Source of the DNA: Marinomonas pontica
GTDB taxonomy: Bacteria; Pseudomonadota; Gammaproteobacteria; Pseudomonadales; Marinomonadaceae
DNA: 64,000 nucleotides
Direction of reading: 5' to 3'
Assembly: GCF_026191375.1 (NCBI RefSeq)
Contig: NZ_JAODTL010000054.1
Location: 62,001 to 126,000, forward strand
Shown here: in pieces, positions 1-64,000 of the stretch
Numbering within the stretch: position 1 is the stretch's first letter
How the letters are laid out: each line of letters begins with the position of its first letter
Program-made: the position numbers and the translations under genes
The notes under the pieces: model-generated
The model's database searches: none
Told to the model about the DNA's origin: nothing
The model's input: the letters and a program-made list of their open reading frames with translations, nothing else

Positions 1-1
1 T

Positions 2-1285
2 TCCTACGCAACAGAGCGCGATCGCGACTTTCTAGAGCAAATGGCCAATAGAACCGCCAACCTCTACATTTATTACGATGATTGGTATTTTTTGGTTCAA
101 GAAAGTCGAATGGAATCAGAATGGCACCAAGCAAAACTCGAAAACCTTCGAGATTTAATTCCGCCACCTAGCACCCCCAATTTAGATTTGATTTATCCGT
201 CACAGTATTACCGACAACGCTTTTTGCTGTTTGATGCGCAACAGAAACCCATCATAGGAAAAGTGCACTTTACCGACGCCGAGACTCATGCGGTTGTGGT
301 CAATAAAAAAACCGTAGGATACGTTGGTCTGCGTTCAATTCGTGAGCTGGTACAAGATCAAACCTTGCGCTTTGTAAGACAACAAGGTGAAGCCTTTTTA
401 CTGATTTCCGCCTTTATGCTGGCTATTGCGGCACTGTTAACATGGCCTTTGGCTCAATGGTTGAGTCGGCCTATTACATCAATGCAACGCGCCACAAAAA
501 AATTGGCCGCAGGAAAATATGAGACTAGAATCACAGTAAAAGGCTCAGACGAACTTTCCAGCCTGAGTTGTGACTTTAATAATCTAGCCTGTACTTTAGA
601 GCACACCAGAGAAGCCAGAAAAAGATGGGTTGCCGATACCGCCCATGAACTGCGGACACCTGTTGCTATATTGCGTGGGGAAATTGAAGCCATGCAAGAC
701 GGAATTATTAAAGTAACGCCTGACAGTTTGGCCTCGTTACAACAGGAAACGCTTCATATCGCTCGCCTTATTGATGACTTAAACCAGCTATCCATGCATG
801 ATGTAGGAAGCTTAAGTTATGAGATGGACGACATTCTGGTCAATGACATTATTGAGCAAACAGTGCAGTCAATGAATCTTCCTTTTAAAGAAGCCGGAAT
901 AGAACTGATATTTGAATACTCTCAGAAAAAACCGATTGTGATGACAGGAGACTCAGATCGTTTACATCAATTGTTTTCGAACCTGATGAACAACTCACTA
1001 AAATATACAAACTCGCCCGGAAAACTGACGGTTAAGCTCGAAAAAGCACAGAAAAAAGCCATTATTCTCTTTGAGGATTCAGCACCAGGAGTCAGTGATG
1101 AGGACAAAAATAGAATTTTCGAACAGTTTTTCCGAGTGGAAAATTCAAGAAATAGAGCTACTGGAGGAAGAGGCTTAGGTCTTGCCATATGCTCTAATAT
1201 TGTAGATGGACATCAAGGAACTATTAGCGCTTATCATTCACCGGATGGTGGATTGGGTATAAAAATAGAATTTCCTTTAAATTAG
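2..1285 (+). CDS. baeS: Sensor histidine kinase, BaeS-like (5' end outside window)
   Basis: Inner-membrane sensor kinase of an envelope-stress two-component system. The reading frame is open back to base 2, ahead of the first ATG at 41, so the N-terminus and first membrane helix lie outside the window. What remains is a periplasmic stretch, a membrane helix (residues about 115-135 counted from the ATG at 41), a HAMP linker (about 135-190), the H-box with phospho-acceptor His in DTAHELRTP, the N-box LFSNLMNNSLKYTN, a G1 box (FEDSAPGV) and a GRGLGLAI G2 box. baeR follows 31 bp downstream, so they form one operon. In enterobacteria BaeSR controls drug-efflux and spheroplast-stress genes; whether that holds here cannot be seen. 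Family call is firm; the exact orthologue is inferred from the pairing. Confidence 0.85.
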   Translation, partial: SYATERDRDFLEQMANRTANLYIYYDDWYFLVQESRMESEWHQAKLENLRDLIPPPSTPNLDLIYPSQYYRQRFLLFDAQQKPIIGKVHFTDAETHAVVVNKKTVGYVGLRSIRELVQDQTLRFVRQQGEAFLLISAFMLAIAALLTWPLAQWLSRPITSMQRATKKLAAGKYETRITVKGSDELSSLSCDFNNLACTLEHTREARKRWVADTAHELRTPVAILRGEIEAMQDGIIKVTPDSLASLQQETLHIARLIDDLNQLSMHDVGSLSYEMDDILVNDIIEQTVQSMNLPFKEAGIELIFEYSQKKPIVMTGDSDRLHQLFSNLMNNSLKYTNSPGKLTVKLEKAQKKAIILFEDSAPGVSDEDKNRIFEQFFRVENSRNRATGGRGLGLAICSNIVDGHQGTISAYHSPDGGLGIKIEFPLN

Positions 1286-1316
1286 CCTCTTTTAACAAAT
1301 AGGAACGAATAACATT

Positions 1317-1997
1317 ATGAGTAAAGTACTGATTATTGAAGACGAACCAAAATTAGCAGAACTAATGAGCGCGTATTTGGAACAAGCCGGTTACGAACAC
1401 CATCACCTTGATCGTGGTGACATTGCCGTCAACTACATTAAAAACAACGCCGTTGACATTATTTTGCTGGATCTCATGTTGCCAGGACTAGACGGCGTAG
1501 AAATCTGCAAGCAAGTGCGTCAATTTAGCGGTGTCCCTATCATCATGGTGACTGCAAAAGCAGAAGAAATCGATCGTTTGATCGGCCTAGAAATGGGTGC
1601 TGACGATTACGTTTGCAAGCCTTTCAGCCCTCGTGAAATTGTAGCGCGTGTAAAAGCCAATTTGCGTCGTGTTGAATTAGATCAAGCAGAATCGCCTCGA
1701 ACTGATGGCTTTGACTTGGACGTTGATCGCCTACGCGCTACCTACAAAGGGGAATTGATCGACCTAACCACGGTTGAATTCCAACTGCTTCAACTACTAA
1801 TCAAAGAGCCTGGCCGAGTGTTTGGTCGAGATCTCATCATGAAAAGCATCTACGCAGACAGCCGCGTGGTGAGTGACAGAACCATCGACAGTCACATCAA
1901 AAAGCTGCGTAAGAAAATTTCTGCTGTCGCACCAGAATTAAACGTTATTCACTCTGTCTACGGTGCTGGTTACCGATTCGAAAATAACGATCAATGA
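1317..1997 (+). CDS. baeR: OmpR-family response regulator, BaeR-like
   Basis: DNA-binding partner of the kinase just upstream. The receiver domain (residues 1-120) has the acidic pair in IEDEPK, the phospho-acceptor Asp in DLMLPGLDG (about residue 52), the switch Thr in VTAKAEE and the Lys in CKPFSP. The C-terminal winged helix (about 130-225) carries DSHIKKLRKKI and ends in the usual VYGAGYRFE. The length, 226 residues, is normal for OmpR/PhoB regulators. The ATG is the first start after the baeS stop and has a GGAACGA-like site before it. Target promoters are unknown. The next gene begins 20 bp downstream and may be co-transcribed. Confidence 0.88.
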   Translation: MSKVLIIEDEPKLAELMSAYLEQAGYEHHHLDRGDIAVNYIKNNAVDIILLDLMLPGLDGVEICKQVRQFSGVPIIMVTAKAEEIDRLIGLEMGADDYVCKPFSPREIVARVKANLRRVELDQAESPRTDGFDLDVDRLRATYKGELIDLTTVEFQLLQLLIKEPGRVFGRDLIMKSIYADSRVVSDRTIDSHIKKLRKKISAVAPELNVIHSVYGAGYRFENNDQ

Positions 1998-2017
1998 TCT
2001 CTTGCTAAGGAACGGCG

Positions 2018-2968
2018 TTGGATAATTTTTTAGACGTATTAGCCTTTTCTTTCTCCATCACTATGCCAATATTTTTGATATTGGCATTAGGAGTATTGCT
2101 GTACAGAATACGCATCATCAATGACAATTTCATCGATGTTGCGTCTAAATTAGTATTCAACGTCACCCTTCCTGCTCTGCTGTTTATCAGCATATCAAAA
2201 TCTGACATTGGCCAAGACACGGATTTGTCACTGGTTATTTACGCCATGGCGGCAGTTACTGTCACCTATTTTGCTTTGGAATTTTTCCTTTCTATATGGG
2301 TTTCTGACAAAGCAGAACGGGCGGTATTAGTACAAGGCGCTTTCCGCTCAAATATGGGTATCATTGGCTTAGCGTATTGCGTGAATGCCTATGGGAACGG
2401 TGTTTTTTCCGTTGCGTCTGTCTATTTAGGTGGTGTCACGGTGCTGTTTAATATCCTCTCAGTCATTGGACTCAGCCGTGCATTGGGAAAAAATACCAAC
2501 GCATTAAGCATACTCAAAGGCATTGCTAAAAACCCGCTTATCATTGCCATTGTTGCGGCGTTCCTTTCGTCTTTAACAGGGTTGTCCCTCCCCTCCACCC
2601 TGTACAAAGCCGGTGACTATTTTGCGCAGATGACACTGCCATTGGCATTACTTTGTGCTGGTGCCTCATTGAGCTTCAGCTCCCTAAAAAACGGCATGAT
2701 TGGCGCACTCATCGCCTCTGTTGGCAAACTGGTTTTTATTCCTTTTGTTTTGACGTTTGGTGGGTATTTATTAGGTTACCGAGGCATGGAACTTGGCGTA
2801 CTTTTCCTTATGTCTTCCGCCCCAACGGCTTCAGCAAGCTACATCATGGTGCGGGCAATGAATGGCAACTCGGCGCTAGCGGCTAATATCATCGTGATTA
2901 CCACCATCGCCTCCTTGATTAGTACCAGCATTGGCGTTACTTTGCTACGAAGCTTTCATCTAATCTAG
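2018..2968 (+). CDS. AEC (auxin efflux carrier) family transporter
   Basis: Inner-membrane carrier of the AEC family, whose bacterial members move organic acids such as malonate, malate or amino-acid derivatives. The 316 residues form about ten hydrophobic helices, with the two-halves layout typical of the family and the polar breaks KLVFNVTLPALLF and FRSNMGIIGLAY. The start is a TTG at 2018 preceded by AAGGA (2007-2011); no ATG fits the full N-terminus. It lies 20 bp after baeR and just before dctB, a C4-dicarboxylate sensor, so an organic-acid substrate is plausible but only inferred. Confidence 0.8.
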   Translation: MDNFLDVLAFSFSITMPIFLILALGVLLYRIRIINDNFIDVASKLVFNVTLPALLFISISKSDIGQDTDLSLVIYAMAAVTVTYFALEFFLSIWVSDKAERAVLVQGAFRSNMGIIGLAYCVNAYGNGVFSVASVYLGGVTVLFNILSVIGLSRALGKNTNALSILKGIAKNPLIIAIVAAFLSSLTGLSLPSTLYKAGDYFAQMTLPLALLCAGASLSFSSLKNGMIGALIASVGKLVFIPFVLTFGGYLLGYRGMELGVLFLMSSAPTASASYIMVRAMNGNSALAANIIVITTIASLISTSIGVTLLRSFHLI

Positions 2969-3049
2969 CGGTAAGACCGTCTCTCAAAAAACAGTCTTGC
3001 CCAAGTGCGGTTGATGTGTCTTCACTAACTAAAGGCCAGCGAGACCTAT

Positions 3050-5129
3050 TTGATTTCACAATTTCGTAAACATCGTCTTTTTTTATATCCCTTGGCTGCA
3101 CAGTGCTTACCTTGCTTTTTTTGGTGTCAATACCATTGCATACCAAGCACTCATCATAGACAAGCATTCGGAAGGACAAAACCAGTTACTGAATTACGTT
3201 ATTGAACTGCGTAACGAGCTAAAAAACTACCACATTCTGCCGTATGCTCTCGCCGATAATCCAACCCTGCTGGCGTTTATGAATCACCCAAAGGACACCG
3301 CACTCACTAAGCAACTGCAACGACAACTAGAAGACCTAACGCACGTTTCGAAAACGCAAGATTGGTTTATTCTCTCTGCCCAGGGCGACCTACTCGTGTC
3401 CAGTGAACAGTCTCCGCATTTTAATTTGGATGATTATTTCAGCAAACAGCATTTAAGCCGCGTCTTAAAAGACCAGCAAGGGGAATATATACTGGTTTCA
3501 GGATACAACCCTCAGCAATCTCAATCTGCTCACCTTGTATTGGCGCCAGTTTATACGTCATCAGGTTTGGCTGGCGCTGTCGCCGTTCGGATTAACGTCA
3601 GTGATTTAATTGAACGCTGGAATATATCGGATGATTTGGTCGTTATGACAGATCAAAACAGTTTGATTTTTTTAGCCAGCAAACTGAATCGACTAAGAGT
3701 CAGTAATTGGTTAGACAGCCATACCGACGTGCAATTTTTAAACAACACTCGTTCAAAAATATACCACCTCAATAATGAAAACTACCTTTTGCAAAATGTC
3801 ACCTTAGACGATTTGAAATGGCAAATTCACTATTTGTCCAACTTAAAAGGCATCCAGAAAAAAGCCCAAAATATCGCCTTTATTAGCTTAGGACTGTTTG
3901 CCCTAGTATTTTTATTCTGGCTCTACCGACGAGAACGTGCGCTAAAAATAGCCTCTAAACTGGAAAATGAAATACTCATTGCTGACAGTGCGCAACGCCA
4001 GCGAGTACTTATAGAAAACACCCATGTTGGATTATTACAACTGTCGAAATTTGGTGAAATTTCATTCGTCAATCCAATGGGCGTTCGTTACTTCGGACAA
4101 CGGGCTCAACTTAACGCGCATTATTTACATGAATTTTTGCCCGAATGCCCCGAAAACCAAACCGCGTTGTCGTTTATGCATTCATTGCAAGAAACGCCAA
4201 CCGCCAACCAGGCGCTTGCCAGTAACTTGCTAGAACAAGAAGTCATTTTACAGAAGAACAGCGGTCAACTTTTTCCAGCATTATTGTCGGTATCATCACT
4301 GGAATGGAGCGACTCCCAAGGCTATCTCGTTACGTTAATCGACATAAGCAAACGTAAAAGAGCCGAACTCAACTTGCTGGAAGCCAACACCCGTCTTGAG
4401 GAGCGAGTTCTAGAGCGGACCAAAGCCCTCGAAGCCGCCCAGAAGGAGCTCTTAAGAACTGAAAAGCTGGCTGCGATAGGACAAATGTCCACCGCAATTG
4501 CCCACGAGCTCAATCAGCCATTAACCGGTATCCGCACACTTGCATACAGCACAGAGCTGTTATTAAAGCGCCAAGACGCTGAACAAGCGCTAAAAACTTT
4601 ACTTGATCTGGAATCCCTTGTTGTGAGAATGCAAAAGCTGACCAGTGAATTAAAAGTATTGGCGTACCGAAGGCCCGAACAACTCACCCCCACCTCCGTC
4701 CAAGATTGCGTCAAGCGAGCCATCGAAAGCCTAGGTGAGGACGCTCACGATCTGCAGTGGCGCATCCACCTAAACCAACTGGATAGCGTCATTGCTGAAC
4801 CAACACGATTGGAAAGAATATTTGCCAATCTCATCAGTAATTCCGTCCAAGCATGTACTGGCGCAAAAATAACACCCACTATTGACATATCGCTACACGA
4901 AGAAAAAAACCACATCGTCATACATTACCAAGACAACGGCCCGGGCATAGACAAAGCGCAATTAGCCCATATCTTTGAGCCATTTTTTACGACCAAACCA
5001 ATAGGAAAAGGGCTAGGCCTTGGACTTGCCATCAGTGCTAACTTAGCAAAAGATATGAATGGAACATTAAAAGCAAGCCACAATACTGACTCACAATTGG
5101 TCTTCCGATTAACACTGTTAAAGGCTTAA
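3050..5129 (+). CDS. dctB: C4-dicarboxylate sensor histidine kinase DctB, with two apparent frameshifts near the 5' end
   Basis: Membrane kinase that senses C4-dicarboxylates and phosphorylates DctD. The intact frame from ATG 3279 lacks the first helix, but the same frame upstream encodes typical DctB periplasmic sequence (…YQALIIDKHSEGQ…LRNELKNYHILP) with no start codon back to a stop at 3051. Adding one T to each of two T7 runs (3078-3084 and 3116-3122) joins three frames into a basic N-terminus and membrane helix beginning at TTG 3050: FRKHRLFFISLG then CTVLTLLFFGVNTIA. The rest is normal: periplasmic sensor, second helix (about 205-225 from ATG 3279), PAS-like region, H-box HELNQPLTG, N-box NLISNSVQA and GLGLGLAIS. 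DctD starts 1 bp after the stop. Either sequencing error or true loss of the 5' end; I favour error. Confidence 0.8.
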
Positions 5130-5130
5130 C

Positions 5131-6504
5131 ATGGAAAACAACACCCAAAACAATCACATTGAAATCTGGTTATTGGATGACGATGACATTGTTCGTTCAA
5201 CCACCGCTCAATGGTTGCGCTTATCAAATTACACGGTAAGAGAGTTTCAAGAAGGCCACGAGTTACTTGATCACTTCCGTGTTGGATTGCCTTGCATCAT
5301 TGTCAGCGATATTCGCATGGCACCTTTGGATGGACTGACTCTGATGAGCCATTGTTTGTCGCAAGAACATGAGCTGCCATTCATACTCATTACTGGACAT
5401 GGCGATGTAGACACTGCAGTAAATGCCCTACGCGATGGCGCCTTTGATTTTCTCGAAAAGCCATTTGACCCAAACCGCCTTTTACAGACCGTTGAAAAAG
5501 CCATTCAGCTGCGAAAAGTACAATTGCAACACGCGAATCAATCTCAATATTTGGGTGAGTTACATGGACTTGAAGAAACCATCATTGGGCAAAACGAACA
5601 AATCATTCGCGTAAGACAGCAAATCCGCACCTTTGCTAGCATGGACACTCACGTCATTGTGTATGGCAAAACCGGTTGTGGCAAAGAGCTGGTTGCCAAA
5701 GCACTACACGACTGCAGCCCAAGAAGCACCAAGCCTTTTGTTGCCATCAACTGCGCGGCCATCCCAGCCGATCTATTTGAAAGCGAATTATTTGGGCATG
5801 AAGCCGGCGCGTTTACCAGTGCCAACAAACAACGTGTTGGCAAACTCGAACACGCGAGCGGCGGCACTCTTTTTCTTGATGAAATAGAAAGCATGCCACT
5901 TGCAATGCAAATTAAATTGCTGCGTGTACTCCAAGAAAATCAACTTGAACGCGTGGGCAGCAATCACACGATACAAATAGATCTTAGAGTGGTTGCGGCT
6001 GCAAAAAATGACCTTCAAACCTTAGAGAATTTTAGGCAGGACTTATTTTTTCGTCTTAACGTGTCCCAAATACATCTGCCTGATTTGCACAACCGAGGCG
6101 CAGACATCCCTTTATTGTTTGAGCATTTTTGTCGCATGGCCGTTAAGGAGCGCGGTGGCGATTTCAAACCACTCAGCCCAATAGATCACGAAACGCTTAC
6201 GCTGTATGGATGGCCGGGGAACGTACGCGAACTGAGAAACGTCGCGCTGCGCTATGCGCTAGAACCCAATACCAGTGTGGCGAAAATACTCGCTGGATAC
6301 CAAGCTCAAGACGATATAGACACCATAACTCCCCTGCCATTAAGCGTGAAAGTACAAGAATTCGAGCGCAGTTTAATCGAAGCAAGCATTCGCCAACAAA
6401 AGGGCAACATTCAGCTTGTACTAGAACAACTTCAACTGCCGCGAAGAACGCTGAACCAGAAAATGCAGAAATACGGGCTAAACCGAGTAGACTATCTCGA
6501 CTAG
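5131..6504 (+). CDS. dctD: Sigma-54-dependent response regulator DctD
   Basis: Transcription activator of C4-dicarboxylate uptake genes, paired with dctB directly upstream. The receiver domain (residues 1-120) has LDDDDIV, the phospho-acceptor in VSDIRMAPLDG and the Lys in EKPF. The AAA+ domain (about 150-385) has Walker A GKTGCGKE and Walker B TLFLDEIES. The C-terminus holds a Fis-type helix-turn-helix (LPRRTLNQKMQKYG). One oddity is that the sigma-54 contact loop, normally GAFTGA, reads GAFTSA (residues 226-231, bases 5806-5823). No dctA or TRAP transporter is in the window, so its target operon is elsewhere, unless the upstream AEC carrier is part of the regulon. Confidence 0.9.
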   Translation: MENNTQNNHIEIWLLDDDDIVRSTTAQWLRLSNYTVREFQEGHELLDHFRVGLPCIIVSDIRMAPLDGLTLMSHCLSQEHELPFILITGHGDVDTAVNALRDGAFDFLEKPFDPNRLLQTVEKAIQLRKVQLQHANQSQYLGELHGLEETIIGQNEQIIRVRQQIRTFASMDTHVIVYGKTGCGKELVAKALHDCSPRSTKPFVAINCAAIPADLFESELFGHEAGAFTSANKQRVGKLEHASGGTLFLDEIESMPLAMQIKLLRVLQENQLERVGSNHTIQIDLRVVAAAKNDLQTLENFRQDLFFRLNVSQIHLPDLHNRGADIPLLFEHFCRMAVKERGGDFKPLSPIDHETLTLYGWPGNVRELRNVALRYALEPNTSVAKILAGYQAQDDIDTITPLPLSVKVQEFERSLIEASIRQQKGNIQLVLEQLQLPRRTLNQKMQKYGLNRVDYLD

Positions 6505-6541
6505 CCATTTCGCCCCACCATCGAATAAGCATATCAACTCG

Positions 6542-6575
6542 GTGATTCTCATATAATTTATTTAATGAGAATCAC
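6542..6575. promoter_or_regulatory. Perfect 11-bp inverted repeat upstream of the AraC regulator
   Basis: GTGATTCTCAT (6542-6552) and ATGAGAATCAC (6565-6575) are exact inverted copies separated by 12 A/T-rich bases. The right arm runs into TGAGAATCACTTGCA, which resembles a weak Fur 7-1-7 site. It could be a dyad operator for the AraC protein itself, a Fur site array, or part of a terminator for dctD; there is no T-tract to favour the last. It sits about 60-95 bp before the AraC start. Confidence 0.5.
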
Positions 6576-6603
6576 TTGCATTAAATCCCTAAAAATATTT
6601 TAA

Positions 6604-6618
6604 TGATAACCATTATCA
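6604..6618. promoter_or_regulatory. Fur box
   Basis: TGATAACCATTATCA matches the 7-1-7 Fur consensus TGATAATnATTATCA at all but one position. It lies 19 bp upstream of the AraC start codon at 6637, where bound Fur would block transcription or RNA polymerase clearance. It predicts iron repression of the AraC regulator and the flavodoxin behind it. Confidence 0.75.
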
Positions 6619-6636
6619 AATTTGAGGCGAGATACA

Positions 6637-7524
6637 ATGCAAATTGACATGCAAAATGTGTACGACCACACCGGAAACATTAGCGAACAAGCAATGCCAT
6701 GGCTATCCGGTCATAAACAGCACCTTGCACTATTGCCACATTTGCACTTGCTTAACCAACATTTAAGCAGCAAAAAAGCCGTATCTGTATCAGAAACCGC
6801 GCAATCGGGTCTCTATTTCTCCTTTTTAGGAACCGGAGCCATCAATACGGTAGAAGACATTAACGAAATACAAATCGCATACCAAGCGAAAACAGTAAGC
6901 GGTGAGTTTACTCTTGAAAAAGATCAACAACTCAGCCTGCTGCAAGCGCACATTAGTCCTTCGCTGCTTGCGTCCATTCTTGGCGAAACGGAACAACACA
7001 TCATTCAGCATTTTAAGAATATGCAAGAAAAATTGGCCAATGACAGCGGCGTAATATCTCTGCCTTTGACCGATAAAAACCGACTGATGATCAAACCCGT
7101 TTTACAACATCGCGGCCATTCCATTAGTCTCGCAGGGCATGTGTATTCGCTGATATTTACATTAATTGAGCAGCTGCAAATGCTCAGTCATTTATCACAC
7201 TGCGAAGATTGTCAAAGTAAGCTGTTTAATGCTCAAAACTTGCTAGAAACACCCGAATTAGACACGCTAAATATAGAACATTTAGCGCATCAAGTAGGCC
7301 TCAACACGGAAGCCCTTACTATTGGATTTCACCATTTAACAGGGCAACCAATAGAACATTATTTCGTACACAGTCGCATCCATTCTGCGGCCGCCAAACT
7401 GAGACAGAACCCTAAAGAGAAAAACCATATTGTTGCTCAAAGTGGTTTCTCAGAAGATCAGTTTGAAGCCGCATTCAGAAAACATTTTGGTGTCGGCAGT
7501 CACCAATACGGACAAATTCATTAA
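6637..7524 (+). CDS. AraC-family transcriptional regulator, iron-controlled
   Basis: The 295-residue protein has an N-terminal ligand/dimerisation domain without membrane segments and a C-terminal pair of helix-turn-helices (about 205-295: LNIEHLAHQVGLNTEAL, then IVAQSGFSEDQFEAAFRKHFG). The layout is like PchR-type regulators of siderophore or iron uptake, which sense a ferric chelate. An in-frame TTG at 6622 exists, but ATG 6637 is better placed behind GAGGCGAG (6624-6631). A near-perfect Fur box and an 11-bp inverted repeat lie directly upstream. The flavodoxin gene starts 21 bp downstream, so the pair is probably one operon. No siderophore receptor is nearby. The family is certain, the effector unknown. 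Confidence 0.82.
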   Translation: MQIDMQNVYDHTGNISEQAMPWLSGHKQHLALLPHLHLLNQHLSSKKAVSVSETAQSGLYFSFLGTGAINTVEDINEIQIAYQAKTVSGEFTLEKDQQLSLLQAHISPSLLASILGETEQHIIQHFKNMQEKLANDSGVISLPLTDKNRLMIKPVLQHRGHSISLAGHVYSLIFTLIEQLQMLSHLSHCEDCQSKLFNAQNLLETPELDTLNIEHLAHQVGLNTEALTIGFHHLTGQPIEHYFVHSRIHSAAAKLRQNPKEKNHIVAQSGFSEDQFEAAFRKHFGVGSHQYGQIH

Positions 7525-7545
7525 GTAATAGGAATCAAATTAACA

Positions 7546-8082
7546 ATGGCTCAATCATCCATCGCCCTCATTTATGGCACAGACACAAATAACACAGAAG
7601 AAGTCGGCCACAAAATTGCTAAACAATGGGAAGAATTAGGCGAACAAGTAGACATATTTAATATAAAAGACATTGAACTCGGTCAGTTAGAACACTACAG
7701 CATGCTGATATTAGGCATACCGACTTGGGACTTTGGTGGTATTCAGTCTGACTGGGAAGACATAGGTGACAGCCTAGCTGAACTGTCTTTAGAAAATACC
7801 GTCATCGCTCTGTATGGCTTAGGGGATCAATTCGGCTACGGCGATTATTTTGTTGATGCCGTTGGTTGGCTATATGAAAAACTGCTACCAACAAATGCGA
7901 CATTTATTGGCCAATGGTCAACAGAAGGTTATGAATTTGAAGCGTCAAGAGCATGCGTTCATAACAAAGAATTCTTTATCGGCTTAGCCATCGATGAAGA
8001 TCAACAGTTTGAACTTACTGATCAACGAGTTGAGCAGTGGGTTATCCAACTTTACGCAGAAAGAGCTGTAGAAGCCGCCTAA
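7546..8082 (+). CDS. Flavodoxin
   Basis: Small FMN electron carrier that replaces ferredoxin when iron is scarce. The 178 residues show the phosphate-binding loop near the N-terminus (YGTDTNNTEEV, where most flavodoxins have GTxTGNTE), the FMN-stacking Trp in LGIPTWDFGG and the second aromatic loop GLGDQFGYGDYF with the tyrosine typical of long-chain flavodoxins. The length and the insert after residue 120 also fit the long-chain class (fldA/fldB). Position behind a Fur box and an AraC regulator supports induction by iron starvation. Its redox partner is not in the window. Confidence 0.9.
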   Translation: MAQSSIALIYGTDTNNTEEVGHKIAKQWEELGEQVDIFNIKDIELGQLEHYSMLILGIPTWDFGGIQSDWEDIGDSLAELSLENTVIALYGLGDQFGYGDYFVDAVGWLYEKLLPTNATFIGQWSTEGYEFEASRACVHNKEFFIGLAIDEDQQFELTDQRVEQWVIQLYAERAVEAA

Positions 8083-8107
8083 ATTACCGCCTGACTGGCC
8101 ATTGAAA

Positions 8108-8171
8108 AAAGCTAACGACTCAAATTTGGTTACCCAAACATTCGCTGCCCCGAATGCCCAAATTTAGCTTT
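8108..8171 (+). ncRNA. Candidate structured RNA in the flavodoxin 3' region
   Basis: Three nested perfect stems lie in 64 bases: AAAGCT (8108-8113) with AGCTTT (8166-8171), AAATTTGG (8122-8129) with CCAAATTT (8158-8165), and CATTCG (8139-8144) with CGAATG (8151-8156). There is no open reading frame of note. A strong terminator follows at 8216-8257. It could be the 3' UTR of the flavodoxin transcript, a processed small RNA from it, or an independent sRNA. No known RNA family was recognised. Structure is directly visible; function is inference. Confidence 0.4.
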
Positions 8172-8215
8172 ATCAATGAGGTAATTTTGCCGCTTTCTCT
8201 TAAATGCGTGAAGAA

Positions 8216-8268
8216 CGTGACTACCTCTTCTTTCTCTCCTGCTTGGAGGTAGTCACGTATTTTTCTTT
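8216..8268 (+). terminator. Rho-independent terminator after the flavodoxin/structured RNA
   Basis: CGTGACTACCTC (8216-8227) pairs perfectly with GAGGTAGTCACG (8246-8257), followed by TATTTTTCTTTT. A 12-bp stem with an 18-nt loop and U-rich tail is a strong terminator for the AraC-flavodoxin unit. Confidence 0.75.
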
Positions 8269-8336
8269 TCTTCTAGGGCCTATTCGTTATGATGTAAAAG
8301 AATTTTCACTCCGTCTTTTACATACAGTGGTCCCGT

Positions 8337-8651
8337 ATGAACCTTCAACTCTCCGATATCGTTATTCTTCTCTGCATTATGGCTGTTGTTTACGCTTGGT
8401 GGTGCAACAGCTCAATTCGCGAACAGGCATTAACCCATGCTAAGCGACATTGTGAAAATCTTAATCTACAATTACTGGAGGACAGCGTTTCCGGTTCCGA
8501 ATGGAAACCTATTTGGCATCATGGCCAACTCAGAATAAAACGAAGTTACAAATTTGAATTTAGTTCAAGTGGCATGGCTCGTTATCCAGGAAAAATCAGC
8601 TATATTGGCAGTCATAGACTAGACATTTGGTTAAGTCCTCATGACTTCTAA
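8337..8651 (+). CDS. DUF3301 family protein
   Basis: Small membrane-anchored protein of unknown function, 104 residues. One N-terminal helix (about residues 7-22, IVILLCIMAVVYAWW) is followed by a soluble domain with HAKRHCENLNLQLLEDSV and a C-terminal aromatic-rich part (YKFEFSSSGMARYPGKI). This pattern is that of the DUF3301 family found in many gammaproteobacteria. It stands alone between the flavodoxin terminator and the chemoreceptor. No function is proposed. Confidence 0.75.
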   Translation: MNLQLSDIVILLCIMAVVYAWWCNSSIREQALTHAKRHCENLNLQLLEDSVSGSEWKPIWHHGQLRIKRSYKFEFSSSGMARYPGKISYIGSHRLDIWLSPHDF

Positions 8652-8913
8652 TAAAGATCGACCATAGCAAGCGTTACACGGCGACAAACAACATAAAGAA
8701 GGCGTAAAAACACATTTATTCACATTGATACAACAAGATAAATCTATATTTTTGTGTCATTTAATTGCAAATAAGACCATAGTAGAAATAGAATGTTTAG
8801 GTAAAGTTTTGTAATACCCTGATAGACGTGATTATGCGAGAAAAAGTCAGCGTATCCTACGCTCACTAAAGGTCTATCTGCTCCATCTATAATAAAAAAG
8901 TGCAGGATATATT

Positions 8914-10800
8914 ATGTTGGCAAATCTTAGTTTTCGTACCAAATTAGTTTCTTTACTCATAGCTGCTATTCTTGGATTCGTTGTCGTCACCGCGGTTGCC
9001 TTGCAAGGATTAAACGTTCAAGAAACAGCCTCTTCAAAGTTCGAGCGTCTTACTAAAGTAGATAAAGACCTCGCCACCTTAATCATTACATTAATGGAAG
9101 AATACGAATCATTATCTGGTGTAGATAACAATTCATATGAAAGTTATCTCGAACAACTGAACACCAGTAATGACGCTTTTATGACAATCCTAAACCAAGA
9201 CATGGAGTTACTAAAAGAACCAGAAGCTCAAGACAGCTTGTCAGGCATCATCACGTCTTTGAATAACTACAATAACGCACTAAGCCAGCTGGTTAACCAA
9301 AGACAAAAAGTCGGCTTTAACGGCTCGTCTGGCTTAAAAGGTGATATTTCAGCACTGGGTGAAAAAGTTACCGAAGAGATTTCTTTTTTAAGCTTGGTAA
9401 AACAAGAGTTTCTACCTGTACGTGAAGCGGAAAAGAACTTCATTTTCGAACCTGTTGCCGCCAATAAAGCCGCCTTCATGGAGCGATATGAAAAGTTCTA
9501 CAAGCGCGTAACCAATTTTGGTTTAGAAGAGCGCTTTGGCGAGATCATCAATCAATACTTCACAGCCGTTGAAAACTTCGACAAAGAAAACCAACAGCTG
9601 ATTGAGCTTCAATCTAACTTCATCGCGGCAAAAGCCAACTTTAGCGACATGCGTCTCGTGGCAGTTAATTACATGCAACAAGCGGTAATAGATGCTCGCA
9701 CACAAGCCTCTCAAAGTTCACAGCAAGCCAGCATCAGCCTAATTATTGTGAGTATTGTTGTCGCCGTAATTGCTGCCCTTATGATGATGGGTATTGGTAG
9801 CAGTGTTAACAAAACACTTAACCAGATCATTAAAGACCTAGGCAAAGTCAAAGGCGGCGATTTGACAGCTCGCCTTCATGTTAACCACAAAAGAAACGAT
9901 GAATTCGATTCGTTATGCAGCTCTGTCAATGAAATGACAAATGGACTAGGCACGGTTATTGGTGAAGTGGTTGATACCACTCAAGGCGTGAACAACATGG
10001 TCTCCGAGCTGAACACCTCTGTTGTCAATATTGCTCAAAGTAACCGCTCTGTTAGTGAACAAACCAATTCGCTTGCGGCCGCTACTGAAGAAATCTCAAC
10101 CACTATTTCGAGCATTTCGAGCACAACAGAAGACCTAAGCAGCCAGTCTCAACATACGTATGAGTCCGCTAAAGTGGGCGCAGAAACCATAAAAGGCGCG
10201 CTGTCGAATCTGTCCAGCACCATAAGCGTGGTCAACAAAACCAGTCAGCAACTGAACGAATTAGGTCAATTATCTAAAGACATTGATAACGTCATTGCAA
10301 TGATCAATGACTTGGCGAATCAAACCAACTTATTGGCATTAAACGCTGCGATTGAAGCCGCGCGTGCTGGCGAAGCGGGTCGAGGCTTCTCCGTTGTTGC
10401 CGACGAAGTTCGCTCTCTTGCCGAAAAAACCGTGGATGCCACAGCAAAAATCACTGACATTGTCAGCACAATTCAATCCTCTACTCAAACAGCCATCGAA
10501 ACCATGCACAGTGGTCAAGAAAGTTTGCATGCGATTGAAGAGTTCAGCGAAAAAGCAGAATTGGCCATCCGAGATATCGAACAAAACGCACAAACCAGCT
10601 CCGCTTCTTCTATTGATATGGCGCGCTCTATTCAAGAAGTTGCTAAAACTGCCGTACACATGAGTGAAGAAATGGACAAAATTGCTCAGCAATTACAACG
10701 AGACAATAGCTACATCAATAGCATTGAAGGCAATACGCGTGACATCCATAGCCAAGTTAGCAACTTGGATAAGAAGACAAGCGTCTTTACGACTCGTTAA
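8914..10800 (+). CDS. Methyl-accepting chemotaxis protein with a long helical periplasmic domain (HBM type)
   Basis: Transmembrane chemoreceptor, 628 residues. Helix 1 spans about 10-30 and helix 2 about 272-295; between them is a roughly 240-residue all-helical periplasmic domain, the size of the helical bimodular (HBM) sensor known from Pseudomonas McpS, which binds Krebs-cycle acids. A HAMP domain (about 296-350) and the cytoplasmic signalling hairpin follow, with the tip [21 protein letters not shown] near residues 467-487. No C-terminal CheR-binding pentapeptide is seen (it ends FTTR). Given dctBD and the AEC carrier nearby, an organic-acid ligand is a reasonable guess. It is monocistronic, ending in a terminator shared with gltX. 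Confidence 0.9.
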
Positions 10801-10844
10801 AACATACCACGACGGTAACTTTCTTTAGGGCGAGTCAAGCAAAA

Positions 10845-10875
10845 CAAAAAAACCGGCAAATAGCCGGTTTTTTTA
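10845..10875. terminator. Bidirectional terminator between the chemoreceptor and gltX
   Basis: AACCGGC (10851-10857) pairs with GCCGGTT (10863-10869), with an A-run before and a T-run after, so it works for both convergent genes. Confidence 0.85.
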
Positions 10876-10922
10876 TTCTCATTTTCTTTGACTTTGTGCC
10901 GTCGACAAAAAGCGCAGCCTCA

Positions 10923-12405
10923 TTACAGGTCTGCGTACTCTTTCTCCCAACGCTTAGCTTCTTTCTTAGAAGGTCCACCAAGTACATTCACGGCGGTACG
11001 CATACGAGCACGTGAAATATCAGACCCTAAAATTGCCATGGAATCAAAAACAGAAACCGATGCCGTAGTACCGGAAATGGCAACAAACAAAGGAGCAAAG
11101 AAGTCTTTCGGCTTAATGCCCAGTGTCTGTGCCAATGTTTTCATTTCGTTAAAGATTTCATCTTTTTCCCATTTGCTCAAGGCTTCTAAACGCCATAATG
11201 CAAATTGCATGGCTTTGCGTAACGTTTCTTCTTCCATTTTAATGGTAGCAAAATCTTCTTTCGTAATCGGCAACATGCCTTTAAGGAAGAAGCCAGCGAC
11301 GTCCGCCACATCCGAAAACGTTTCCACTCGCGGCATCACTAGGGGAAGGATCTTCATCAGATACTCAGGATTTAACGCCCATTCCACGTATTTCTGAGCA
11401 AAAGCCTCAGGCGACAAATTCTCACGAATCCACATGCCGTTCAGCCAGCTCAACTTTTCAACGTCAAACACTGGGCCACCCAAAGAAACACGCTGGATAT
11501 CAAAGTGCTCTATCATGTCATCTAAGGAGAATTTTTCTCGTTCATCTGGCATAGACCAACCCATACGACCGAGATAGTTAATAACTGCTTCAGACATGTA
11601 ACCCATACGCTGGTAATACAAAATACTCGTTGGATTCTTACGTTTTGATAGCTTTGATTTATCAGGATTACGCAACAAAGGCATATGGCACAATGTCGGC
11701 ATATCCCAACCAAAATATTGATACAACAAAATATGCTTTGGTGCAGAGTTGATCCACTCTTCACCACGAATAACGTGGGTGATTTTCATCAGGTGGTCAT
11801 CAACGACGTTTGCCAAATGGTAGGTTGGCATACCATCGGCTTTTAAAAGCACCTGCATATCGACTTGGAGCCCAATCGATTTCGATGGTGCCTCGAAGCA
11901 TATCCTGAACAACACACACACCTTCTTCAGGAATTTTCATGCGAATTACATAAGGTACACCCGCATCAAGCTTCGCCTGAATTTCTTCTTGGGTTAACTT
12001 GAGTGCGCGACCGTCGTACTTCTGCGGCAAACCTTGTTCTTTTTGCTCAATGCGCATTTGATCCAACTCTTCGGTTGTTTCAAACGCATAAAAAGCGTGG
12101 CCTTTATCAATCAGCTCTTGTGCGTATTGACCGTAAATATCACCCCTTTCACTTTGACGGTAAGGGCCATATTCACCACCCACATCAGGGCCTTCTGCCC
12201 AATCTAGGCCTAACCAACGCAAGGCATCTAAAATCATTTTTTCAGATTCTGGAGTGCTGCGAGTTTGATCCGTATCTTCGATACGTAAAATAAATTTCCC
12301 GCCCATTTTACGAGCAAATGCCATATTGAATAGCGCAATATAAGCCGTGCCTACATGCGGGTCACCCGTTGGTGACGGCGCAATACGTGTTCTTACCTCT
12401 GACAT
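10923..12405 (-). pseudogene. gltX: Glutamyl-tRNA synthetase, split by a one-base frameshift
   Basis: Charges tRNA-Glu with glutamate. The N-terminal half (ends at 11800) has the HIGH-like signature in [11 protein letters not shown]; the C-terminal half (11867 down to 10923) has the KMSKS equivalent in KLSKRKN. The halves meet at the motif [15 protein letters not shown], where one extra G on the + strand (11867 or 11868) breaks the frame. Removing it restores 493 residues, the normal length. Many bacteria have only one gltX, and it is then essential, so either the base is a sequencing error or a second GluRS exists elsewhere. Single-gene unit on the minus strand, convergent with the upstream chemoreceptor gene and sharing its terminator. 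Confidence 0.88.
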
Positions 12406-12743
12406 AACAATCTCATTTATCCGTTGCCTGAAATACCGCTATTATAAGCCTCTGAACGCCTATGGGTAAGAGGCTCACACGATCTTTTCTAAGGAGAAGT
12501 TTGATATTCCCTCAACTTTACTTCGCCTTATCCCCAACGCACTAAAAACAAGCAGTGCAATTTATCCATGCAATCCAAAAGCGCACAATAAAAAGCCCTC
12601 CTTCAAAATCGCCAGCGGTTTACCAGCGTTAGTTCGTCGCATAACGAATATAAGAGCACTCAACTGCCTAATGGCTCATTTATTGCTCTTTAGAGTAATG
12701 CCTTAGCTTTTTAATGATTATCAGCAATAAGGATCTATTTATT
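12406..12743. other. Intergenic region between gltX and the second chemoreceptor
   Basis: This 338-bp divergent spacer has no supported ORF and no tRNA cloverleaf, although tRNA genes often sit beside gltX. It should hold the promoters of both flanking genes; no consensus operator stands out. AAGGA at 12729-12733 serves as the ribosome binding site of the downstream gene. Confidence 0.6.
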
Positions 12744-13907
12744 ATGCTACTAACTCCAGGAAGAATATTGATTGCCGCTCTTCCCTATTATGCTCGCTTA
12801 CTTCTGGCGACATTATTGGGAAGCATCACGTTATTGGCTCTTTTTGTTCCAGACTTTTTTACACAACCAACAGTCCCAATTGCATTATGCACTTGCCTCT
12901 TGGTGTATTTTTTCATGTCGAACAGTGAACTCACAAAGCGACGTATAAACGAGCTTACCCAACAGATACACAGTACAGAAGAAGCGTCCGTTGTAACACT
13001 TTCCTACCACGACACCGAGTTTAATAAACTGGCCCATCACATTAATACGTTACTCAGAACGCTTAATCGCAAAGAGCATTTACTCCAAAGTTGCTCCCAA
13101 GAAACCCGATACACCGCCACCGAATTACAGAACTCGTCGAATGCCGTTGCTGTCGGCGCCCAAGAAGAATATTTGGCTCTCGACGCACTGCTCTTAACCA
13201 GCAAAGAAATGAGCGTGACCATTGAAGAAATACTAGCAAGAACCAACACCACATCAGAGATGGCCAGCGTAACAAGACAGCAATCTGAATTGGGTCAAAG
13301 CACATTGGAAGAACTTAAAAACCACATAACCACTATGGAATCAACTGTCAGTGACAACCAAACCCAGATGACTCTGCTTATCAAAGCCACTCAAAACATC
13401 AGTAGCTTTGTTACCACGATAGAACAAATTACCTCGCAAATTAATTTATTAGCACTAAACGCTTCAATAGAATCAGCACGGGCAGGTGAAGCTGGCAGAG
13501 GATTCGCCGTCGTCGCAAATGAGGTACGGTTGCTGGCAGAACACACTGAAAATGCCGCCCAAGATATCGGTAGACTGGTCACCTCAATCAATGCGCAAGT
13601 AACAACCTCTGAGAAAACCAGCTTACAACTAATCGACTATGCGACTACAGCGGCAAACAGCTCAGATAGAGTATCAGCCACACTCACCGCCATCCACAAA
13701 GCAGCTCAATCCACGCAACAAGAAATACAACACTCAACGGCGTTAATTGCCGAATTTGGACTGGCTAACACCAAAATGTGCGATCGACTGCAAGACATCA
13801 CCAGCGTCAGTGAACAACATAGCCAAGCAAGTAAAGACACTAAAAATATGGTGAAGTACATGAAATGGTTGTCATCTAGATTGGAGCAAAAGGAAATTGA
13901 AGCATGA
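12744..13907 (+). CDS. Methyl-accepting chemotaxis protein lacking a periplasmic sensor
   Basis: Membrane chemoreceptor-like signaller of 387 residues. Two adjacent hydrophobic helices (about 11-34 and 41-58) leave almost no periplasmic loop, so there is no external ligand domain and no clear HAMP. The cytoplasmic coiled coil has the tip [21 protein letters not shown], slightly divergent from the usual [21 protein letters not shown] 12744 is chosen over the in-frame ATG at 12714 because AAGGA (12729-12733) precedes it. The stop overlaps the start of the next gene by 4 bp (ATGA). That gene encodes an NIT-like sensor, so input may come from the partner protein. Confidence 0.85.
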
Positions 13908-14740
13908 TATCAATCAGCATTTTTATCGGAACCTGTTTGGGGATAATCACACTGGCCTTAGCCCGGCAAATTTGGTCTAGAAAAGCCGCAAAAGCCCGTT
14001 CACTTAGCGGCGTAACCGGCATTAGAGTATTTATCGATTTGATCAAACTGACTCAACAACATAGAGGCGTTCACTCTGGTTTTTTGAATGGAAAACAGGA
14101 TTTCCAAGAAAAGCTCTATGCATTGGAAAAAGACATCAATAAACATTATTCAGACTTAATACTGTTCGAGAAACACCACTCCTACCCAAGCTCACTGAGC
14201 GTAAGCTACCCTTTTAAACAGTGGCAGCGCATTATCAACCATACTTCCATTCAAAGTGCAGAAAGCTTTCGCTTTCACTCCGGACTGATCGCTCGTCAAT
14301 TGGACGCCGTGTGGGACATGTCTGATGAGTTTTCGTTAACGTCTAATCAACATGAAAACATACGACATCGCGCAGAACAGTTAGTAAAAACATTACCAGA
14401 GCTTGCCGAAGCGCTTGGACAAATTCGAGCCTTGTCCGTCCAAGTTGCCGCAAAAAATGACATCAGTTCGGATAAAAAATTGCAGTTGCTCTTTACGCTT
14501 GGAAAAATCGAAGACTATCAAACAAAGTTAACCACACCACTACCACCAGTCAGTAATCAACAGCTAACCCAATTTGTAAGCGAAATAAAAGAAAGCGTTC
14601 AAAACCAACACCTCAGCACCCAAGATCCAGACCTACTTTTTAATAATGCCACACAGGTTATTGATGAAATCTATACGGTTATTTACGCTGGGTTTGAATC
14701 ACTAAAAACCACCATATCGGAGGACAAATCTCTATTTTAA
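13904..14740 (+). CDS. Membrane-anchored NIT-like (nitrate/nitrite-sensing-type) protein
   Basis: Protein of 278 residues with one N-terminal helix (about 4-22) followed by basic residues (SRKAAKAR), which predicts a cytoplasmic location for the rest. The soluble part is all-helical and opens with [19 protein letters not shown], close to the RG..(S/G)..L.G signature at the start of NIT domains (Pfam PF08376). Many such domains are periplasmic parts of receptors; here it is a separate gene, translationally coupled to a chemoreceptor that has no sensor of its own. The family match is tentative. An association between the two proteins is inferred from the ATGA overlap. Confidence 0.65.
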
Positions 14741-14757
14741 TCAATCGATTCAGCGTG

Positions 14758-15534
14758 TTAAACATAACGTAATTGCGAAAGTCGTACACCAATATCAACG
14801 TCTGTTCTTAATGCGACCAAAGAGCGAGACAGTAAACATTGGTCATATCCGCCCGCCAGCATTTTCTGAATACGCTCAGGGAACGAAGCTAAATTGGCGT
14901 AAATGTCTTCGATGGTGGAAAAATCACGGATAATCGTCAGCGCTGTTTTTGGACCAATCCCTTTAACGCCAGGAATGCGGTTGGTGGTATCCCCAACCAA
15001 TGCCCAATAGTCCATTAACTGATGAGGTTCCACCCCGTATTTTCCCGGCACCCACACTTTGTCATAACCCAATTTGGCAAAATAATCGTACTGTAAAATA
15101 TGGTCGTTACCCAATAATTGAGTAAAGCCTTTGTCGGTCGATATTATGTAGGATTTGACATTACTATTCGCCGCCTTCACTGCCAGCGTCGCAATTAAGT
15201 CATCGGCTTCCCAGCCCTCTATTCTTAAACATGGCAAACGATTAAATCGAAAAACACGAGCAAAATCAGGCAACGACTCAAGCAATTTATCGTCCATTGG
15301 AACCCGACCAAGTTTGTATTCTGGGTAGACGTTGTGGCGCCACGTTTTGCCATTGGAATCAAAAACAACCACCGCGTAATCGGGATCAAACTGATGCGTG
15401 AGTTTGGCAAGCGCCTCTATTGCAATACTTTGCGTGCGCTCGACGCGACGTTCCAAATCTTGCTCTGATTGCAGTGCAGCATAAAGCCGTCGAATCAAGT
15501 TCAGTCCGTCAATAATCAGTAATTTTTTATCCAC
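14758..15534 (-). CDS. xni: Flap endonuclease Xni (exonuclease IX-like)
   Basis: Structure-specific 5' nuclease of the FEN family, similar to the 5'-3' exonuclease domain of DNA polymerase I but free-standing; 258 residues. Metal-binding acidic residues appear in LLIIDGLNLIRR, YAVVVFDSNGKTWR and EGWEADDLIATLA, and the helix-hairpin-helix in GDTTNRIPGVKGIGPKTA. E. coli Xni has lost some catalytic acids; here the EADD motif is present. It diverges from the DUF4139 gene across about 120 bp and its 3' end is 17 bp from the convergent NIT-like gene. Confidence 0.88.
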   Translation of the reverse strand: MDKKLLIIDGLNLIRRLYAALQSEQDLERRVERTQSIAIEALAKLTHQFDPDYAVVVFDSNGKTWRHNVYPEYKLGRVPMDDKLLESLPDFARVFRFNRLPCLRIEGWEADDLIATLAVKAANSNVKSYIISTDKGFTQLLGNDHILQYDYFAKLGYDKVWVPGKYGVEPHQLMDYWALVGDTTNRIPGVKGIGPKTALTIIRDFSTIEDIYANLASFPERIQKMLAGGYDQCLLSRSLVALRTDVDIGVRLSQLRYV

Positions 15535-15655
15535 TCCAAACCCTTATTTTTACTACTTTGCTTTAAAAATACGACAAATAGTTAGAGTACCATGTGTACA
15601 CGCGCATCACGATAATTAGAATGATGATCTATCATTAAGCCAAAAGGACACCGCT

Positions 15656-16888
15656 ATGACGAAACCAACGGCCTACCTCTGTTTCAGCCTTATTTTGGGA
15701 ACCGCTTCTCCTGTTACGCTTGCCACGCCAATCAGCGCCGTGATCGGCTTAAGTGACAGTCAAATAGTAGAAGCAAGCCCAGCCCAGAGCCTGACACCCA
15801 TTTCCGGCACATGGCAACCACTGACGAAAAACTTCATGCCTATTACGCACACACAAAGTGGTTCAGTCGGTAATTGGTTAGAAGAAGTCGGACTAAAGAT
15901 TAGACTTGAACACAAACAAAGGGATTTAAATTTTACCGGCACTTTAACGAAAGTAGATCAAAACAGTCGCACGGTTTGGCTGTCCATTAATGATCGCCCT
16001 ACTCAGTTTCCTTTAGACGATTTTTACCTAATCCCGTTAGAAAAAAACACACCAAAAAACGAACACAATACAATTCCTTATCAGGTCAGCTATAAGACAA
16101 ACCAATTAACTTGGTCACCGCAACAAAGCCTGATCTTCGAAAATGATCAGGTTACGTTGTCTCAGCAAGCCTTAATCAGCAACAACGCCAACACACAAAT
16201 CGACATTCAAAACGGCTTACTTCACTACTCAAGACGCGCTACGCCCACGCTGTTCAAAGCCGAACGCAGTAGTCTTGCTATGAGCGATGCTAAACCAGAC
16301 ATCCACTACCAAGACAATGAAATCACCTACCCATTAGAAGACAACACGATTTCTATTCCGGCCTATTCCACAACATTGATTGCGCTACCAAGCCATCAAA
16401 GCAAAATTGAACAGCAAACTCAAAAAGCCAGTTTGCATACCTATAGCAATACCTCAGGGGAAATCGATCTACGCTTCTACAACAATGTCAGGTTTTCATT
16501 ACCAAGTGATGGTTTTCCTGGTGAGTACAACACCTTTTGGAAAAAAGGAGACCTACTCATTCCAAGTAACTCTGTCGTACTTAATAGCGTTCGAGCCAAG
16601 TCACCTTTAACCATTGCAACCAATAAAAGCCATGACATTACAGGGTATTTAACGCTGGTCAGTGCATCGTCTGAAAAGTTACCTAATACTCAGGTATGGA
16701 AAGCCATCATTGAAAACCACTCTGATCAGACGCACGCGTATTCTATTGAGCACAGCATGAATGGTATTGTGGAATTATTAGAAGGCGAGCAAGTAACGCA
16801 ACCGAATGCAAAAAGCCTATTAATAGAAGGAAAGATCAAAGCAGGCTCAACAAACACAGTGACCTATAAAGTGACTTTAAAAAATTAA
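15656..16888 (+). CDS. Exported protein with DUF4139-like C-terminal domain
   Basis: Secreted or outer-membrane-associated protein of unknown function, 410 residues. A signal peptide (about 1-23, ending ATP) precedes a beta-rich body. The C-terminal part (about 245-410) with LRFYNNVRFSLPSDGFPGEY and the final beta strands (GSTNTVTYKVTLK) resembles the DUF4139 domain. There are no catalytic motifs. ATG 15656 follows AAAGGA. Single-gene unit with a weak hairpin downstream. The family assignment is moderate and no role is proposed. Confidence 0.6.
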   Translation: MTKPTAYLCFSLILGTASPVTLATPISAVIGLSDSQIVEASPAQSLTPISGTWQPLTKNFMPITHTQSGSVGNWLEEVGLKIRLEHKQRDLNFTGTLTKVDQNSRTVWLSINDRPTQFPLDDFYLIPLEKNTPKNEHNTIPYQVSYKTNQLTWSPQQSLIFENDQVTLSQQALISNNANTQIDIQNGLLHYSRRATPTLFKAERSSLAMSDAKPDIHYQDNEITYPLEDNTISIPAYSTTLIALPSHQSKIEQQTQKASLHTYSNTSGEIDLRFYNNVRFSLPSDGFPGEYNTFWKKGDLLIPSNSVVLNSVRAKSPLTIATNKSHDITGYLTLVSASSEKLPNTQVWKAIIENHSDQTHAYSIEHSMNGIVELLEGEQVTQPNAKSLLIEGKIKAGSTNTVTYKVTLKN

Positions 16889-16899
16889 TGAAGCCAAAA

Positions 16900-16931
16900 A
16901 GAGAGAAATGAGGCAAAAATCTCATCTCTCT
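16900..16931 (+). terminator. Weak terminator-like hairpin
   Basis: AGAGAGAAATGAG (16900-16912) pairs with CTCATCTCTCT (16921-16931) with one bulged A. The tail is not T-rich, so termination may be inefficient. Confidence 0.4.
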
Positions 16932-17084
16932 TGCATTAACTTTCCACAATAAAGGCCTATTTAAAATATTTCGTTATGATATGGTCAATAGTCATAATAG
17001 ATATAGCAAGAATGGCACTGCCGCAAGCTAAAAACTTGAGGTACTATTATAACTATATTTCATACTACGAGCCCACAGAGATCT

Positions 17085-18407
17085 ATGAAAAAGCATATTA
17101 TACCATCACTTATCGCTGCAGCCGTCCTAAGTAGTACGACTGCCCATTCAGAAAGTATCTACGAAGTCTACAAATTGGCTAAGCAGCACGATCCAGGCTT
17201 AAGAGCGGCGGCGGCAACTTACCAAGCACAAAAAGAAGGCGTAACCGTTACCAAAGGTAATCTATACCCAAGCATCAGCTTTAGCGGTAGTCTAGGTTAC
17301 AGCGACATCGATGCACCTTCTACAAGCTACGACAACACGTCGAACTCATTGGCATTGTCACTGGATTATCCTATTTATTCTCCTGCGCTTAATTACGCCG
17401 TTGATGCCGTTGAAATCAGCTCTGAAAGTGCAGGTATTAGCTTCAACAACGAAGAAGAAGACCTAGCGTTAACCACATTGACCGAATACTTCAATTTGTT
17501 GATTGCTCAGTCCACATTACAAACAACTGAAGCCCTCGTAAAAAGCACAGAAAGCCAGCTTGACCGTGCTAAAAAACAATATGAAGTGGGTCTAGCGTCC
17601 ATCACTGACTTACAAGATGCTCAAGCAGAATATGACTCTGTTCGAGTCACTGCATTGAGTGCCCGTTCAAGCGTCTCCTATGCTCAAAAAGCGCTTTTCC
17701 AACGAACAGGACAAGAAATAAAAAGTATTCCGCAGTTAGCGAAAGACTACCCAATTCGACTGGATTCCAATGATACGGTTGATTCCTTGATCGCTAAAGC
17801 GCACCGCGACAACAAAGAGTTGCGTATATTGGATCTGTCTGTGAAAAGCGCAGAAAACAATATCAGCATTCAAAAATCCAGCGGACGCTCTCCAACCGTC
17901 TCTATCACAGGGTCTTTATCACGAGCGGACAACAACTACAGCGGCAATACCTCCAATACGGATGGCGTAACCAATACGTCTTCTATCGCTTTAGGCGTAA
18001 GCATTCCGTTATACAGCGGTGGCGCTATTAATGCATCTGTTCGCCAAGCGGTTTCTCAAGCTGAGTCAGCTACCGAGACACGAGCAAGCTCATTACAAAC
18101 CATTGAACTTAGCATTCGTAGTTTGTACCTTGACCTTCAAACGGCCGTAGCGCAAATTGAAGCTCAGCAACAGCTTATCCGCTCTCGAACCAGTGCATTA
18201 GAGGCAACAAAAGCCGGATACGATGTTGGAACTCGTAACCTAGTTGAATTACTGGACGCCCAATCTAATCTGTACGATGCGCAAAACACCTATGAGCAAT
18301 ATCGATACAACTTTGTGTTGAAAAAACTCAATCTATTAGAAGTCACAGGCGATCTAACAGAAGACAAGATCAAAGAGCTAGACAAATGGTTAGTTGCTAA
18401 AAAATAA
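17085..18407 (+). CDS. tolC: TolC-family outer membrane channel protein
   Basis: Trimeric outer-membrane duct for type I secretion and RND/MFS efflux. 440 residues, with a signal peptide (1-22, ending TAHS) and two repeats of the OEP fold: the first with YEVYKLAKQHDPGL and QYEVGLASITDLQDAQAEY, the second with GYDVGTRNLVELLDAQSNLY. Those two LxDLL/DAQ-type motifs are diagnostic. Length matches E. coli TolC after processing. No adaptor or pump is adjacent, as is usual for the general TolC gene. It is followed by an 18-bp perfect terminator stem. Confidence 0.92.
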   Translation: MKKHIIPSLIAAAVLSSTTAHSESIYEVYKLAKQHDPGLRAAAATYQAQKEGVTVTKGNLYPSISFSGSLGYSDIDAPSTSYDNTSNSLALSLDYPIYSPALNYAVDAVEISSESAGISFNNEEEDLALTTLTEYFNLLIAQSTLQTTEALVKSTESQLDRAKKQYEVGLASITDLQDAQAEYDSVRVTALSARSSVSYAQKALFQRTGQEIKSIPQLAKDYPIRLDSNDTVDSLIAKAHRDNKELRILDLSVKSAENNISIQKSSGRSPTVSITGSLSRADNNYSGNTSNTDGVTNTSSIALGVSIPLYSGGAINASVRQAVSQAESATETRASSLQTIELSIRSLYLDLQTAVAQIEAQQQLIRSRTSALEATKAGYDVGTRNLVELLDAQSNLYDAQNTYEQYRYNFVLKKLNLLEVTGDLTEDKIKELDKWLVAKK

Positions 18408-18431
18408 TCAATAGCCATTAATAAAGACCAT

Positions 18432-18468
18432 AAAAAACCCGTAAAAACACTGTTTTTACGGGTTTTTT
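18432..18468. terminator. Strong bidirectional terminator between tolC and the M18 aminopeptidase
   Basis: An 18-bp perfect stem, A6CCCGTA5CA against TGT5ACGGGT6, with a minimal loop at 18450. Flanking A and T runs make it work on both strands. Confidence 0.92.
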
Positions 18469-18490
18469 GCTTGTACTGACACAAACACAT

Positions 18491-19789
18491 TTAACGAGTA
18501 ATCAACTTTTCTCGCTTAGTAAAGCGCGCCAACACCTTATATAAACCATACGCATCGCGACTACCCGCCAATTCACGGATTGAATGCATCCCAAACGTCG
18601 GCAAACCAATATCAATGGTAGGCACGCCAATTTCACCTGAGGTGATCGGCCCAATGGTGCTGCCACACGCCATATCACTGCGCACAACAAAGCATTGCAC
18701 CTCATAGTTTTCTTCGGCCGCAATATCGCGATACACACTTGCCGTCTCACTGTTCGTGGCATATCGCTGATTCGCGTTCACCTTAATAACCGCCCCTTTA
18801 TTAATTGCAGGTGCATGATTCTTATCGTGTTTATGAGCGTAATTTGGATGTAATGCATGGGCATTATCTGCTGAAACCAACATAGAACGCTGCATGGCCT
18901 GCACATATTGCTCTGGATTAGGAGTTAAACGGCGCAGCACATCGTCTAAAAATGGACCATTTGCACCACACGCAGACAGACTGCCGATTTCTTCATGATC
19001 CGTACAAACAAGCAAACTGGGTCGTTGCTGATCTGACTCCAATAACGCCTGCAGACCAACAAAGCAACTCAACAAATTATCCAATCGTGCTGAGCAAATA
19101 TACTCTTTGTGCAAACCAACCAAAGCCGCCGGTTGCGTGTCGTACAAGCTTAATTCGAAGTCCAAAATGCTATCGACTTGCAACTCGCTGTACTGTTTTT
19201 TAAGTTGCGACGTTAATAATTCGTGAAGATCAAACTCATTTTCCGCTCCGCACAAAATAGGTAAAATTTCTTCTTGCGGATTCACCGAAAAGCCTTCATT
19301 AGCCTGACGGTTTAAGTGAATCGCCAAATTAGGAACCACAGCGATTGGCTCTTTAAAGTCCACCAAACGACTTACTATGTCACCCGCTTTTGTTTTCAGA
19401 GTGATTCGCCCAGCAATCGATAGGTCACGATCTAACCATGTGTGTAGCAAAACACCGCCATACACCTCGACACCCAATTGGTGGTAACCAAAACGATCTA
19501 CTTGCGCATTGGGCTTTAGCTTTAAACAAGGGCTATCTGTATGAGCCCCAATCATCCGCCAACCACTCTGATTCATGGTCAACTGTGGCGTTGTAAACGC
19601 AATTAAGGAAGATTCATTGCGCGTAACAAAATACTTACCGCCTTCCTCGATTACCCAAGTATCTTCTTCTAGTAGCTCAACAAAACCGTGAGAAAGTAAA
19701 GCGCTACGCATACTAGCCGTGGCGTGAAACGGGGTGGGAGACGACTGCAAGAATGACAGCAACGTGTCATTAAAATTTGAAAAATCCAT
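18491..19789 (-). CDS. apeB: M18-family aminopeptidase (DAP/ApeB type)
   Basis: Cytoplasmic zinc metallopeptidase removing N-terminal residues, with acidic preference in characterised relatives; 432 residues. Metal ligands and catalytic residues of family M18 are visible: GAHTDSPCLKLKP (His and Asp), VCTDHEEIGSLS (the EE pair) and VSADNAHALHPNY. The C-terminal GSTIGPITSGEIGVPTIDIG and the FGMHSIRELAGSRD His are intact. Divergent from prc across 123 bp; the 3' end shares the strong terminator with tolC. Confidence 0.9.
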   Translation of the reverse strand: MDFSNFNDTLLSFLQSSPTPFHATASMRSALLSHGFVELLEEDTWVIEEGGKYFVTRNESSLIAFTTPQLTMNQSGWRMIGAHTDSPCLKLKPNAQVDRFGYHQLGVEVYGGVLLHTWLDRDLSIAGRITLKTKAGDIVSRLVDFKEPIAVVPNLAIHLNRQANEGFSVNPQEEILPILCGAENEFDLHELLTSQLKKQYSELQVDSILDFELSLYDTQPAALVGLHKEYICSARLDNLLSCFVGLQALLESDQQRPSLLVCTDHEEIGSLSACGANGPFLDDVLRRLTPNPEQYVQAMQRSMLVSADNAHALHPNYAHKHDKNHAPAINKGAVIKVNANQRYATNSETASVYRDIAAEENYEVQCFVVRSDMACGSTIGPITSGEIGVPTIDIGLPTFGMHSIRELAGSRDAYGLYKVLARFTKREKLITR

Positions 19790-19912
19790 AATATCCTATC
19801 AGCACAATGCTTTAAAAAAGTGACTTTTTAACACTTTGGCTAGCCTTACAGCCCAGTGTCTAATATGATTTTACCAATGATGTATTAAATAGACCGAGAG
19901 AGCCCATTCCGG

Positions 19913-21961
19913 ATGAACTATAAACGCCTTTTGCTTTGCCTTTTAACCGGCTACACCTTTGCTTCTACCTCTGTGTCTGCTTATCAGGAGCTTCAGCCTC
20001 CTCATGAATATGACAAGGTATCCAAAGAGCTTGTCGAAATGCTTGAAGGCATCCATTATAACAGACCTCATATTGATGATACCATTTCAGAAAAAGCCTT
20101 TGACAATTACATCAACGCGCTTGATCCAAGCAAAAGCTTCTTTCTAAAAAGCGACATAGACAGATTATCACAATACAGAAATAGCTTTGACGACGCCCTA
20201 AGAAATGGCGATGCCCAAATCGCCTACACTATTTACAACCTGTATCTAGAACGCCTGGAAAAACGCCTGCTTAACTTACAAAGCCAGTTGCCAGAAATGG
20301 TCAAAGGCTTTGACTACACCATCGACGAAACCCTTAATGCGGATCCCGAAAAACAACAATGGGCGAAAACAGAGGCCGAACTTGATGATTACTGGCGCAA
20401 ACGCCTTAAAAATCGTGCACTCACCCTTAAACTGAATGACGAAAGTGAAGAAAAAATCATCTCTGCACTTGAACGTCGCTATAAAAACCAACTAAAACAG
20501 GTTGACCAAACCAACGCTGTCGACGTGTATCAGACGTTTGCAAACTCTATTACTGCCGCGTTAGATCCACATACCAGTTATTTCGCACCACGCGCATCAG
20601 AAACGTTTAACATCAACATGAGCCTTTCTTTAGAAGGTATTGGCGCCGTACTGCAAATGGAAGACGATTACACCAAAGTGGTACGTTTGGTTCCTGGTGG
20701 TCCAGCGGCGACGCAAAGCGATCTATCTCCTAACGACAGAATCATTGCCGTTGGTCAAGAAGGCAAGCCAATGGTTGATGTGGTCGGAATGCGCCTTGAT
20801 GATGTGGTCGATATGATTCGAGGTGAACGAGACACAACCGTCACACTTGAAATCACCCCAAGCAAGGGCGATACCCAAACCAGTAAAAAAATCAGCATCG
20901 TGCGCAAAAAAGTAAAATTAGAAGACCAATCTGCGAAAAAAGAAATCGTGGAGGTCGAACGAGATGGCGAAAAGTACAAAGTGGGCGTCATTACCCTACC
21001 AACGTTTTACTCTGACTTTGCAGCCATTCAAGCCGGTGACAAAAATTACAAAAGTTCTACCAGAGACACCAAACAGCTGATAGAAGAACTGCGCAAAGAA
21101 GACATTTCAGCCTTAATTCTAGACTTACGCAATAACGGTGGCGGCTCATTGCAAGAAGCCAACGCATTAGCAGGACTGTTCATTCCATCAGGACCAACAG
21201 TACAAATCCGTGATCAAAGTGGACGCGTTACCCCATTAGGGGATTCCGACACCGCCATTACGTACAGTGGCCCCATGGCTGTTTTGGTCAATCGCATGAG
21301 TGCGTCAGCCTCTGAAATCGTAGCAGGGGCACTTCAAGACTATGGTCGCGCATTGATATTGGGCGATCAGACGTTTGGCAAAGGCACCGTCCAAGTATTA
21401 CAGGACATGGACAAAGGACAACTGAAAGTCACACAAGCAAAATTCTATCGAGTGTCTGGCGAAAGCACTCAACACAAAGGCGTCATGCCTGACATCGCTT
21501 TTCCGTCTTTGATTGACAAAGAAACCATTGGCGAAAGCGCTTTGGACAATCCGCTTGCGTGGGATAAAATCCATGAAACCCGTTACCCAGTGTATTGGAA
21601 TATGCCAGCCTACTTACCTATTCTAGAGCCGCGTCACGAAGCCAGAATGGCAAAAGACCCCAACTTCATTGCCATTAACGAGCAAATAGAAGAGTTTAAA
21701 GACCAAGTAGAAACCTACAAAACCATATCTTTGAAAGAAAGCACAAGAGTACAACAGCGCGAAGACAGTAAAAAGCGAGAGCTTGAGCGTGAAAATACCC
21801 GCCGTAAAGCCCTCGATTTAGAGCTACTAACGTCCGTTGACGATATCGAACCGGTTGAAGAAGATACCTACGCCAAAGAAGCGTCAGAAATTCTTTTAGA
21901 CTTCATTGCAACCAATCAAATGGCGCAAGAACAAGCCGAAAAGAAAACCGCACAAAACTAA
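19913..21961 (+). CDS. prc: Carboxy-terminal (tail-specific) protease Prc
   Basis: Periplasmic serine protease of family S41 that trims and degrades envelope proteins with nonpolar C-termini, including peptidoglycan hydrolases and Lpp-like substrates. 682 residues as in E. coli. A signal peptide (about 1-23), N-terminal helical domain, PDZ domain (about 235-325, starting near LEGIGAVLQ), catalytic Ser in NRMSASASEIVAG and Lys in DQTFGKGTVQ, and the C-terminal DUF3340-type extension are in order. It is transcribed alone and ends in a perfect 12-bp hairpin with T7. Confidence 0.93.
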   Translation: MNYKRLLLCLLTGYTFASTSVSAYQELQPPHEYDKVSKELVEMLEGIHYNRPHIDDTISEKAFDNYINALDPSKSFFLKSDIDRLSQYRNSFDDALRNGDAQIAYTIYNLYLERLEKRLLNLQSQLPEMVKGFDYTIDETLNADPEKQQWAKTEAELDDYWRKRLKNRALTLKLNDESEEKIISALERRYKNQLKQVDQTNAVDVYQTFANSITAALDPHTSYFAPRASETFNINMSLSLEGIGAVLQMEDDYTKVVRLVPGGPAATQSDLSPNDRIIAVGQEGKPMVDVVGMRLDDVVDMIRGERDTTVTLEITPSKGDTQTSKKISIVRKKVKLEDQSAKKEIVEVERDGEKYKVGVITLPTFYSDFAAIQAGDKNYKSSTRDTKQLIEELRKEDISALILDLRNNGGGSLQEANALAGLFIPSGPTVQIRDQSGRVTPLGDSDTAITYSGPMAVLVNRMSASASEIVAGALQDYGRALILGDQTFGKGTVQVLQDMDKGQLKVTQAKFYRVSGESTQHKGVMPDIAFPSLIDKETIGESALDNPLAWDKIHETRYPVYWNMPAYLPILEPRHEARMAKDPNFIAINEQIEEFKDQVETYKTISLKESTRVQQREDSKKRELERENTRRKALDLELLTSVDDIEPVEEDTYAKEASEILLDFIATNQMAQEQAEKKTAQN

Positions 21962-21971
21962 AAAACGTCAA

Positions 21972-22010
21972 GGGCAAGTCGCATCACTGGGTGCGACTTG
22001 CCCTTTTTTT
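21972..22010 (+). terminator. Terminator after prc
   Basis: GGGCAAGTCGCA (21972-21983) pairs with TGCGACTTGCCC (21992-22003), followed by T7. Confidence 0.9.
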
Positions 22011-22037
22011 CACAACAACACAAACGTAACTAAGACC

Positions 22038-22370
22038 ATGGCAAAAGCGTCATCCGACCGCAATACAATCGATCTATTTGGAAAATCCCCAGGCCGCCCC
22101 AGAACGCAGCCACTAACACGAAAAGATCAACTAAAAATAAACAAACGTGCACAACGAGAGAAAGAAAAAGCCCAAGGTTTAAAACGACTGGAGCTGCTGA
22201 TTGAACAAAACACACTCGATAAGCTGGATTTATTGTGTGAACAAAGCGGCTTAAAACGTGCTGAATGGTTAACCTTGCAAATTCATAAAACCATCACCAA
22301 AAGTAAAACCGCAAAAAGCAAAAAAGCCGTAACAACACCACTCAATCATGTGGACACAATATCACCATGA
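22038..22370 (+). CDS. ybfE: YbfE-like protein (LexA-regulated family)
   Basis: Small basic cytoplasmic protein, 110 residues, matching E. coli YbfE in layout: DRNTIDLFGK, then GRPRTQPLTRKDQLKINKR, then a ribbon-helix-helix-like C-terminal half (LDKLDLLCEQSGLKRAEW). E. coli YbfE is in the LexA/SOS regulon and of unknown function. ATG 22038 is used because the in-frame upstream ATG lies inside prc and before a terminator. No CTGT-N8-ACAG LexA box is visible in the 76-bp spacer, so SOS control is not supported here. Confidence 0.75.
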   Translation: MAKASSDRNTIDLFGKSPGRPRTQPLTRKDQLKINKRAQREKEKAQGLKRLELLIEQNTLDKLDLLCEQSGLKRAEWLTLQIHKTITKSKTAKSKKAVTTPLNHVDTISP

Positions 22371-22445
22371 AAAAGAACCACACATTATGGTGATTTGCTA
22401 TACTAGCCAGCCATTTCAAACAGCAAGCTAGCAAACAGACTCAAT

Positions 22446-23024
22446 ATGGCCAAACTGTACTTTTATTACTCCGCAATGAACGCAGGAAAATCAACCGTTC
22501 TGCTGCAATCCGCTCACAATTACCAAGAGCGGGGCATGCGAGTGCTACTCCTTACAGCATCGATAGACGACCGCTATGAAACCGGACAAATCGCCTCTCG
22601 AATTGGCATATCCGCTGAAGCGAGCGTGTTTGATAACAGTACTGACCTATTGGCTCTAATCAAAAATGACGCCGACGCAAAAAAATTAAGCTGCATCCTA
22701 ATCGATGAAGCCCAATTTTTGACCAAAGAGCAGGTGTACGACCTATCAGAAATTGTTGATAAACTGCGTATCCCTGTTCTTGCATTTGGTATTCGCACCG
22801 ACTTTCAAGGCGAATTGTTCGAAGGCAGTCAAGCGCTGCTCGCCTGGGCAGACAAACTGATCGAGCTAAAAACCGTGTGTCATTGTGGCAGTAAAGCCAC
22901 CATGGTCATCCGACTTAATGCCAAAGGAATTCCCGTTAAAGAAGGCGCGCAAGTAGAAATCGGCGGCAATGACCGCTACTTGTCCGTTTGTCGAAAACAC
23001 TTTAAAGAAGCCGTGAGAGAGTAA
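22446..23024 (+). CDS. tdk: Thymidine kinase, class II
   Basis: Phosphorylates thymidine with ATP in the pyrimidine salvage pathway. 192 residues with P-loop SAMNAGKST near the N-terminus (about 9-17), the metal/catalytic motif ILIDEAQFL (about 82-90), the lasso-domain [14 protein letters not shown], and a zinc-binding set of cysteines (CHCGSKA and the late CRKHF). Length and motifs are typical of bacterial TK1-type enzymes. rdgC starts 2 bp after the stop, so the two are one operon. Confidence 0.93.
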
Positions 23025-23026
23025 AT

Positions 23027-23923
23027 ATGTGGTTCAAGAACGCCCAAATATTCCAGTTAAAAGACACAGAATCACTAGACACGAATGAATTGATCGACAA
23101 AATCCCTGAATTTCCGCTCAAAGAATGCGGTTCTCAGGAAGAGTTCTCTTTCGGCTGGTTACCACTTATCCGCAATAGTGAACAATGGAGCCTTGCCAGT
23201 GATCGCTGCCTACTGTTCCGTGCTGGCAAAGAAGAGAAAGTACTGCCTTCTGCTGTTGTCCGCGAAGAACTTGAAGCCAAAGTCGCTGAAATTGAGCTGA
23301 TCGAAGGCCGCAAAGTGGGCCGTAAAGAAAAGTCAGATATGAAAGACGAGCTTGTGTTTACACTGCGTCCAAAAGCCTTTTCCAAGCGTACAGACATTTG
23401 GGCCTACATTGATTTACAAGCAAAAATCTTGGTTCTCAACAGCACCAATGCCAGCATGACAGAATTGCTGTTTAAACACCTACAAACCACATTGGGCAGC
23501 TTCCCAATGACACCATTGCAGGCACAGGTCGCCCCTTCTTCTTTGATGACAGATTGGCTAGTGAAAAACGACGTTCCCGCCAGCCTAGAAACCGGCGACG
23601 AATGCGAAATCCAAGACGGTTCAGAAGACAAAGCAACCATTCGATTTAAATCCCTAGAGCCTTTGTCGGAAGACGTTACACGCCACCTGCAACAAGGCAT
23701 GGCTGTGAAAAACCTTGGCTTACGCTGGACAGACAAGTTGAGTTTTGTACTTCATGACGATCTAACTCTACGCAAAATAAAATTTGATGATGCACTAAAA
23801 GAAGCGGCTTTTAACGATTCTCAAGGCGGTGGTTTGTCTGATATGGACGCGAATTTCTCGCTCATGTCTCTTACAATGAGAGAGTTTTTCGCTTCATATT
23901 GCCTGTGGTTCGAGATTAATTAG
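23027..23923 (+). CDS. rdgC: Recombination-associated protein RdgC
   Basis: Ring-shaped dimeric DNA-binding protein associated with the nucleoid that restrains RecA-dependent recombination. 298 residues, close to the E. coli length. The N-terminal MWFKNAQIFQL, the central FGWLPL and KVGRKEKSDMKDE, and the C-terminal ANFSLMSLTMREF are characteristic. Coupled closely to tdk. A hairpin at 23938-23968 downstream may end the transcript. Confidence 0.93.
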   Translation: MWFKNAQIFQLKDTESLDTNELIDKIPEFPLKECGSQEEFSFGWLPLIRNSEQWSLASDRCLLFRAGKEEKVLPSAVVREELEAKVAEIELIEGRKVGRKEKSDMKDELVFTLRPKAFSKRTDIWAYIDLQAKILVLNSTNASMTELLFKHLQTTLGSFPMTPLQAQVAPSSLMTDWLVKNDVPASLETGDECEIQDGSEDKATIRFKSLEPLSEDVTRHLQQGMAVKNLGLRWTDKLSFVLHDDLTLRKIKFDDALKEAAFNDSQGGGLSDMDANFSLMSLTMREFFASYCLWFEIN

Positions 23924-23937
23924 TCCAAGACCTTCCT

Positions 23938-23968
23938 AAGCTTTTCCACAGTTTTCGTGGATAAGCTT
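23938..23968 (+). terminator. Hairpin downstream of rdgC, possible terminator
   Basis: AAGCTT (23938-23943) and TCCAC (23945-23949) pair with GTGGA (23957-23961) and AAGCTT (23963-23968) with one mismatch. There is no T-tract. The rest of the 272-bp spacer up to the CDF gene shows nothing clear. Confidence 0.4.
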
Positions 23969-24195
23969 GGGGAGAACATTCGGGAAGCTAGACAACAAGG
24001 CAATCTAGCGGAATAATTCAAAATCTACACAATACGCTGAATAATAAACCGTCTCTCTTTGACAACATAGACACCATCACTTTTCAATAAATACACAGAA
24101 AATCAATACCTTAATAAACACTTAATACAACGCAAGTAAAATAACCAACCGAATACACCCACGTATTCTCGAACCCAAAAAGAGCGACACACAAG

Positions 24196-25362
24196 ATGAC
24201 ACAACTGATCCAAGAGCAAGATATCGCCAAAAGAGTGACTCTCGTTGGCGCCGTCTGGGATGCCTTATTAGGGGTAGCAAAAATAGCCGCAGGCTACTTA
24301 TCCCAATCGCAAGCGCTTATGGCGGACGGAATTCACTCATTGTCTGATTTAGTGACCGACGTGTTTGTGTACTTTGCCTCTGCCAATTCCCGCCAAGGCC
24401 CAGACGAAAACCATCCATATGGTCATTTGCGTTTTGAGACATTAACGACGGTGTTTCTTGGTATGGTGCTCATCCTTGTTGCGCTTGGCATCGCTTACGA
24501 ATCGGTGATGGCTGATTCATCACAAGCCGAATTTACCTGGTACGGTTTGGCGGCGCTGATTGCGACCATCGTCATAAAGGAAGCCATCTTTCATTACACA
24601 AAAAAAGCGGGAGACAAGATTGGCAGCAAAATGCTGATTGCGAATGCATGGCACAGCCGCAGTGATGCCCTATCGTCAGTGGCAGTGCTTATTGGATTAA
24701 TCTGTGTGTATTTCGGCTACGGGTGGGCAGACATGGTGGCGTCTATTGTGGTCGCGCTGCTGATCGGAAAAATGGCCATCAGCATGGTGTGGGAAAACCT
24801 AGCCGAGCTTGTAGATACTGCTCCTGACCCAAAACTGATTGCCCAAATAAAAGAAACCGCCAACAGCTTAAAGCACGTGATGGCACCTCACGATGTAAGA
24901 GCCAGATCCATGGCAGGCAAAATCTACTTAGACATGCACATTCACGTGCCAAGTCATGCCAGTGTGAGTGAAGGTCATTATCTTGGTGATTTGGTTGCTT
25001 ACACAATTAAACAAGCCCACTCTCAAGTGGAAGATGTGATGGTACACGTCGACACCGATGAAAAAATTCAAACTGACAGTTTTGTTCAGAAAACGGGCAA
25101 ACCAGCCCATTTAAAACTGCCCGCACGTCACCAAATCATGGCGGATTTGGGCTTTTTATTGCGACAGCATACAAACTACGTGGACATCCCAAATACCCGT
25201 TTGCATTATTTAAACAACTGTCTCGACTTAGAGATTATCGCCAACTCTTTGAAAACACCCGAAGGCAGCGATCTAAATCAACTCACGGCTCGAATATTAC
25301 AAGAGCTAAAAACAACCAATTACATCAACAAAGCCAGCGTTCTTTGGGTTTTCCCAGAATAA
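24196..25362 (+). CDS. Cation diffusion facilitator (CDF) family metal transporter
   Basis: Inner-membrane antiporter exporting divalent metals such as Zn, Fe, Co or Mn in exchange for protons. 388 residues. Six helices occupy about 12-210; the family metal site appears in ADGIHSLSDLVTDVFV (HxxxD in helix 2) and AWHSRSDALSS (HxxxD in helix 5). The cytoplasmic ferredoxin-like domain follows (about 215-300), and a further roughly 80-residue C-terminal extension (from about 305) makes it longer than FieF (300 residues). Convergent with rmuC, 8 bp apart. Metal specificity cannot be read. Confidence 0.87.
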   Translation: MTQLIQEQDIAKRVTLVGAVWDALLGVAKIAAGYLSQSQALMADGIHSLSDLVTDVFVYFASANSRQGPDENHPYGHLRFETLTTVFLGMVLILVALGIAYESVMADSSQAEFTWYGLAALIATIVIKEAIFHYTKKAGDKIGSKMLIANAWHSRSDALSSVAVLIGLICVYFGYGWADMVASIVVALLIGKMAISMVWENLAELVDTAPDPKLIAQIKETANSLKHVMAPHDVRARSMAGKIYLDMHIHVPSHASVSEGHYLGDLVAYTIKQAHSQVEDVMVHVDTDEKIQTDSFVQKTGKPAHLKLPARHQIMADLGFLLRQHTNYVDIPNTRLHYLNNCLDLEIIANSLKTPEGSDLNQLTARILQELKTTNYINKASVLWVFPE

Positions 25363-25370
25363 TAAGAACG

Positions 25371-26684
25371 CTAGTCACTAGACTCGTCAGTGAGGGTATC
25401 GTCGTTAAGATACTCCACTGGCAGCACCTTACTGGTCTTCGCTCCCATCATTTTTAGCTTCTCCGCTCTGGCGACCAAATTACCACGACCTGCCGTGAGT
25501 TTTTTCAAGGCCGCATCGTGCGTGCGACTCACTGCCTCTAGCTTGCTACCAATGTCGTCCATATCCTGCACAAAACCAGAAAATTTATCGTACATAGCGC
25601 CAGCTTGACGAGCGATTTCGATAGCGTTCTGGCTCTGTTTTTCGTTGCGCCAAATATTTTGAATTGTTCGTAAAGTGGCCAATAAATTAGACGGACCGAC
25701 GATAATAATATTGTGTTCAAACGCCTCACTAAACAGACCATTATCACCTTGCAACGCCAAACCAAACGCTGCTTCAATGGGGATAAACAACAACACAAAA
25801 TCCAGCGATGTAACGCCTGGCAAATCGTGATAAGACTTGGCGCTTAGTTCCTTCATATGACGACGAACCGCATCCAAGTGCTGTTTTAGCGCTCGATTTC
25901 TGTCTTCATCGGTTTCGGCTTCCATATAAGCCAGATAACTGATCAGCACCATTTTGGAATCGACAATGATTTGTTTGCCTTCAGGCAAGTGAATCACCAC
26001 GTCCGGTTGCAAGCGACGCCCTTCCGCCGTTTGGTAGGAGGCCTGCGTTTCATATTCGCGACCTTTTTCCAGTCCAGAACGTTCTAAAATTCGTTCTAGA
26101 ATCACTTCACCCCACCCACCTTGAAGCTTGTTTTGACCTTTCAAAGCGTGTGTCAAACTCACTGCATCGTCACTGATCTTTTGGTTCAATTGCTGAAGAC
26201 CTTTGATCTCTTTTACCAAAGAAAAACGCTCGCGGGCTTCTTCTTGATAACTCTTTTCCACGCTTTCTTGAAACTTCTGAATTTGCGAACCCAGTGGCGT
26301 GAGCAAGGACCCTAACTGGCGCTCGTTTTCTTTTGCTAATTGCTGGCCTTGATGACTCATAATTTCATGAGCCATTTGTTTAAATTCGGTTTCGTTTTGC
26401 TTTTTTTGTTCTCGATAAAAGGCCTCTTTTTCCTGCCAGACACTTTGCGCCGCAGCGAATTGCTGCTCCAGAGTCAGGGACTCTTTTTCCAAATAATGTA
26501 TCTGCTCTTTCGATTGCTGTAAAAGACGCTGTAATTCCTCATTTTGTTGCTGCATTTTTTCCTGTGTGATCTGCCACTGACGGCGCATAGCCTGTACAAT
26601 ACCACCAGCAATGCCAGACAGAAGAATCGCGCCGATACAAAAGCCCGATAACACCCAAACTGATTGCGAAAGCCAATCTGTCAT
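25371..26684 (-). CDS. rmuC: DNA recombination protein RmuC homologue
   Basis: Predicted PD-(D/E)XK-like nuclease linked to limiting inversions at short repeats; 437 residues. One N-terminal membrane helix (about 8-28), a long coiled coil (about 35-175, glutamine- and glutamate-rich) and the conserved C-terminal domain with LQGGWGEVILERILERSGL, PDVVIHLPEGKQIIVDSKM and FIPIEAAFGLAL. Those motifs are diagnostic. Divergent from yigZ over 192 bp. Confidence 0.9.
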   Translation of the reverse strand: MTDWLSQSVWVLSGFCIGAILLSGIAGGIVQAMRRQWQITQEKMQQQNEELQRLLQQSKEQIHYLEKESLTLEQQFAAAQSVWQEKEAFYREQKKQNETEFKQMAHEIMSHQGQQLAKENERQLGSLLTPLGSQIQKFQESVEKSYQEEARERFSLVKEIKGLQQLNQKISDDAVSLTHALKGQNKLQGGWGEVILERILERSGLEKGREYETQASYQTAEGRRLQPDVVIHLPEGKQIIVDSKMVLISYLAYMEAETDEDRNRALKQHLDAVRRHMKELSAKSYHDLPGVTSLDFVLLFIPIEAAFGLALQGDNGLFSEAFEHNIIIVGPSNLLATLRTIQNIWRNEKQSQNAIEIARQAGAMYDKFSGFVQDMDDIGSKLEAVSRTHDAALKKLTAGRGNLVARAEKLKMMGAKTSKVLPVEYLNDDTLTDESSD

Positions 26685-26876
26685 ATAAATTTAAACCCGC
26701 TATTTTAAATGTCTGTTTTTAACAAAGTGAGGCATTTGCATGACGTCACGAGCAAAGCCAAGACGAAGCAAAAATAGACGAAAAGCGGAGTTTATAGGTT
26801 ATAAATGAGCATTTTGAGTCTGTTTTTAACACTGTATTGGCGCGCAGCAGTCATGCTAAGGTCTCGATAAGTTTAC

Positions 26877-27494
26877 ATGGATTACTACCTAAGCCCAACA
26901 CACACGCAACGCTTTGATCTAGAAATAAAAAACAGTCAGTTCATCACACACGTTTGTCGTACAAATGGACGTGATGCAGCTAAGGCTTTTATTGAAGAAA
27001 TGCGTCAACGTTACCCCGATGCCAACCATCACTGCTGGGCATTTATTGCTGGGGTACCGAACAATGCGCATTTATGGGATCAGAGTGATGACGGCGAGCC
27101 AAAAGGCACCGCTGGGAAACCCATGCTCAATGTGTTGCAGCATTCAGACTTTGGCGAAACCACCGTTGTGGTAACCCGCTTTTTTGGTGGCGTAAAACTG
27201 GGGGCAGGCGGCTTAGTCAGAGCCTATAGCCAAGCGGTGCAAGAAGCGCTTTCGCAAACAGAATATGAAAATGTGTACCCGCGTTGCCCTGTTCAGCTAA
27301 AAATCGCCTACCCTTTACTGGGTAAAGTCGAATATTGGCTAGAACAGAGCGACATAGAAATAACCAACAAAACCTACAGTGACAGTATAGTGATTGATCT
27401 TGCTGTTATTGAACGTACTTGGCCCGAACATAAACTCGCATTGACGGATTTATGCCAAGGCAGCTTAACTTTAATTGAACCGGACAACGCATAA
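26877..27494 (+). CDS. yigZ: YigZ/IMPACT family protein
   Basis: Cytoplasmic protein of 205 residues with the UPF0029 (IMPACT N-terminal) domain, marked by FIEEMRQRYPDANHHCWAF and DGEPKGTAGKPML, then TRFFGGVKLGAGGLVRAY. The C-terminal ferredoxin-like part (DUF1949) covers about 135-200. Function in bacteria is unclear; the eukaryotic relative acts on translation control. rapA starts 2 bp after the stop, so they are co-transcribed. Confidence 0.88.
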   Translation: MDYYLSPTHTQRFDLEIKNSQFITHVCRTNGRDAAKAFIEEMRQRYPDANHHCWAFIAGVPNNAHLWDQSDDGEPKGTAGKPMLNVLQHSDFGETTVVVTRFFGGVKLGAGGLVRAYSQAVQEALSQTEYENVYPRCPVQLKIAYPLLGKVEYWLEQSDIEITNKTYSDSIVIDLAVIERTWPEHKLALTDLCQGSLTLIEPDNA

Positions 27495-27496
27495 CT

Positions 27497-30325
27497 ATGT
27501 ACCAAACTGGACAAAGATGGAGTAGCCGCAACGAGCCTGATCTCGGCGTAGGCATGATAGTAGACACACAAAATAAGTCTTTTACCTTGCATTTCCCAGA
27601 TGCGGAAGCAGATCGTCAATACTCAAATGACCAGACCAGTCTTGTTCGACGTACTCTCACCGTCGGCGATCAATTGCACTTCCAAGATGACACCTTTACC
27701 GTATTGGAAGTAGAAGAAATCAACGACCTGATCGAGTACCGCATCAGCGAAGACGACGATTGGCTAGAAGAATCCATCATCCAATTTCCACGTAACGACA
27801 AAAACGAGTTAGATTCTTTATTGGCGCTGTCGCCAGCTCGTCGCATGTGGTTCGACTTACGTCGTCATACACTCGAACACCAAGCGGCCAATGCCGCATC
27901 ACCAGTACGTGGTTTAATGGGTCTGAAAGCCGAACTGCTACCACACCAGATTTATCTGGCGCATGACATCGCAAACCGCCCGAAAGCGCGCGCCCTTTTA
28001 TGTGATGAAGTGGGTATGGGTAAAACCCTAGAAGCCGGCTTGATCCTGCATCAACGTTTACTGAATGGCCTGTGCAAGCGCGTCTTAATTTTGACGCCAA
28101 CCAACTTACAACATCAATGGTTAGTAGAAATGCTCCGCCGCTTCCATCAGCCCTTCTCATTGATCAATGAATCCGTGTACGAAGACTTCATGGATGGTGA
28201 CGACAACCCATTTGAACAGCAACCGTTTGTTATCTCGCCAATCGATTGGGCGAGTCAGCACCCGAAAGCCACACAGCACATGCTGGATGCAGAGTGGGAC
28301 ATGGTGATTGTCGACGAAGCACACCACCTTGCTTGGCACCCAGAAACACCCAGTATCGGTTATCAAGTCGTCGCTCGTTTAGCGGCAAAAACCGAATCCC
28401 TATTGCTACTCAGCGCCACACCAGAGCAAACGGGCGAGCGCGAACACTTCTCTCGTTTACAACTCTTGGATGCCGACCATTATCACGATTTTGATCACTA
28501 CCAAGCGCAGCAAAAAGCATTCAAACAAGCCGCAGAGTTAGCCGAAGCGCTATTACCCTTCAGCCAAGAAGACAGCACACCAGAAGCCTTGGATTGGAAT
28601 TCAGCTTTTGGGGCTTACCTAAACGAAGTGAGCGCCAAAGACTGGTTCCAGACACTGACAACACAAACAGGCGCTACACGAACTGAAGCCGCGAAAGAAG
28701 CCATTAGTTGGCTGATCGACCGTCACGGTACAGGTCGCGAGATGTTCCGTAACACCCGTGCGGCGGTGGGTGGATTCCCTGATCGTTACATTCACTCTTA
28801 TCCACTGGATAACAACGAATTCTTCGAATCGGCCAATCGCCACGTGCAACCAGAAACCGAAGTCGCGGATGGCTTATGGGAAAAAGACCCTCGTTGGAGC
28901 TGGCTGAAAGAATTTCTAGAATGCCAAGCCGATAAAGTTTTGGTGATTTGTCACACGGCTGACATGGCACAATGGCTAAACGATCAACTAACATTTGCGG
29001 GCTTCCAAAGTGCCGATTTCCACGAGCAGATGCCACTAATCCATCGCGACCGTGCTGCCGCCTATTTCGCTGACGAAGACGGCGCACAAATTCTAGTGTG
29101 TTCTGAAATAGGCAGCGAAGGCCGTAACTTCCAGTTCAGCCATCACATCGTCATGTACGATCTGCCGGAACACCCTGATTTACTCGAACAGCGTATTGGT
29201 CGTCTAGACCGTTTAGGACAACTAAACGATGTTCAAATCCATGTGCCGTTCATTAAAAACAGTGTTCAAGAACGCCTATTCAACTGGTATCACCACGCCC
29301 TAAATGCATTTTGCCGCACCACGGGATCGGGTGATAAAGTCGAAGAAGCATTTGGCGACAGCTTGCACGCCTACTTGCATGGCCAAGACGACGACACAGA
29401 CTTACTAAAAGAGGCGCACGTTTATCACGAAGCATTGCTAAAGCAAATGGAAGAAGGCCGTAACCGCCTATTAGAAATGAGTTCGTGCCGCCCGGAACAA
29501 GCCCAAGCGTTGATTGCGCAAATCAACCACCAAGCCACCAAAGGGCTACACAACTACATAGAACAAGTGACTCATGCGTTTAACATCTACGCTGACTGCA
29601 TCAATGACGATCCAGATCGCGCCGCTTGGTTCTTGCGCCCTTCTACCGACATGATGCTTGAAGCTCTGCCAGGTATCGAAGAAGAAGGCAAAATGCTCAT
29701 GCTTGATCGCCGCCAAGCGAGCCAGCGTGAAGACGTGGCGTTCGCAACGTGGGAACATCCACTGATCACCATGCTTATGGATGAAGTCCAAGGTTTTGAC
29801 TCAGGCAAGCTTACATCGGCTATCTTACCCATATCAGCACTGCCTGAAGGCACTGTGTTGGTGGAAAGTATGTTCGTCATCGAAGCAACCGCTCACCCAC
29901 GCTTAAAATTGGCACAATCTCTGCCCATGACCCCCATGTGGCAATTGTCTGACTCAAACGGCAAATTTCTCCATCAGCAATTTACAGCTGACAAATGGGC
30001 AGAAAAGCTGAAAGGCGTACCAAACAGAGTCGCGGAACAATGGGTTGCGGCTTTGCGCAAAAACCTCATCGAAGTGCTACAAGCTCACCAGCTCAATGCC
30101 CAAGACCAAGCACGCCCGATCGTTCAAGCGGCGAAAACGTCTTACCAACATCGTTGCCAAAATGAAATCGAACGTTTAGTGGAATTGAAAGCCTTCAACG
30201 ACACCATTCGTGATGAAGACATAGAGCGTCTTGAAACCAACATGCAAGAAGGTTTGACTCGCATCGACGAGCACCAAATCCGCTTGGATGCCATTCGTAT
30301 CATCTTAACAACGAAACCGGAATAA
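27497..30325 (+). CDS. rapA: RNA polymerase-associated protein RapA (SWI/SNF ATPase)
   Basis: ATP-driven translocase bound to RNA polymerase that helps recycle it after termination. 942 residues against 968 in E. coli. In order: N-terminal tudor-like domains (about 1-110), Walker A in DEVGMGKTLEAG (about 168-180), DEAH box in VIVDEAHHLAW, the second RecA lobe with SEIGSEGRNFQFSHH and RIGRLDRLGQ, and a C-terminal domain. The motif set is complete. Second gene of an operon with yigZ; the pseudouridine synthase follows after 6 bp. Confidence 0.94.
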   Translation: MYQTGQRWSSRNEPDLGVGMIVDTQNKSFTLHFPDAEADRQYSNDQTSLVRRTLTVGDQLHFQDDTFTVLEVEEINDLIEYRISEDDDWLEESIIQFPRNDKNELDSLLALSPARRMWFDLRRHTLEHQAANAASPVRGLMGLKAELLPHQIYLAHDIANRPKARALLCDEVGMGKTLEAGLILHQRLLNGLCKRVLILTPTNLQHQWLVEMLRRFHQPFSLINESVYEDFMDGDDNPFEQQPFVISPIDWASQHPKATQHMLDAEWDMVIVDEAHHLAWHPETPSIGYQVVARLAAKTESLLLLSATPEQTGEREHFSRLQLLDADHYHDFDHYQAQQKAFKQAAELAEALLPFSQEDSTPEALDWNSAFGAYLNEVSAKDWFQTLTTQTGATRTEAAKEAISWLIDRHGTGREMFRNTRAAVGGFPDRYIHSYPLDNNEFFESANRHVQPETEVADGLWEKDPRWSWLKEFLECQADKVLVICHTADMAQWLNDQLTFAGFQSADFHEQMPLIHRDRAAAYFADEDGAQILVCSEIGSEGRNFQFSHHIVMYDLPEHPDLLEQRIGRLDRLGQLNDVQIHVPFIKNSVQERLFNWYHHALNAFCRTTGSGDKVEEAFGDSLHAYLHGQDDDTDLLKEAHVYHEALLKQMEEGRNRLLEMSSCRPEQAQALIAQINHQATKGLHNYIEQVTHAFNIYADCINDDPDRAAWFLRPSTDMMLEALPGIEEEGKMLMLDRRQASQREDVAFATWEHPLITMLMDEVQGFDSGKLTSAILPISALPEGTVLVESMFVIEATAHPRLKLAQSLPMTPMWQLSDSNGKFLHQQFTADKWAEKLKGVPNRVAEQWVAALRKNLIEVLQAHQLNAQDQARPIVQAAKTSYQHRCQNEIERLVELKAFNDTIRDEDIERLETNMQEGLTRIDEHQIRLDAIRIILTTKPE

Positions 30326-30331
30326 CGTCCT

Positions 30332-31000
30332 GTGCAGGATGTCGTGCCGAGTTTAGAGCTATCTCGCTTAGAGATAATATACGAAGACGAATGGTTTGCT
30401 GTGATAAACAAACCTGCAAACTGCTTATCTGTGCCCGGACGTGGCCCAGATAAGCTTGACTCTATCTTGCATCGAGCAGAATGTTTATTTGGCGAAGCCT
30501 TTGCGATTCACCGCTTGGATGAAGCCACCTCAGGCTTGATCCTCGTGGCGAAGACCCACGAATGTCAAAAGCGCATGTACGCGCATTTTCGCGAACGAGA
30601 AGTCAAAAAAGAATACCGCGCTCAACTGCGCGGTCATCTTTTGGGCGACAAAGGTGAAGTCCGAAAACCACTGCGCTGCGACTGGCCTAACCGACCAAGA
30701 CAAATCATCTGCACCGACGAATGGAGCAAAGACTCCATCACCTACTGGGAAAAAATGGCCTACGAAGGCAACACCACCCGTGTTCGACTCGTGCCGTTTA
30801 CGGGACGCTCTCACCAACTTCGCGTCCACATGCAAAGCCTAGGACACTCAATCATTGGCGATGAATTCTACGACCCAGAATTCCAGAACAACCCTCGCCT
30901 GCTACTTCACGCCTATCGGCTCGAGTTCAGGCATCCGTTTACCAAAGCATGGATTGCTTTTGTCGCGGCCTGTCCTTTTAACTCACGCCCACCACCCTAG
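30332..31000 (+). CDS. RluA-family RNA pseudouridine synthase
   Basis: Converts uridine to pseudouridine in rRNA or tRNA. 222 residues with no S4 domain. The catalytic Asp lies in HRLDEATSGLIL; YEDEWFAVINKPANCLSVPGRG and GRSHQLRVHMQSLGHSIIGD are the other family motifs. Size and lack of S4 suggest the RluA or TruC subgroup, but the target cannot be chosen. The start is GTG 30332, 6 bp after rapA; the later start codons in frame fall within conserved sequence. Confidence 0.85.
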   Translation: MQDVVPSLELSRLEIIYEDEWFAVINKPANCLSVPGRGPDKLDSILHRAECLFGEAFAIHRLDEATSGLILVAKTHECQKRMYAHFREREVKKEYRAQLRGHLLGDKGEVRKPLRCDWPNRPRQIICTDEWSKDSITYWEKMAYEGNTTRVRLVPFTGRSHQLRVHMQSLGHSIIGDEFYDPEFQNNPRLLLHAYRLEFRHPFTKAWIAFVAACPFNSRPPP

Positions 31001-31128
31001 AAGTGAAGGGCGTAGATCAGATGAGACGGGACACGAGGCGTAATCTGACGCTGAAAGCGAAGCTTTCACTTTGTAGGACAAAAAATAAATAGATAACTGG
31101 CGTCCATCTATGTTCAATCCAATCAAAC

Positions 31129-31147
31129 AGTATGATATTGTCATACT
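31129..31147. promoter_or_regulatory. Palindromic operator upstream of parDE
   Basis: AGTATGA (31129-31135) and TCATACT (31141-31147) are exact inverted copies with a 5-bp spacer, 24 bp before the antitoxin start. Ribbon-helix-helix antitoxins repress their own operons at such sites, so this is the likely autoregulatory operator. Confidence 0.65.
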
Positions 31148-31170
31148 TTGACTTTACTCGGAGCCCTATT

Positions 31171-31422
31171 ATGAGCATGCATCGAAAAACTGTCACACTA
31201 ACTAAACAGCAGGATGACTGGATAAAAAGCCAAATTGAGAGTGGTAATTTTGGCAATGATAGTGAATATATCCGCGATTTAATCAGAAAAGATCAACAAG
31301 CCAAAGAACATCTCGCAACGTTAAGGCAAGCTCTTATCGAAGGAGAATCAAGTGGAGAAAGTAAGCCTCTCCATATCGCAGCCATTAAAGCGGCTGGCCG
31401 TAAACAAATAAAAGCGGAGTAG
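31171..31422 (+). CDS. parD: ParD-type antitoxin (ribbon-helix-helix, CC2985 family)
   Basis: Antitoxin of a type II toxin-antitoxin pair, 83 residues. The N-terminal ribbon-helix-helix DNA-binding part (KTVTLTKQQDDWIKSQIESG, then NDSEYIRDLIRK) is followed by the flexible toxin-binding tail with LRQALIEGESSGES. ATG 31171 follows CGGAG (31159-31163); ATG 31177 is an alternative. The toxin gene starts 3 bp after the stop. A palindrome upstream fits autorepression. Confidence 0.88.
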   Translation: MSMHRKTVTLTKQQDDWIKSQIESGNFGNDSEYIRDLIRKDQQAKEHLATLRQALIEGESSGESKPLHIAAIKAAGRKQIKAE

Positions 31423-31425
31423 TGA

Positions 31426-31722
31426 ATGTTTAAGCTGCTCGTCACACCAAAGGCAGAATCTGATCTCACCAAAATATGGCTATACACCTGTGAAAAATGG
31501 GGAGTTGATCAAGCAGATCGCTATTTAGATCAACTTGAGGCAGGAGCCCATCAGTTAATCAATCATCCTTCATTGGGCACGAACTATGCTCATGTTTTGC
31601 CTGAATATCGTAGATTACTAGTAGAGCACCATGCTATTTTCTATAAAGTGTTAAAGCAAGAGATCTGTATTATTCGAGTACTCCATGAAGATATGGATGC
31701 ATCACAAAGGCTTTTGGGTTAA
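31426..31722 (+). CDS. parE: ParE/RelE-superfamily toxin
   Basis: Toxin of the pair, 98 residues, with the ParE fold: LLVTPKAESDLTKIWLYTCEKWG at the N-terminus (helix hairpin), HPSLGTNYAHVLPEYRRLLVEHH, and the closing strand ICIIRVLHEDMD. ParE toxins poison DNA gyrase; RelE relatives cut mRNA; the sequence favours ParE. Downstream two direct copies of CGACGTCTTT (31724-31733 and about 31743-31752) mark the edge of the module. The pair sits alone in a small accessory patch. Confidence 0.87.
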   Translation: MFKLLVTPKAESDLTKIWLYTCEKWGVDQADRYLDQLEAGAHQLINHPSLGTNYAHVLPEYRRLLVEHHAIFYKVLKQEICIIRVLHEDMDASQRLLG

Positions 31723-31784
31723 CGACGTCTTTCTTTGTTCTACCGACGTCTTTGCAGCGTCGATCAATTAACACTATGGAATAA

Positions 31785-31999
31785 ATGAAAAATATACATG
31801 AATGTGACAGTATTCCGTCTAAATCAGTTCTCATTACTAACCTATCAGATGATGGTGATTATGAAGAAGGTCAAGAATGGTTAATGGCGTTAACTCATCA
31901 ATTAAAAACTGGGAAAAATATAGGACTGCATTCCATAACCTGGAGATCGACCTGGATGAGTTTTCAGGGCTAGAGGATTTCACCAGGAAACATTTGTAG
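31785..31999 (+). pseudogene. Small hypothetical protein, apparently frameshifted
   Basis: The open frame from ATG 31785 stops at 31973. If the A5 run at 31904-31908 had one more A, the frame would continue as NWEKYRTAFHNLEIDLDEF… to a stop at 31999, giving 71 residues with an even, acidic, protein-like composition. No family is recognised. It follows parDE and may be a remnant of transferred DNA. Support is only from composition, so confidence is low. Confidence 0.4.
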
Positions 32000-32097
32000 A
32001 ATAGCAAAATTAATAAGCCTCCCAATTTTGGAAGCCTGTCATATAAAATATCGAGATAGCTGGCTAGTCTGATATAAGCTTGCACTCTTCAAACTGG

Positions 32098-32220
32098 TTA
32101 TACACGCAACACTTCTTCTTTTCCCACCACCAAAGGCTTTACCAGCTTCGCCTCCTCTTGATAGCGGTTTCTTGTATCCCAAAGATCGACGGCGTTTTGT
32201 TTTACGCATTTGCAGCTACC
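32098..32220 (-). pseudogene. C-terminal gene remnant
   Basis: A 40-codon open stretch on the minus strand without any start codon, bounded by stops at 32223 and 32098. It encodes an ordinary-looking sequence (AVDLWDTRNRYQEEAKLVKP, then LVVGKEEVLRV). It overlaps the last codon and stop of the histone-deacetylase-family gene in another frame. It looks like the tail of a lost gene rather than a live ORF; the parent family is not recognised. Confidence 0.3.
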
Positions 32221-33163
32221 TTAATATAGGGGTGTCGTTCAAAAAATATTTCTGCCAAATCTGACTCGCGGCTTGATGAAGTAAACTGTGTCGCCATGCG
32301 ACTTTTTCTTCTTGTCTGTCGTAACCGCCGCCAATGACACAGGCGGTAGGCAGTTTTAGGCTAACGCAGGTTTCGATGACGTATGTATCCCTTTCTAGAA
32401 TGCCTTGGTCAGTTAGGTTAACGTAGCCAAGCCGATCGTCTTGGTGGACGTCGACGCCAGCGTCATAAAAGACAAAGTCAGGTCGATGTTCAGCGAGTAT
32501 TTTAGGCAGGGTATCTTTTAGAATGGATAAGTATTCTTGGTCATTCGCGCCTTTGGGGATGGCGATGTTAATGCCATCAGTTTGCTTGGTCTGCGGGTAG
32601 TTTTCTTCGCAATGCCAAGAAGCAGGAATGATGTCACTTCTGTCTTTAAAGAAGGCAATTGTGCCGTCGCCTTGGTGGACGTCACAGTCAATAATGAGAA
32701 CTTTCTTAGCTTTGTGTGACTGAATTAAGGCCAATGCCGCGACTGCCAAATCATTAAAGATGCAAAAGCCAGAGCCATAAGAAGGGTGAGCATGATGCGT
32801 TCCACCCGCAAGGTGGCAAGCCAGCCCATGCTCAAGCGCTAATTCGCTGGTTAATATTGTACCGGAAACCGCCCTTAGGGTTCGCTCGACGAGCCATTCA
32901 GACCACGGCAAACCAATGTCTTTTTCTTCTTTTATTGTGAGTTCACCACGAATAAAGCGCTGTACGTATTCTTTTTGATGAGCGGCCATTAATACGGAAA
33001 GGGACAAAGGCGCAGGCGTGTATTCGTTTTCGTCCGTTAGAATCCCTTGCTCCCGTAAACATTCGGCCAGCAAACCAAATTTGCGCATAGGAAAGCGATG
33101 CCCGGCCGGAAAAGGAATACTGTAGTGGGGGTGAAACACAAGGGGTAGCAAAGTGACATCCAT
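32216..33163 (-). CDS. Histone deacetylase family protein (AcuC/HDAC superfamily)
   Basis: Zinc-dependent amidohydrolase of the arginase/deacetylase fold, 315 residues. Active-site motifs are present: GGTHHAHPSYGSGFCIFND (the His pair), IDCDVHQGDGT (Zn ligands Asp and His) and YDAGVDVHQDDRLG (Zn Asp). Bacterial members act on acetylpolyamines, acetoin-related substrates or acetylated proteins; nothing here decides. The gene stands alone, transcribed toward the accessory patch. Confidence 0.88.
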   Translation of the reverse strand: MDVTLLPLVFHPHYSIPFPAGHRFPMRKFGLLAECLREQGILTDENEYTPAPLSLSVLMAAHQKEYVQRFIRGELTIKEEKDIGLPWSEWLVERTLRAVSGTILTSELALEHGLACHLAGGTHHAHPSYGSGFCIFNDLAVAALALIQSHKAKKVLIIDCDVHQGDGTIAFFKDRSDIIPASWHCEENYPQTKQTDGINIAIPKGANDQEYLSILKDTLPKILAEHRPDFVFYDAGVDVHQDDRLGYVNLTDQGILERDTYVIETCVSLKLPTACVIGGGYDRQEEKVAWRHSLLHQAASQIWQKYFLNDTPILR

Positions 33164-33210
33164 CGATAATCTAGCGTGATCAATTTATACGAACACAATG
33201 CTAACAAGGC

Positions 33211-34308
33211 TTACTGGTTTTTTGCGACCAAAACTTTTCTTATTGCTGCGTTAAATGATTCAATTAGATGTGGAGGAAAACCTTTACCGCTTTCAAAGTT
33301 CACCATTTGCACTGCTCTCATGGCACTTTTGCGGTATTCGCTGCCAGATTTACCCCACACGATATCAATAAACATCACCGCCATGGAAAGAATAAATGCC
33401 CCCTGCGGTATTAGTGACCCCACTAAACTTTCAGGAAAACCAGTACCATCAAATCGCTCTTTATGTGATTTCACCATAGCGACAGCGTCTTCCCACCCTT
33501 CGTGTTTGGCCAACAACTTGGCACCGACCATAGGATGATTGTGTTCAGCTTGTCGTTTTAATTCTTCATCGTCTTTACAACTTAAAATCGGCGCCATGCC
33601 CATATTGTGCATATACGCCGCTGCACTGAGTTGTGCTGGGTCAACCGGTGTCACGCATTCGGCATTGATTAATTGGCAAAGCTTCAAAATACGTTCACTT
33701 CGCTCAGAAGAATACCCAAGCAAACGATTCAGCTTTTGACTAAACCCAATAAACAAATCAATATCGGCTTGTTGCGATTCCGTAAATTCTACTTTAATAA
33801 TGACAGATGCTGGCAATGCCTCTTCTGGGACATCCTCTGTTTGATTGCACTTACGCAATAAAGCCGCCGCCATATCAGGGCGTTTCGAGTCGTCTTCTTC
33901 CGCGTATATGGCGTCTAAACTTTGCTGAAGTTCGTCTCTCACGGCACTTTCAGCGACATGGGACTGATAAATCTGTTTCAGCAGGTCGTACACTTTCTCA
34001 ATGACAACAATGATCAATTCACCCAGGTAGTGGTGATATTGAATGTATCCGCCACGCATGCCATCGACAATTTCCTCAAGTTTGTGCAGCACACCAACCA
34101 AAGGGTCTAGAAAGCAAACGGAGCAGTTGCCTTTCATGCTGTGGAGCGAACGAAATAGGTTGTCCAACTTATCGAAAGAGAAACCTTCACTTTCGATGCT
34201 GTTGATAATGTCTTCTATTTCTTGCTGAGCTTCCACGTAGCATTCTAGCAAATCGTCCTTGAGCTCTTTTTCCAACGCTGAAAACGCTTTACAAGCAAAG
34301 TGGCTCAT
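33211..34308 (-). CDS. Hpt domain fused to a degenerate HD-GYP domain
   Basis: Signalling protein of 365 residues. The N-terminal histidine phosphotransfer domain (about 1-110) has the phospho-acceptor in SLHSMKGNCS (His56). The C-terminal half resembles HD-GYP phosphodiesterases but key residues differ: the HD pair reads HN (YMHNMGM), HPxxGA is kept as HPMVGAKLL, HHE reads SHKE, and GYP reads GFP (DGTGFP). So c-di-GMP hydrolysis is doubtful, and it may be a binding or scaffold module. No kinase or regulator is adjacent. The fold call is good, the activity unknown. Confidence 0.78.
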   Translation of the reverse strand: MSHFACKAFSALEKELKDDLLECYVEAQQEIEDIINSIESEGFSFDKLDNLFRSLHSMKGNCSVCFLDPLVGVLHKLEEIVDGMRGGYIQYHHYLGELIIVVIEKVYDLLKQIYQSHVAESAVRDELQQSLDAIYAEEDDSKRPDMAAALLRKCNQTEDVPEEALPASVIIKVEFTESQQADIDLFIGFSQKLNRLLGYSSERSERILKLCQLINAECVTPVDPAQLSAAAYMHNMGMAPILSCKDDEELKRQAEHNHPMVGAKLLAKHEGWEDAVAMVKSHKERFDGTGFPESLVGSLIPQGAFILSMAVMFIDIVWGKSGSEYRKSAMRAVQMVNFESGKGFPPHLIESFNAAIRKVLVAKNQ

Positions 34309-34461
34309 TTTTTTCTTCCATTACAAGGAGCTAAGTAACTCAAAAAAGCATTGAGGCTATTCAAGTCATTCGGTAGTCTCGTATCCTCACTCTTATTATT
34401 GTAGATAGAATATTTGTAAGCGTGAACATATAGTATGTTTCATTGTGAAAACGAGGTCCTC

Positions 34462-34920
34462 ATGCCAAATTATTGGCTCATGAAATCCGAGCCGGATGCT
34501 TTCTCCATCGATGATCTAAAACGGCTAACGCAATCTCCTTGGGACGGCGTAAGAAATTACCAAGCCAGAAACTTTATGAAAGAAATGAAAGTCGATGATT
34601 TGATCTTTTTCTATCATTCTAGCTGCTCGCCCGCCGGCATTGTTGGTGTCGCCAAAGTCTGCAAAGAAGCTTACCCAGATCACACCAGCTGGGACCCAAA
34701 TAGTCCTTATTTCGATGCCAAATCGACGCCAGAAAAACCAAGATGGTTTATGGTCGACGTGGCATTTGTCGAAAAGTGGTCAAGTATTCTAACATTAGCA
34801 GAATTAAAGCAAAGCCCTGCACTGGCCGATATGGTATTAACACAAAAAGGAAGCCGATTGTCGGTGATGCCCATTTCCAGTGATGAATGGGACTATATCA
34901 CTGCCATATTAAAAAAATAA
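34462..34920 (+). CDS. EVE domain protein (PUA-like)
   Basis: Small cytoplasmic protein, 152 residues, of the EVE family, a PUA-like fold that binds modified bases in DNA or RNA. Motifs: NYWLMKSEPDAFSIDDL, WDGVRNYQARNFMKEMK and FYHSSCSPAGIVGVAKV. ATG 34462 follows ACGAGG; an in-frame ATG at 34435 would add nine residues ahead of the conserved start. Divergent from the Hpt gene. The modified substrate is not known. Confidence 0.88.
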   Translation: MPNYWLMKSEPDAFSIDDLKRLTQSPWDGVRNYQARNFMKEMKVDDLIFFYHSSCSPAGIVGVAKVCKEAYPDHTSWDPNSPYFDAKSTPEKPRWFMVDVAFVEKWSSILTLAELKQSPALADMVLTQKGSRLSVMPISSDEWDYITAILKK

Positions 34921-35013
34921 ATTTCGCTTATCTCTTTTAATTCTAAGAAAAATAGGACATTCGCCCTAACATGGCGCCCTACAAGAAGTAAGCAACACAT
35001 AGAGTATTTGAAA

Positions 35014-36036
35014 ATGGTTCGCAAGATAGCAAGGATGGCTATTATATTGTCTGGCTTATACAGTGGATTAACACTCTGTCAGGCGTTATACCCAAGTAGC
35101 CTCATTAGCTCATTAAAAGATTCGGATAAAGACGGTGTTATAGACGCTAGGGATTCATGCGCTAATACACCGCTAGGCAGCAAAGTTGATAACCAAGGCT
35201 GCCCAATCACGGAATTGGAATACCACAATTTTGACTTTGATGTTCAGTTCGATACCGCTCGCTACCAACTCTCCTCCGATTTTTACCCTCAACTACAAAG
35301 CCTAGCGTCTTTTTTAAAACAAACACCCAAAACGCGGGTTCTAATTGAAGGCCACACAGACAATACAGGGCAAGCTCGTTTCAATTTAATGCTGTCTAAA
35401 AAGCGGGCAGACGCCATTGCGGAAAAGCTCGTTACCAATTTTGATATTGAAACCGACCGATTGAAAACCTTTGGTTATGGACAAGAGCGCCCTATTGCAT
35501 CGAATGATACAGAACAAGGTAGGATGCGAAATCGCCGAGTGAGTGGCGAAGTGGTTGTTCCTTTTCGACAACCCCAAAATACCAACTCAGCGTTAACCAA
35601 AGACGCTAAACAGAAACAACCTTTTGTAGACCTGCACGAGCTAACCATTCCGTTTAGTCGCAATCAATACCGTGTAAAAAACAATTATCGCCCTTCTATA
35701 CAGAGCATTGGGCAAATATTGCGAGACAATCCGAACACGTTGGTGATCATTGAGGGTTACACGGACAACTCCGGTAGCCGAGATTACAATCTGGCTCTGT
35801 CGATCGAACGTGCCAATAAAGTGGCTGACATCATTCAATCTGAATACGCCATCTCAGCGGATCGATTCAAAGTGATTGGCTACGGACAAGACTTCCCTAT
35901 CGCTTCAAACCTGACATTAGAGGGTAGAATCAAAAACCGCCGAGTCAACACCAGCATTGTACAGACGTTTAAAACATCACAAGAAGTGATTCTGCCGAAG
36001 TGGACAATATGGAGCGTGGATCGGCTGGAAAAATAG
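35014..36036 (+). CDS. OmpA-family protein with two tandem OmpA C-terminal domains
   Basis: Envelope protein of 340 residues. A signal peptide (about 1-24) leads into a calcium-binding TSP3-like repeat (DSDKDGVIDARDSCANTP) and then two peptidoglycan-binding OmpA domains: the first (about 70-180) with GHTDNTGQARFNLMLSKKRA, the second (about 200-315) with GYTDNSGSRDYNLALSIERA. There is no beta-barrel. Two complete OmpA domains in one chain is uncommon. ATG 35014 is used; TTG 35008 is also in frame. Convergent with a beta-barrel protein gene. Probably tethers the cell wall to the envelope. Confidence 0.82.
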   Translation: MVRKIARMAIILSGLYSGLTLCQALYPSSLISSLKDSDKDGVIDARDSCANTPLGSKVDNQGCPITELEYHNFDFDVQFDTARYQLSSDFYPQLQSLASFLKQTPKTRVLIEGHTDNTGQARFNLMLSKKRADAIAEKLVTNFDIETDRLKTFGYGQERPIASNDTEQGRMRNRRVSGEVVVPFRQPQNTNSALTKDAKQKQPFVDLHELTIPFSRNQYRVKNNYRPSIQSIGQILRDNPNTLVIIEGYTDNSGSRDYNLALSIERANKVADIIQSEYAISADRFKVIGYGQDFPIASNLTLEGRIKNRRVNTSIVQTFKTSQEVILPKWTIWSVDRLEK

Positions 36037-36056
36037 CCCAGCGATAAAGAACGCTA

Positions 36057-36743
36057 TTAGTGAAATTCACGCTCTCGCTGCTTTAAAGAAACCGCATAAT
36101 CAAAATAGTATTGAACGACAGCACCAAAATAATCGTAGTCATCACCGGTTCTGGCAATAATCCCAACACTGCCCATTTGATGGTATTTTTTGGGCTGGTA
36201 GTAGGTTTCAAGACGCCAACCTATATCATCAATATTGTATTTTTCTCGATAAAGTGAAGTTCGCAAGTCGTCATCAAAGTAGTAACTGATCCCAATGCGC
36301 GAACTGGTTACATTGCTCAATGTGGTATCTGCTGAAATATAATTCGTCGTTAAAGAAAATGATCCTAGAAACACCTCTCCAAGGAACTGACCAATAATGT
36401 CTCGCTCAGAATCTTGCGACGTGTTCATGGGCTCCAACTCAGTAACCCCAAGACCAATGCCTAAGCGGCCATATTCATTTCTCAGGAACCAATTTGACGA
36501 CAATTCAGATTGTGCAAAGCTGTCTTTTGTCGACCCTGTCACCAAATAATTGCTGTTTAGTAACACCTGTGTAGACAAATAATCATTAATGGGAATATTC
36601 ACTTTAAAGTCAATATTCATCAAAGACTTCTCACTTAAAAGCCCATAACCCAGCCCAAAAGCAAAATTAGGCAAGTCACTGTCGGCATAAGCGTTGCCAC
36701 TTACCGCCACTGCCAATACAAGAACTCGAGAAAATACGGTCAA
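36057..36743 (-). CDS. Outer-membrane beta-barrel protein (hypothetical)
   Basis: Exported protein of 228 residues with a signal peptide (about 1-20, ending NAYA) and alternating amphipathic strands ending in an aromatic-rich strand (YFGAVVQYYFDYAV), as in eight- to ten-strand porin-like barrels. No enzyme motif. No family is recognised beyond a general outer-membrane barrel. It faces the double-OmpA gene, with 20 bp between the stops. Confidence 0.6.
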   Translation of the reverse strand: MTVFSRVLVLAVAVSGNAYADSDLPNFAFGLGYGLLSEKSLMNIDFKVNIPINDYLSTQVLLNSNYLVTGSTKDSFAQSELSSNWFLRNEYGRLGIGLGVTELEPMNTSQDSERDIIGQFLGEVFLGSFSLTTNYISADTTLSNVTSSRIGISYYFDDDLRTSLYREKYNIDDIGWRLETYYQPKKYHQMGSVGIIARTGDDYDYFGAVVQYYFDYAVSLKQREREFH

Positions 36744-36935
36744 AACATGTCCACGCTAAAATTTACATCGTAATGCTATTGTGACTTGTCTTTGGCAAAA
36801 GCTCCAGCCACAAAAACGACGACTATTTTTGCATAAAATGAAGGGAATTCAGAACACCTCTGGGATTCGGAAGCAAAGCCCAATATAATAGTCGCAAAGT
36901 CGATTAGACGAACACATTTTAGGTTTATACGTTAC

Positions 36936-38291
36936 ATGGCAAAAAAACTTTTTATCCAAACTCATGGCTGTCAAATGAACGAATACGATTCCTCTCGTAT
37001 GGCAGATTTACTTGGCGAAAGCCATGAAATGGAACTCACAGACAACGCAGATGAGGCCGATGTTTTATTGCTTAACACCTGCTCTATCCGCGAAAAAGCA
37101 CAAGACAAGGTCTATCACCAATTAGGCCGCTGGAAAAAGCTTAAACAAAAAAATCCTAACCTAGTCATCGGTGTTGGCGGTTGCGTGGCGAGCCAAGAAG
37201 GCGACGCAATTCGCAAGCGTGCCAAGCACGTAGACATGATTTTTGGGCCTCAGACGCTGCACAAGCTGCCAGAGATGGTCAACGCTGCGGGAAAACACAT
37301 TCCTATTACGGATGTGACTTTCCCAGAAATTGAAAAATTCGACCACCTACCAGCTCCGCGTGTTGATGGCGCAGAGGCGTTTGTTTCCATCATGGAAGGC
37401 TGCAGCAAATACTGCACATTCTGTGTAGTACCCTACACTCGCGGTGAAGAAGTGAGCCGTCCATTCGACAGCATTTTAGTTGAAGTCGCGCAATTGGCCG
37501 AGCAAGGTGTACGTGAAATCCATCTATTGGGACAAAACGTAAACGCTTATCGCGGTGAAACAGCCGAAGGTGACGAAGCCGATCTGGCAGACATTATTCA
37601 CGCTGTGGCACTGATCGATGGTGTTGAGCGCATTCGCTTCACAACGTCTCACCCAGTGGAATTCAGCGACAGCTTGGTAGAAGCGTTCCGCACAGAACCC
37701 AAACTGGTTAGTCACTTACATCTACCAGTACAAAGCGGTGCAGATAATATTCTGAGTGCGATGAAACGTGGTCATGACCGCCAATATTACATTGATAAAA
37801 TCAATCGTATTAAAGAAGCCCGTCCAGGCATTAGTTTGTCTTCTGACTTCATCATTGGCTTCCCAGGTGAAACAGATGATGACTTTGTTGACACGATGAA
37901 TCTGATTCAAGAGATTGGCTTTGATCACTCTTTCAGTTTTGTCTACAGCCAGCGCCCAGGAACGCCTGCGTCAAATTTAGAAGACGACACACCAGAAGAG
38001 TTGAAGAAAGAGCGCCTTGCGATATTACAGCGTCGCATTAGTCAGCAAGCCTATGACATCAGCTTATCCATGGTGGGTGAAGTGCACCGCATTTTAATCA
38101 GCGGCTACTCTCCTCGTGATCCTGGACAACTTCAAGGCCGAACAGAAAACAACCGTATTGTTAATTTCCGTGCGGTCGACCCTCAGTTGATTGGTAAATT
38201 TGCAGACGTGGTTATCACTGATGCTTACCCTAACTCTTTATTGGGTGAGTTAGTCAGCACCGAGCTCGACGCCGACTTTGTCTTACAATAA
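36936..38291 (+). CDS. miaB: tRNA-2-methylthio-N6-dimethylallyladenosine synthase MiaB
   Basis: Radical-SAM methylthiotransferase that adds the methylthio group to i6A37 of tRNA. 451 residues. Three N-terminal cysteines of the second cluster are in [22 protein letters not shown] and [10 protein letters not shown]; the radical-SAM CxxxCxxC is in [17 protein letters not shown]; a TRAM domain ends the protein. First gene of the conserved miaB-phoH-ybeY-corC-lnt block. Confidence 0.95.
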
Positions 38292-38335
38292 AAGCACCGT
38301 TTCATACAACGTGCTTCAATAATCAAAGGTAAATC

Positions 38336-39381
38336 TTGGAAACAACACAGACAACTCAACAAATCCGCCTTATCCCAGCCGAAGCAGATGCTTTGGCGGG
38401 ACTGTGCGGTCAACTCGACGAAAACATCAAGTTAATAGAAAAGCGACTTGATGTTTCTATTAAATACCGCGCAGAACTGTTCGACATTTCTGGTGAAGAC
38501 TCTGAGCATGTGGCCGCCACCAAAACGCTACTAGAGAACCTTTACCGCGAAGCGCTTGCCAATACGAATGTCACACCCGAAACCATTCACTTATATTTGC
38601 AAGAATCCGCAATCGAATCTCTATCGAGCAGCAAAAGGGAAAAAGCGATCAGCTTGTTATAAAAACTCGCAAAGCTTTTATCAAACCCAAGGGCAAAAAC
38701 CAACAAGGCTACGTCAAACAGATCCGCAAACACGACATCAACTTTGGTATCGGGCCGGCTGGTACAGGCAAAACCTACCTTGCCGTAGCGTGTGCGGTCG
38801 AAGCGCTAGAAGCGGATCGAGTTGAGCGCATTATGCTGGTTCGCCCGGCGGTAGAAGCCGGTGAAAAGCTGGGCTTTTTACCAGGTGATTTGTCACAGAA
38901 AATCGACCCTTACCTACGCCCTCTTTACGATGCCTTATACGAAATGCTGGGCTTTGAATTGGTCGACAAGTTAATCGAAAAAAATGTTATCGAGATCGCT
39001 CCGCTGGCCTTCATGCGTGGTCGTACATTAAACAATGCATTCATCATTCTAGATGAGAGCCAAAACACGACGAAAGAACAAATGAAAATGTTTTTGACGC
39101 GCATTGGTTTTGGTTCCACTGCGGTCATCACTGGCGACACGACTCAGGTCGATTTGCCTCGTGGCACCAGCTCTGGCTTAGCGCAAGCCATGCACGTTCT
39201 GAAAGACGTGAACGGCATCAGCATGACGCACTTTAGCTCGTCTGACGTTGTTCGCCATCCTTTGGTGCAGCGTATTGTAGAAGCGTACGATAAGTTTGAC
39301 GTTGAAGTGGAAGCCGAGAAAAAAGCACGTACTGAAGCTCGCCTTGCCGCGCAATCTGAATCATCAACGGGTGACAAATAA
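38336..39381 (+). pseudogene. ybeZ: PhoH-family ATPase (YbeZ), split by a one-base frameshift
   Basis: PhoH/YbeZ is a P-loop ATPase working with the rRNA-processing nuclease YbeY. The first frame (TTG 38336, behind AAAGGT) stops at 38662; the second carries Walker [29 protein letters not shown] and Walker [11 protein letters not shown]. One extra A in the A5 run at 38640-38644 joins them (…[15 protein letters not shown]…) into 348 residues, the normal length. The last codon overlaps ybeY by 1 bp. Because only one base in a homopolymer is at fault, an assembly error is likely. Confidence 0.88.
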
Positions 39382-39845
39382 TGGCCACTGTTGAGCTGGA
39401 TTTACAAATTGCCACGCAGGAAACAAACCAACTTCCCAGTGAAGCAGATTTTAGACTTTGGGTCGAAAAAGCCTTAGAGAATTCGGATGAAGAATTTGAA
39501 GTCACCATCCGCATTGTTGAGGAAGAAGAAAGTCATGCTCTAAATCATGAGTATCGCGGCAAAGACAAATCAACCAATGTTTTATCTTTCCCGTTTGAGT
39601 CCCCTCCGGGTTTAGAGTTGCCATTATTAGGCGATTTGGTCATCTGCGCCCACGTGGTGGAAAAAGAAGCCCAAGAACAGAATAAAGAGTTACTTCATCA
39701 TTGGGCTCATATGACCATTCATGGCATCTTGCATTTATGCGGTTATGATCATATAAATGATGAAGAAGCAGATGAAATGGAATCGATAGAAACAGAGCTA
39801 CTGGCTTCCCTATCGATTTCCGACCCTTATTTGATTAAAGAGTGA
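39381..39845 (+). CDS. ybeY: Endoribonuclease YbeY
   Basis: Single-strand-specific metal-dependent RNase acting in 16S rRNA 3'-end maturation and ribosome quality control. 154 residues with the zinc motif [11 protein letters not shown] (HxxxHxxxxxH, about 112-122) and the substrate-channel Arg in [17 protein letters not shown]. Start overlaps the phoH stop, indicating translational coupling. Confidence 0.95.
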
Positions 39846-39857
39846 GCTAACACCCCA

Positions 39858-40724
39858 ATGAGTGACGACCGATCGAGTTTATCCAACGATCAACAAAAAT
39901 CCTGGTTTGAGCGTTTAACGCAAGCCTTCAATGATGAACCTCGCAGCCGCGGAGACATTGTTAAACTACTAGAAGCCGCCGTGAAGTCCGATATTATAGA
40001 TCGCGACGCCTTTACCATTGTAGAAGGCGCACTGGAAGTTTCTGAAGTGCAAGCACGAGACATCATGATTCCTCCATCTCAGATGGTGGTGATTAAGTCC
40101 GAAGACGACCCAAAAACATCACTCCGTAAGGTCATAGATTCCTCTCACTCGCGATTCCCAGTCGTTGGTGAAGACTCCGATGAAATCCTCGGTGTTCTAT
40201 TGGCAAAAGACTTATTGCCGTTGCTTTTCAAAGATGGCGACGTGACCATTGACGACATTTTGGCTCGCCTACGCCCCGCCAACTTTATTCCAGAAAGCAA
40301 ACGACTCAATGTTCTGTTAAACGATTTTAGAACCAAGCGCTACCACATGGCGTTAGTGCTAGACGAATACGGCAGTGTTTCCGGTCTGGTAACGATTGAA
40401 GACGTGCTTGAGCAAATTGTGGGTGAGATCGAAGACGAAACCGACAAACTCGATGACGAAGGCATTCAGATCACAACCGAACCGGGTGTTTATCTCGTTC
40501 CGGCCTTGTGTACGGTGGAAGATTTTAATGAGTTTTTCAAAGCCGACCTGAATGAAGAAGAATTTGACACTATTGGCGGCATCCTAGTCCAACAATTTGG
40601 TCACGTTCCGTTACGTGATGAAGAGTTATACTTTAATAACTTCCATTTCCGTATCGTGAAATCCGATGGTCGACGCATCAAAACGATCCAAGTATCAAAA
40701 CCTACACCAAACACACCTGAATAA
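39858..40724 (+). CDS. corC: CorC/HlyC-family CBS-domain protein (YbeX)
   Basis: Cytoplasmic protein linked to magnesium/cobalt homeostasis and, in E. coli, to ribosome assembly; 288 residues. Two CBS domains (about 65-190: MIPPSQMVVIKSEDD and MALVLDEYGSVSGLVTIEDV) are followed by the CorC_HlyC transporter-associated domain (about 205-280). No membrane segments. Sits 12 bp after ybeY and 1 bp before lnt. Confidence 0.93.
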   Translation: MSDDRSSLSNDQQKSWFERLTQAFNDEPRSRGDIVKLLEAAVKSDIIDRDAFTIVEGALEVSEVQARDIMIPPSQMVVIKSEDDPKTSLRKVIDSSHSRFPVVGEDSDEILGVLLAKDLLPLLFKDGDVTIDDILARLRPANFIPESKRLNVLLNDFRTKRYHMALVLDEYGSVSGLVTIEDVLEQIVGEIEDETDKLDDEGIQITTEPGVYLVPALCTVEDFNEFFKADLNEEEFDTIGGILVQQFGHVPLRDEELYFNNFHFRIVKSDGRRIKTIQVSKPTPNTPE

Positions 40725-40725
40725 G

Positions 40726-42300
40726 ATGACCATGCCCTACCCCGACTTAGCCAATTCAAAAGCGGGGTGGGAGCCTCGTGTGTCAGCAAAGATAAACAAA
40801 CTCCCTTCTTTCGTAACTCATTTCCTTGCCATTCTCGCGGGTGCGGTAGGTGTGACCAGTTTTGCACCGTTTCATTTCTGGCCTGGTTACTTCATCAGTC
40901 TGATCGCTTTTGGCGTTCTAGTGATTAGCAGCACAACAGCCAAATCCGCTTGCTGGCGCGGCTTCTTTGTCGCGTTGGGATTTTTTGGCGCTGGAGTTTC
41001 TTGGGTCTATGTCAGCATTGCTGAATATGGGCAAGTTGGCGCTTTCATCGCTGGGCTGATTACTTTTGCCTTTGTGGCTGTGCTTTGCGCATTTTGGGCT
41101 TTGTCTGCCTGGGCTTCATGGCGCCTTATTAAACGCTTCCCCAATCTTTCCGCCAGTATGTGGATCACATTGTGTTTCTTGCTAGGAGAGTTTTTACGCA
41201 GCACCTTATTCACAGGGTTCCCTTGGTTATTACCGGGCTACGCAATTGAAAACACATGGCTATTTGAACTCTTGCCAATTGGCGGCATCTGGCTGACAAG
41301 CACCGGCGTTGTCTTCACCGCGAGCGTACTTGCCGGCCTATTATTACGAAGAGACAATCCATTCCCGCTGTTGGGCATGCTACTGATGATTTGGGCAAGT
41401 TCCGCCTATTTGCACTACTTTCCCATTGCATGGGTGCAACAGACTGGCACGCTAAAAACCACTCTCGTCCAAGGCAATGTAAAACAAGATGAGAAATGGT
41501 TAACGCAAACCGCTGGCAAGTCTCTCGCCTATTACCAACAAGCCACCATTGAGCACCTAGACAGCGAATTGGTGGTTTGGCCCGAAACAGCGATCACCTA
41601 CGTTTACCCGCAAATAAAGCCTTACCTGACCTCTTTCAGCGAAGAGTTAGCTAACAGCAACACCACACTCATTACTGGCGTACCGGATATCAGTGAAGAC
41701 AGAAAAAATTACTACAACGCAATCTGGGCAACAGGCAACGGCTTTGGCCTTTACTACAAGCAGCATCTTGTTCCTTTTGGCGAGTACATTCCATTTGCAA
41801 ACTATATTGGCCCAATTTTGGATGTGTTTGGCATGCCAATGTCCAACTTCAAGCAAGGCGATGACAACCAACCTGTTCTGCAAGTAGGTGAATGGGGCGT
41901 TGCGCCTTTTATCTGTTATGAAATTGTGTATGCCGAACAGGTGAGACGCATGGTAAGAGACAGTGATTTCCTTATCACCATCAGCAACGACGGTTGGTTT
42001 GGCACGTCTTTTGGACCTTGGCAACATTTGCAAATTGCACAGTTCAGAGCAAAAGAGTCAGGACGTTATGTAATTCGCGCCACAAACACGGGCATTACCG
42101 CGTTTATCAATGAAAAGGGGGAAATTGAATCTCAAGCGCCGCAGTTTGAAAGAACCACGTTAACCGCCGAAGCAAAAGCGTTCACGGGGAACACGCCCTA
42201 CGTTAACTGGGGGTACTGGCCAACCCTATGGCTGCTGGGAATGTGCGTGATTCTGCCTTACTGTCACACCCTCATTTTAAGCCGAAAAAAATCCAGCTGA
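40726..42300 (+). CDS. lnt: Apolipoprotein N-acyltransferase Lnt
   Basis: Inner-membrane enzyme adding the third acyl chain to lipoproteins. 524 residues: several N-terminal helices, then a nitrilase-type periplasmic domain with Glu in VVWPETAITY, Lys in YYKQHLVPFGEYIPF and Cys in VAPFICYEIVYAE, and a final helix. ATG 40726 lies 1 bp after corC and gives normal length; the longer in-frame start at 40666 lies inside corC. Confidence 0.94.
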   Translation: MTMPYPDLANSKAGWEPRVSAKINKLPSFVTHFLAILAGAVGVTSFAPFHFWPGYFISLIAFGVLVISSTTAKSACWRGFFVALGFFGAGVSWVYVSIAEYGQVGAFIAGLITFAFVAVLCAFWALSAWASWRLIKRFPNLSASMWITLCFLLGEFLRSTLFTGFPWLLPGYAIENTWLFELLPIGGIWLTSTGVVFTASVLAGLLLRRDNPFPLLGMLLMIWASSAYLHYFPIAWVQQTGTLKTTLVQGNVKQDEKWLTQTAGKSLAYYQQATIEHLDSELVVWPETAITYVYPQIKPYLTSFSEELANSNTTLITGVPDISEDRKNYYNAIWATGNGFGLYYKQHLVPFGEYIPFANYIGPILDVFGMPMSNFKQGDDNQPVLQVGEWGVAPFICYEIVYAEQVRRMVRDSDFLITISNDGWFGTSFGPWQHLQIAQFRAKESGRYVIRATNTGITAFINEKGEIESQAPQFERTTLTAEAKAFTGNTPYVNWGYWPTLWLLGMCVILPYCHTLILSRKKSS

Positions 42301-42305
42301 ATCAA

Positions 42306-42339
42306 AAACACCACAACAGAATCGTTGTGGTGTTTCTTT
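42306..42339. terminator. Bidirectional terminator between lnt and ybeL
   Basis: AAACACCACAAC (42306-42317) pairs with GTTGTGGTGTTT (42324-42335); A and T flanks serve both convergent genes. Confidence 0.8.
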
Positions 42340-42352
42340 AAAGAGCATTATG

Positions 42353-42799
42353 TTATTCAGCGCTATCGCCCTTCTCGTCATGCGTCGACATTAAGCCATA
42401 ATGGCAGATTTCACATGGCTCTAATGTTTGTTCTGTTTCGACGTCGTTGTCATGGCCACACGACATACATCGATAACGACCTGGCGCTACGACTGCCCCC
42501 ACAACATGACAATCTTCAAGCGGTACAGGATTGTTGTTCGCGTGATTAATAAGCCACAACAGCGCGGCGTCTTCTTTTTCGTCCAGCTCTTCAACCAACT
42601 CATGCCCTTCATCCAAGACATAGTGCCAATTGGCGTCTACCCACGCTTCGGTATAGCCCATTTTATCGTGCCAATAAGCGGTCATAAGTGCGACATCTTC
42701 TAAAAACCAATCTTTCGCGCCAATCAATGTTTTACGCGCTTCTTCCACTAAATTGGAATCGCTCTCACGTTTTGACGAATCTTTTTTCATAGAATTCAT
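42353..42799 (-). CDS. ybeL: Zinc-ribbon protein of the DUF1451 (YbeL) family
   Basis: Cytoplasmic protein of 148 residues: a helical N-terminal region rich in Trp and acids (AKDWFLEDVALMTAYWHDKM) and a C-terminal zinc ribbon with CMSCGHDND and CEICHYG. The same gene precedes leuS in E. coli (ybeL), which supports orthology. GAGGAG six bases before ATG 42799 fixes the start. Function unknown. Confidence 0.82.
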   Translation of the reverse strand: MNSMKKDSSKRESDSNLVEEARKTLIGAKDWFLEDVALMTAYWHDKMGYTEAWVDANWHYVLDEGHELVEELDEKEDAALLWLINHANNNPVPLEDCHVVGAVVAPGRYRCMSCGHDNDVETEQTLEPCEICHYGLMSTHDEKGDSAE

Positions 42800-42969
42800 A
42801 ACTCCTCCTCAATGCACCTTCTATTTAGAGCTCCATCTCTATAAAATAGCGGATATTTTCAGACTCTGTTGGCCATTACAGCAATATCTTGTGCTATGTC
42901 GCTATTTAGCCTTTCTTTTAATGAAAAAGAGAATACAGGTCTACCAACCTTACGTCGATAATGGGATAA

Positions 42970-45426
<2,457 letters not shown>

Positions 45427-45438
45427 TCAAGGCGTAAT

Positions 45439-45470
45439 AAGGGATGGCTAAGCCATCCCTTTTCCTTTTC
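45439..45470 (+). terminator. Terminator or attenuator between leuS and lptE
   Basis: AAGGGATGGCT (45439-45449) pairs with AGCCATCCCTT (45451-45461), followed by T-rich sequence. It covers an alternative lptE start at 45444, arguing that lptE starts downstream. Confidence 0.8.
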
Positions 45471-45491
45471 AACAATACAGAGATCTTGGAT

Positions 45492-46007
45492 ATGACTGCC
45501 GCCTTAACGCACACTACTCGTCTATTTTTATTACTCGTGATGACTATGAGTATGGTCGCTTGTGGCTTCCATTTGCGAGGCGAAGCCAATATCCCTGCTC
45601 AATTACACGTCTTGACGTTAACCTCTGACAGCGGATCGGACAGCTTTGATCGCGCTCTTAGAATTGCGCTAAGCAAAGCGGGTGTCGTAGTAATAGACAA
45701 AGACAGCGCCAACAACAGAGTATTGAACCTAAAAATTAACGCCATTGCTGTTGCTGATACGCAATTGGCTCGTGACGCTGACAACGATGTCTCTCAAATC
45801 CAGCGCCGATTAAGCAGCCACTACTTTATCCGCCAGGCTGACGGTAAATCCCTGTATGGCCCTCGCACCATTAGCACAACGAAAACCCTTACCAATCAAA
45901 ACGCGGAAGAAAGCGCCAAGCTTTCCTACAACCAGACGCACACTGAAAGCATGTACGATGACCTCGCAAACCAGTTAGTAAGCGATTTAAGCTACGCGCC
46001 TTTATAA
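45492..46007 (+). CDS. lptE: LPS-assembly lipoprotein LptE
   Basis: Outer-membrane lipoprotein that plugs the LptD barrel and delivers LPS to the surface. 171 residues from ATG 45492, with a lipobox SMVAC (Cys near residue 25) followed by GFHLRGEANIP, the typical LptE opening. The in-frame ATG at 45444 is rejected because a terminator hairpin covers it and it would put 16 extra residues before the signal peptide. holA follows after 26 bp. Confidence 0.9.
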   Translation: MTAALTHTTRLFLLLVMTMSMVACGFHLRGEANIPAQLHVLTLTSDSGSDSFDRALRIALSKAGVVVIDKDSANNRVLNLKINAIAVADTQLARDADNDVSQIQRRLSSHYFIRQADGKSLYGPRTISTTKTLTNQNAEESAKLSYNQTHTESMYDDLANQLVSDLSYAPL

Positions 46008-46033
46008 ACTGACATTACGTTTAGGCCCATGCT

Positions 46034-47062
46034 ATGAAAGTCCGCGCGGATCAACTAATACAGCAGCTGAAGAAAAATTTAGCCCCTATTTATATTATTT
46101 CGGGTGACGATGTGTTGTTGTGCCAAGAAGCCGCAGACAGCATTCGAAAAGCCGCACAACATCACCAAATCGATGAACGACTTCGTTTTGTTGCCGATGC
46201 GCAGTTTGACTGGCAAGACGTTATTAATGAAAACCAAAGTCTGTCTTTATTTTCAAGCCGACGCTTATTCGATATACAAATAGATAAAATGGGCGAAAAA
46301 CACAGCAAAGCTTTGGCTCAATTAGGTCAATCCCTTAGCGAAGACAATACCATTTTACTAACGTTGCCTAAAATCGATGCTCGAACGCAAAAAGCAAAAT
46401 GGTTCACACAACTTGAGTCTCAAGGTGTATTTGTACAAATTTGGCCAATCGAAGCCAACCGATTGCCTGCATGGGTACAGCAAAGAGCGCAATCCCTTGA
46501 CCTATCACTGACTCGGGATGCCGCCAGTGTGATCTGTGAACGCGGCGAAGGTAACCTTCTGGCGCTTTCTCAGGAGTTAGAAAAGCTCGCCTTACTTCAT
46601 GGCCAAGGTGCCCAAATAGATGCCGAAAAAGTCGTTGAATCGGTTGCAGACAGCAGTCGCTATTCTATCTACGACCTTAGTGACAGGCTGTTAATGGGCA
46701 AAGCCAAAGACGCCATGCATTGCTTAAACCAATTGCTTGGCGAAGGTGTCGAGCCCAGCATTATCTTGTGGCTGTTTAATCGCGAAGTGCAAACATTGGC
46801 AAACCTCCTGCAAAGCATGCAATCCTCGAGCTTCAGACAAGCTTGCCAAAGTGAAAAAATCTGGGACAAACGCGTGCCTTTCTATGAAAGCGCCATGTCA
46901 CGCCACAATAAAGTCACCCTACCTTACATGCAAAATTACCTAGCATTAATAGACAAAAGCATCAAAGGTTTAGAGGGCCCAGACAATGCAACAGGCTTTC
47001 GGAATTTGGTGATGATGTTCTGCGGATACAAACCGACTTGCACCGAACTCGACATTCCATAA
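46034..47062 (+). CDS. holA: DNA polymerase III delta subunit HolA
   Basis: Clamp-loader subunit that opens the beta clamp. 342 residues, with an N-terminal AAA+-like domain starting YIISGDDVLLCQEAADSIRK (no Walker A, as expected for delta), a helical middle and a C-terminal collar domain. The motif VESVADSSRYSIYDLSDRLL is typical. Order leuS-lptE-holA is conserved in gammaproteobacteria. Confidence 0.93.
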   Translation: MKVRADQLIQQLKKNLAPIYIISGDDVLLCQEAADSIRKAAQHHQIDERLRFVADAQFDWQDVINENQSLSLFSSRRLFDIQIDKMGEKHSKALAQLGQSLSEDNTILLTLPKIDARTQKAKWFTQLESQGVFVQIWPIEANRLPAWVQQRAQSLDLSLTRDAASVICERGEGNLLALSQELEKLALLHGQGAQIDAEKVVESVADSSRYSIYDLSDRLLMGKAKDAMHCLNQLLGEGVEPSIILWLFNREVQTLANLLQSMQSSSFRQACQSEKIWDKRVPFYESAMSRHNKVTLPYMQNYLALIDKSIKGLEGPDNATGFRNLVMMFCGYKPTCTELDIP

Positions 47063-47080
47063 ATCTTAATTATCATAAAA

Positions 47081-47094
47081 TTGATTTGTATCAA
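47081..47094. promoter_or_regulatory. FNR/Anr-type (or Dnr) box
   Basis: TTGATTTGTATCAA is a perfect TTGAT-N4-ATCAA site, 99 bp before the FIST-MCP start. Such sites are bound by FNR, Anr or the NO-sensing Dnr. At this distance it could activate the receptor gene when oxygen is low or NO is present. Confidence 0.6.
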
Positions 47095-47193
47095 TAGGTT
47101 ACGATTTTAAACCAATAGACACATAAAGCTGACATTGTTCTATCCTTATTAGAGGGATAATAACGAAAACAAATTGGCTCTATGGAGACGTCT

Positions 47194-49203
47194 ATGTCTT
47201 GGTTCAAACGAAAAACATTAACGCAATCTGATTCCGCAGCACACAGTGACGGCGTTAGAATTCTTCAAGTAGCGCAGTCCGAACTGTCTGAATCTAGTCT
47301 ATCGGCTCTGAAATTCCCCGAACACAAAACACAACTTATTTTAGCGTTCGTTTCTTCCAATCTGGATTTTGAAAGCACCGTTGAAAACATTCAACGTTAC
47401 ACGCCCTTTTGTGACAAAGTAGTCGCTGTTATGACCTCAGGTGAACTCAACAGTCAACAAGCCAACTTTTACCAAACAACGGATGGCAAATGGGATTCCA
47501 TAGTATTACAAAGTTACAGCGATGAATTATTCGATGCCATCGAGATAAAGACCGTCGCGTTACATTGTGAAGATTTAAAACAAGGCAAAACATCAAAAAG
47601 CAAACCAGAACGAATTCTAGCGATTCAGTCAGAAATTGAAAAAATAAACCTAAAAATGGCGGTCAATTATCAAGACACCATCGCCATCACCTTCATTGAT
47701 GGACTATCGTCCAGTGAAAACTTCTTTATGAAGGCATTGTACGACAGCCAACGTTTTCCCTGCCATTTCATTGGCGGCTCAGCCGGGGGGAAATTAGACT
47801 TTAAACAAGCGTCGGTTTACGACGGCAGCAAAGTAGCGCACAACAGCGCCGTTGTGATCTTCACTAAGCTAGCTGACAATATCCGCTATGGTATTTTGAA
47901 AACGCACAACTTCCAAAAGACCAAACGCTCATTCTACATTGCAGAATCCGATCCACAACGTCGTACAGTTACCACCGTTATTTCCAAATCCACGGGAAAT
48001 ATAGTGAACATTGTCGATCATTTGTGCGACTACTTTAAATGCCAACCTCATGATCTAAACACAAAACTGAACAGCCACTCCTTTGCCGTTGAAATCGGCA
48101 ACGAGTTATTTATTCGATCAATCGCCAGCATCGATTTGGAAAAGAAAGTGATTCACTTCTTTTGCGATTTGGACTTCGGTGACGAGCTTATCCTAGTGGA
48201 GGCCAAAGGGTTTGCAGACAGCACCAAGCAAGCGTTTGATGAGTTTATGAAAGGCAAACCAAAGCCGGTTGCCATGTTGGCAAACGACTGTATTTTACGC
48301 CGCCTGAACAACGCCAACGCACTGAAAGACCTCACCGCTTTTCAAAACATCAAAGCCGCTGGGTTCTCCACATTTGGCGAGCTCTTAGGCGTACACATGA
48401 ACCAGACACTGACCGCACTCTTTTTGTTCCGAGTCACCAAAGACGAGCCTTTCTCAGACCCCATTGTTGATAATTTCCCGATCCATTACAGCTATTTCAA
48501 AGAGTTCTTCACACTGTCAAAACTGAATAGCTTGATGCAAATCAACCGTTTACAAGCGGATCTTATTAAGTACCTTTCTGAATATCGCCCTTTGCTTGAA
48601 AAAGTAGTGAGCAGTTTTAATCAAATCACTGAATATTCTCAACAGACAGAAGCCATTATTAGTGATGTCAGCGGCACATTTCACGACTTAAAAAATGACA
48701 TAACCGCTCAAGAAGACGGACGTAAAGCCCTGAGTGGTAACGTTGCCCAGCTTAAAAACAACTCAGAACAGGTACTGGCCATTCTTAAAGTCATTTCAGG
48801 TATAGCAGACCAAACCAACCTGCTCGCTCTTAACGCTGCCATTGAAGCCGCGCGTGCCGGTGAAGCAGGCAGAGGTTTTGCCGTGGTGGCGGATGAAGTG
48901 CGTCAACTGTCTAAAAACACTCAAGACAGCTTGAACAAAACAGGTGACACCATTTCATCTGTGACTAAGTCCACAGGCTCTATCAGCCATTCGATTGAAA
49001 GCATGGAACAGTTTATGGCACGACTCACCGGCAACACCAGTGAGCTGACCGCGCAAATTCAGTCTCTTGGTGATGCTTCCACGATGGCCAGTCGTGACGT
49101 CAATGAAAGCATTCGCGCCATACGGGAAATGACCAACCGGATGGAGGAAATCGACAAAGAAGTCACCGTCATAGAAAGTCTTAAACAAGCTAATAATTTG
49201 TAG
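47194..49203 (+). CDS. Cytoplasmic chemoreceptor: FIST sensor fused to an MCP signalling domain
   Basis: Soluble signalling protein of 669 residues with no membrane helix. FIST_N (about 35-225, with [18 protein letters not shown] and [13 protein letters not shown]) and FIST_C (about 230-400, with [18 protein letters not shown] and [14 protein letters not shown]) form the sensor; the MCP hairpin follows with tip [21 protein letters not shown] near residues 535-555. Start is ATG 47194 with GGAG (47184-47187) six bases ahead; ATG 47182 overlaps that site. Some FIST proteins such as Pseudomonas NosP bind heme and NO. A perfect FNR-type box upstream fits control by oxygen or NO. The ligand itself is not determined. 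Confidence 0.87.
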
Positions 49204-49210
49204 CCCCATA

Positions 49211-49245
49211 AAGTGAAGCCTGCCCAGCAGGCTTCACTTATTTTG
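49211..49245 (+). terminator. Terminator after FIST-MCP
   Basis: AAGTGAAGCCTG (49211-49222) pairs with CAGGCTTCACTT (49228-49239), followed by ATTTT. An alternative pairing GCCTGCC (49218-49224) with GGCAGGC (49245-49251) competes with it. Confidence 0.75.
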
Positions 49246-49292
49246 GCAGGCTGCTATCATGCGGCTCCCACTTACACTTGGTGAAAAACAGC

Positions 49293-49952
49293 ATGCAGAA
49301 TGAATCTCTTATCCTAGAAGAACTGACCGTTTGGAGCACGCCGCTGTTCATCACACAAATGCCAGATCATGACTTTTTAAAAGACGCATTATTGAGCGCG
49401 GTTTACCAGCAAAAAAACCAACAAACCACCGCCATTGAAAGCCAAATCGCCCCTAAAGCAAAACACGCGCTGCATGAAAGCACCCTAGACTTTTTGGATC
49501 TTGCTGATGCGAATGTGATGGAGGCCAAGAGAGCATTGGAAGAACTCATCCTTGAGATCGCAGCGACTGTGAATCACGCTTTTTGGCCCGAAGACATGCA
49601 AGCTGATGCTCACATCATTGAATCTTGGTATCACGTCACTCAAAAAGGTGGCTATCACGATGCCCATTCGCACCCCAATTGTTCTTGGTGCGGCATTTAC
49701 TATCTAGAACCTGGTGATGCTCAGCACGAAGGCAACGGCGGCCTGAACCGCTTTTATGACCCTAGAGTCAACGCCGAACACTACGCGGATCCTGGCACCG
49801 CATATCTTGGTGGACAAGGCGTGTGGGACTTTACCCCTACGGACGGACAGGTCATTATTTTCCCATCCTACTTGAAACATTCAGCCCTGCCCTATTTTGG
49901 AGAAAAAGACCGAGTTGTGATCGCGTTCAACAGTATTATTGAAACGTATTAG
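49293..49952 (+). CDS. 2OG-Fe(II) oxygenase-like protein (TIGR02466-type)
   Basis: Probable iron- and 2-oxoglutarate-dependent oxygenase, 219 residues from ATG 49293 (in-frame TTG 49278 is possible). Iron ligands are likely in GGYHDAHSHPN (HxD/H..H) and KHSALPYFGEKDRVVIAFN (distal His plus the basic residue for 2OG). The middle WCGIYYLEP and the double-stranded beta-helix pattern fit the family, often described as putative prolyl hydroxylase-like. Lone gene; the substrate is unknown. Confidence 0.75.
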   Translation: MQNESLILEELTVWSTPLFITQMPDHDFLKDALLSAVYQQKNQQTTAIESQIAPKAKHALHESTLDFLDLADANVMEAKRALEELILEIAATVNHAFWPEDMQADAHIIESWYHVTQKGGYHDAHSHPNCSWCGIYYLEPGDAQHEGNGGLNRFYDPRVNAEHYADPGTAYLGGQGVWDFTPTDGQVIIFPSYLKHSALPYFGEKDRVVIAFNSIIETY

Positions 49953-50158
49953 CGGCACTTCTCGCAACGCATCTCCTACCAAGCCAGTATCAATAAAACA
50001 TTACTGGCTTAGCCTAACCGCTTCGATTACGCTGTTCACTCATGTTTTTACAAGAAATTTCATAAGTTTCCATTCAAACATTCACAATAGATCGTTATTT
50101 GTAGTAATTTAACAAGCTATGATCTTTATGCAATGTGGCCATCACTATGGGGAAGTCT

Positions 50159-50767
50159 ATGCGTTTCCAGTTTGATCAACTCAGCGCGAATCAACGCTAC
50201 CACCTGATCACTCAAACTATCACTCCACGCCCAATTGCGTGGATTCTAACCAAAAACGAAAACGAGAGTTTCAACCTAGCTCCCTTCTCGTATTTCGCAC
50301 CTGTCTCCTCGGACCCAGCACTGGTCATGGTGTCCATTGGCAACAAATCCGCCAATCAAGCAAAAGACACAAAACACAATTTGCTGCGAGAAAAGGAATG
50401 TGTTTTGCATATTCCCAGTGAAGCACTGATGAACGCCGTGAACGAAAGTGCGGCCAATTTACCTTATGGTGAATCTGAGCTACCTAACACGCATGTCTCG
50501 CTGGCCGACTTCACTAAAACACTACCGCGTATTCAACAAGCCAACGTGGCCATGCACTGTCGGTTGTTTGACATACATTCGCTGGGCAACGCCTCTTTTC
50601 AAGCGGTGTATTTAGAGATACTGGACGTGCATGTTGAAGAAGACCTGATCACAGAAGCAAATTCTCGAATTTATATTGATAACAAAAAGCTTAACCCGCT
50701 TGCCCGACTCGGTGGCGATGACTATGCACTCGTTGGCAAGACAGTGACGATGAAACGTCCTAATTAG
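50159..50767 (+). CDS. Flavin reductase-like / FMN-binding split-barrel protein
   Basis: FMN-binding protein of 202 residues, with TPRPIAWILTKNENESFNLAPFSYF and VSSDPALVMVSIGNKS, motifs of the flavin reductase domain fold (DIM6/NTAB group). GGGG (49149-type site at 50149-50152) six bases before ATG 50159 decides the start over GTG 50135 and ATG 50147. The 871-residue cNMP/acyltransferase/SGNH protein follows after 27 bp, so the two are probably co-transcribed. Confidence 0.83.
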   Translation: MRFQFDQLSANQRYHLITQTITPRPIAWILTKNENESFNLAPFSYFAPVSSDPALVMVSIGNKSANQAKDTKHNLLREKECVLHIPSEALMNAVNESAANLPYGESELPNTHVSLADFTKTLPRIQQANVAMHCRLFDIHSLGNASFQAVYLEILDVHVEEDLITEANSRIYIDNKKLNPLARLGGDDYALVGKTVTMKRPN

Positions 50768-50794
50768 GGCATCACAGATTTGAGGTAAACAAAG

Positions 50795-53410
50795 ATGGAC
50801 GTAAAAAACCACATAACCACTTTTCCCTTCATGGCCGATGTAGACGCTGAGCTGATGTCATCCCTTACGGATTTGGCTAGCATAAAAACACTAAAAGCGG
50901 GAGAAATATTGGCCAAACAATTTGAAATAGGTCAGCACATCTATTTTTTACTTGAAGGCGAAGTCGCGATTTCTGTACCGCTTCAGGACACAGGAAAATC
51001 TTACAATGTCGGCATGATCAGCCACCTCCTTTCCCCTATCGGTTGGTCAGCCTTTCGTCATCCGTCTCGTTATGCCACTACTTTTACGGCAACCAAATCG
51101 TCCAAACTCATCCTATGGCCGATTGTCGAATTGCAAAAAATACTCGACGCCAATTTATCGTTTGCCTCCCGTTTTCTGCAATTTGTGTATCAGGAATCGT
51201 TACCCGTCTTAACTAACGTGCAAAACCAGACACGACCCTTCTTTTCAAACGAGTCCTTGGCATTTGAAGAAACGCGTCCCTTGCTGGATTCCGAAACACA
51301 AGTACATGCACTCAAAGACGCAATTGGCTTGCTCAATTACGCCCCTTTTTGTGAAACCTTTACGCAGGCTGAAATTCATACGCTTGCTAAAAAATCGTCC
51401 ATTTTATTGGCTCACCAAGGAGACATTCTTAGCCAACAGGATCAACCTGCCGACGGCTTATACTTACTCATCAAAGGTAAGGTCGTGGTGAGCTATCAAA
51501 CCGATTCTGGCGACATCATTACAACGCGCACCATCGCACGTGCAGGCACCGTATTAGCTTGGGCTACCCAAGATGACGAGATGAAAAACCGCACTTCAAT
51601 CATCTCCTCCAGAGACAGCAGCATCTTGTTTATTAAACGAGATGATCTACTCGAAATGTTTCAAGACAGTCCAAAATTTGCGGTGAAATACTTATATCGC
51701 CTGATTTGGCTGATCGGTGCCCATTTGCTCGCGGCGAGAATGCGCTATTTATCACAGATAGCCAATGACGAAGTGCTAGCAGTCAGCAATGTCATTGAAC
51801 AGAATGCCGCGTTATTACCGGTTAGCTCACCACTTTATAAAGTCAGTGAGTTGCTTAAAAGCGCCATCACCACCGACGAAGCCTTCGGTGTACTGTACAA
51901 ATGCTTGCACTTTGGCTGCGTTCTAGAACGCACAATATCCGGCATGTGTCTGGATATTTTAAAAGACCTGCAGAGGGAAAATGCGTTTTATCGACATCTG
52001 CAAAATGTCTATGACACCATCAACAACTTACCGAAGGACACCCCAGCACTTGATGCACGACGCCTTGGAACAGAGCTGTTCAAGCAAGCATTCCAACAGG
52101 TGCCTTACGTCATAAAAGGCCTGGAAAACTTACCCAAGAAAGCCGGCTCCTTATTTATCTACAACCATTTATTGGGTTCACCAACAAACAGACTACCGAA
52201 CGGCTTTCGCTTTTCTATGGACGCTCAATTCATCAGCGCCATGCTGATCGACAATGAATACGGTATTTCAGGGCAACGAGTCGTTCGTCGCAGTAAAGAA
52301 AGTGAATTCTGGCGCGACGACTTCTATGGTCGCTTTGGCAATATATTCATCAATAGTTGGGAAGACCTCACCAAAGACACCCCTGAATACGATGCCTTTA
52401 TCAAACAGTCACAAGAAACCTTACGCCAAAATTTCCCTTTGATGATTTCACCGGAAGGGCAAAGTTTCAGCACCCAGCAATCTCCAGGGGCACTACTGCC
52501 ACACGCCTTTGAGCTAGCGGGTTCAATGGGAAGTGAAGAGCCTTGGATTGTCCCGATCGTCGTTGCAAACTTTGATAAACGTGCCGATCACAACATCTAT
52601 ACGGTCATCATCAAACCCGCGTTTAAACTGTCCAGCAAAGTCGATTACCAAGACAAAGAAGCCTTTCATCAATTCTTGCTTTCCTACCAAGAAGAATACA
52701 AAGGTTATGTAAACGAAGCGGTCGAGCTGTCACGAGAAATTCGTCAGTACCCCATTTTCAGTGGTAAAAATGGTTACCGATCCAATGTTATGAGCCTGAA
52801 TCAGATCGATGTGGAATTTGAGTCGGATGTACGAGAGCTTGAGTTCCATCTCGCCCATCAGATTTACAAGGAGCGCCCTGTCGCTTTTTACGGTTCCTCA
52901 ACCATGCGGTTATGGAGTGACTTTAGCCATAACTTCCGAGAAAAAGACGGCATCAATTTAGGCTTTGGGGGAGCAACACTCGAAGCGTGCGTCTACTATT
53001 TTGAACGCATCATTTTACCGCATAACCCACGATCGTTGGTCATCTACGCTGGGGACAACGACATCGGCAATCATTGCGACACGAACAAAGTGGTTGAGTT
53101 GTATATTGAGCTATTACAGAAGATCGATCGGCATTTGCCTGGCATTCCAGTAACCTTGATTAGCATAAAATGCAGTCCAGCACGCCTAAAAATGCGCAAC
53201 ACCATCGAAAAGACCAACACCCTATTAGCGCGTTTGGCCAAAACACGCCCTAATACGCAATACATAGATCTTTTCTCCACCTTGCTAGATAAAAACGCTG
53301 AGATAAAAGAAACCTTATTCGAAGGTGATCGCCTGCACCTCAATGAAAAAGCGTATGCGTTATGGACAAAACAATTACTGGAAACCGAAGACTTTATTTT
53401 CCAAAAATAA
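50795..53410 (+). CDS. Four-domain fusion: two cNMP-binding-like folds, acyltransferase-like domain, SGNH hydrolase
   Basis: Cytoplasmic-looking protein of 871 residues with no signal peptide or membrane helix. Two cyclic-nucleotide-binding-like domains (about 15-130 and 185-300) keep the Arg regions (SRYATTFTA; KNRTSIIS) but lack the canonical FGE glutamate. After a helical linker, an acyltransferase-like domain (about 430-640) has IYNHLLGS, without the HxxxxD aspartate, and ISPEGQSFS, like the PlsC PEG motif. The C-terminus (about 690-865) is an SGNH/GDSL hydrolase with catalytic Ser in FYGSSTMRLW, oxyanion Asn in YAGDNDIG and Asp/His in DRLHLN. This suggests ligand-gated lipid remodelling, but that is inference. 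Downstream of the flavin reductase gene. Confidence 0.8.
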   Translation: MDVKNHITTFPFMADVDAELMSSLTDLASIKTLKAGEILAKQFEIGQHIYFLLEGEVAISVPLQDTGKSYNVGMISHLLSPIGWSAFRHPSRYATTFTATKSSKLILWPIVELQKILDANLSFASRFLQFVYQESLPVLTNVQNQTRPFFSNESLAFEETRPLLDSETQVHALKDAIGLLNYAPFCETFTQAEIHTLAKKSSILLAHQGDILSQQDQPADGLYLLIKGKVVVSYQTDSGDIITTRTIARAGTVLAWATQDDEMKNRTSIISSRDSSILFIKRDDLLEMFQDSPKFAVKYLYRLIWLIGAHLLAARMRYLSQIANDEVLAVSNVIEQNAALLPVSSPLYKVSELLKSAITTDEAFGVLYKCLHFGCVLERTISGMCLDILKDLQRENAFYRHLQNVYDTINNLPKDTPALDARRLGTELFKQAFQQVPYVIKGLENLPKKAGSLFIYNHLLGSPTNRLPNGFRFSMDAQFISAMLIDNEYGISGQRVVRRSKESEFWRDDFYGRFGNIFINSWEDLTKDTPEYDAFIKQSQETLRQNFPLMISPEGQSFSTQQSPGALLPHAFELAGSMGSEEPWIVPIVVANFDKRADHNIYTVIIKPAFKLSSKVDYQDKEAFHQFLLSYQEEYKGYVNEAVELSREIRQYPIFSGKNGYRSNVMSLNQIDVEFESDVRELEFHLAHQIYKERPVAFYGSSTMRLWSDFSHNFREKDGINLGFGGATLEACVYYFERIILPHNPRSLVIYAGDNDIGNHCDTNKVVELYIELLQKIDRHLPGIPVTLISIKCSPARLKMRNTIEKTNTLLARLAKTRPNTQYIDLFSTLLDKNAEIKETLFEGDRLHLNEKAYALWTKQLLETEDFIFQK

Positions 53411-53431
53411 CACGTCGTTAAACCTCGCTAT

Positions 53432-53478
53432 AAAAACCAACGTTGCTGTTCAACATTGAAAAACAACGTTGGTTTTTT
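53432..53478. terminator. Bidirectional terminator between the fusion gene and lysE
   Basis: AAAAACCAACGTTG (53432-53445) pairs with CAACGTTGGTTTTT (53464-53477), loop 18 nt, with A and T runs at the ends. Confidence 0.85.
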
Positions 53479-53512
53479 CTAAACTTGGGTGCATCTTTGC
53501 GCAATACCGTGC

Positions 53513-54136
53513 TTATGAAACAAACGAGCCAATGGCGACTTTTAGCCCCAGTAAAATTAATACCGTTCCCATGCCTCGGTCTACCCAAACAATGTGGCGG
53601 CGCAACCATGCTAAAACAGGTCCACCAGCCAACAGCAGCGCGACAATAATGTACCAACCCGTATCAATCACAAAGACCGTTGCCCACAATTGAAACTTAA
53701 TCAACGCATCCATGTTATGCGGGATTAACTGACTAAATAAGGCTAGGAAAAACAAGGCCGCTTTTGGGTTCATTAACGAGATCATCAACCCATCACGCGC
53801 AGATTCCCAATAAGAAGATTTAACCCCCTCAACGTTTACGTCACTTCCCTGACCTGCATAACGCCAAGCTTTAACGCCTAACCAAGCCAAATACAAACCA
53901 CCTAACACGGTAAGTACAGCAAAAATATCTTGATGCTGAGCCATCAAAATAGCCAAGCCTTGCAATGTCAGAAATGCCCAAAAACCGATCCCTAAACCAT
54001 GTGTAATTGCCGCAAGGACGCCATGTAAAGAAGACTGAGAAATCGATACGCGTAAAATTACCGCCAAACTTGGTCCAGGTGAAATGGCCCCCATTACGCA
54101 AACAGCAACCAATGACAACCACGTAGTTAAATCCAT
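53513..54136 (-). CDS. LysE/RhtB-family amino acid exporter
   Basis: Inner-membrane exporter of amino acids or homoserine lactone-like compounds, 207 residues and about six helices. The family opening AVCVMGAISPGPSLAVIL (PGP motif) is at residues 9-26. ATG 54136 with GAGAG before it is chosen; the longer in-frame start at 54325 adds 63 residues not typical of the family. Faces dapA across a 375-bp divergent region, so lysine export is tempting but unproven. Confidence 0.85.
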   Translation of the reverse strand: MDLTTWLSLVAVCVMGAISPGPSLAVILRVSISQSSLHGVLAAITHGLGIGFWAFLTLQGLAILMAQHQDIFAVLTVLGGLYLAWLGVKAWRYAGQGSDVNVEGVKSSYWESARDGLMISLMNPKAALFFLALFSQLIPHNMDALIKFQLWATVFVIDTGWYIIVALLLAGGPVLAWLRRHIVWVDRGMGTVLILLGLKVAIGSFVS

Positions 54137-54511
54137 AAACTCTCTCTTTATTAAATTTATTAAGAAGTCAAATAACAGAAAATTGACCGCATATACTAGC
54201 GAATAAAGCCCCGAAAAACGAATGCGATTCGTAGCGTTCATCATCTGCATAAAAAATGCGCTAACGTATTGACCTTTGAAATAAAAAAGTTCAGCATACA
54301 AAAACGTTTTCACATCAAGCGACACAAGAATCTATATTACTTTATGAACAACTCTATCTTAAATAAACGCAACGGCGATAAACGTAAGGCTAAGAAGCTT
54401 TGCGGCGCTGACGTGTGGAATTAAGATTCAAACAACTCCCCGGCAGCATTCTCGCTGACGGTTTATCTCTCTTCTCAGCAGAATGCATACCGGCCTAAAT
54501 GAGGCAAAAGT
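54137..54511. promoter_or_regulatory. Divergent lysE/dapA spacer with a long hairpin before dapA
   Basis: This 375-bp spacer has no supported ORF. Its main feature is a stem-loop at 54440-54493: GCATTCT-(C)-GCTGA (54446-54458) pairs with TCAGC-AGAATGC (54475-54486), with outer CCGG (54440-54443) and CCGG (54490-54493). It ends 18 nt before the dapA ATG, next to GAGG, the ribosome binding site. It could control dapA translation. It does not match the lysine riboswitch as I know it. Confidence 0.5.
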
Positions 54512-55384
54512 ATGTTTTACGGCGCAATTACAGCATTAATCACTCCATTTCGTGACGGTCAATTAGACGAAGACGCATTACGCAATATCGTGCGTTGGCA
54601 GATAGACCAAGGAATCAACGGCCTTGTACCGGTTGGCACCACGGGTGAATCCCCAACACTGAGCGAACATGAACACAAACGAGTCATTGAAATCACGGTG
54701 CAAGAAACCAACAAAGCTGTGCCAGTCCTAGCGGGTGCAGGTTCAAACAACCCAATGGAAGCCGTAAATTATTCTGAATACGCATACCAAGCTGGTGCGG
54801 ACGCAACACTTCACGTCGCTGGTTACTACAACCGCCCAAACCAAACGGGTCTGTTCGAGCATTTCAAATACGTCCACGACAACAGCAAACTGCCAATCAT
54901 CCTTTACAATATCCCACCTCGCTCTGTGGTTGGCTTAGAAGTCGCCACCATGGCGCGCCTTGCCGAGCTACCTAGAATCATTGGCGTTAAAGACGCCACA
55001 GGGGATTTAACACGTCCGATACGCGAGCGCGCGCTTATCAACAAACCCTTTAATTTCCTTAGTGGTGACGACATTACCACGGTGGCTTACAACGTTGGTG
55101 GCGGAAATGGCTGTATTTCGGTTACCTCGAACGTCGCACCAAAACAGGTTGTTGAATTACAGCGTTTATGCCGTGAAGGCAAATATGTGGAAGCGGCTCA
55201 ACTACAAGACAAACTGTTTGCTTTGCACAATGCCTTGTTTATAGAGCCCAACCCTGCAGGCCCTAAGTACGCTATGTCTCTGCTCGGCCTTTGCACCGAA
55301 GAATGTCGTTTGCCTATGGTGCCATTACAAGACAGCACAAAAGCCACGATTCGTCGCATTATGGAAGAACTAGAGCTTATTTAG
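54512..55384 (+). CDS. dapA: 4-hydroxy-tetrahydrodipicolinate synthase DapA
   Basis: Condenses aspartate semialdehyde with pyruvate in the lysine/diaminopimelate pathway. 290 residues, standard. GTTGESPTLS (about 43-52), the proton-relay Tyr in LYNIPPRS (about 133) and the Schiff-base Lys in IGVKDATGDL (about 161) are intact. Preceded by a long hairpin in its 5' region and followed by a terminator; no operon partner. Confidence 0.95.
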   Translation: MFYGAITALITPFRDGQLDEDALRNIVRWQIDQGINGLVPVGTTGESPTLSEHEHKRVIEITVQETNKAVPVLAGAGSNNPMEAVNYSEYAYQAGADATLHVAGYYNRPNQTGLFEHFKYVHDNSKLPIILYNIPPRSVVGLEVATMARLAELPRIIGVKDATGDLTRPIRERALINKPFNFLSGDDITTVAYNVGGGNGCISVTSNVAPKQVVELQRLCREGKYVEAAQLQDKLFALHNALFIEPNPAGPKYAMSLLGLCTEECRLPMVPLQDSTKATIRRIMEELELI

Positions 55385-55403
55385 GCCTTAGGTTAAAGAA
55401 CAC

Positions 55404-55437
55404 AAAAAAAGCCCGCATTCAAAAGCGGGCTCCTTTA
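55404..55437. terminator. Bidirectional terminator between dapA and glsB
   Basis: AGCCCGC (55410-55416) pairs with GCGGGCT (55425-55431). The A-run at 55404-55410 gives a U-tract for the minus-strand gene. Confidence 0.8.
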
Positions 55438-55452
55438 TCAACATTTTCATTG

Positions 55453-55692
55453 CTACGATTTAGCAAGCCGAACGACATAAAGCAAAATAACGGCACCCAC
55501 GGTGGCAGTAACAAGAGACCCAAGAAAACTACCGGCATACAGTCCAAGCAGCTGGAAAGTAAATCCGCCAACAAAAGACCCAACAACCCCGATCACGATA
55601 TTACCAACCAAGCCAAAGCCGCCACCTTTGACCAACTGGCCTGCCAACCAACCAGCCAGAGCGCCAATAAACAAAAAAGCTAAGATCTCCAT
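55453..55692 (-). CDS. GlsB/YeaQ/YmgE family stress-response membrane protein
   Basis: Tiny glycine-rich inner-membrane protein, 79 residues and about three helices, with the family motifs LIGALAGWLAGQLVKG, GLVGNIVIGVVGSFVGG and GLYAGSFLGSLVTATVGAV. Members respond to envelope or general stress, but the role is unclear. Shares a terminator with dapA. The 236-bp region to the next gene shows nothing firm. Confidence 0.88.
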   Translation of the reverse strand: MEILAFLFIGALAGWLAGQLVKGGGFGLVGNIVIGVVGSFVGGFTFQLLGLYAGSFLGSLVTATVGAVILLYVVRLAKS

Positions 55693-55928
55693 AAAATGAT
55701 CCTTATATTATGTAATTAACAGCGATTCAGACTAGCAGTTATTTGTTTAAGTCACTAGAAAAGCCTCTCACCCCCCTATACTACTAACCCATTAATTCTT
55801 TTTTCTGTTACTTTGTCATGAAAGTGCCAAGCTTTTTCAAATAATATTGGTAGGATGTATTTGATACAAAAAAGCTTTCAATAAGCCTTTAAAATAGGGT
55901 CAAGTTAATTTTTGGTGAGGGAATCTAA

Positions 55929-56612
55929 ATGGGTAAGGTACATTTTGTAGGCGGTGAGAAAGGTGGTGTCGGGAAATCGATGACGGCACGGGTTTTAGCG
56001 CAATATTATATTGATAATAATCAGCCCTTTTTAGGCTTTGATTGCGATGCTTCTCATAGTACTTTTTCACGTTTTTACAGTGAGTTCTCTTCACCTGTCC
56101 TAATTGGCGAAGAAGACAGTTTAGATGGCATGCTCGCCGCGATTGAAGAATACCCAGACAGAGATCTTATTATCGACCTTGCTGCACAAGCGGCTCAACC
56201 GCTGGGAAAGTGGATAGAAGAAACCGATGTATTTGGTCTCTTAGATGAAATGGGATACCAAGTATGCCTTTGGCACGTTATGGACGATGGCGCGGATTCC
56301 GTGGCGTTACTGGATGCCCTGTTTGAACGCTACCAGCAACCGTCTGTAGACTTTGTGGTTGTTCAAAACCTCGGCCGTGGGACAGATTTCTCTCGTTTCC
56401 AAAAATCTACCACCTATAAAAAAGCCATTGAACGAGAAGCCTTGATCCTTGAATTGCCAAAGCTTCAAAGTAAGTTAACGCAAAAAATTGACTTTAATAA
56501 CAGCAGTTTCTGGGCCGTTGCAAACGACAAAGGTATCATGAATATTGCAGAACGCCAGCGCATGAAGGTCTGGTTGCGAAACACTTACGAACAATTAGCT
56601 CAACTCGGATAA
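55929..56612 (+). CDS. Orphan MinD/ParA-like P-loop ATPase
   Basis: Deviant-Walker P-loop protein of 227 residues with Walker A GGEKGGVGKSMTARVLAQYY (about 8-27) and DLIIDLAAQAAQPLGKW in the Walker B region. Relatives are often annotated as mobilisation protein or nucleotide-binding protein. No ParB, MinC/E, relaxase or parS-like repeats are near, so partition or transfer is not supported. It ends in a terminator shared with the GNAT gene. Role unknown. Confidence 0.75.
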   Translation: MGKVHFVGGEKGGVGKSMTARVLAQYYIDNNQPFLGFDCDASHSTFSRFYSEFSSPVLIGEEDSLDGMLAAIEEYPDRDLIIDLAAQAAQPLGKWIEETDVFGLLDEMGYQVCLWHVMDDGADSVALLDALFERYQQPSVDFVVVQNLGRGTDFSRFQKSTTYKKAIEREALILELPKLQSKLTQKIDFNNSSFWAVANDKGIMNIAERQRMKVWLRNTYEQLAQLG

Positions 56613-56629
56613 TCACCGTTTCAAATACA

Positions 56630-56657
56630 AAAGAGGCCAAAAAATTGGCCTCTTTTA
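56630..56657. terminator. Bidirectional terminator between the MinD-like gene and GNAT
   Basis: AAAAGAGGCCAA (56630-56641) pairs perfectly with TTGGCCTCTTTT (56646-56657). Confidence 0.88.
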
Positions 56658-56696
56658 TATATTCATATCGTTCAACACACTCTGTCATTCACGGCA

Positions 56697-57128
56697 TTAC
56701 ACATTAGGTTCCGCTGAGGAATTGAATGAAAACATACGCACTTCATCCCGCGCAAACCAGCCCATGGACTCATAAAAGCCCTGAGCAGATTGGTTATCGG
56801 TATGAACAAATAAATGTGTTTTGGCAATCCCCTGTTTCGCCAACGCGGTGATCACCGCTTCGACGAGCTGTTTACCCAAGCCTTGGCCTCGGTAACTAGG
56901 ATTCACCGCTAAATGCTGAAGGTAGCCTCGTCGACCATCTGTTCCGGCCAATACAGCACCAATAACAGTTTGTCCGTCTTCAATCACAAAGCTCAATGCC
57001 GGGTTTTTATCCAAATAAATGGCAATGTTTGCCTTCGAATCGGCGCCACGCAAACTCATTGATTCGGTATTGCCCCACAATGCCATCACTTGCTCGTAAT
57101 CATTGATGACCATTTCTCTCAGCATCAT
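56697..57128 (-). CDS. GNAT-family N-acetyltransferase
   Basis: Acetyl-CoA-dependent transferase of 143 residues; the acetyl-CoA loop is in LAVNPSYRGQGLGKQLVEA (about 75-93) with the family tail HTDNQSAQGFYESMGW. ATG 57128 (AAGGA seven bases ahead) is used; the longer in-frame start at 57248 overlaps the upstream gene's C-terminus. It follows the oxaloacetate-decarboxylase-family gene by 37 bp, so likely the second gene of that operon. Substrate unknown. Confidence 0.83.
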   Translation of the reverse strand: MMLREMVINDYEQVMALWGNTESMSLRGADSKANIAIYLDKNPALSFVIEDGQTVIGAVLAGTDGRRGYLQHLAVNPSYRGQGLGKQLVEAVITALAKQGIAKTHLFVHTDNQSAQGFYESMGWFARDEVRMFSFNSSAEPNV

Positions 57129-57165
57129 CCGTTCATCCTTATCAGCATCACATCGCTGTGTATTA

Positions 57166-58029
57166 TTATTCCTGCACATCCATGTATTTGTTTGCCCAAA
57201 CTCGGTTTTCTTCCAATGTAGAATATCGAGTCGATAACTCAGACGCATTTAATGTGCCTTCTGCAATACCGCGCTGCTCACGCAAACAATCGTAGGTGGC
57301 TTTAATGGCTGCAAAATACGCAGCGTGGCCATTCACCACGATACGCACACCGTTCGCCGCTAAACGTTCACGGTCACGTAATTCAGGATTGTCATAAGCC
57401 ACCAACATAATAGGAATAGAGATATGCTGGCTAATTTCCTCAAGATGCGCAAAATCACGAATACCGACCATACAAATACCATCTACGCCCACGGCTTGGT
57501 AAGCTTTCACACGGGCTATGGTTTCTTCCGTCGTCAACTGACCAGCATTGGTACGCGCAATAATACTCATAATAGGGTCAATACGCGCTTCTAAAGCCGC
57601 TTTTAATTTACCCACGGCTTCTTCAACTGGTATCAAATCGGTCGATTTATGTCCGTATTTTGCTGGCAACAAGGTGTCTTCTATCGTTAGTGCGGCCACA
57701 CCAGCACGCTCAAGCTCAACAATAGTGCGCATCACATTTAAGGCATTTCCGTAGCCATGATCCGCATCGGCAATAATCGGCAAACGAGCCACACGACCAA
57801 TTCGAGTCGCTTGTTCTGTAAACTCACTCAGTGTGATCAAAGCAAAATCCGGTGCGGCAAGCACCTGCAAAGAGGCAACAGACCCACCTAAAATCCCCAC
57901 TTCAAAACCAAGATCTGCAGCAATACGAGCCGACATAGGGTCGAAGGTAGAAGCAGTGTAATAACACTTACCGCTTGCTAATAATGCTCGAAAATCATTA
58001 CGCAAATCGTGTTGGGAAGGTGTTGCCAT
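57166..58029 (-). CDS. Isocitrate lyase/PEP mutase superfamily enzyme, oxaloacetate decarboxylase type
   Basis: Metal-dependent TIM-barrel enzyme of 287 residues close to Pseudomonas PA4872, which decarboxylates oxaloacetate. Active-site strands: [20 protein letters not shown] (about 85-104), [12 protein letters not shown] and IARTNAGQ. The usual lyase Cys loop (KKCGH) is replaced, as in PA4872. ATG 58029 has GAGGAG ahead; ATG 58053 is in frame but poorly placed. Likely operon with GNAT. Confidence 0.83.
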
Positions 58030-58348
58030 AAATATTCTCCTCAAAGATGTCACTAAATTTCATATAGTGTAATGGCGGGAGATTATACTCGTGTTGCGGC
58101 TTTCCTTCATTAGAATCAAACCATTTGGTTAGGTTTTGTAAGTAAATTACGGAAAAAAAGCCATCCCTACTCACTACAATTAAGGGATTCAGCAACTAAG
58201 AAAAAATGAGGGATCTTACATTCAATCCCCCATGTCCAGACAACACACGAAATAGACATGTCCGTTAAACAGTAAATGTGACAGATACCTATAAAAAAGC
58301 CTGCTTAAATAATCAAGCAGGCTGAGGGAGGGATAAATAGTAATAGCT
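58030..58348. other. Spacer between the oxaloacetate-decarboxylase and tannase genes
   Basis: It holds the tannase terminator at its right end and must hold the promoter of the decarboxylase-type gene. A short dyad AACCA-TT-TGGTT at 58119-58130 could be an operator. Nothing else is supported. Confidence 0.5.
58293..58323 (-). terminator. Terminator after the tannase-family gene
   Basis: AGCCTGCTT (58298-58306) pairs with AAGCAGGCT (58315-58323); on the minus strand the hairpin is followed by a T-run. Confidence 0.85.
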
Positions 58349-60073
58349 CTATTTTAACGGCACTTCACAAGCAAAACTCTTCGCGCTTTCGACATTCCCT
58401 TTCCCGTCATAGGTTGCCACGCTTGGGTACGGACATAATGGACGCGTGCGTGTGGCGCTCCAAGATACTGGCAGTTCTTCATTTACGCCACCAGGATTGC
58501 CCTCTCCACGCGCAGTAGCAATCACTTGTGTCGGTTTTTCGCCCTTTTCAACCCAAGCGACCAAAGGCGTCAACATATCAAACTGATCTGTTGCTTGACC
58601 TCCGCGACAGTGCCCCATTCCTGGAACAGGATAAAACTGTGCGAAATCACTAGCATGCCCATTATTCTTCGCGTTCAAAGCCTGATACCAAGTTTCGGTA
58701 TCTTGCACTGAAAAAATCGCATCAGACACACCGTGATACACCATAATTTTGCCACCGCTATCGCGCAACGCAGACATATCTTCAGGGTTCGGCGGTGTCA
58801 TAAAATCCATCGCCGACTCTTTATAGACACTACTTGTGGTGCTCACTTTTTTAGCAAGATCGTCAATATTGGCCTGCCAGACAAAATTTTCGCCGTTAAA
58901 GTTACGAATACTGTGGTCTTTCAATGCCACTGGAGGGGTATTAAAAATCATTGCCACCGCCCCAGAATCACGTTGTATTGGGGCAGTGTACTCCCACATC
59001 ATGTGGTCGCTGTTATTTATCCCTGCATCATAAGGAAACGACGAATAAAAACGTTTTCCATCGCTCGTTGTGACGCCTTTAAAAATGGTGTCAACCGCGT
59101 CTTTTTGGGGATGGGTCAAACAAGCACCATCACGCTCAGCCTTACAGGTTGGCACATCGTTTTGTAAACTAAACGCCGTCTGACAAGCGCGAAAATCTTG
59201 AATCATTCCGTCACTGACACCGTCTAGCCCATCACATTTCGCCAAAATAGCCTTAGACACTGTCGTTCTTTCAGCTAAGGTAAACGCCGTCTTCAGATCC
59301 GCTTTATCTGTGTCCGGTATAGACGCATACACTTGTGCCCCCGCAATGCTTGCTACAGCCGCCAATGGCAATCGATACCCTGGCGCTCCAACTAAAATGC
59401 CATCGTAGTCATTTGCGTAGCGCGTTGCCGCGACCATGGCATGACGACCGCCATTCGAGCACCCGGCGAAGTAACTTCGATCCGGTCCACGACCATACAT
59501 TTGATGAATCACTGTTTTGGCCATAGGTGTGAGCTTGGCCACGGCCTGATAACCATAATCCAGCCTAGCCTGCGGATCATAAGCAAACGTCGGAATCCCT
59601 CGACTGTGGCCAGCATCGGAGCTGATAACGGCAAAGCCTTGCAATAAAGCCCCTGTTATCGGCCCTCCTCCCAACGCACCTTCTGCTGTTTTTACCGCGC
59701 CGTCTAAGCCACCATTACCTTGATATAAAAAACGGCCATTCCATTGTTTAGGCAAACGCATCTCAAAGCCAATGGCATACGCTTTACCATCTACTTCACC
59801 AACGCGTTCATACATTTTTCCTTTTACTAAGCAATGTTCTTCGACATCACTGCTTGCTAATTTCAGCCCCCCTTTTGCCACCGTTTCGATGGAGTCTATG
59901 ACAGTATTTTTCGCCGTCAAAAGAGACGAAAGCCCCTCGCAACTAGACGCCAGAACCGACGGTTGTGCAGGACTCAATTGAGGCATATCCGAGGCGGTTG
60001 CGACACCACCATAAAGGGCAAGACCGCTGATTGTGGCGGTAAGTAAATGATGCTTAGAGGAGCGATGACGCAT
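58349..60073 (-). CDS. Tannase/feruloyl esterase family protein
   Basis: Secreted serine hydrolase of 574 residues that cleaves phenolic esters (tannins, ferulate) in known relatives. A signal peptide (about 1-27, ending TASD) is followed by the catalytic fold: Ser in FAGCSNGGRHAM (about 205), Asp in YHGVSDAIFS and His in GMGHCRGG, where the CS and HC motif supplies the disulphide linking the Ser and His loops, typical of the family. Lone gene. Suggests use of plant- or seaweed-derived phenolics. Confidence 0.87.
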   Translation of the reverse strand: MRHRSSKHHLLTATISGLALYGGVATASDMPQLSPAQPSVLASSCEGLSSLLTAKNTVIDSIETVAKGGLKLASSDVEEHCLVKGKMYERVGEVDGKAYAIGFEMRLPKQWNGRFLYQGNGGLDGAVKTAEGALGGGPITGALLQGFAVISSDAGHSRGIPTFAYDPQARLDYGYQAVAKLTPMAKTVIHQMYGRGPDRSYFAGCSNGGRHAMVAATRYANDYDGILVGAPGYRLPLAAVASIAGAQVYASIPDTDKADLKTAFTLAERTTVSKAILAKCDGLDGVSDGMIQDFRACQTAFSLQNDVPTCKAERDGACLTHPQKDAVDTIFKGVTTSDGKRFYSSFPYDAGINNSDHMMWEYTAPIQRDSGAVAMIFNTPPVALKDHSIRNFNGENFVWQANIDDLAKKVSTTSSVYKESAMDFMTPPNPEDMSALRDSGGKIMVYHGVSDAIFSVQDTETWYQALNAKNNGHASDFAQFYPVPGMGHCRGGQATDQFDMLTPLVAWVEKGEKPTQVIATARGEGNPGGVNEELPVSWSATRTRPLCPYPSVATYDGKGNVESAKSFACEVPLK

Positions 60074-60429
60074 AACAGAAATCCTTATTCTTGTTGTTAT
60101 AAATTATAGATAAATATAATTGTTTCTACATTCAACAGAATAGGTAAATTAGTGCCAAAAGAAGAATAAAATTTCTGCTCGAGGTATTCAAAAAAGCACA
60201 GCACCACCCCATTTGAGTGGTAATTTTCCTACACAAAAAGCAAAAACCAGCAAAAAAAGATAGATTTTGAAATTAAATTTCCTGTTTTTGATCAAATTTG
60301 CCGATCAGGGTCAATTTTCATACAGGGAAACAGTGACAGAGCGAAATTCTAGGGATAACATACTGCCCCAGCATCCCCGTGCACCCCTTAAACTCCCAAC
60401 AATAATATTGAAAATGTTAAGGTTCTCGA
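60074..60429. other. Divergent spacer between tannase and antiporter genes
   Basis: This 356-bp A/T-rich region contains promoters for both genes. A small hairpin CCAC…GTGG lies near 60204-60220. No ORF or known operator is supported. Confidence 0.5.
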
Positions 60430-61716
60430 ATGAACGCTTGGTATCTCATCTGTTTTTTATCGGCATTAGCGGTCTTTATTGCTTTTACCAACCAATACAT
60501 ACTAAAAATGCAAACAACCATTGCCATCACAACTGGCTCTGTTGTTATCTCCCTACTTTTGATTCTAGCGGTAAAAATGCTGGGCGATGAGACCGCTCTG
60601 TTTATTACTCAAGTTGTCTCCGGAATAGACTTTAATCAGCTTTTATTAAAAGGCATGTTAGGGTTTCTTCTGTTTGCAGGCGCTTTAGAGATCGACCTCG
60701 CAGCACTGAAAAGGCAACGCTGGGAGATCACCGTACTGGTGCTATTCTCCACATTAGTGTCCACTTTTCTTGTGGGCTACATGAGCTATTTCACATTTGA
60801 ACTACTCAACTTCCCTGTTCCTTTTATCTACTGTTTGTTGTTCGGCGCGCTCATCAGCCCAACCGACCCGATTGCAGTATTGGCGATTATCAAACAAATG
60901 AGCGCCCCACAAGGCATATCCATTCAAGTAGAAGGTGAATCCTTGTTTAACGACGGCGTGGGCTTGGTTATTTTCACCACTATTTTTGCCGTTGCTTTTT
61001 ACGGAACAGAGGCCAGCTTCAAAGAAGTCGCGGAACTGTTTTTAGTGGATGCCATTGGCGGCATAGTCTTCGGTCTTGTTATTGCTTTGGTTGGCCACTT
61101 CGTCATCATCAATTGCAAAGACATCAACACCCGTTTGCTGGTTACCTTAACCATACCGTCTGCGGGTTTTGCTCTGGCAAACATTTGGGAAATTTCCGGG
61201 GCGTTAGCAATGGTGACGAGCGGCATTTTGCTCGGTAACATCACACGAGCGACCGCATCAAAGCGCCGTGGCCCAGATGGAACACGTTATGTGAAAGATT
61301 TCTGGCATGCGACAGACAGCTTCTTAAACGCCTTACTTTTCCTAATCATAGGTATGTTGATCGTTACCATGCCGCTAACATGGGAAATAGTTGGCATTGG
61401 CCTAGTTATGGTGCCCATCGTCCTTTTGGCTCGATTCATCAGTGTAGGAAGCCCTTATCTGGTCTTCAAACGTTACCGTGAATACGATAAGCATTCTGTA
61501 AAAATCCTAACATGGGGCGGGTTACGAGGCGGCCTTGCACTGGCAATGGCGGCAGCGATTCCATCCAATCAACTTTTCATTGAAGGGTTAGATCTCGCAC
61601 GACATCATGGTCATCATTACCTACGTGGTGGTTATTTTCTCTATCATTGTTCAAGGTTTGACTATTTCGCCACTTATTCAGAAAAGCATTCAAGCAGCGA
61701 AAGAAAAGCAAAATAA
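60430..61716 (+). CDS. Na+/H+ antiporter, CPA1/NhaP type (C-terminus altered by a frameshift)
   Basis: Inner-membrane sodium/proton exchanger with about 12 helices; key motifs FGALISPTDPIAVLAI and VEGESLFNDGVGLVIFT (acidic pair of the transport site) are intact. After GLDL (base 61591) the printed frame turns into an unlikely His-rich tail, while the frame one base on reads DIMVIITYVVVIFSIIVQG… to a stop at 61720, a normal NhaP ending. One extra base within 61591-61603 explains it; the corrected length is 429. AAGG precedes ATG 60430. Terminator at 61749-61780. Confidence 0.85.
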   Translation: MNAWYLICFLSALAVFIAFTNQYILKMQTTIAITTGSVVISLLLILAVKMLGDETALFITQVVSGIDFNQLLLKGMLGFLLFAGALEIDLAALKRQRWEITVLVLFSTLVSTFLVGYMSYFTFELLNFPVPFIYCLLFGALISPTDPIAVLAIIKQMSAPQGISIQVEGESLFNDGVGLVIFTTIFAVAFYGTEASFKEVAELFLVDAIGGIVFGLVIALVGHFVIINCKDINTRLLVTLTIPSAGFALANIWEISGALAMVTSGILLGNITRATASKRRGPDGTRYVKDFWHATDSFLNALLFLIIGMLIVTMPLTWEIVGIGLVMVPIVLLARFISVGSPYLVFKRYREYDKHSVKILTWGGLRGGLALAMAAAIPSNQLFIEGLDLARHHGHHYLRGGYFLYHCSRFDYFATYSEKHSSSERKAK

Positions 61717-61748
61717 CTGAGAACCGCATTAACAAAACAATCGAAAGT

Positions 61749-61780
61749 AAAAAGGGTCGACTTAGGTTGACCCTTTTTAC
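61749..61780 (+). terminator. Terminator after the antiporter
   Basis: AAAAAGGGTCGAC (61749-61761) pairs with GTTGACCCTTTTT (61766-61778) with one G-U pair, followed by more T. Confidence 0.8.
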
Positions 61781-61959
61781 TTCATCGTCACAAATCTCTT
61801 ATACCCTCAACAATCCTTGTCATAGATCACGAAAACAAAAACGCCTCTGCTATAAAATAGCGTTATAACAATAATTATCTATACACAAACTACGCCATCA
61901 ACGCGTAGCACGACGGCGAGTATTAGCCTCCATCCGAATTGTATCGAGAGATAAACATT

Positions 61960-62822
61960 GTGACATCCACTCTGCATAATGAACACACGGCTTCTGTAAA
62001 CACAGCAAAACGCAATAACCTACACATCACAGGCAGCGGTGAAAAGATCATCATTTTGGCCCACGGTTTTGGCTGTAACCAAACCATGTGGCGCTTCCTT
62101 TTACCTGAATTAGAAAAGAATTATCGCGTTATATTATTCGACTATGTGGGTTGTGGTAGCTCAGACTTTACCGCGTATGAGGCCGATCGCTATCAGCGTT
62201 TAGAAGGTTACGCGTTAGATGTTATTGAAATTTGCGATGACTTAGACATACAAAACGTGATCTTTGTTGGGCATTCTATCAGTAGCACCATTGGCTGGAT
62301 TATCGCAGACCAACGACCAGAGCTTTTTCCCACCTTATCTCGATCTGTCCATCACCCTGCTTTTTGAATTGCGACCCACAGTACCAAGGTGGTTTTGACC
62401 GTCAGGATTTAGAAGGATTGGTCGAGCTTATGGATAAAGATTACATTGGCTGGGGAAACTATTTAGCACCGCTTGTGATGGGAAGTGATCTCGCTCCCAT
62501 AGGACCAAGCATGAACGACAGCGACGCGTTGGTACATCACTTGTTAACCAGCTTTTGTTCTACAGATGTGACCTATTCAAAACCATTTGCCATCGCGACG
62601 TTCTTTTCCGATTACCGAACATTGCTGCCTAAAATCACACACCCTTGCTTGCTATTGCAAAGCTCTAACGACGCCTTAGTGAAGGTATCGGTTGGAGAAT
62701 ATACCCAGCAACACCTCAGCAATGCGACACTGGAAATCATTGAAGCGAAAGGACATTGTTTGCATATGACACACCCAATTCATGTCCTCAATCACATTCA
62801 GTCTTTCCTGGCACAACACTAG
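61960..62822 (+). pseudogene. RsbQ-like alpha/beta hydrolase, split by a one-base frameshift
   Basis: Alpha/beta hydrolase close to Bacillus RsbQ, which activates the RsbP phosphatase in the energy-stress branch of sigma-B control. First frame: nucleophile elbow VGHSISSTIG; second frame: RFCST-type motif, Asp in QSSNDALVKV and His in AKGHCLHM. Adding one T to the T5 run at 62324-62328 joins them through …ELFSHLISICPSPCFLNCD…, giving 287 residues (RsbQ 269). The start is GTG 61960, behind GAGAG. No RsbP-like PAS phosphatase is adjacent. Confidence 0.82.
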
Positions 62823-62845
62823 AGTCCCTAAAGGCTAAAGTATTT

Positions 62846-63445
62846 TTAGGGATGAAATACCTTAGCCATTTCTTTAGCCATAGGATCAATGACCTTATCA
62901 AACCAGCTGGCCGACAAAGTTTGTACCATGGTCGAATAACCGTCAGACGTGAGTTCGCTTTGCACGTAAAAGGTATTTGATGCCGATAACTCGCCATTGG
63001 CGGAAATCATCTGCCAACGCCCAGAAATGTGCACAATACCCTCTAAATCCGCATAAAAATCATCAACCTCGATATTCAAAAAAGCAATGGCATAAGACGG
63101 TAAGCGCTGCCCTCCAAACCAGGTAATATTTGGTAAGGTTTTTTCCAACCGTTGCTGAGTCAAACGCGTCAGCTGAGGCGATAACGTTTCAGCCCAAAGG
63201 TTACTTTGTGAGCGATGAACATCACCTTGCTTCGTAACAAGTACAATTTCATTTCCTGCCAGATAATTCGCAACCACAATCGGCATTAATTGCACCGAAA
63301 TACGACGGGTTGACTGCGGTTGCGCACTTTTCAGCCCTGCGTCCATAAGCAAATACTCATAACTTTGTACCGCCGGTGCTGAACACCCAGCCACAAAACT
63401 ACAGGCTAACAATAACCACAGCACTTTCACACTCATCTTGTTCAT
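62846..63445 (-). CDS. pqiC: PqiC/YmbA-type lipoprotein
   Basis: Lipoprotein of 199 residues with a lipobox VAGC (Cys near 21) and the ABC-transport auxiliary fold typical of PqiC (DUF330): YEYLLMDAGL…ISVQLMPIVVANYLAGN. It works with the MCE protein PqiB in lipid movement between membranes. pqiB lies 39 bp upstream on the same strand, so they form one operon. 62823-62845 separates it from the convergent rsbQ-like gene. Confidence 0.85.
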   Translation of the reverse strand: MNKMSVKVLWLLLACSFVAGCSAPAVQSYEYLLMDAGLKSAQPQSTRRISVQLMPIVVANYLAGNEIVLVTKQGDVHRSQSNLWAETLSPQLTRLTQQRLEKTLPNITWFGGQRLPSYAIAFLNIEVDDFYADLEGIVHISGRWQMISANGELSASNTFYVQSELTSDGYSTMVQTLSASWFDKVIDPMAKEMAKVFHP

Positions 63446-63484
63446 TCATGTCCCTCTGTGAATACTCTACCAAGCCGTCATGGA

Positions 63485-64000
63485 TTATCGTGCCGCTTTT
63501 GGCTGTACATCGCCGCGCGGTTTAGTGTCAAAAATCAACGTATTTGGATTCTCCCTCAGCTGACGCAATAAAGGTTGTAACTCGTTCAAAGCACGACCTA
63601 ACGACACCATATTTTCTCTTAATGGCCGGCCTATCTGACCATTCGCTTGATACGTCTCCAGAGTTACATTCAACTCATTAATAGTAGCGATTAGCTCTGT
63701 AGGGATCTGCTGAGTGTCTGCATTATTCAACAACTGCGCCACACTTTTACTGACGGCTTGGAGTTGATGTAATGTTTCGTTGGCCTCATTCATGGTCCTA
63801 TTAAGCTGTTCAAACGTACTGTTCAACGGTAGCTGAGACAAATTATCAAGAATGCCGCCCACTTTGCTTTCAATATTCGCGAACGCATCGGGCGCAGTTG
63901 GAAACACTTTATAGCCCGAAAACTCCTTCCACCTTACTGGCGGCGGATTGTTCACAAAGTCGATATTAATGACCTTGGCGGCATTAAGGTAATTGCCAAT
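63485..64000 (-). CDS. pqiB: MCE-family protein PqiB, C-terminal part (cut by window edge)
   Basis: C-terminal segment of an intermembrane-transport protein with MCE domains. The frame stays open past a GTG at 63955 to the window edge (…NYLNAAKVINIDFVNNPP), so the true start lies outside. The visible part is the helical tail: GYKVFPTAPDAFANIESKV, then coiled-coil repeats (LNRTMNEANETLHQLQAVS) and the closing LRQLRENPNTLIFDTKPRGD, typical of PqiB. pqiC follows. Confidence 0.88.
   Translation of the reverse strand: MGNYLNAAKVINIDFVNNPPPVRWKEFSGYKVFPTAPDAFANIESKVGGILDNLSQLPLNSTFEQLNRTMNEANETLHQLQAVSKSVAQLLNNADTQQIPTELIATINELNVTLETYQANGQIGRPLRENMVSLGRALNELQPLLRQLRENPNTLIFDTKPRGDVQPKAAR

Follow-up and report, generated by a model that had tools for sequence, protein, structure and literature searches.

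We identified a sparse, multi-phylum protein core, comprising two cyclic-nucleotide-binding-fold (CNB) domains and an acyltransferase-like domain, that is tied to a serine esterase at 66 of 67 core loci. The esterase is a fused SGNH hydrolase at 44 loci, an SGNH protein encoded by the next cistron at two loci of Bacteroidota, and an AXE1 neighbour at 20. The 67 loci comprise 44 fused and two split loci (L093 and L170) and 21 genomes of the AXE1 group; the fused set holds 35 genus copies, the second copy of G010 (L021), L075–L079, L152, L156 and L157, and the count omits named same-genus copies as duplicates. Sequence comparison and structure models show which domains are present, which of their residues are conserved, that the core is widely but thinly spread, and that it is linked to SGNH or to AXE1. 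We give roughly even chances to the reading that this is a gated pair of acylating and deacylating enzymes, which would amount to a regulated acyl-ester cycle within a single polypeptide.

Domains of the fusion protein

The window, the 64,000-nucleotide stretch of Marinomonas pontica DNA that was analysed, carries the following features.

50159..50767, + strand: flavin reductase-like ORF (PF01613), ATG at 50159, upstream neighbour of the fusion gene
50795..53410, + strand: fusion gene CNB-CNB-linker-acyltransferase-SGNH, 871 aa, ATG at 50795, supported by Pfam, models and relatives
50795..51229, + strand: CNB1, residues 1–145, cassette G-[WI]-S...P-x-R-[YF], Arg92 kept, GE Glu absent
51287..51769, + strand: CNB2, residues 165–325, PF00027, cassette Arg and Glu not conserved
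51770..52102, + strand: helical linker, residues 326–436, from the model, no Pfam match
52103..52630, + strand: acyltransferase domain, residues 437–612, with H458 (52166–52168), D476 (52220–52222) and PEG 553–555
52631..52864, + strand: C-terminal helices and connector, residues 613–690, fusion point or cistron boundary in relatives
52865..53380, + strand: SGNH (GDSL_2) hydrolase, residues 691–862, with S702, G723, N755, D845 and H848

The coordinates and the 871-residue ORF given by the first-pass annotation hold, and the presence of a near-full-length copy in 35/35 same-genus genomes (58–100% identity) shows that the ORF is not a product of chance. For the flavin reductase ORF, which is separated from the fusion ORF by 27 bp, an open GTG at 50135 offers another possible start. 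By eye, an AGG-type ribosome site lies immediately 5′ of the fusion ORF. Pfam and structure models bear out the earlier domain list of two CNBs, an acyltransferase-like domain and an SGNH hydrolase. PF00027 is found in two stretches of the fusion protein (65.6 bits, cut-off 27.5) and PF13472 scores 54.3 bits (cut-off 32.9), with the reductase matching PF01613 at 65.8 bits (cut-off 27). Structure prediction, which the annotation had proposed as a check, gave folds that fit tandem CNBs for the whole model and PlsC for the acyltransferase part. The AlphaFold2 model of the whole fusion (18 relatives) has a mean pLDDT of 83.8 and a pTM of 0.76. A similarity of residues 372–434 to the transglutaminase-like protein 9y6s_8G (E 6.6e-6) covers part of the helical linker only and was rejected as a chance PDB match.

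Both CNBs have the PF00027 fold, and the top matches of the whole model in the PDB are the tandem CNBs of PKG and PKA regulatory subunits. However, the canonical phosphate-binding cassette GE...R was found in neither domain. In CNB1, G-[WI]-S and Arg92 are present in 11/11 rows and the Glu after Gly is absent from all 11, and in CNB2 neither the cassette Glu nor the Arg is conserved (11-row comparison). Since both domains lack the canonical Glu, binding of cAMP is doubtful, and the CNBs may have another ligand or a structural role. The linker has the highest identity (once tied) of six segments in 16 of 17 alignment rows, which suggests that it transmits something. Unlike in PKA and PKG, the effector here is an enzyme in the same chain. 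Precedents for CNB-gated acyl enzymes are neuropathy target esterase, a CNB with a patatin, and mycobacterial Pat, a CNB with a GNAT domain. These likewise join CNBs to an acyl-ester or acyl-transfer enzyme, but their catalytic folds are different and they are not known to carry a transferase-esterase pair; the Pat model matched the CNB part only (E 1e-4).

The acyltransferase part, modelled alone (30 relatives), reached a pLDDT of 90.9 and matched Thermotoga maritima PlsC (5kym) with a Z score of 17.3 over 194 aligned residues. The next 13 structural matches (Z 8.5–13.7) were mostly GPAT, PatA and LpxM, together with 7zkq_T, whose title mentions just a complex I intermediate; further matches fell to Z 5.1. 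The first-pass annotation had described this domain as lacking the Asp of HxxxxD. The x4 spacing is indeed absent, but the Asp is present as D476: in 72/72 distinct domains that passed a filter of E 1e-10 and 200 model positions, exactly 17 residues separate it from H458. Neither residue varies in the alignments of 18 and of 12 rows, and PEG is invariant in three alignments and in 109/109 redundant loci. D476 lies at the start of a predicted helix in both models. In two divergent alphaproteobacterial copies (L156 and L157, from G1196 and G1301), His is replaced by Ser and Asp by Cys while the SGNH motifs are intact, so that their acyltransferase looks dead. We read H458/D476 as a His-Asp dyad interrupted by an extra loop, so that its Asp is displaced and not missing. 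This placing of D476 draws on the constant spacing, the joint loss of both residues and the helix-start position, and not on hhalign, which aligned the domain weakly to seven same-genome PF01553 proteins (probability 6 to 61%) with the H/D columns not reliably aligned. The displaced motif would also explain the poor PF01553 scores, 14.4 bits against a cut-off of 23 in the window protein; among five core or fusion proteins scanned, L132 (38.9), L075 (27.5) and L118 (26.5) pass and L021 (22.4) falls just under. Given the x17 spacing and lack of HxxxxD, we file the domain as LPLAT-fold and PlsC-like and not as a member of AGPAT/PlsC. It shares with PlsC/AGPAT (PF01553; 5kym) the fold, the His, the PEG motif and the downstream VPI block, but differs in its His-Asp spacing and in following two CNBs and a helical linker in a putatively soluble multi-domain chain.

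The SGNH part of the window protein contains the Ser-Gly-Asn-His blocks and DxxH, with the nucleophile assigned by alignment to 6njc; one of its matches in the PDB bears the name sialate O-acetylesterase / lysophospholipase L1. The earlier description of a complete SGNH hydrolase is therefore correct for the window protein, which has all five motif residues, but does not extend to all relatives. Among 57 distinct fused or split copies, position 702 is Ser in 52 and Thr in five, Asn755 is found in 56, and Asp845 and His848 in all 57, which may mean that some few of the fused enzymes have reduced activity. The same motif set occurs in the GSSS-type stand-alone family of SGNH/GDSL_2 (PF13472), where, however, Ser702 is kept in 39/39 distinct relatives and no acyltransferase precedes it; block I reads GSS here, compared with GDS in SGNH/GDSL_2. 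From the two dead-looking acyltransferases and the five Thr702 copies, it appears that neither activity is kept in every member.

These altered copies bear on a second reading, in which the esterase is the working enzyme and the acyltransferase fold serves mainly to bind a lipid or acyl-CoA and, together with the CNBs, to regulate the esterase. The joint loss of H458 and D476 beside a retained SGNH motif set is what such a regulated hydrolase would predict, as is a window acyltransferase below the PF01553 cut-off. Nevertheless, the constant His, Asp and PEG elsewhere count against it, and the esterase part is swapped or moved out of the chain while the core stays. We consider this reading distinctly unlikely and retain the regulated acyl-ester cycle.

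Distribution of the core

Outside the genus, a near-full-length copy was found in 0/21 genomes of the order. Within it, G010 carries a second fusion copy (L021) of 33% identity. Among the best 80 of 229 relatives, L038–L074 were Marinomonas records and one Maribrevibacterium, and the architecture was found outside the genus in Ca. Dadabacteria (L075), SAR116 (L076), SAR202 (L077, whose start is lost at a contig edge) and two alphaproteobacterial single-cell genomes (L078 and L079), with Flammeovirgaceae UBA7330 (L093) a further relative as split genes. Additional alphaproteobacterial loci carry the fused architecture, for example the acyltransferase-altered L156 and L157. A search with the core matched 4/369 genomes of Gammaproteobacteria (window genome included), 5/398 of Pseudomonadota (three from the window genus), 1/247 of the class of L093 (L093 itself) and 5/337 of the class of L076 (L076 included); the core is absent from 9 of 22 genomes of genus g285. 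The CNB-CNB-acyltransferase core is thus sparse and scattered over several phyla. The first-pass annotation had called the architecture unusual, and we found no description of it in titles and the opening text of abstracts, in a literature that lies mostly outside subscription journals.

In the split loci the SGNH hydrolase is a separate protein. UBA7330 encodes the core (647 aa) and an SGNH ORF (207 aa) as adjacent cistrons; the core closes with tandem stops, TAG and TAA, and the SGNH ATG lies 9 bases after the first stop. In Persicobacter sp. JZB09 the core and SGNH ORFs are 1 base apart in different frames.

Within the genus the gene position is mostly syntenic and outside islands. A plasmid or phage origin was rejected, as a single plasmid record (the Persicobacter megaplasmid) gave a match and phages gave none at E 1e-20. 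The syntenic position and the lack of phage matches count against a cyclic-nucleotide-triggered defence effector of the Pycsar type. PADLOC models of PycTIR-type effectors did match (E 2.6e-7 to 2e-4), but only over residues 17–64, a piece of CNB1 such as any CNB may give, and there is no TIR. Moreover, the gene is present in every genus genome, and by eye no cyclase neighbour occurs among the ORFs at 46–58 kb of the window. We therefore rejected this reading as extremely improbable.

The flavin reductase gene, proposed in the first-pass annotation as an operon partner, did not survive the comparison of synteny. It lies beside the fusion in 29/35 genus loci (missing in L027–L029 and L031–L033) but in 0/19 distant loci, several of which have short flanks (L077, L136, L152–L155). 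It is probably a co-transcribed bystander and not a conserved part of the system.

Exchange of the esterase

The core occurs without SGNH in four genome families, and there an AXE1 esterase adjoins it. AXE1 lies beside the core in 20 of the 21 genomes of this SGNH-less clade; in the exception, G397, the core is at a contig edge, the genome is 85% complete and no AXE1 was found. In G1048 the contig ends before the C terminus of the core, which may account for the apparent absence of SGNH there. The AXE1 gene is divergent from the core in L118, L120, L134–L136, L153 and others, convergent in L132, where the two overlap slightly, and one gene away in L133; in G438 one gene separates the two. Whole-genome counts in 14 of the 21 SGNH-less genomes gave exactly one AXE1, the neighbour of the core, in 13 and none in G397. 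Among seven SGNH-bearing genomes, five had no AXE1, G010 had one ~1 Mb off and G427 a weak one ~20 kb off; none was found in the SGNH-bearing core loci examined or, by whole-genome search, in the window genome. All five AXE1 neighbours scanned matched PF05448 (93.8–141.6 bits, cut-off 21; E 1e-26 to 3e-41), and the neighbours matched PDB chains of CE7 acetyl xylan esterase / cephalosporin C deacetylase at E 9e-46. S211, D297 and H325, which we take to be the catalytic Ser/Asp/His triad, are invariant in 11/11. These neighbours thus resemble the CE7 family by sequence, but differ in their linkage to a CNB-acyltransferase. In G404 and G1056 the frame of the core is broken and AXE1 is still open.

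A tree was built from 42 cores, with the window and 12 of the 35 genus copies included and L148–L150 and L170 left out. The AXE1 rows group with G397 in a single clade (100/98), opposite which the SGNH rows fall together (100/98). Warnings attached to the tree concern long branches (L075 with L093) and an uneven composition. On this tree the exchange of esterase is a single event, and the 20 cases of AXE1 linkage, which form one clade, are therefore not independent. The linkage has been kept through at least three changes of arrangement inside the clade. As a control, the AXE1 profile A4 was searched against Gammaproteobacteria, with a draw of the same size as for the core search (369) and the same listed genomes, and hit five genomes at E 1e-20. 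In G296 and G404 (484–532 bits) the AXE1 adjoins the core, but both are rows of profile A4. The hits in G123, G191 and G217 (79–105 bits) are more distant AXE1 proteins outside the core-matching genomes of the 369; G123 had matched in the core search only through a stand-alone SGNH.

It may be argued that the core and the esterases are neighbours by history without any joint function, the fusion being a chance join that became fixed. A swap seen once on the tree and a sparse distribution would both be compatible with this. However, two Bacteroidota loci keep unfused cistrons adjacent, AXE1 has stayed close through those rearrangements, and the esterase motifs are conserved. In addition, we estimate that a single AXE1 in ~4 Mb would lie within 5 kb of the core by chance in ~0.25% of cases. 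We regard a purely historical association as quite improbable. Instead, the apparent swap of one esterase fold for an unrelated one supports a pair of acyl transfer and hydrolysis. With SGNH as an adjacent cistron in two Bacteroidota and the non-homologous AXE1 where SGNH is absent, the main idea of the first-pass annotation, that the two activities belong together, gains independent support.

A candidate acyl-ester cycle

Under the regulated acyl-ester cycle, the two CNBs and the conserved helical linker would gate the PlsC-type acyltransferase, which would use His458/Asp476 and PEG to acylate an acceptor that is probably a lysolipid or another polyol. The serine esterase, coupled to it covalently or through the operon, would cleave an acyl or acetyl ester within that same pool, allowing the protein to move a lipid or metabolite from one of two states to the other. 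We infer here that both enzymes are catalytic, that they share a substrate and that the CNBs act as the gate; the cycle is supported by full-length conservation, the split cistrons, the presence of AXE1 where SGNH is absent and the constant H-x17-D.

The same linkage data would also fit a one-way acyl exchange, whereby the esterase would first strip a short acetyl-like ester from an acceptor and the acyltransferase would then load a different chain onto the hydroxyl so exposed, giving remodelling and not a reversible switch. Both kinds of esterase have relatives among short-ester deacylases (CE7, and sialate O-acetylesterase / lysophospholipase L1), as this would lead one to expect. On the other hand, the order of the reactions is not fixed by sequence, and copies with an apparently dead acyltransferase exist; we consider one-way exchange unlikely. 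Returning to the acyl-ester cycle, we tentatively suggest, as a possibility we would not yet favour, that these proteins form a new and widely scattered class of ligand-gated acyl-ester switches, in which a CNB-CNB-linker-PlsC-like core is obliged to an opposing serine esterase and SGNH can be replaced by CE7.

The esterase swap constitutes a natural experiment, as two unrelated folds serving the same partner should share a substrate, and the substrate thereby becomes testable. If the acyl-ester cycle is correct, a single polypeptide would run an acyl-ester reaction both forwards and backwards, controlled by a nucleotide-type sensor. Such a protein would be a cytosolic counterpart, for acylation, of bifunctional kinase-phosphatase proteins and comparable enzyme pairs.

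Neighbouring genes in the window and in relatives

Two genes precede the reductase gene (PF01613, 50159-50767) and the gene for the 871-residue fusion protein:

47182-49203, + strand: FIST-chemotaxis ORF, 673 aa (PF08495, PF10442 and PF00015; Pfam)
49278-49952, + strand: putative 2OG-Fe(II) oxygenase (PF13759; TIGR02466 slightly below cut-off)

The former joins, in a single ORF, a FIST sensor domain to a methyl-accepting chemotaxis signalling domain. The latter sits 5′ of the reductase gene, and this synteny is frequent within Marinomonas. Pairs of genes which we take to be ATP-grasp/alpha-E-like lie near the core (the CNB-CNB-acyltransferase part of the fusion) at two loci from relatives:

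L118 (G296), 8060-10443: ATP-grasp/alpha-E-like pair, 59 bp downstream of the core
L076 (SAR116), 185-3414: ATP-grasp/alpha-E-like pair, near the core

Judged by eye, similar-looking genes are also found downstream at L134.

Interrupted and substituted copies

The core reading frame is broken at L120 (G404) and L149 (G1056), yet the adjoining CE7 esterase gene (AXE1) is still open. Within g285, the genus of these two genomes, the core search gave no match at its threshold in 9 of 22 genomes. The Marinomonas rhodophyticola copy (L068, 6001-8614) is divided between two frames in the sequence as recorded. In two Alphaproteobacterial copies, L156 and L157 (G1196 and G1301), both H458 and D476 of the acyltransferase are substituted and the SGNH motifs are whole; by these substitutions, the acyltransferase is apparently dead.

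Resemblance to Pycsar effectors

Residues 17-64 of the fusion protein, within the first cNMP-binding-like domain (CNB1), match weakly, with an E value of 2.6e-7, to the models by which PADLOC recognises TIR effectors of Pycsar systems. Judged from sequence, the likeness of CNB1 to these effectors is confined to the nucleotide-binding fold.
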